From IMG/VR virus record IMGVR_UViG_3300023296_000160, positions 1 to 24,382 of that record: a stretch of DNA of 24,382 nucleotides, one strand, 5' to 3'. Below, in pieces: positions 1 through 24,382 of this stretch (its first letter is position 1; each line of letters starts with the position of its first letter). The notes under the pieces were generated by a model, which saw only the letters and a program-made list of their open reading frames with translations, made no database searches and was not told the origin of the DNA. The position numbers were made by a program, and so were the translations under genes. The DNA comes from a virus.

Positions 1-80
1 ACTATTACTATTACTATTACTATTACTATTACTATACTATTACTATACTATTACTATACTATTACTATACTATACTATTA
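1..80. repeat. Compound ACTATT/ACTAT tandem repeat
   Basis: Five copies of ACTATT (1-30) are followed by three copies of the 11-mer ACTATACTATT (31-63) and then ACTAT-ACTAT-ACTATT. The tract has no open frame of note. It lies just upstream of the promoter and the small terminase gene, the usual place of cos or pac and of terminase-binding repeats in lambda-like phages. A role in terminase binding is inference. It begins at the window edge, so its full length is unknown. Confidence 0.9.
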
Positions 81-85
81 CAAAG

Positions 86-105
86 TTGTACCAAATTGTA
101 CCAAA
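86..105. repeat. Tandem 10-bp direct repeat TTGTACCAAA
   Basis: Two exact adjacent copies of TTGTACCAAA occupy 86-95 and 96-105. Their spacing is one helical turn, and they end 13 bases before the -35 box. This is a typical position for an activator or other regulator site. The A/T tract that follows (103-117) could act as an UP element. Protein binding is inferred. Confidence 0.6.
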
Positions 106-118
106 TTAAATTTAATAC

Positions 119-147
119 TTGACATTCGAGGTCAGATTACATATAAT
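119..147 (+). promoter_or_regulatory. Perfect sigma70 promoter of packaging operon
   Basis: The -35 box TTGACA (119-124) and the -10 box TATAAT (142-147) are separated by 17 bp, an exact consensus match. Transcription would normally start about seven bases after the -10 box, at or next to the ATG at 154. The small terminase mRNA would then have no leader. No Shine-Dalgarno sequence precedes that ATG, which agrees with this. A partial dyad, TGAC-N7-GTCA (120-134), overlaps the -35 box. Confidence 0.85.
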
Positions 148-153
148 TCAAAC

Positions 154-603
154 ATGGCAAAAAATCTTGTAATATCACCGGAAAACCTCACAATCGCAAA
201 CGCTTACCTTGAATTCGGTGGAGCTGCGGAAGCAGCAATGTCTCTGGGAATCACACCGCGAGAGGTGACGGATACGATAGAAAAGGGTGAGATTAAAAGG
301 TACATTGATGCTATATATCTAGACTCAGGTTATAGGAATAGATTTAAACTGGCAGAAGTCATGGATAAACTATTAGACATGAAACTAGAAGAAATGGACG
401 AAACGGAAATGGGTTCAAAGAAGGACATTCTAGAAGTATTGGCGTTTGCACACAAAATGCGTCAAGATGAGATGAAACTCGAAACTGAAAGAATGAAAGC
501 CGCTAACGGCCCCGCCACGACCCAGGTAAACATTGGTGATATGCCTTTTCAAGGCAAGTATGGTGAGTTGATGCAACAACTTATAGTACAAGACGAGGAA
601 TAA
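154..603 (+). CDS. terS: Terminase small subunit
   Basis: A 149-residue protein that probably recognises the packaging site and recruits the large subunit to phage DNA. Residues 12-50 form a helix-turn-helix-like segment (LTIANAYLEFGGAAEAAMSL, then GITPREV). The charged helical middle (about 60-115) fits the oligomerisation region of small terminases, and the tail has the shape of a large-subunit contact (GKYGELMQQL, 134-143). It is the first gene of an operon that leads to the large subunit. The ATG at 154 has no ribosome binding site and lies six bases after the -10 box. The next in-frame ATG would delete the DNA-binding segment, so 154 is kept and translation is probably leaderless. The stop overlaps the next start as TAATG. 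Confidence 0.8.
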   Translation: MAKNLVISPENLTIANAYLEFGGAAEAAMSLGITPREVTDTIEKGEIKRYIDAIYLDSGYRNRFKLAEVMDKLLDMKLEEMDETEMGSKKDILEVLAFAHKMRQDEMKLETERMKAANGPATTQVNIGDMPFQGKYGELMQQLIVQDEE

Positions 604-983
604 TGTGGGAACTAATAAATAAGATAGCTGATTTCTTAATCGGACTTTTTAATCGTTACAATCCTTCAACTGAAAAATCATTTTTAGAAAAGAGAAAAAG
701 CTTAGCTCACTCACAAGTATGGTTGCTAGATATCTTTGAGACTGATCAATCCCTTAAACTGGATACGTTTCAAGTCTTTGAAATCTGGGAGCCTATAATG
801 GTTGAGCGTACTGAACACCCCCCTGAATTCTTTAGCGTTGATGGCGTATTTACCCGCTTGAAAGACCTAGAGGACGACTCATTCATCTCACGATCTGTAG
901 TACGTGGCAAAACAATGTGGACAATGTCCGATGCCTACGTTGCTGATTTCGTACCACGCACAATGGACTTATATGATAGTTAG
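603..983 (+). CDS. Hypothetical protein, possible winged helix, in packaging operon
   Basis: A 126-residue protein that I do not recognise as a named family. The N-terminus (residues 1-19) is an amphipathic, hydrophobic helix rich in W, L, I and F. Residues about 52-116 resemble a winged helix-turn-helix: a helix around DTFQVFEIWEP, a possible recognition helix around VFTRLKDLEDD ending in SFISR, and a hairpin-like wing RSVVRGKTMWTMS. The start overlaps the small terminase stop (TAATG), with GAGGA at 595-599 upstream, and the end overlaps the next gene by 11 bases. This coupling suggests a role in packaging or its control. DNA binding is a structural guess from the residue pattern. Confidence 0.6.
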   Translation: MWELINKIADFLIGLFNRYNPSTEKSFLEKRKSLAHSQVWLLDIFETDQSLKLDTFQVFEIWEPIMVERTEHPPEFFSVDGVFTRLKDLEDDSFISRSVVRGKTMWTMSDAYVADFVPRTMDLYDS

Positions 984-1545
984 TAAACAACTGTCCCCGC
1001 CGCAGGCTGCTGTTATAGCTGCGGTTAAGGACTACTCTTACGTTACAGCCGCCTTCCCCCGTAGCGGAGGAAAAGGCTATGTAGCTCGCAAATGTGCTAT
1101 GACTTACGCTAATGAACACCCTGGTGCTCAAGTGCTGGTTGTCTGCATCTCACCTCAAGAATCTTATAAACAATATAATGCTGAATCTGTAAATCGTAAT
1201 CGCGATTTCTATTCCATTCTACTACATAACGGTTCTACCATTCTATTCTCTAATCATCCCTCTCCTTCAGACTTTACAATCTTTGATGACGTATATCCTA
1301 ACTATGCTGATATAGATCGCGGGAAGTTCTTATTCCTTGCTACTCCTATAGTTGATATGGATGGGAAGGCTGATATATTTACTGAAATATACAATCGAGG
1401 GTTTGACGAAGCATTTCCTGAATGGATATCTATTCATTCTACCTATCTAGATTGTACTCATTGGGAGAACGGCGAAGTTGATCGTATGCGAGTAGCTATA
1501 TCCGAAAAGGCGTTTAAAGAGGACTTCGAAGTAGAATGGAAGTAA
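973..1545 (+). CDS. Truncated, motif-degenerate large-terminase-like ATPase domain protein
   Basis: A 190-residue protein that aligns by eye with residues about 37-253 of the large terminase encoded next to it. Shared landmarks are PPQ (9-11 against 40-42), R..GK.Y.A, PG..VL, NGST, FD, a TP motif, and closely similar ends (RGFDEAFPEWISIH against RGFSDDYPSWVSIH). Catalytic motifs differ. The P-loop reads PRSGGKG (29-35), keeping Lys34 but with Gly in place of Thr. The Walker B region is FTIFDD (101-106), with Asp in place of Glu. The coupling motif is FLATP in place of FISTP. No nuclease domain is present. ATG 973 is preferred because it overlaps the upstream gene by only 11 bases; ATG 928 or GTG 904 in the same frame are possible. 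It overlaps the true terminase by 10 bases. It may be a partner or regulator of the motor, or a remnant. Confidence 0.75.
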   Translation: MIVSKQLSPPQAAVIAAVKDYSYVTAAFPRSGGKGYVARKCAMTYANEHPGAQVLVVCISPQESYKQYNAESVNRNRDFYSILLHNGSTILFSNHPSPSDFTIFDDVYPNYADIDRGKFLFLATPIVDMDGKADIFTEIYNRGFDEAFPEWISIHSTYLDCTHWENGEVDRMRVAISEKAFKEDFEVEWK

Positions 1546-2849
1546 GTAGAGCTGATATATCCTGGGATACTGTAGTTGAGTATCCCGCTACCGAGAGGTT
1601 CCTAAAGCTTCCTGTTAAGAAATATCTTAGCTTGCTTGGAATTGAGCCGGCCCCGCCTCAGATTGCTATTATCAACGCAATTAACTGCCCTAAGTATCGT
1701 TTCATTGTAGCTGCCATTTCTAGACGTACTGGTAAGACCTATATAGCTAATATCATAGCTCAACTGGTTGCTTTAGTACCTGGATGCAATGTACTTATAA
1801 TGTCGCCTAACTACTCACTTTCTCAAATCTCATTTGAGCTGCAACGTCAGCTTATCCGTAACTTTGAGCTAGAAGTGGCACGAGACAACTCAAAAGACAA
1901 GGTTATCGAACTGACTAACGGGTCAACGGTGCGTATGGGTTCTGTAACTCAAGCTGACTCTGTTGTTGGACGTTCATACAACTTTATCTTGTTCGACGAA
2001 GCCGCACTATCTAGTATGGGTGAACAAGCTTTCAATATTAACCTTAGACCAACACTTGATGTAACTGACGCCAACGGGCGTGAGATTTCTAAGGCTATCT
2101 TCATATCAACACCTCGTGGTCGAAACAACTGGTTCGCTAAGTTCTACGAACGTGGCTTTAGCGACGACTATCCATCGTGGGTGTCAATTCATGCGACGTG
2201 GCATGATAACCCTCGGGCTTCTGAGCAAGATATCAAAGAAGCACAAATCGGTATGTCTACAAACGAGTTCCGTCAAGAATACCTTGCTGACTTTTGTGTG
2301 TTCGAGGGTCAAATCTGGAACTTTGATACGGATGAGTGCGTGAAGGACTTATCAGAAATGAGCTTCAACAACTATGAGATCATATCCGGGCTTGACGTTG
2401 GTTTCCGTGATCCTACGGCTATGGCCGTAATCGCCACGGATGGAGAATATTTTTATGTTGTTGATGAGTATCTTAACGCTGGCTCTACAACGGCTCAACA
2501 AGCACACGAAGTTAAACGCCTCGAAGATAAGTATGGTATAGATTTTATCTTCATAGACTCAGCAGCCGCGCAAACAAAATACGACTTTGCAGTTGAACAT
2601 GATATTAACTGTATAAATGCTACTAAATCAAGATTGGATGGTATCGCTTTCGTAGGCAATATTATAGAATCAGGTAGACTAATAGTTGATCAGAAATGTA
2701 CTCATACTTTAGAGACATTAGATCAGTATAGATGGGATGCTAATCCTAACCTTACAATCGAGAAGCCAATTCACGATGATTACTGTCACATGGCGGATGC
2801 ACTCAGGTATGCTATTTATACACACCAAGCGAATGCACTGTCTTTCTAA
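1536..2849 (+). CDS. terL: Terminase large subunit
   Basis: The 437-residue motor and nuclease that drives DNA into the prohead and cuts genome units. The N-terminal ATPase has Walker A SRRTGKT (62-68), Walker B ILFDE (151-155) and coupling motif STPRG (191-195). The C-terminal RNase H-like nuclease has the expected acidic residues: Asp287 in GLDVG, Asp341 in FIDS, and Asp414/415 with Asp421 in HDDYCHMADAL. The length suits a compact terminase with both domains intact. The start ATG lies inside the end of the terminase-like gene, giving a 10-base overlap and probable translational coupling. It ends the first operon; the next gene has its own promoter. Confidence 0.95.
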   Translation: MEVSRADISWDTVVEYPATERFLKLPVKKYLSLLGIEPAPPQIAIINAINCPKYRFIVAAISRRTGKTYIANIIAQLVALVPGCNVLIMSPNYSLSQISFELQRQLIRNFELEVARDNSKDKVIELTNGSTVRMGSVTQADSVVGRSYNFILFDEAALSSMGEQAFNINLRPTLDVTDANGREISKAIFISTPRGRNNWFAKFYERGFSDDYPSWVSIHATWHDNPRASEQDIKEAQIGMSTNEFRQEYLADFCVFEGQIWNFDTDECVKDLSEMSFNNYEIISGLDVGFRDPTAMAVIATDGEYFYVVDEYLNAGSTTAQQAHEVKRLEDKYGIDFIFIDSAAAQTKYDFAVEHDINCINATKSRLDGIAFVGNIIESGRLIVDQKCTHTLETLDQYRWDANPNLTIEKPIHDDYCHMADALRYAIYTHQANALSF

Positions 2850-2868
2850 TCCAATCAAAAAATAACAG

Positions 2869-2897
2869 TTGACATACTATGTCTAGATTGATATAAT
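2869..2897 (+). promoter_or_regulatory. Perfect sigma70 promoter of head operon
   Basis: The -35 box TTGACA (2869-2874) and the -10 box TATAAT (2892-2897) are 17 bp apart, the same exact consensus as the promoter at 119-147. The dyad GACAT-ACT-ATGTC (2871-2883) overlaps the -35 box and the spacer. An ATG lies at 2905, seven bases after the -10 box. A transcript from here would start at or very near that ATG. Confidence 0.85.
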
Positions 2898-2904
2898 TTT
2901 TTAA

Positions 2905-3159
2905 ATGCGAGAATCTGAATTATTTATAAATAACGTGAAACGAACCCATCCTACAGTGCACTATATAGGAACAGCGGGTACGTCCTCAGATTCGTACGTT
3001 AACAGAATTTATCTACATGGGAAATCAGAATGGCCGAACTCAAACGTGACCTTGTTAAATATGTCCGAGATAGAGCCAAATCAGGGTACGATAAAGGCCC
3101 CATTTGTGCAATTTGCGGAACAACAGAAGTCTTGGAATTCCATCACTACTCAGGGCTAA
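2905..3159 (+). CDS. Possible small leaderless ORF overlapping HNH gene
   Basis: An 84-codon frame beginning seven bases after the -10 box of the second promoter, without a ribosome binding site. The last 130 bases overlap the HNH gene in another frame, so only about the first 42 codons are free of other coding demands. I do not recognise the product. The arrangement copies that of the small terminase start, which favours a leaderless gene. Alternatively, 2905-3029 is simply the 5' untranslated leader of the HNH mRNA. Confidence 0.3.
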   Translation: MRESELFINNVKRTHPTVHYIGTAGTSSDSYVNRIYLHGKSEWPNSNVTLLNMSEIEPNQGTIKAPFVQFAEQQKSWNSITTQG

Positions 3160-3398
3160 CAGAATTATTAGACCAGTGGACGAAAGGTAAGCCTATTACC
3201 ACTGAAGAAGAAATATTAGCGGTAAGGGATCAATTTATTACTGAACACCATAAAGAACTATACGAGGACACTGTAACTTTATGCAAAACCCATCATCTTA
3301 AACTACATTCCATCTATGGGAAAAGACCTACATTAAATACTGCTATTAAGCAGGCTAGATGGGTAGAGAAGCAGAGAGTAAAAAATGGCATGGTTTAA
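3030..3398 (+). CDS. HNH endonuclease
   Basis: A 122-residue HNH-type nuclease. Likely zinc ligands are Cys26 and Cys29 (CAIC), then Cys85 and His88 (CKTH). The catalytic His lies in FHHY (38-39), and later His residues are H89 and H93. The position where most family members have Asn reads Asp80 (EDTVTLC), so the motif looks like H-D-H. HNH proteins beside terminase and portal genes are common in cos phages, where HK97 gp74-type proteins assist cos cleavage; a free-standing homing nuclease is the alternative. A modest GGGA at 3019-3022 precedes the ATG. The end overlaps the portal start by 14 bases. Confidence 0.85.
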   Translation: MAELKRDLVKYVRDRAKSGYDKGPICAICGTTEVLEFHHYSGLTELLDQWTKGKPITTEEEILAVRDQFITEHHKELYEDTVTLCKTHHLKLHSIYGKRPTLNTAIKQARWVEKQRVKNGMV

Positions 3399-4611
3399 GG
3401 ATAAAGTTGATAAGGATATAGAGAAAGCAAACCCAAGTCAAGGGTTGATATCTATGGAAGCTGGAACTAATATTTCTAGCAAAGAGAACATCCTTAAGTA
3501 CACTAGATTCTACGAAGAAATTGAAGTTGTTAACCGTGGCGTTAACATGATCGTAGATGATGTAGCAGACATTCCTTGTAGGGTGGCCTCTAAAGTACCT
3601 GAAACACGAGAAAAGCTTGCAATCACACCTTTAGCCTCAGGCGGGGTCAAAAGAGCTAGAGTTGAAGCTATACTTAATTTTGAACCAAATCCTTTTCAAG
3701 ACATAAATTCATTCAAGAGAAATCTTATCATGGATTTTATACTAGAAGGCAACATATTTATCTACTGGGATGGAGCGTACATTTACCACCTTCCAGCTAA
3801 GAACATGACAGTTATCCCCGACAGGAAGAACTATATCGCAGGCTACGAATATGCTGGCCTAGATGAATACAACACCGACGAGATCATCCACATTAAAGAG
3901 AACAGTGGGCGTTCTATTTACCGAGGTGTACCAAGACTTAAAGCAGCAGCTAGAACGATGCAACTTCTAGATGACATGCGAACTTTTCAAGACACTTTCT
4001 TTAAGAATGGCGCTATCCCAGGTCTTATCATCAAAACACCTAATGTGATGAGTGAGAAGATCAAAGAACGTACTCTTAGAAACTGGGCACAGAAATACAA
4101 CCCTAGAAGTGGCGGAAATCGTCCTATGATTGTAGACGGTGGCACAGAGATTACTACTCTTACTGATATAGACTTTAAGAAGATAGGATTCCAAGAGAGT
4201 ATTGTTGAGAACGAAAAGATTATACTGAAAGCATTGGGCATTCCACCAATTTTAATGGACGGAGGCAACAATGCTAACATTAGACCAAATCAAAGACTAT
4301 ATTACTTAGAAACTATCATTCCGATTGTTAGAAAACTAAACTATGCGTTTGAGAGATTCTTTGGGTTTAAGATAGAAGAAGACGTTTCAGGTATCCCAGC
4401 CCTACAACCTGAACTAAAAGAAGCCGCAGCCTACTATTCAACATTAGTTAATGGCGGAATCTTAGCAGGTAACGAAGGACGTGTGGGCTTGGGACATGAG
4501 CCTATGGAAGACCCAGAAATGGACAAAATTAGAATACCTCAAAACATAGCAGGTAGTGCTGTAGATGCCACTCAAGGTGGCAGACCAGAAGGAGATTCAC
4601 CAGATGAATAG
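3385..4611 (+). CDS. Portal protein, HK97 type
   Basis: A 408-residue portal, expected as a twelve-subunit ring at one capsid vertex that serves as the DNA channel and terminase dock. The sequence has the family pattern: an N-terminal segment with NRGVNMIVDDVADIPC, then EGNIFIYW, a central IIHIKENSG with YRGVPRLKAAA, and FKKIGFQES followed by ILKALGIPPILM. A flexible, acidic, Gly/Pro-rich tail ends the protein. The length matches HK97-type portals. It starts within the end of the HNH gene and overlaps the next gene by 8 bases. Confidence 0.93.
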   Translation: MAWFKDKVDKDIEKANPSQGLISMEAGTNISSKENILKYTRFYEEIEVVNRGVNMIVDDVADIPCRVASKVPETREKLAITPLASGGVKRARVEAILNFEPNPFQDINSFKRNLIMDFILEGNIFIYWDGAYIYHLPAKNMTVIPDRKNYIAGYEYAGLDEYNTDEIIHIKENSGRSIYRGVPRLKAAARTMQLLDDMRTFQDTFFKNGAIPGLIIKTPNVMSEKIKERTLRNWAQKYNPRSGGNRPMIVDGGTEITTLTDIDFKKIGFQESIVENEKIILKALGIPPILMDGGNNANIRPNQRLYYLETIIPIVRKLNYAFERFFGFKIEEDVSGIPALQPELKEAAAYYSTLVNGGILAGNEGRVGLGHEPMEDPEMDKIRIPQNIAGSAVDATQGGRPEGDSPDE

Positions 4612-4867
4612 AAAGACTACACTAGATACATTAGTCAAATTCTTCGAGGATAAAGGCAAGGTACTTACTAAAGACGAGTATGCAGCTTGCGAAGACAAAC
4701 CATTAGACGTACGTATGGTTAAACGTTACTGGGGTTCTTGGAACCGCGTAATGGCTGCTTCAGCTAGAAAGATGGTAGTTGCAGATGTTGTTGTCGCAAA
4801 GAAGCCTGTAGTTAAAGTCACTTCTATGGCAAACCTTGAAGTAGACACAGACCTAGACTCGGAGTAA
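4604..4867 (+). CDS. Small protein with homing-endonuclease-associated repeat-like fold
   Basis: An 87-residue protein. Residues 7-55 resemble one homing endonuclease associated repeat: helix LDTLVKFFEDKGKVLTKDEY, then a short basic helix ending in YWGSWNRVMAAS, which matches the usual FGSWN..L.AAG ending. The C-terminal third is Val/Lys-rich, then acidic. No nuclease domain is present. ATG 4604 is chosen because AAGGAG (4589-4594) lies nine bases upstream; an upstream in-frame ATG at 4565 has no such site. It sits between portal and protease/capsid, overlaps the portal stop by 8 bases, and ends three bases before the next gene. Its role is unknown: DNA-binding, or a minor head component. Confidence 0.7.
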   Translation: MNRKTTLDTLVKFFEDKGKVLTKDEYAACEDKPLDVRMVKRYWGSWNRVMAASARKMVVADVVVAKKPVVKVTSMANLEVDTDLDSE

Positions 4868-4870
4868 CCT

Positions 4871-6967
4871 ATGGATAAGATCCTAAATATTACTTCTAAG
4901 ATCGTAACCAAAGAGGAAGGCTCTGATGAGCTTAAGATCGTTGGTTACGCGAGCACTTCTGATATAGATAGAGTTGGTGATGTTATACTGCCATCAGCTT
5001 GGAAAGGCGAAGGTTTAAAAGACTTCTCTTCTAACCCAATTATCTTGTTCAACCATAATTATGATAAACCTATCGGTAAAGCCACTAGCCTAGAAATAGA
5101 CGTTAAGGGACTTAAGATAGGAGCTACAATCTCTAAAGCATCAGGTGCTATTTATGACCTAATTAAAGAAGGTGTTCTAGGGGCATTCAGTGTTGGCCTT
5201 AAAGTCAAGCAAGCTGAATGGAATAACAACAACGATGGTCTTGATATAACAGAAGCTGAACTTTTAGAAGTATCAGTAGTATCTGTACCAGCGAACCAAA
5301 CCTCTTTATTCTCGGTTGCAAAATCTTTCGAAAACATTGAAGATTACAACAAGTGGAAAAAAGAACTAAACGTTTCTAAAGACAGTGAAGGTAAGAACCT
5401 TTTAGCTGATTTTCAGAAACAAAGCGAAGAAAGCGTAAATCTAGCCAACCAGTCATTAGCTGGTCCTATATCAGCTAGCGACACGCAACGTGGGATGAAA
5501 CCCAAGGAGAAATCAATGGAATTTGATTATGAAGAATTTGCTAAGACTCTAGCTGACAATGTTGCTAAGTCTACAGCAAGCGCGGTAGCTGGTGAGCTTA
5601 CTAAAAGCCAAACTGCTGCGAACGAAAAAGCTGCTGCTGAAAAAGCTGCAATTGAAGCAGAAGAAAAAGCTGTTAACGAAGCTGAGTCAGCTGAGTCTCG
5701 CGACAGAGCTGTTATCGGTGCTGCAATGTCAGGTGCGCAAAAGCTTTACGAAGACCTTGAAAAACGTCTTTTAGATAAAGAAGAAGATACTCAGAAAGTA
5801 ATTGATGAGATGCGTACAACTCTAGCAGAAAAGTCTGAAGAAATCGTTAAGATGCGCGACAGCAAGCGTCATTTCGGTGGAGCAGAAAGCTCTGACTACA
5901 AAAAGCACTTTGGTGACGAAGCGGGTGAACTATTCATGCTATCTTTGGCAACAAACAAGAAACTGGAAGACACTGTCGCAGGTAAACGCTTCCTAGAAAA
6001 AGTTAACGCTTTCTCTGGTGTTGGTGTATCCTCAGCAGACTTCGAACAAGAAGTTAGCACAAACATCGAACGTGATGTTCAACTAGGGCTTGTTCTATAC
6101 CCAATGTTCCGTGAAGTACAGATGAATGCTGCAAGCATGATCTTCCCAGTTCTACCAGACTCTGGATACGCAGAATTTACTGCTAACCAAACAGCTTCAG
6201 GTATTACTACTACACACGGTAACCTTGCTCAGACTGGTGACACATATGGTTCTCCATACGGTGGTATCGATCTAACAGAACGTACTGTTACAACTAAGAA
6301 ACTAATCAGCCAATCTTTCCTAGGAAATGAAACTGAAGAAGATGCTATCATGCCTATTCTTCCACTGATTAGAGAGGAAATGATTCGTTCACACTCACGT
6401 GGGATTGAAAACATGATTCTAGTTGGTAACCACGCTGATGGTGCTTTCGGTACAGGTGGGGCTTCTCCAAACGGTCTTATACAGATCGCTGATGCGGATG
6501 CAGGACAAACTAACCTTGGAGCTTCTGGCTTCGCAGCTACAGATTCGGTTACAGCTCTTAACCTACTTACGATTCGTCGTGCTATGGGTAAGTATGCTGT
6601 ACGTCCAGACGAACTAGTATATATCGTATCTCTAGATGTATACTACGACCTACTAGAAGATCCTGAATTCCAGGATGCTAACCTAGTTGGCAACATGGCT
6701 ACTAAAATCACTGGTGAAGTTGGAAGCATCTTCGGTAGTAAAGTAGTTATCTCTCCAGAATTCGCACCTAAAGCAGCGGCTAAGTTCTGTGCAGTAGCGG
6801 TTAATACTCGCAACTACTTCATTCCACGTCTACGTGGATTTACAGTAGAGAGCGACTATGAAGTTAAAGAGCAACGTAGAGTACTTGTTGCTTCTCAAAG
6901 AATTGGTTTCACTGATATTATTGATAGTGCAACTTCTGTTTGGGGTCTTCAGTACAAACTAACTTAA
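4871..6967 (+). CDS. Prohead protease-scaffold-major capsid fusion protein
   Basis: A 698-residue fusion. Residues 5-150 are an HK97-type prohead protease (family S78): catalytic His62 in LFNHNYD, nucleophile Ser107 in GAFSVG, and a likely acidic partner Glu133 in LLEVSVVSVPA. Residues about 151-215 are a linker. Residues 216-340 are a charged, Ala/Glu/Lys-rich helical segment with the look of a delta domain that scaffolds assembly. Residues about 341-698 are an HK97-fold capsid protein (FEQEVSTNIERD, LIREEMIRSHSRGIENMILVG, VYYDLLEDPEF, and the closing ESDYEVKEQRRVLVASQ). Most relatives encode protease and capsid separately. An internal start at 5516 can yield the capsid part alone. Self-cleavage during maturation is inferred. 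Confidence 0.9.
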   Translation: MDKILNITSKIVTKEEGSDELKIVGYASTSDIDRVGDVILPSAWKGEGLKDFSSNPIILFNHNYDKPIGKATSLEIDVKGLKIGATISKASGAIYDLIKEGVLGAFSVGLKVKQAEWNNNNDGLDITEAELLEVSVVSVPANQTSLFSVAKSFENIEDYNKWKKELNVSKDSEGKNLLADFQKQSEESVNLANQSLAGPISASDTQRGMKPKEKSMEFDYEEFAKTLADNVAKSTASAVAGELTKSQTAANEKAAAEKAAIEAEEKAVNEAESAESRDRAVIGAAMSGAQKLYEDLEKRLLDKEEDTQKVIDEMRTTLAEKSEEIVKMRDSKRHFGGAESSDYKKHFGDEAGELFMLSLATNKKLEDTVAGKRFLEKVNAFSGVGVSSADFEQEVSTNIERDVQLGLVLYPMFREVQMNAASMIFPVLPDSGYAEFTANQTASGITTTHGNLAQTGDTYGSPYGGIDLTERTVTTKKLISQSFLGNETEEDAIMPILPLIREEMIRSHSRGIENMILVGNHADGAFGTGGASPNGLIQIADADAGQTNLGASGFAATDSVTALNLLTIRRAMGKYAVRPDELVYIVSLDVYYDLLEDPEFQDANLVGNMATKITGEVGSIFGSKVVISPEFAPKAAAKFCAVAVNTRNYFIPRLRGFTVESDYEVKEQRRVLVASQRIGFTDIIDSATSVWGLQYKLT
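5504..5518 (+). promoter_or_regulatory. Internal ribosome binding site and start for capsid precursor
   Basis: AAGGAG at 5504-5509 lies six bases before an in-frame ATG at 5516 (residue Met216 of the fusion). This near-ideal spacing falls exactly at the boundary between the protease linker and the delta-like helical region. The main start at 4871 has only weak Shine-Dalgarno resemblance (GGAG at 4860-4863). This favours strong independent synthesis of the capsid precursor. Confidence 0.75.
5516..6967 (+). CDS. Nested in-frame major capsid precursor
   Basis: Internal initiation at 5516 would give a 483-residue protein beginning MEFDYEEFAKTL, made of the delta-like helical region (about 125 residues) and the HK97-fold shell domain. 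That is the normal domain content of an HK97-type capsid precursor. Many capsid subunits but few protease copies are needed per head, so a nested start solves the dosage problem that the fused frame creates. It resembles the lambda C/Nu3 logic, with capsid in place of scaffold. It shares its stop with the fusion and is followed by a terminator. Confidence 0.65.
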   Translation: MEFDYEEFAKTLADNVAKSTASAVAGELTKSQTAANEKAAAEKAAIEAEEKAVNEAESAESRDRAVIGAAMSGAQKLYEDLEKRLLDKEEDTQKVIDEMRTTLAEKSEEIVKMRDSKRHFGGAESSDYKKHFGDEAGELFMLSLATNKKLEDTVAGKRFLEKVNAFSGVGVSSADFEQEVSTNIERDVQLGLVLYPMFREVQMNAASMIFPVLPDSGYAEFTANQTASGITTTHGNLAQTGDTYGSPYGGIDLTERTVTTKKLISQSFLGNETEEDAIMPILPLIREEMIRSHSRGIENMILVGNHADGAFGTGGASPNGLIQIADADAGQTNLGASGFAATDSVTALNLLTIRRAMGKYAVRPDELVYIVSLDVYYDLLEDPEFQDANLVGNMATKITGEVGSIFGSKVVISPEFAPKAAAKFCAVAVNTRNYFIPRLRGFTVESDYEVKEQRRVLVASQRIGFTDIIDSATSVWGLQYKLT

Positions 6968-6984
6968 AGTTAGATTTAAAGTCT

Positions 6985-7017
6985 CGGCGGGGCCTACTAA
7001 GACCCCGCCGGTCTTTT
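6985..7017 (+). terminator. Rho-independent terminator after capsid gene
   Basis: A perfect 8-bp GC stem, CGGCGGGG (6985-6992) with CCCCGCCG (7003-7010), encloses a 10-base loop and is followed by GTCTTTT. It lies 17 bases after the capsid stop. No obvious new promoter follows, so it probably acts as a partial terminator that reduces expression of the connector and tail genes relative to capsid. Confidence 0.8.
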
Positions 7018-7030
7018 CACAAGGATATTT

Positions 7031-7636
7031 ATGGTAGATTTAGTTACTACAGCGAATTACAAAACCTACAGTGGTATTACTAATACTGCTAAAGACACCG
7101 TTATAGACCAATTAGTTGCGTCTGTAAGTGTTCTTGTGAAAAGTTATTGTGGAATATCGTTTTTAGACTATGCAGCAACAGCTAAAACAGAGTACTTTAA
7201 TATAGATGATGATTTTACTACTGACATCTTTCTAGATGAGATGCCTGTCCTAGTAATCACTAGCGTTAAAGAAAGAGAAACACAGAGCGTAGCTTATACA
7301 GAATTATATACAGCCGGAGCCAGTGATGGTTACGACTATATCGTACAAAAAGAACTAGGTATTATATCTAGAACTACTAGTGGTGGGTACACTAATTTTA
7401 AACAGGGAGCCAGGTCTGTAGAGGTAGTATATACAGCAGGCTATGCTGATCTCCCAGAAGATTTAAAACTAGCTATTTACGACTTAATTACTTATTACTT
7501 AAAAGATGAACACAAGCAACGCAGAAGTATTGTGAATTCTTCTATAACTAATCAAGGTACCTCTAGTGTTGATGGAAGTAGTAATTTTCCAGATCACATT
7601 ACTAGAGTATTGGATTTGTACAGGTTTAATACTTAA
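7031..7636 (+). CDS. Head-tail connector, gp6-like
   Basis: A 201-residue protein with the pattern of HK97 gp6-like connectors (adaptors): an N-terminal helical bundle (about 8-45), a beta-rich middle (FLDEMPVLVITSVKE, then VEVVYTAGY), and the typical ADLPEDLKLAIYDLITYYLKD helix (about 140-160). The adaptor ring binds the portal after packaging and prepares the head for tail joining. AAGGA at 7021-7025 precedes the ATG. The stop overlaps the next start as TAATG. The exact adaptor class is less sure than the general role. Confidence 0.8.
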   Translation: MVDLVTTANYKTYSGITNTAKDTVIDQLVASVSVLVKSYCGISFLDYAATAKTEYFNIDDDFTTDIFLDEMPVLVITSVKERETQSVAYTELYTAGASDGYDYIVQKELGIISRTTSGGYTNFKQGARSVEVVYTAGYADLPEDLKLAIYDLITYYLKDEHKQRRSIVNSSITNQGTSSVDGSSNFPDHITRVLDLYRFNT

Positions 7637-9018
7637 TGTCGGCTGACGGCTTAAAGCAAAATATTGGTAAGTTCATACTAGAAGAATTTGAAAAGACCAA
7701 ACTAGGTAGTAATGGAAGAAAAGACCCAAAAGCTACCCGTAAAGAACTGAACCGATCTACTGGTCAAATCTTTATTATTAATGAAATAGATGTGCGACAA
7801 GAAATAGACTTTATAGCTCAAAAGCTTAAAATAGAGACTCTAGACGGTACAGAGTTTGCAGCCCTAATGAAGTCCATAGATAGAGTGTTTGAAACATCAC
7901 TGAAAGCCAAGTTAACCCCTGATAGACTAGAAGATATAACAGGCCTTCTTAACTGGTTGAAGAATAAAAACTCTAATCCTAAATTACATTATTACATTAT
8001 AACTAACTATAGACAGGTGCAGGACAGCAAGACTCCGAGTGGTAAGTTGAACTCAGCTTTCACCTCCTCATTAGCTTCCAAGTTTAAAAAGAAGAATCCT
8101 ACAAAAGCAAGAGAGATCGCTAACGCGGTAACAGGTCTAGCTAAAAAGGGTGCAGATTTAACAGGGTTTCAACTAGGTCACGGGGAGTATGGTGGGTTAG
8201 CTGCCTCTACAGTGAATGTAGCCAAAGTAAAACAGGCGGGATTCAATAAGTTCGTAGAGGGTTCCAAGGAAAGAGAAGTATTCCAGCAAGTGATACATGA
8301 ATACGAAAAGACCCTAAATCTAAATATTCGCCATAATCAGATACTTACTTCCAGCGGCAAGTTGAATAAGAATTACATAGTTGTTTTATCACTTCAGGGT
8401 GCAGAGAGCAACCAAGCAGATAACAGGTATATTGAGAGACCCGCTCTAGATTTACTGCAAAAAAGAGCCAAGGACTTCGTACTACTAAAGTCTTCGACTA
8501 AATTAGTAGATGGCATTGAGAAGGTGCTTCTATATGATCTAGCTAAAGGTTTGAAAAGTAAGACTAGGTACAAGCCTAAAAGACAGATTAGGGAAAAGAG
8601 TTCCTCCAAGCAGAAAGGTAGAGCCAAGTTTTCCCATAAGAGACAAGTATTAGCAGCAGGTGGTTTAGTTGGTAAGATAGAGAACGACTTCAATAAAGAA
8701 AACAAAGGTCAGAGTTCTACACCAGCGTTATTAAACCTATTAACAGCAAAGATATCGGGAGTAGTGCAGAAAAATATGAATGCTCCTGCACTTGAAAATA
8801 GAACTGGCCGCTTCGCCAACTCAGTAGAGATATTAGGTGTTAATAACGGCGCAATACCTATAATTAACTACACTTATCAAAAAGATCCTTATCAGGTTTT
8901 TGAACAAACACAACCTTGGGCAAATGGACAAAGAGACCCAAGAGACTTGATTGAGCGATCTATTAGAGAAATAGCTGCTGAAGGTATAGCAGGGAAGTTC
9001 TTAACTAGAAGGATATAA
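7636..9018 (+). CDS. Neck/head-tail joining protein with gp10-like C-terminus
   Basis: A 460-residue protein between the connector and the tail terminator, where HK97-like phages encode head completion or gp10-like proteins of about 100-150 residues. Residues about 361-460 fit that pattern: LLNLLTAKISGVVQ, NRTGRFANSVEIL, a central YQVFE, and a final DLIERSIREIAAEGI helix. Residues 1-300 are a large helical extension I do not recognise. A very basic Lys/Arg/Ser-rich stretch (about 308-340) joins the two. Start and stop both overlap neighbours as TAATG, so it is translationally coupled. The structural role is inferred from position and the C-terminus; the N-terminal function is open. Confidence 0.65.
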   Translation: MSADGLKQNIGKFILEEFEKTKLGSNGRKDPKATRKELNRSTGQIFIINEIDVRQEIDFIAQKLKIETLDGTEFAALMKSIDRVFETSLKAKLTPDRLEDITGLLNWLKNKNSNPKLHYYIITNYRQVQDSKTPSGKLNSAFTSSLASKFKKKNPTKAREIANAVTGLAKKGADLTGFQLGHGEYGGLAASTVNVAKVKQAGFNKFVEGSKEREVFQQVIHEYEKTLNLNIRHNQILTSSGKLNKNYIVVLSLQGAESNQADNRYIERPALDLLQKRAKDFVLLKSSTKLVDGIEKVLLYDLAKGLKSKTRYKPKRQIREKSSSKQKGRAKFSHKRQVLAAGGLVGKIENDFNKENKGQSSTPALLNLLTAKISGVVQKNMNAPALENRTGRFANSVEILGVNNGAIPIINYTYQKDPYQVFEQTQPWANGQRDPRDLIERSIREIAAEGIAGKFLTRRI

Positions 9019-9470
9019 TGACTAGAGCATATACATCAAATAGAAAGAGAGTTGTCGAAGCCTTAGTCACGCAACTGAAGACTATAGATGGTACCGGTGC
9101 ATTTCTTTCTAACATAAGCGACAACGTTTACCCAACCCTACGATTTTGGGATGAAGTAGATCAGTTTCCAGAAATACATGTAACAGCGGGGTCAGAAACA
9201 TTTGAATACCTTCCTGCAAATTTTAAATGGAGATTTCTCACAATTACCGTAAGAGTTTACGTGAACGATGAGAATGATCCGCAAGAAGCCCTTGCTTTAC
9301 TACTACAAGATATTGAAACTGTACTAGAAAGTTCAGGCGACATTAGCTATACAGATTATGCTGGAGCTACTAAAAGTATTTCTGATCTCACGATATTAAG
9401 TGTGTCTACCGATGAAGGAGTTCTTACTCCTCTTGGAGCCGGGGAACTCGTAGCAGAAATAAGGTACTAA
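9018..9470 (+). CDS. Tail terminator protein, gpU-like
   Basis: A 150-residue protein expected to cap the tail tube and join it to the head. It has the tail terminator outline: N-terminal helix (NRKRVVEALVTQLKTI), a beta strand before FPEIHVTAGSE, then KWRFLTITVRVYVNDENDP, a helix EALALLLQDIETVLES, and a closing strand GELVAEIRY. AAGGA at 9009-9013 precedes the ATG. It lies directly before the tail tube gene, as in lambda-like gene order. Confidence 0.82.
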   Translation: MTRAYTSNRKRVVEALVTQLKTIDGTGAFLSNISDNVYPTLRFWDEVDQFPEIHVTAGSETFEYLPANFKWRFLTITVRVYVNDENDPQEALALLLQDIETVLESSGDISYTDYAGATKSISDLTILSVSTDEGVLTPLGAGELVAEIRY

Positions 9471-9492
9471 GTTATAGTACAAGGAGATAATA

Positions 9493-10638
9493 ATGGCCGA
9501 TAACCTATATTTTAGTAGAAATACTAAGGTATTTATCAATAGAAATAGCCTATTTTACGAAATACCTATTCTTGATGGGTACAGCTTTAGCCAAGGTCAA
9601 AATACCTCAGAAATTTCGTTAAGTGAGGCATCAGATTCAGATGGGGCTTCCAGACGTGGTAGACAGGTATTCAATGATTCATACGCACCAAGTGAGTGGT
9701 CTTTCACTACTTACATGCGACCTTTTATAGCAGCATCAGGCGGTACAGTAGGTACAGCAGGAGCAACGGACTCAACAGTAGGTGCAATACACCACGCCGT
9801 TGAAGAAGCGCTCTGGGATGCATTTGTAGACGCAGATAATGATGGAGGTGGTATCACCGCTGACGCTACAAACCTAGACGTAAACTTTTCAGAATCAAAC
9901 AAAACCACTATAGGTACTTTTGATCTATACTTCATTCTTAACTGGTCCGCAGCTGGAACAGATCAGAAAGTCTATAAGATCGCAGGCGCCGTAGCAAATG
10001 AAGCCTCTATGGATTTTGACATTAATGGCATTGCCACTATTGCATGGTCTGGTATGGGTGGGCAGCTTACTGACGAAGGGAATACTCTTCCATATGACGC
10101 AGCTTACGCATCAGCTACTGACCTAATTTATGAAGGTATCTCATCTACTACTAACTATATTCGTAACAAGCTGACTACTCTAACTCTAGCTGAAAATATG
10201 ACTGAGTACTCTACTGCAACTTACGATATCGTTTTAACAGGTGGTAATGTAACGATCTCTAATAATATTGACTTCTTAACTCCGGAAACCATTGGTACTG
10301 TAAACCAACCATTAGGACACGTAACGGGTACAAGATCAGTAACTGGTAACTTCACAGCTTACTTGAACTATGAGGATTCAGCAGGGGATTCTGTATCACA
10401 GCTATTTGTGGACATTGCAGAAAATCCAACAGTAATCACCAACGATTTCACCGCTACATTCACGATAGGCGGAGCTACAGCACCTAAGGTAATCATAGCA
10501 TTAGCTCAGGCGCACTTAGAAATACCAACACTCAACGTTGCCGATGTAATCGGTGTGGAAGTAAATTTCCACGGTCTACCATCTACTATTAGTGGTACAG
10601 ACGAAGTGACTATCCAGTACGTTGGCATAGCTCTATAA
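9493..10638 (+). CDS. Major tail tube protein
   Basis: A 381-residue, beta-rich, Thr/Ser/Gly-rich protein expected to polymerise as stacked rings around the tape measure. Recognisable parts are the N-terminal NLYFSRNTKVFI with ILDGYSFSQGQNTSEI, and EWSFTTYMRPF. Residues about 210-380 may form a second tube-like or decorating domain (LTLAENMTEYST, VNQPLGHVTGTRSVTGNFTA). The length is greater than that of simple single-domain tube proteins, which supports two domains. The best Shine-Dalgarno of the tail region, AAGGAG at 9481-9486, fits a highly expressed structural protein. A stable hairpin follows the stop. Confidence 0.85.
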   Translation: MADNLYFSRNTKVFINRNSLFYEIPILDGYSFSQGQNTSEISLSEASDSDGASRRGRQVFNDSYAPSEWSFTTYMRPFIAASGGTVGTAGATDSTVGAIHHAVEEALWDAFVDADNDGGGITADATNLDVNFSESNKTTIGTFDLYFILNWSAAGTDQKVYKIAGAVANEASMDFDINGIATIAWSGMGGQLTDEGNTLPYDAAYASATDLIYEGISSTTNYIRNKLTTLTLAENMTEYSTATYDIVLTGGNVTISNNIDFLTPETIGTVNQPLGHVTGTRSVTGNFTAYLNYEDSAGDSVSQLFVDIAENPTVITNDFTATFTIGGATAPKVIIALAQAHLEIPTLNVADVIGVEVNFHGLPSTISGTDEVTIQYVGIAL

Positions 10639-10649
10639 AACCAATTAGC

Positions 10650-10663
10650 GCCCCTTCGGGGGC
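10650..10663 (+). terminator. UUCG tetraloop hairpin after tail tube gene
   Basis: GCCCC (10650-10654) pairs with GGGGC (10659-10663) around a TTCG loop closed by C-G, a very stable RNA tetraloop. Only a weak T run (CTATTCT) follows. It could be a weak terminator or protect the 3' end of the tube mRNA. Confidence 0.55.
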
Positions 10664-10688
10664 CTATTCTAAATACAGGACAACAATA

Positions 10689-11102
10689 ATGACAGAACCA
10701 GTATCTTTAAAAAATCTAATTGTACCATCTCTTGAAGTAGAAACAGAATTTCCTAGTTTAGAAGGTTTCAAAGTTAAACTAGCATTCATATCAAGAGAAA
10801 AGAAAGCTAAATTGCTAAAAGATTCGACTGAGAACACATACGTTAAACATCAGGCTGTATCGCAGCTTAATGAGAAGAAATTTGCAGAACTATATTCTAG
10901 GGAAATTGTAAAGGGATGGACTGGACTCAAATACCGCTACGTACAAGAGCTTGTGCCGACGGATATGGGCGATCTAGACTTAGATGATGAATTAGCATTC
11001 ACAGAGGAAAACGCAATGGTTCTATTGACAGAATCAGAATCGTTTGAATCCTGGGTTATAGACGTAGTAGCAGACCTTGAAAATTTTACGAAAACCAAGT
11101 AG
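10689..11102 (+). CDS. Tail assembly chaperone, G-like
   Basis: A 137-residue acidic protein in the position of lambda gpG, between tube protein and tape measure. It is expected to coat the tape measure during tail assembly and to be absent from the virion. It has the typical opening (VPSLEVETEFPSLEGFKVKL) and a basic helix around SREKKAKLLKD, with an acidic C-terminal half. AGGA at 10677-10680 precedes the ATG. Near its end a slippery heptamer lets some ribosomes continue into the T-like frame. Confidence 0.85.
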   Translation: MTEPVSLKNLIVPSLEVETEFPSLEGFKVKLAFISREKKAKLLKDSTENTYVKHQAVSQLNEKKFAELYSREIVKGWTGLKYRYVQELVPTDMGDLDLDDELAFTEENAMVLLTESESFESWVIDVVADLENFTKTK

Positions 11103-11479
11103 ACGAAATTCGAAAGCACATAAAGAAACGTGCTGGTGGCGGTGACGCTATTGATCTATCTACTTACCTTAAAATTTGTGAAGAATTAGGTCAACAGCCA
11201 GATCCAAATAAAATGCCACTTGCTGATGGGGACTTTCCCTATGAGGTTCAAGTGGCATTTTTGTTATATAGTATGCTATCCGATAGGTGGGAAGGGATGA
11301 ATGGTATCTACTTGGGGAAAGACTGGAACTCACTAGAAGTCTTATTTAATATATATGAAATACATAAAGATCGATCTATCATACTATACTTTATGAAGAT
11401 CAATGAGATTCATCATATAGAAGCTGCGGAAACGAAACGCAAAGCCCGAGAAAAGCGGGAATCGAGAAAGAATGGCTAA
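10689..11479 (+). CDS. Frameshifted tail assembly chaperone fusion, GT-like
   Basis: A -1 slip at 11081-11087 joins the first 133 residues of the G-like protein to a 130-residue T-like extension read from 11087 to the stop at 11477-11479, about 263 residues in all. The -1 frame is open from the slip site onward (YENQVDEIRKHIKKR, later GDFPYEVQVAFLLYSMLSDR). It ends in a basic helical tail rich in Lys, Arg and Glu. No well-placed independent start exists for the T part: the ATG at 11213 would lose its first third. In lambda-like phages the T part binds the tail tube protein and G the tape measure. The stop overlaps the tape measure start by 8 bases. Confidence 0.85.
11081..11087 (+). promoter_or_regulatory. 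-1 ribosomal frameshift slippery site AAATTTT
   Basis: A AAT TTT in the zero frame fits the X XXY YYZ rule. It lies 12 bases before the zero-frame stop TAG (11100-11102). After slipping, the -1 frame stays open to 11479. I see no clear downstream pseudoknot or hairpin. Confidence 0.85.
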
Positions 11480-14400
11480 GAATGAAATAGAAGTCAAGGT
11501 TAAAGTAGACGATAAAGGCTCTCTCAAGAAGGTCGCGGCTGACTCTAAGAAAGCTAATAAAGGACTGCAAGAAACCGACAGGACTATGAAGGGTGCTAGC
11601 AGACAATCTTCTAATAGCACTAAAAACTTTTCTAAAATGTCACAAGGCATTACGGGAGGGCTTGTACCTGCCTACGCAGTTTTAGCTGCTTCCGTATTCG
11701 CTATTAGTGCAGCCTTCGAATTCCTAAAATCTGCAGCAGACCTTCGCGTACTTCAAGAAGGTCAACTAGCTTATGCAGCTGCTACAGGTACTGCAATGTC
11801 TCTACTTGCTAAAGATATGCAGGCTGCTACTGATGGTCAGATTGCCTTTAAAGATGCTTCTCAAGGTGCTGCTATTGGTCTTGCCTCTGGTATACAACAA
11901 GATCAACTTATTGGGTTATCTAAAGCTGCGCGAGATGCTTCTTCTGTTCTTGGTAGGGATGTAACAGATTCTTTCAACCGTCTTATTCGTGGTGCTACTA
12001 AAGCCGAGCCTGAACTACTTGACGAACTAGGTATAATTCTTAGACTTGAGGATGCCAAACGTAAATATGCACAAGCTACTGGTTTACAGGCAGATAAACT
12101 TACTGCATTCCAAAGAACTCAAGCTGTTACGAATGAGATTCTCGAACAATCAGAAGAAAAATATGGGCGAATTTTAGAAATTCTAGACCCTACATCTAGT
12201 GCTATAAATAAACTAGGCGTATCTTTCAATTCACTTATTAATACAGTTAAAATAGCACTTGTCAGTGTGGCGGAACCTATAGCTACATTCCTTTCTGTGA
12301 ATATACTATCAACTGTAGCTTTATTTGGATTTCTTGGTTCTTCTATTGTTAAATCAATGATTCCACCGTTAGACAAGCTAAAAGAAAACGTAGATAGCAC
12401 GCACGCCAGAATGATTGAAAAGCTGGCCGACCAAGAAAACGTGCAGAGAGCCAAAGTGGCGTCTATAAAAGCCTCTCTAGATCAAGAACTAAATATACGT
12501 GCCCAACATAAAACAAAATTAGCTAGTTTAATGGCTACTCAAGGGCCCATAAACACTAAAGCTGCTCAAGGTGGGGGTGCTTTTATAACAGGACTTACCG
12601 ATTCTTCTAGGGCCAAAGCCAATTTTCTCAAATCTTTAGTCTTTGCTGAAAAAGCAGTATTGAAAAGTGCGGGCGTTAAATCAGGCATATTTAAAGGCTA
12701 CTCAGCACAAAATCTAGCTATTATTAGACAGATGTATAACGAAATGGATAAAGCTTCCACTAGATCAACAGTGACAGTAGCCAACAAATTCAAACTAATG
12801 ACTTCTAGTATGCAGACAGGACTTTTACAGGTTAAAACTATGGCTGCCACCACATTTGCTAGCCTTAGAATGGGTGCTGCTCAAACTCTTGTAGCATTTA
12901 GTAAACTATTATACATGATCCCTTACATTGGACTCGCTTTCTTAGCCTGGGATTTAGTTAAGGGTGTTCTTTTTCCATTAAGTGAATTGGAGAAAGAGGC
13001 TGAAAAACTAACTGGTGGGTTAGAAGAACTTAATAAAATTCTTGAGGTAAGTAGGGATTTACTTAAAGAGTTCCCTAAAGCAGGTGCTGAAGGGTCAGCG
13101 TACCTAGGCAATCTCCTAGGCAATCTTAGTACTGAAAACATGTCTAAAGGTCTTAAAGCTTTTCAGGCTGATCAAGCTAACATTAAGAAGTTTCTATCTT
13201 TTGATAGTTTTTCTGATATTAATATAAGCGACTTAATATTCGGTAATGATGTTAGTGATGAATCTAAAAAGTTTCTAATAAGCATGAAAAGCATCGCATC
13301 TAATATTGAGAATGGGGGTATAGCTGCCGAAGGGTTCAAGAACGCGCTTAACAACATATACGATATAGACCCCGCTAATTTTGCTAAATTAGTAGATGCT
13401 GTCAAAGAACAGGCTGTTGCTTCTAAAGAGTTCTTGTCCTCTATGAAGGAAGCTAGTTCAGTTACTGGAAGATTCGTTGCTGAGACATTCAAAGCCAACA
13501 GATTTGACGCACCAATAAGTGCGTTAGAAAATGCTATAAAGAAAACTGAGCAGCAAGTAGCTAATCAAGTACTACTTAGTGATAGCCAAAAGAAAGCTAA
13601 CACAGAAAATAAAGAACTAATGAAGGATCTGATTATTCTTAGAAAAACAGAACAAGCTATCTTAGAAGAAGGGCTAGCCCTTAAAATAGCGACAGTAGGT
13701 ATCACAGACGGTATGAGTTCTAATGAAGCTGCTAACTTACAAAAATTAGTAGCAATACGTCAGAAGATGTTTGATATCAGTAAGGCTGCACAACAGCTAG
13801 ATAAAGGTTTGGCGGCACAAAGAGCCGCTGAGACCAGTGGTAATGCAAACTCTATAGCAGTTCAGAAAGAGAATGTAGCCTTGTTAAGACTTAACTTAGA
13901 CATTGCGTATGACCAGGAAGCGTCCCTTAGACGACAAATCACTCTAGCGTACAAGTTCGGACAAACCTTCAAGAATTCATTAGAATCTAATATAGAAAGC
14001 GGAATAGCTGCTCTTATTAAGAATACAGAAAGCAGTTTAAAAGATACTTTCTTAAATCTTGTAAAAGGAGTAGCGGAGGCCATAGCAGATACAGTAGCAA
14101 AAGAAGCTACGTCTATGATAATGGGTGGGCTTGGATTTAAGTCGGCAGAACAGAAAGCTGCTGAAGCTATGGGTATGGCCTTCGAAGTAGGTGGCGACTC
14201 AGTAGCTAGAAAGATCGTTGAAGCTTTAGGGGGTAAAACATCTGACGCTGCTTCCGCTGTTTCAGGAGGTGCCAAGAGTGTATTTAGTAAGGCTAAGACC
14301 TTCCTGTTTGGTAGAAAAGTCACTTCCGACACTAATGTAGAGAGTGGGAACGGTGTGGATGTACACGAGTCAGAAGGTACAAAAAGTGCTAGTGCAGGCG

Positions 14401-14894
14401 GTATTTTCTCACCTGTTATAAATACATTCAAGTCCCTATTTGATAAAGATGGAACTTTCTTAGCTAGCTTTGGTGGTTTATTTAAAGGCTTGGGTGGAAT
14501 GTTATCCAATGTCTTTGGTAGCCTCTTCGGTGGCAGCGGTAAATTAGCTTCTACCATTGCAGGGGCTCTATTCGCCAACGGCGGGGTCGCAAGTGGCGGC
14601 TTTAAAGCCTTCGCAAACGGGGGTACTGTATCTAAACCTACAATGGGTCTAGTTGGTGAAGGCAAATATAATGAAGCTATTGTACCACTACCAGATGGTA
14701 AGTCTATTCCAGTTATTGGTGCTGGCGGTAATAACATGGTAAACGTAGTAGTAAACGTATCTGATTCAGAAGCGTCGACAACAACTACAGGTGATGATGG
14801 TGCAGGTATGAAACAGCTTGGCTCAATGCTAGGTAATCTAGTTAAACAAGAGATTGTTAATCAATCCAGACCTGGCGGTTTACTAAGGAGATAA
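11472..14894 (+). CDS. Tape measure protein
   Basis: A 1140-residue protein that sets tail length and is thought to enter the cell envelope during DNA injection. It is the longest protein after the fiber and follows the chaperone pair as expected. The N-terminus (EIEVKVKVDDKGSLKKVAAD) and long helical stretches are typical. Hydrophobic segments lie at about 62-85 (GLVPAYAVLAASVFAIS) and 479-503 (LLYMIPYIGLAFLAWDLVKG). The C-terminus is Gly-rich, with FANGGVASGGFKAFANGG and GLVGEGKYNEAIVPLPDG, then a lambda-like closing VVNVSDSEAS and SRPGGLLRR. At about 0.15 nm per residue the tail would be near 170 nm. The start lies inside the end of the T-like frame. Confidence 0.93.
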   Translation: MAKNEIEVKVKVDDKGSLKKVAADSKKANKGLQETDRTMKGASRQSSNSTKNFSKMSQGITGGLVPAYAVLAASVFAISAAFEFLKSAADLRVLQEGQLAYAAATGTAMSLLAKDMQAATDGQIAFKDASQGAAIGLASGIQQDQLIGLSKAARDASSVLGRDVTDSFNRLIRGATKAEPELLDELGIILRLEDAKRKYAQATGLQADKLTAFQRTQAVTNEILEQSEEKYGRILEILDPTSSAINKLGVSFNSLINTVKIALVSVAEPIATFLSVNILSTVALFGFLGSSIVKSMIPPLDKLKENVDSTHARMIEKLADQENVQRAKVASIKASLDQELNIRAQHKTKLASLMATQGPINTKAAQGGGAFITGLTDSSRAKANFLKSLVFAEKAVLKSAGVKSGIFKGYSAQNLAIIRQMYNEMDKASTRSTVTVANKFKLMTSSMQTGLLQVKTMAATTFASLRMGAAQTLVAFSKLLYMIPYIGLAFLAWDLVKGVLFPLSELEKEAEKLTGGLEELNKILEVSRDLLKEFPKAGAEGSAYLGNLLGNLSTENMSKGLKAFQADQANIKKFLSFDSFSDINISDLIFGNDVSDESKKFLISMKSIASNIENGGIAAEGFKNALNNIYDIDPANFAKLVDAVKEQAVASKEFLSSMKEASSVTGRFVAETFKANRFDAPISALENAIKKTEQQVANQVLLSDSQKKANTENKELMKDLIILRKTEQAILEEGLALKIATVGITDGMSSNEAANLQKLVAIRQKMFDISKAAQQLDKGLAAQRAAETSGNANSIAVQKENVALLRLNLDIAYDQEASLRRQITLAYKFGQTFKNSLESNIESGIAALIKNTESSLKDTFLNLVKGVAEAIADTVAKEATSMIMGGLGFKSAEQKAAEAMGMAFEVGGDSVARKIVEALGGKTSDAASAVSGGAKSVFSKAKTFLFGRKVTSDTNVESGNGVDVHESEGTKSASAGGIFSPVINTFKSLFDKDGTFLASFGGLFKGLGGMLSNVFGSLFGGSGKLASTIAGALFANGGVASGGFKAFANGGTVSKPTMGLVGEGKYNEAIVPLPDGKSIPVIGAGGNNMVNVVVNVSDSEASTTTTGDDGAGMKQLGSMLGNLVKQEIVNQSRPGGLLRR

Positions 14895-14896
14895 TT

Positions 14897-15262
14897 ATGG
14901 CTTTCGGATTCAATGATGGAGCTACAGATTTTATTCATGATAGAGGCTTTAATTACTCAAATGCCCCCAAAGTGCTATTAGCAACTTTCGGGGATGGGTA
15001 TGAGCAACGACTACCAGACGGAATCAATAATAAGAAGAGAATATTCAATGTTAGCTATAAAAACAGAGTAAAGTCAGAAGCAGAAGATATTGTAGACTTC
15101 TTTGAACTTAAAGGTGCTGTAACGGCATTCACATTTAGATACGACAAGGGGGACGGCGCTGAGACTGAAGTAAATGTTAAGTGTCCGTCTTGGAACTGGG
15201 CAGCCAACCATGACCCATATCACACAATAACAGCAACTTTTGAAGAGGTGTTTCAACCATAA
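14897..15262 (+). CDS. Minor tail protein, gpM-like
   Basis: A 121-residue tail tip protein of the lambda gpM type. It has the pattern VLLATFGDGYEQRLPDGIN near residues 26-45, then a strand (RIFNVSYKNR), a helix (SEAEDIVDFFELKG), and FTFRYDKGD with a Trp-rich region near the end. In lambda, M follows H and joins the initiator complex that sits at the distal end of the tape measure. AAGGAG (14885-14890) gives a strong ribosome binding site. The stop overlaps the next start as TAATG. Confidence 0.87.
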   Translation: MAFGFNDGATDFIHDRGFNYSNAPKVLLATFGDGYEQRLPDGINNKKRIFNVSYKNRVKSEAEDIVDFFELKGAVTAFTFRYDKGDGAETEVNVKCPSWNWAANHDPYHTITATFEEVFQP

Positions 15263-16776
15263 TGAGTACTGACCTAATAGTAACAGACCTACAGAAACAG
15301 GATATGGGAACCGATGGGAACCTTATACAACTGTTCGAAATCCAGATAAGCGATACAGCCTGGGTTTACTTATGTAATGAATATGCAGTACCTTCTGCGG
15401 GGACTAAAGTAACTTTCCGTAATAAGACTACTCCTGCTAATACAAATACATATCAGGTTATACCTATTGATATTGAAGGGATTGAGTCAAGTTCAGAAGG
15501 CCCTTTAGCTAGACCTAGTCTAACAATAGCCAATGTGTATCGTACTCTAGACAACAGTTCTTTTGAGGGTGCCATATATGTAGCTAATGGAAACATTAAG
15601 TTAACCTTCGAAGACCTACTAGGCAAAAAGGTCATAAGAAGAACTACACTTAGAAAGTATTTAAAAGACGGTTCCGGAGACTCAAACCCTCCTGTAGAGT
15701 ACCCATCTGATGTGTTCTTTATGGATAGGGTAACTGAGGAGTCCAGCCAGAACGTTAGTTTTGAACTAGTATCTGCATTCGACTTAGAAGGTGTAACATT
15801 ACCTAGGCGTACTATTAGTGCTAACGCTTGTTCGTGGGCTTATCAAGGAGCAGGAACTCATTTATATGAATGGGAAAAGAAAGGTGGTTGTACTTGGGGT
15901 AATGAGAGTGCTATATACATAGACGGAGTTCGTCACAATGTATATGTAAACAAAGAGGATGAATACGTCGTACCATCTTATCTTACTTTCACAACCTTTT
16001 CTACTTCAGCGACAGCAAACGGATATTATAAAACAGTAGGAACATCTTCAGTCAAGAGAATAGGCGCTGATGGTAGTATAGCAGTAACGGCAGCCGCAAA
16101 TGATTACTGGTTATGTAGAGTGGCTACTAGTACAACCCCTTCTGATACTAGTGCAGATTGGTATCGAGTTAGATTATATACTCCTTACACCACAGATATG
16201 GTTTTAAATGTATATACAGATTCAGACTTTAACTCATACGCTTTGTATGCTAGTTCTGAAACTATAAAAGGGGTCAGCACTACTGTACACAAGTTATGGA
16301 AGGCTAGCTTTAAAAGTCAAGAGACTACTGTACATGTAACGGCACCTGGGTATAATTCTTATTGGGCTAAAGGGGATTTATGTGGTAAGACACTAACTTC
16401 TTGTTCACTTAGATTCGGAGTAGCTGTATCAGGAGTTATAACTTCAACTTCCTTTAGTGCCGCTTCCGACATAGTAACTAGTGTAGCTCATGGAGTAGTT
16501 ACAGGCCAGCCTATAACATATAGTTCTTCATCTACAGCGGGCGTCATTGGTGGAATTGGTGGACTTACTACAGGACAGACTTACTATGTTATTAAGATTA
16601 CAAACGATACTTTTGAACTAGCAACAACACCAGCTAATGCTGCTGCAGGCACAAATGTAGACTTAACTGGTGAAGGAACAGGTACCCACAGATTTAGTAT
16701 AAGTAAGGTTACAGCAGTAGCAAATGCTACTGCCATTAAACCTTATGGGGCATTCCCAACAGCAAGGAACTTCTAA
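15262..16776 (+). CDS. Minor tail protein, gpL-like, with two insertions
   Basis: A 504-residue relative of lambda gpL (about 230 residues), a tail tip protein whose C-terminal domain holds a [4Fe-4S] cluster. The N-terminal part matches (IVTDLQKQDMGTDGNLIQLFEI near 6-27; VFFMDRVTEES near 151-161). Four cysteines fit the cluster ligands: Cys190 in NACSW, Cys210 in GGCTW, Cys374 in DLCGK, and Cys381 in SCSLRFG. About 155 residues are inserted between the second and third ligands. About 100 more follow RFG, before the usual closing YGAFPTARNF. The second insert carries the repeat-module pattern HGVVTGQPITY...GLTTGQTYYVIKITNDTFELA found in many adhesins and phage tail proteins. Metal binding is inferred from the family. 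Confidence 0.85.
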   Translation: MSTDLIVTDLQKQDMGTDGNLIQLFEIQISDTAWVYLCNEYAVPSAGTKVTFRNKTTPANTNTYQVIPIDIEGIESSSEGPLARPSLTIANVYRTLDNSSFEGAIYVANGNIKLTFEDLLGKKVIRRTTLRKYLKDGSGDSNPPVEYPSDVFFMDRVTEESSQNVSFELVSAFDLEGVTLPRRTISANACSWAYQGAGTHLYEWEKKGGCTWGNESAIYIDGVRHNVYVNKEDEYVVPSYLTFTTFSTSATANGYYKTVGTSSVKRIGADGSIAVTAAANDYWLCRVATSTTPSDTSADWYRVRLYTPYTTDMVLNVYTDSDFNSYALYASSETIKGVSTTVHKLWKASFKSQETTVHVTAPGYNSYWAKGDLCGKTLTSCSLRFGVAVSGVITSTSFSAASDIVTSVAHGVVTGQPITYSSSSTAGVIGGIGGLTTGQTYYVIKITNDTFELATTPANAAAGTNVDLTGEGTGTHRFSISKVTAVANATAIKPYGAFPTARNF

Positions 16777-17081
16777 TGTTAGATGAATTATTTGAGTATA
16801 TGAAAACACAGGCTCCTAGAGAGGGCTGTGCTATAGTAATTGGTGACAAGTGGTTCCCTATTGAGAATATGTCATTAGAAGATGATGGGTTCGAAATGAA
16901 TTCTGCTGATTATATACGACATGTGATAAATGGTGGTGAGCCTACAGCTATAGTTCATAGCCACGTGAATCAAGAAAATTTTGAGCTTAGTCCACATGAC
17001 AAGTCTGCTAGTGAAGCATTAGCTATTCCTTACTGGGTAGTTGAAGTCCCTAGTGGGAAATGGATAAAATATAATGAATAG
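16776..17081 (+). CDS. JAMM-domain tail tip protein, N-terminal half of gpK-like
   Basis: A 101-residue JAB/MPN+ metalloprotease-like protein. The zinc site fits the JAMM motif: Glu16 (EGCAIVIG), His61 and His63 (IVHSH), Ser72 and Asp75 (SPHD). In lambda gpK this domain is followed by an NlpC/P60 domain thought to cut peptidoglycan. That second domain is absent here, and the frame ends cleanly after the JAMM fold. AAGGA at 16764-16768 precedes the ATG. The end overlaps the I-like gene by 8 bases. Its target is unknown; it may act in tip assembly. Confidence 0.85.
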   Translation: MLDELFEYMKTQAPREGCAIVIGDKWFPIENMSLEDDGFEMNSADYIRHVINGGEPTAIVHSHVNQENFELSPHDKSASEALAIPYWVVEVPSGKWIKYNE

Positions 17082-17847
17082 AAAAATATATCTATTAGGA
17101 GAGCTAGGTAATCGTTTTGGTTCTGAATGGAATGTAGGCGTAGATAATGTTGTAGACATTTTTAAACTTATAAACTGTCAAACGCCTGATTTTAAAGCTT
17201 TTCTTATACAGTGTGGTGAGGCGGGACTAGATCTATCTATATTAGTTGGTGACGAAATCATTGACGATCCTATTGAATTAGGCAACACCAGCGTAGAAGA
17301 TGTGTATATATCCTTAATACCTACAGGTTCTGGAAAAGGGTGGGGGAAAATCCTCCTTGCTATTATAATTACAGTCTTTGCCTTCGTAGTTCTAGGCCCT
17401 GGTGGTACATTAGCTACTGGGGAGGCATTTGGTGCTAGTACAGCTGCTGTAGTTTCAGGTCTGCAGACTGCTGCTTTTGGCATAGCAGCTAACTTAGCTA
17501 TAGGTGGTGTGACTCAATTATTATCTAAAACTCCAGACGCTGATAAAGCAGAAAAATCAGGTAATTTCTTTACTGGACCTCAAAATAGTGTCAAACAAGG
17601 ATTACCAGTACCTCTACTATATGGACAATTATTAGTAGGTGGTGCACCAATAAGTTTTGATCTAAGGGCTGGAAAAACTCCTTCCACGTCGTCCCCAATC
17701 CCATTCTATCCAGGTGATCTAACAGTATCTGGTGGTGGGCTGGTAGACGCGACTTCAGAGGAAGTTGTTATATCAAATGTTCACAATCCAGAAGGATCTA
17801 GCGGGACGATTATTGAATCGGACCTAGTTATAAGAGAGTATCAATAA
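17074..17847 (+). CDS. Tail assembly protein, gpI-like
   Basis: A 257-residue protein of the lambda gpI family. Residues 1-85 look like the beta-grasp (ubiquitin-like) domain of this family (KIYLLGELGNRFG, then VEDVYISLIPTGSGKG). Residues 92-108 (KILLAIIITVFAFVVLG) and about 120-150 are hydrophobic segments typical of the family's middle. The last third is Gly/Ser/Pro-rich (LPVPLLYGQLLVGG). In lambda, gpI is needed for tip assembly with J and is not firmly kept in the virion. The frame lies between K and J as in lambda, overlapping K by 8 bases and J by one. Confidence 0.87.
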   Translation: MNRKIYLLGELGNRFGSEWNVGVDNVVDIFKLINCQTPDFKAFLIQCGEAGLDLSILVGDEIIDDPIELGNTSVEDVYISLIPTGSGKGWGKILLAIIITVFAFVVLGPGGTLATGEAFGASTAAVVSGLQTAAFGIAANLAIGGVTQLLSKTPDADKAEKSGNFFTGPQNSVKQGLPVPLLYGQLLVGGAPISFDLRAGKTPSTSSPIPFYPGDLTVSGGGLVDATSEEVVISNVHNPEGSSGTIIESDLVIREYQ

Positions 17848-20800
17848 TGGCTATAGAATACGATTTTAGTGGCTTATCTGGTGGATTTGGTGGTCGACCT
17901 TCCAATTCTAACGATACCAATATGTATAAAGATCAGACAGTTACTATTGTAGACCTTATCTCCGAAGGTGAGATTGAAGGTCTAGTAGACGGTGCCTCAT
18001 CTGTATACTTGGATGGTACTCCATTAATAAACTCTACAGATTATTCAACTGTAAAATCTGTAAGAACCTATGGTTCTATTACAGCGGGTGACGCAACATT
18101 AACAGTTGCGGCCTCAGCGGGGTTTGATTCTACTATTACGGACGTAGGTAGACGAATTGTTGTTGTGGGTGCTGGCAGAGGTATATCCAGCACTATATCG
18201 GCAGCAGCGGGGACTACTACTATTTATGATTCTGCAGGCGGTTTTACTGCTGCTGACATATCTATAGGAGGAGCAGGTTCCGGAACTACGTTTAGAATAC
18301 CTGGTGGTGGCGTAAATGGTTCTGAGTGGGTAGGTAGAATTATTGCTATAGTTAGTGCAAATTCCGCTACTATTTCTAGACCTATTGCTACAGAAGTAAC
18401 TTCTGGGTCATTACTTTCTGACTTAGTAACTACCGTTGCTTCTATTACTAATACTGCATCAATAGAGCTTGCGGCCGTTGCCGTTGCTTCAGCAACTAAT
18501 ACCAACGTTTTAGTCTACCCAAAATATCAAGCAACTACTAGTGCTAATAACTATAATTTTGAGAACGTAGGTTATGAAATCTCTACGGGTACTCTATCTC
18601 AACCAGTTAATAAACTTCTTACACAGAGCAACTCTACTTCATACGCTTTTAATGATGAACTTAAGCAGCATACTGACTTTCAATCTGGAACGGGTTCTTC
18701 TGTAATTAAGACGGCATCATCTACACTTGGACTTAGTAATGCAGAAGAAGCTGACTTTATTCGCATGACTATTGTGGTTCCTTCCATGATTAAAGTTAGT
18801 CAAAACTCTGGTAGAGAATATTCAACCAGAGCTGAACTACAAATATTCGTACAGTATAAAAGAGATGGTTCTTGGTACCCTTCTATTACAGATGATACTG
18901 TACCTTATTATGGGCCATCTACAAACCAAGCTAATGGTCGGGGAGCCTCTCTATTCAATGGTGGTGCTAACACTGATAGTAATGGTGGTATGATAGTTGC
19001 AAAAACCAAAACCAAATTTATTAGGGACTTCTTCATTAACCTAGAACCCCTAAAGCCTTTTGATGATTTCAGAGTTGTACTTAAACGTGTTACTATTGAT
19101 GAAGAAACTATAGATCATTACGTAGGACAGCATCAAACATATCTCCAAAGTATCACTGTAGGAGTGGTAGATAAATTATCAATGCCTCATACCGCATTAG
19201 CTGGTATATCTGTTAATTCTTCTGAATTCAACAAAGTACCTACTCGAAGCTACGAAGCTAAGGGTATTAAAATGCAGGTGCCTACAAACTACTTTCCGGC
19301 TACCAGAGCATATACCAGAAACGTTACAACTGGCGCGCAAGAAAGCACGTATCAAGCATGGGACGGTAAATTCAGGGGCGATCTTACTGACACTACATGG
19401 AGAGATACCCCTTCTAATATAAACTATAATAAAGTTTATTGTAATAACCCTGCTTGGATATTTTACGATCTACTAATCAACAACAGATATGGTGTGGGAG
19501 AATTCGTAGATGCAACTTTAGTAGACAAATTTCAGCTTTTCCAAATTGCTAGGTATTGTGATGAATTAGTACCTGATGGTAATGGCGGAACAGAGCCTAG
19601 ATTTACATGTAACGTTTACATAAAAGAGAAACAAGAAGCTATAGAACTACTATCTAATTTAGCTAGTATTTTCCGCTCGCTTAATCTCTGGGTACAAGGT
19701 AAAGCAACCTTAGTACAGGATCGGCCTAAAGAACCCGTATATACTTTTAACAAAGCTAATATAATGGGTGGTCAATTTATGTACCAATCTTCAGGAAACA
19801 GACTTAGAAGTAATCAAATAAATGTTACTTGGAACAACCCAGATAAGTTATACCAACAACAAATAGAGACTGTAGAAGATACGGAATCTATATTAGAGCA
19901 CGGTCGAATTATAACTCAAGACGTTGTGGCTTTAGGGTGTACGAGTCAGGGACAGGCTAATAGACTTGGTCGCTGGATGTATCTTACTGAGAAACTAGAG
20001 AGTAGTGTTATTAGTTTTAAGACTGCAATGAACGCTTCTTTCGTAGTTCCTGGTGATATCATATACATTCAAGACTACGATAGAACTGGATATACACAAA
20101 GTGGTCGTATAAGTGCAACTGGTACATTAGATACTAATACTATTCCATTAGACAGAAGCGTTAGTTTAGGTACTAGTTCATATAATTTGCACTTGATATT
20201 CCCTACGGGTGGGGCCTACTTGTCTGAGGATAGTGCTACATTTACTACTTCAGGTACCGTACAACTAGCTACGAGTGCACTTACTGGAACAAGCACTTCA
20301 TTCATTAGTCAACTACGAGTTGGCCGTCCTATAGTAATTAATGGCACTTCTTACGTAGTGGACACTATAGCTTCTGATACCGCTGCTACCGTAGTAACTA
20401 CAGGTACTGAAGCGGCGTTATCAACAGCTACTATCATACTGGAGAAGGGTGACTTACTAGAATCGGTTGATGTAGACGGAACAATAACTTCCATAACTAC
20501 AGCTACTCTGGCTTCTAATATTATTGATTCTTCTAATAATAAGGTTGATTCTTACTGGACTGAATTCAGTAGGGTTGAGACTCGTGGTGTTACTTCAACT
20601 GGAACAGTATCTAGCTTAGAAGTTAGTGCTCCTTTCAGTGGTACACCTAATTCTGAAGTGACTTGGGCTATCTCAAGAGTTGATAACATTAATACTGCTG
20701 AAATAACTAGAAAGTACCGTGTTATAACAATGGTTGAAGAAGGCCCTAATGAGTTTGCTATTTCAGCTAACGAATACTTTGGTGACAAATTTGATGCTAT

Positions 20801-23800
20801 TGACAAGGGCTACTCTCTATACCAGAGAACATATGAAGCATTCCCTAATTACAGTGATACCGTTCCGGTTCCTCGTAATTTACTACTATCTTTCGACTCA
20901 GGTGGTGGTAACACAGGCTTAATTGAAGGGGCCGCTAACGGCTCTAAAGCTAATGTGACTTGGGAACAACCACTTGGTACAGGTGTAGAAACTGTATACC
21001 CTTACCTATTTGGATACCACGTTAGACACAACATGAATGAAGATAGAGAGTTCAACTCTTTTTCTTCTGTATCGTCAGAAACACCAACATTTACAATAGA
21101 AAACCTTATACCAGGTGACTACAAAATTCAGGTAAGATCTGTAAGCAATATTGGTCAGGTGTCTAAGTGGGTAAATGCAAATGCAACCTTCAATGTAATT
21201 GATCAAAGAAATGACGTATTCGTAACCGAGAACGTTAATGGTCTTAGCAAAGGTGGTAGTGTTGATACTACTTTCGACCTTGTAGCCGATACAGGTATAC
21301 TTACTGTTGGGGCAGCAGCCTTCTCAGTCACGGGGCCAAAGGGCGCGATATATGATGTAACCAGTTCCCCTACTACATTCGATTTTTCCGGTTTATCTAC
21401 TGGGGAATCTGGCTACCTAGCATTTGATGCTTCTACTGGTCAGTTCGTGGTTGCTGAATTATATACTGATGCTGTTGTTACAAATAATAGTGCTGCTACT
21501 TCTAATTTCCAATACTGGCAGACAATTAACGCTGCTAATAAAGGTCTTTCGGTATTAGCAGCTACAGCTACTTATACAGCTACTGAAACTATAAATAGTG
21601 TAGTATATCCTGCTTGGAGTGATACTATCCCAACTTCTGCTGATCTATCTGCTAGTCTTAGTGCTGGCGATTTGGTTAAGTTTGGTACTAGTACTGAATA
21701 TTCAGAATCAGCAGATGACTGGTACGGCTTCGTAAAATCAGTTAGTGCTACAGCTATAACTACGAGAACCCCAGTTAACAGAAGTTTCTCTACGGATAGA
21801 ATTTACCAAATGGCATGGAAGCCAGACCTATCTCTTGACTTTGTAGTTCTGAAGGTTCTTAATACCGCAGGTGTATTCTCTTTAAGCACATTCTCAGCTA
21901 ACAGAGGTGAGAAGATTACTTGGACTGCTATTGTCGATGATGATGGTACTAAAGAACGAGTAGAAGGTAATACAGACCTACAAGGCGAAGATGGCGTTAC
22001 TTTCTTACTAGAAGATGGTAGCGTTATGCTAGAACAGACTAAATCTGATCTAGCAGTAATTCAAGGACAATTAGTCACAGATTTAGCAACAACCCTTAGT
22101 TCTGTAACTACGGTTGAGAGCCTAATAGGTGAAATAACTCAGTCAGTAGGAGATGTTTATGTTAGCGCCTCTGCTCCAGTACCGGGGGTTGGTTACCCTG
22201 ACCCTATTCCTACTTTCTCTAGATGGTACGAAAGCCCACAAAATACTCCATACTATTGGGATGGTGCGGCTTGGCAGAGTCTTGAAGACAGTAGATTTGC
22301 TGATTTTGATGGTGAAATAACCGTACTTCAGTCTACGTCAGCAGGTCTAGCTACCGATGTAGTAGCCAACGCTACCGCAATTGATACATTAGAAACTCTA
22401 ATTACAACGGGTGAAACAGTATCTGCTGTAGCTGCCCGAGTAACACAACTAGAATCCAGCATATCTTTTGTAGAGGACGAAGCTGACTTAGCTCTAACTC
22501 TAGAAGATGATGCTACCTTAGAACTGGAAACAGCAGACAGTGTCGCACAAGCTACACAAACCCTGGAAACTAGAGTCGAAGTATCAGAGGGTGATATACT
22601 TGTTCAGTCTACTTTACTTACTGAATTAAGGTCTGATCTTACGACTGCTGAAGGTACTATTGCTACCTCGTCTACGGCTACTTCAGCTCTGACTACTAGA
22701 ATAACTGATAATGAAGATGGTATAGTGGTTCTAGCTGCGGACATAACTCAATTAGAATCTGATTTAGCTACCACAGACGGTAGTGTTACAGCTAATGCTA
22801 CGGCTACAAGTGCTCTTACTACAAGAGTAACGTCTGCTGAAGGCACTATAACTACCCAGTCTAGTGACATTACTAGTTTGACCTCTGATCTAGTTACTGC
22901 TAATACTGCTATTACGGCAGGGGCTACTGCAGCAACAGCACTTACTACACGAGTAACAGCCACTGAAGGTTCAATAACTACATCAGCAACTGATATTACT
23001 AATCTAGAATCTACAGTTAACAATGGTACTACTGGTGTAGCAGCTACTTCTACAGCCCTTGGAGGGCTAACAACTAGAGTAACAACTGCTGAAGGTACAA
23101 TATCTACATCAGCAACTGATATTACTAATCTGGAATCTACAGTTAACAATGGTACTACTGGTGTAGCAGCTACTTCTACAGCCCTTGGAGGGCTAACAAC
23201 TAGAGTAACAACTGCTGAAGGTACAATATCTACATCAGCAACTGATATTACTAATCTAGAATCTACAGTTAACAATGGTACTACTGGTGTAGCAGCTACT
23301 TCTACAGCCCTTGGAGGGCTAACAACTAGAGTAACAACTGCTGAAGGTACAATATCTACATCAGCAACTGATATTACTAATCTAGAATCTACAGTTAACA
23401 ATGGTACTACTGGTGTAGCAGCAACAGCAACAGCACTATCTGGAGTAACAACTAGAGTGGGCGTTACTGAAGGAGTAGCTACAACAGCCGCTTCAGATAT
23501 ATCTGCACTTACTACTACAGTAGGTGAAAATACCACTACTATTGGTACACAAGCTACTAGTATTAACGGGATCGAGGCTCAATACTCTGTTACTGCTGAT
23601 GTAAATGGTAGGTTAACAGGATTCAAGCTTATAAGCTCTCCTTCTACCAGCGAATTTATAATAGTAGCTGATACCTTTAAGATCATAGACCCGGCTGATA
23701 CTTCTGCCGGTGCTCAAGTAACGCCTTTTGAATATTCAGACGGTGTTCTTTCTATGAATGGTAATGTTAATATAGGTGGCGATCTTATTGTAAACGGTAC

Positions 23801-24317
23801 TATAGCAGCAGCTCAAATGGCTGCTGACTCTATTACTACAGGCTCTATTCAAACGGGTGCTGTAACCAATGGCGAAATTGGTACTGGTGCTGTAAATACT
23901 AATGAAATTCTATCTGACGCGACAGCAGTTCTAGTCACAGATTATATTGATAGCTCCACTACTAGTGATGCAAATATAATCTGTGCTGAAGTACCTATAA
24001 CTTCTACAGGTAGTAAATTGTACATAACTTTCGGTTTCAGTTATGGTTTGGTAAAAATAGATCTATCTGGTAGTACGGGTCTAATGCTCTACCAAATTGT
24101 TTTAGATAATGCTGTATCAGGACCTGTGTTATTTTCTGGATACACTCCTTCAGTAGGTCAAACTACAGCCTTAGGGAATGTATACCATGGAATTGAAGTA
24201 ACACTGCCGGCGGCATCTTATACTATATATCTGATAGCTTATCCTGCAACTACAAGTAGCGGAGTAGCCACAACAGTTTCACAAAGAACTCTAGGGGTTA
24301 TGGAGGTAAAACGATAA
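17847..24317 (+). CDS. Central tail fiber / host specificity protein, gpJ-like
   Basis: A 2156-residue tail tip protein that should form the central fiber and contact the host receptor. Lambda-J landmarks are clear: VDLISEGEIEGLVDGASSVY (35-54), YNPQTRQYSGIWDG-like segment (about 495), ARYCDELVPDGNGGTEPRFTC, and WVQGKATLVQDRP (about 610). VEDTESILEHGR and LGCTSQGQANRLGRWM follow. A fibronectin type III-like domain lies at about 1006-1118. A RWYESPQ...PYYWDGAAWQ module lies near 1460. Eight 42-residue repeats span 1574-1909. A central straight fiber domain (DUF1983-like, IIVADTFKIIDP) starts near 1911, and the C-terminus (about 2030-2156) would be the receptor-facing tip. Lambda J has 1132 residues. 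The extra length comes from an insert near 60-260, one near 790-860, and the repeats. Confidence 0.92.
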   Translation: MAIEYDFSGLSGGFGGRPSNSNDTNMYKDQTVTIVDLISEGEIEGLVDGASSVYLDGTPLINSTDYSTVKSVRTYGSITAGDATLTVAASAGFDSTITDVGRRIVVVGAGRGISSTISAAAGTTTIYDSAGGFTAADISIGGAGSGTTFRIPGGGVNGSEWVGRIIAIVSANSATISRPIATEVTSGSLLSDLVTTVASITNTASIELAAVAVASATNTNVLVYPKYQATTSANNYNFENVGYEISTGTLSQPVNKLLTQSNSTSYAFNDELKQHTDFQSGTGSSVIKTASSTLGLSNAEEADFIRMTIVVPSMIKVSQNSGREYSTRAELQIFVQYKRDGSWYPSITDDTVPYYGPSTNQANGRGASLFNGGANTDSNGGMIVAKTKTKFIRDFFINLEPLKPFDDFRVVLKRVTIDEETIDHYVGQHQTYLQSITVGVVDKLSMPHTALAGISVNSSEFNKVPTRSYEAKGIKMQVPTNYFPATRAYTRNVTTGAQESTYQAWDGKFRGDLTDTTWRDTPSNINYNKVYCNNPAWIFYDLLINNRYGVGEFVDATLVDKFQLFQIARYCDELVPDGNGGTEPRFTCNVYIKEKQEAIELLSNLASIFRSLNLWVQGKATLVQDRPKEPVYTFNKANIMGGQFMYQSSGNRLRSNQINVTWNNPDKLYQQQIETVEDTESILEHGRIITQDVVALGCTSQGQANRLGRWMYLTEKLESSVISFKTAMNASFVVPGDIIYIQDYDRTGYTQSGRISATGTLDTNTIPLDRSVSLGTSSYNLHLIFPTGGAYLSEDSATFTTSGTVQLATSALTGTSTSFISQLRVGRPIVINGTSYVVDTIASDTAATVVTTGTEAALSTATIILEKGDLLESVDVDGTITSITTATLASNIIDSSNNKVDSYWTEFSRVETRGVTSTGTVSSLEVSAPFSGTPNSEVTWAISRVDNINTAEITRKYRVITMVEEGPNEFAISANEYFGDKFDAIDKGYSLYQRTYEAFPNYSDTVPVPRNLLLSFDSGGGNTGLIEGAANGSKANVTWEQPLGTGVETVYPYLFGYHVRHNMNEDREFNSFSSVSSETPTFTIENLIPGDYKIQVRSVSNIGQVSKWVNANATFNVIDQRNDVFVTENVNGLSKGGSVDTTFDLVADTGILTVGAAAFSVTGPKGAIYDVTSSPTTFDFSGLSTGESGYLAFDASTGQFVVAELYTDAVVTNNSAATSNFQYWQTINAANKGLSVLAATATYTATETINSVVYPAWSDTIPTSADLSASLSAGDLVKFGTSTEYSESADDWYGFVKSVSATAITTRTPVNRSFSTDRIYQMAWKPDLSLDFVVLKVLNTAGVFSLSTFSANRGEKITWTAIVDDDGTKERVEGNTDLQGEDGVTFLLEDGSVMLEQTKSDLAVIQGQLVTDLATTLSSVTTVESLIGEITQSVGDVYVSASAPVPGVGYPDPIPTFSRWYESPQNTPYYWDGAAWQSLEDSRFADFDGEITVLQSTSAGLATDVVANATAIDTLETLITTGETVSAVAARVTQLESSISFVEDEADLALTLEDDATLELETADSVAQATQTLETRVEVSEGDILVQSTLLTELRSDLTTAEGTIATSSTATSALTTRITDNEDGIVVLAADITQLESDLATTDGSVTANATATSALTTRVTSAEGTITTQSSDITSLTSDLVTANTAITAGATAATALTTRVTATEGSITTSATDITNLESTVNNGTTGVAATSTALGGLTTRVTTAEGTISTSATDITNLESTVNNGTTGVAATSTALGGLTTRVTTAEGTISTSATDITNLESTVNNGTTGVAATSTALGGLTTRVTTAEGTISTSATDITNLESTVNNGTTGVAATATALSGVTTRVGVTEGVATTAASDISALTTTVGENTTTIGTQATSINGIEAQYSVTADVNGRLTGFKLISSPSTSEFIIVADTFKIIDPADTSAGAQVTPFEYSDGVLSMNGNVNIGGDLIVNGTIAAAQMAADSITTGSIQTGAVTNGEIGTGAVNTNEILSDATAVLVTDYIDSSTTSDANIICAEVPITSTGSKLYITFGFSYGLVKIDLSGSTGLMLYQIVLDNAVSGPVLFSGYTPSVGQTTALGNVYHGIEVTLPAASYTIYLIAYPATTSSGVATTVSQRTLGVMEVKR
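22566..23573 (+). repeat. Eight 126-bp (42-residue) repeats within the J-like fiber gene
   Basis: Units start at 22566, 22692, 22818, 22944, 23070, 23196, 23322 and 23448, each opening with a codon run for (T/E)TR(V/I). Each unit encodes 42 residues, exactly six heptads. In the conserved unit hydrophobic residues fall at positions 4, 11, 18, 25, 32 and 39. This suggests a trimeric coiled coil. The first three units and the last one have drifted; the middle ones have not. Confidence 0.95.
22983..23422 (+). repeat. Near-identical 126-bp tandem array inside fiber repeats
   Basis: Three full 126-bp copies (22983-23108, 23109-23234, 23235-23360) and a 62-bp partial fourth differ at only one silent base (G at 23132 in the second copy). 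DNA identity this high, next to diverged copies of the same repeat, points to recent duplication or ongoing gene conversion. Confidence 0.95.
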
Positions 24318-24382
24318 TGCATTTTTTAGTATTTAATACAGTAACTGGAGCTATAGTACGTAGTGGCAACTGCCAAGAGGAA
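24317..24382 (+). CDS. Partial ORF downstream of J-like fiber
   Basis: A frame opens with ATG overlapping the J stop (TAATG) and runs off the window after 22 codons. GGAGG at 24302-24306 is a strong ribosome binding site. The visible start (MHFLVFNTVTGAIVRSGNC) looks like the opening of small phage proteins often encoded beside tail fibers, but too little is present to name it. Confidence 0.7.
   Translation, partial: MHFLVFNTVTGAIVRSGNCQEE

Follow-up and report, generated by a model that had tools for sequence, protein, structure and literature searches.

A truncated, catalytically degenerate TerL ATPase-like protein encoded between TerS and TerL in a marine-type phage

The terminase locus of a marine-type phage encodes, directly in front of a complete large terminase (TerL), a second and truncated protein, which is a diverged homologue of T5-type TerL ATPase domains. 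The phage is represented by the IMG/VR record IMGVR_UViG_3300023296_000160, of which positions 1 to 24,382, the whole stretch analysed here, are referred to as the window. The short open reading frame starts with an ATG at 973, terminates with a stop codon at 1543–1545, and has lost several of the residues on which TerL catalysis depends. We favour, tentatively and with slightly less than even confidence, the reading that it is a TerL ATPase-domain paralogue, domesticated and catalytically dead, which would have been gained together with the neighboring ORF P0003, would be expressed from the same operon as TerS and TerL, and would act by binding. The locus comprises the following features:

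119–147, + strand: perfect sigma-70 promoter (TTGACA-17-TATAAT) before TerS, probable start of the transcription unit
154–603, + strand: terminase small subunit, TerS (phrog_3802, 5e-38)
603–983, + strand: P0003, a 126-aa orphan ORF between TerS and TerL
973–1545, + strand: short TerL-ATPase-like protein, catalytically degenerate, 190 aa
1536–2849, + strand: full-length T5-type TerL with intact catalytic motifs (phrog_2, 1e-52; Pfam Terminase_6N and 6C)
2869–2897, + strand: perfect sigma-70 consensus promoter directly past TerL

The short frame overlaps P0003 upstream by 11 bp and TerL downstream by 10 bp, in agreement with the sequence-only reading, which had described an intact frame overlapping both neighbors. 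A second IMG/VR contig (L001) carries the same gene and is 100% identical across 7,542 shared bases, and the gene is therefore not an artefact of a single assembly. Its codon adaptation (0.687, versus 0.645 for TerL) resembles that of its neighbors. The gene order reads TerS, P0003, short protein, TerL, HNH protein, portal, protease-capsid, and lambda-like tail module. Exact matches to the sigma-70 consensus occur in the window at 119–147 and 2869–2897 only, and a similar promoter occupies the same post-TerL place in many related contigs (L010–L025 and others). Because perfect promoters flank the four genes and the post-TerL promoter recurs in relatives, TerS, P0003, the short gene, and TerL most likely form one transcription unit.

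Several other features of the record were also observed. It opens with a run of short ACTATT/ACTAT repeats (1–85). The head maturation protease and the major capsid protein are fused in a single 698-aa ORF (4871–6967), while a 2,156-aa lambda J-like tail protein (17847–24317) contains several near-identical C-terminal tandem repeats (TSATDITNLESTVNNGTTGVAATSTALGGLTTRVTTAEG). The second contig continues upstream of 5029 with minus-strand genes, including polynucleotide kinase-like and exonuclease-like ORFs.

Sequence comparison confirms that the short protein is related to T5-type TerLs. By BLASTP, it aligns with the TerL of the same window at 65.5 bits (E 3e-17, 26% identity over 218 columns), and the alignment spans from the PPQ motif to just short of the nuclease linker, which bears out the by-eye claim of kinship with the ATPase half of the adjacent TerL over this range. 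Most TerLs of the same clade give about 63–79 bits against the short protein, and its identity to TerLs lies between 26 and 31%. The short protein matches 894 phage records with up to 72 bits, and nearly all of the matches listed are full-length TerL proteins from T5-like phages. Its best match within 35 additional viral contigs is again a full TerL, except in the contig of the same phage. Nothing in Pfam matched, and among the PHROGs the top hit, to a TerL family, is weak (0.0038), so that routine annotation would probably miss the protein. A search of the PDB by sequence alone gave no TerL match.

An AlphaFold model of the short protein, guided by aligned TerL ATPase domains, which bias it towards the TerL fold, reached a pLDDT of 79.8 and a pTM of 0.79; the alignment-free model was poor (pLDDT 43). 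The best PDB match of the guided model is the ATPase of P74-26 TerL (Foldseek 3e-8; VIA Z 18.6 over 179 residues at 2.2 Å), followed by the TerL ATPases of HK97, D6E, T4 gp17, and Sf6. The comparison with TerL ATPase folds that the sequence-only reading had proposed thus yields a match, albeit an alignment-guided one, and the short protein is predicted to adopt a TerL-type ASCE ATPase fold.

The motif anatomy was derived from an alignment with 33 T5-type TerLs, in which the following elements of the short protein can be located:

1000–1005, + strand: Q-motif equivalent PPQ (codons of Pro10-Gln11), kept
1057–1080, + strand: degenerate P-loop PRSGGKGY, residues 29–36; Arg30 (cis) and Lys34 kept, Thr replaced by Gly35
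1282–1293, + strand: degenerate Walker B, Phe104-Asp105-Asp106-Val107; Asp kept, Glu replaced by Asp
1336–1347, + strand: coupling motif equivalent Leu122-Ala123-Thr124-Pro125 (ISTP in TerL)
1348–1542, + strand: lid subdomain region (RGFDEAFPEWISIHSTYLD...), the best preserved part, ending with the ATPase domain

The short protein begins about 32 aa into TerL and stops where the ATPase domain does, without the C-terminal RNase H-like nuclease, whose absence had been recognized earlier. Among the 70 columns that are invariant in the 33 TerLs, 27 are kept, 28 are changed, and 15 are lacking. Specifically, the P-loop SRRTGKT of TerL has become PRSGGKG, with the Lys retained and the following Thr exchanged for Gly (GKT to GKG); Walker B has changed from FDEA to FDDV; and the coupling motif has changed from ISTPRG to LATPIV, in which Thr-Pro is kept and Ser is replaced by Ala. 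These three alterations are as first described by eye. The loss of some 19 residues claimed between Walker B and the coupling motif is also real, covering about 13–19 residues that include AFNxALRPTL, and two deletions had been overlooked, one of about 12 aa after SPNYS and one of 7 aa that includes the invariant VGRSY directly before Walker B. The distant TerLs L081 and L084 (29% identity to the TerL of the window) retain GK, DE, and STP. The short protein, by contrast with the motif set of functional TerLs (GK[ST], DE, and the coupling motif), carries GKG, DD, and LATP.

The deletions also bear on the arginines that act in trans. In a profile alignment, VGRSY falls on the P74-26 loop bearing the trans-acting R139, whose position is marked by an R139A chain. 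The trans-acting R158 of D6E TerL is located between α3 and β4 (PMC5727402), and the Arg of LRPTL, which follows Walker B and precedes the coupling strand, takes this same place, an equivalence by position only; the TerLs of PG07 and VCPH carry Met there. Both segments are deleted in the short protein, which is left without a trans-acting Arg at a known position, and of the Arg residues conserved in TerLs, only the cis Arg in the P-loop has clearly been retained. Because the P-loop Thr, the Walker B Glu, and the trans-Arg segments are lost, the short protein should be poor at ATP hydrolysis and unable to complete the active site of a neighbor, and it may still bind nucleotide.

In T5, L003, and L035, the TerS-TerL slot holds no gene and TerS directly adjoins TerL. 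The TerS-TerL junction was observed to be variable in marine phages with T5-type terminases (L011, L013, L014, L017, L023, L040, and L041). Slot cargo in relatives, located between TerS and TerL or immediately upstream of TerL and judged by eye from the sequences, includes lysis-type genes with spanin-like pairs, an endolysin-like ORF, a PAS-domain-like protein, small basic proteins, and structural ORFs. Relatives of P0003 were found in none of the viral contigs, phages, or families searched. The short gene and P0003 are this phage's own cargo in the slot, inserted together. Joint insertion and translation at a junction that is closed in T5, L003, and L035 would also suit a protein that, with P0003 as its dedicated partner and independently of nucleotide, replaces a lost TerS function or serves the motor as a structural spacer or cap; we consider this quite improbable, since TerS itself is intact and P0003 has no relatives.

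Phylogenetic trees give the short protein a very long branch that arises close to the base of the T5-type clade, outside or beside it, with weak support, and the AU test does not reject a clade uniting it with the TerL of the window (p-AU 0.36). A recent duplication of its own TerL is disfavoured by the identity of 26–31% and by the very long branch, the placement of which is weakly supported. The gene may have arisen by duplication inside the lineage or have been captured from a sister lineage.

The short gene was found in one phage lineage only, on two identical contigs. Searches of the viral contigs (with the protein and with a degenerate P-loop pattern), the phages, and the genome contigs returned TerLs or nothing, and so did searches of 16 related viral records; those searches that used single 8-mers or exact patterns reach close relatives only. 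The sequence-only reading had suggested that the same pair might be sought in other phages; such a pairing of a short protein with TerL is absent from all other phages, viral contigs, and genomes searched. Additionally, none of the open-access papers searched was found to describe a truncated, dead, or pseudo-enzyme TerL paralogue beside an intact TerL.

Confinement to a single lineage and to a slot with high gene turnover, together with the loss of half of the TerL-invariant residues and of several conserved segments, would fit a passively decaying fragment, namely a captured or duplicated TerL gene that was cut off behind the ATPase domain and is open by luck. Since the only other copy of the gene is identical, two neutral-drift tests were used in place of dN/dS; they start from the codons of its own TerL, and their results depend on this choice and on the alignment. 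When TerL codons drifted neutrally to 50% retention at invariant sites, about half being kept in the short protein, a mean of 4.7 stops arose, and about 1% of the simulations were stop-free at the same divergence with indels left uncounted, whereas the short gene has zero stops and several indels, all of which keep the frame. Among the changed invariant sites, the fraction with at least two base changes is 0.41–0.52, versus about 0.14 under neutral drift, and this excess (p ≤ 0.003) also holds after excluding near-gap sites. Part of the divergence is possibly older than the loss of TerL function, which limits both tests. The pattern is at odds with simple neutral decay, which is disfavoured; because the replaced sites have undergone repeated changes and other invariant sites have been preserved, it speaks for selective retention and not for uniform decay. 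The same absence of stops, frame-keeping indels, and multi-hit excess argue against a recent pseudogene, and the host-like codon use and the compact overlapping junctions at both ends further count against a decaying fragment, which we regard as unlikely. The earlier claim of a retained function is thereby upheld as far as neutral decay is concerned, but the ordinary ring subunit that it had offered as one such function is weakened, because both trans-arginine-finger segments are deleted.

Under the favoured reading of a domesticated, dead paralogue, a TerL-type ATPase-domain gene would have entered the TerS-TerL slot together with P0003, and its product would be translated from the operon shared with TerS and TerL. 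The protein would work through binding, not through ATP hydrolysis, and its likeliest partners would be TerL, TerS, or the portal at the packaging vertex, because these share either fold or expression with it. Once bound, it would modulate the assembly, stoichiometry, or firing of the motor. A more specific proposal, that a natural pseudo-ATPase TerL paralogue joins or caps the motor and tunes packaging, which would make a hetero-oligomeric DNA-packaging motor, appears doubtful to us. Dead subunits usually damage motors, which counts against the favoured reading, and the deletions also take away surface elements that a seat in the TerL ring may require. On the other hand, T4 heteropentamers with inactive gp17 still package, at lower speed and with more pauses (PMC8589836). 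Since these inactive subunits can sit in the motor and slow it, the short protein could, without being catalytic, tune the motor or the way it assembles.

A role outside the phage's own motor can also be envisaged, with the short protein as an accessory (moron-like) product that serves as decoy or modulator of TerL-sensing defence (Avs1-3), or as inhibitor of the motor of a rival phage or satellite. Avs systems are known TerL sensors that recognize large terminases (8dgc; PMC12931631), and the short gene and its orphan neighbor occupy a slot that relatives fill with unrelated accessory genes. This role is nevertheless improbable, as the PADLOC families show no meaningful similarity (no match to the models up to E 10), expression alongside the TerS and TerL of this phage, instead of at an early stage, is ill-suited to a defence blocker, and a TerL-like decoy was not found in the literature searched.

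Compared with known systems, the putative dead paralogue resembles the ATPase domain of T5-type (Demerecviridae) TerLs (PHROG 2; Terminase_6N) in sequence, predicted fold, motif order, and lid, and its gene likewise sits beside TerS and TerL; it differs in having 190 aa, without the N-terminal 32 aa and the nuclease, and in lacking the P-loop Thr, the Walker B Glu, VGRSY, and LRPTL. Split large terminases, such as that of phiPDS1, in which two CDS are the halves of one enzyme (PMC10773633), share with it a separate ATPase-like CDS within the terminase locus. An ordinary split TerL is ruled out here, because a complete TerL with both domains follows at 1536–2849 and the extra ATPase-like protein is degenerate. 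The ATPase-defective gp17 of T4 motors (PMC8589836) is likewise a TerL-type subunit without ATP hydrolysis, as is predicted for the short protein. That gp17 is a laboratory point mutant of the full protein, whereas the short protein is natural, truncated, and encoded by a separate gene.

Tailed-phage packaging motors are regarded as rings of a single kind of TerL subunit. A dead TerL ATPase-domain gene kept in a terminase operon, if our reading is true, would amount to a naturally occurring pseudo-enzyme of the packaging motor, and would provide a natural system for testing subunit differences and the tuning of packaging by dead subunits. If the short protein instead meets TerL-sensing immunity, it would represent a new kind of counter-defence.
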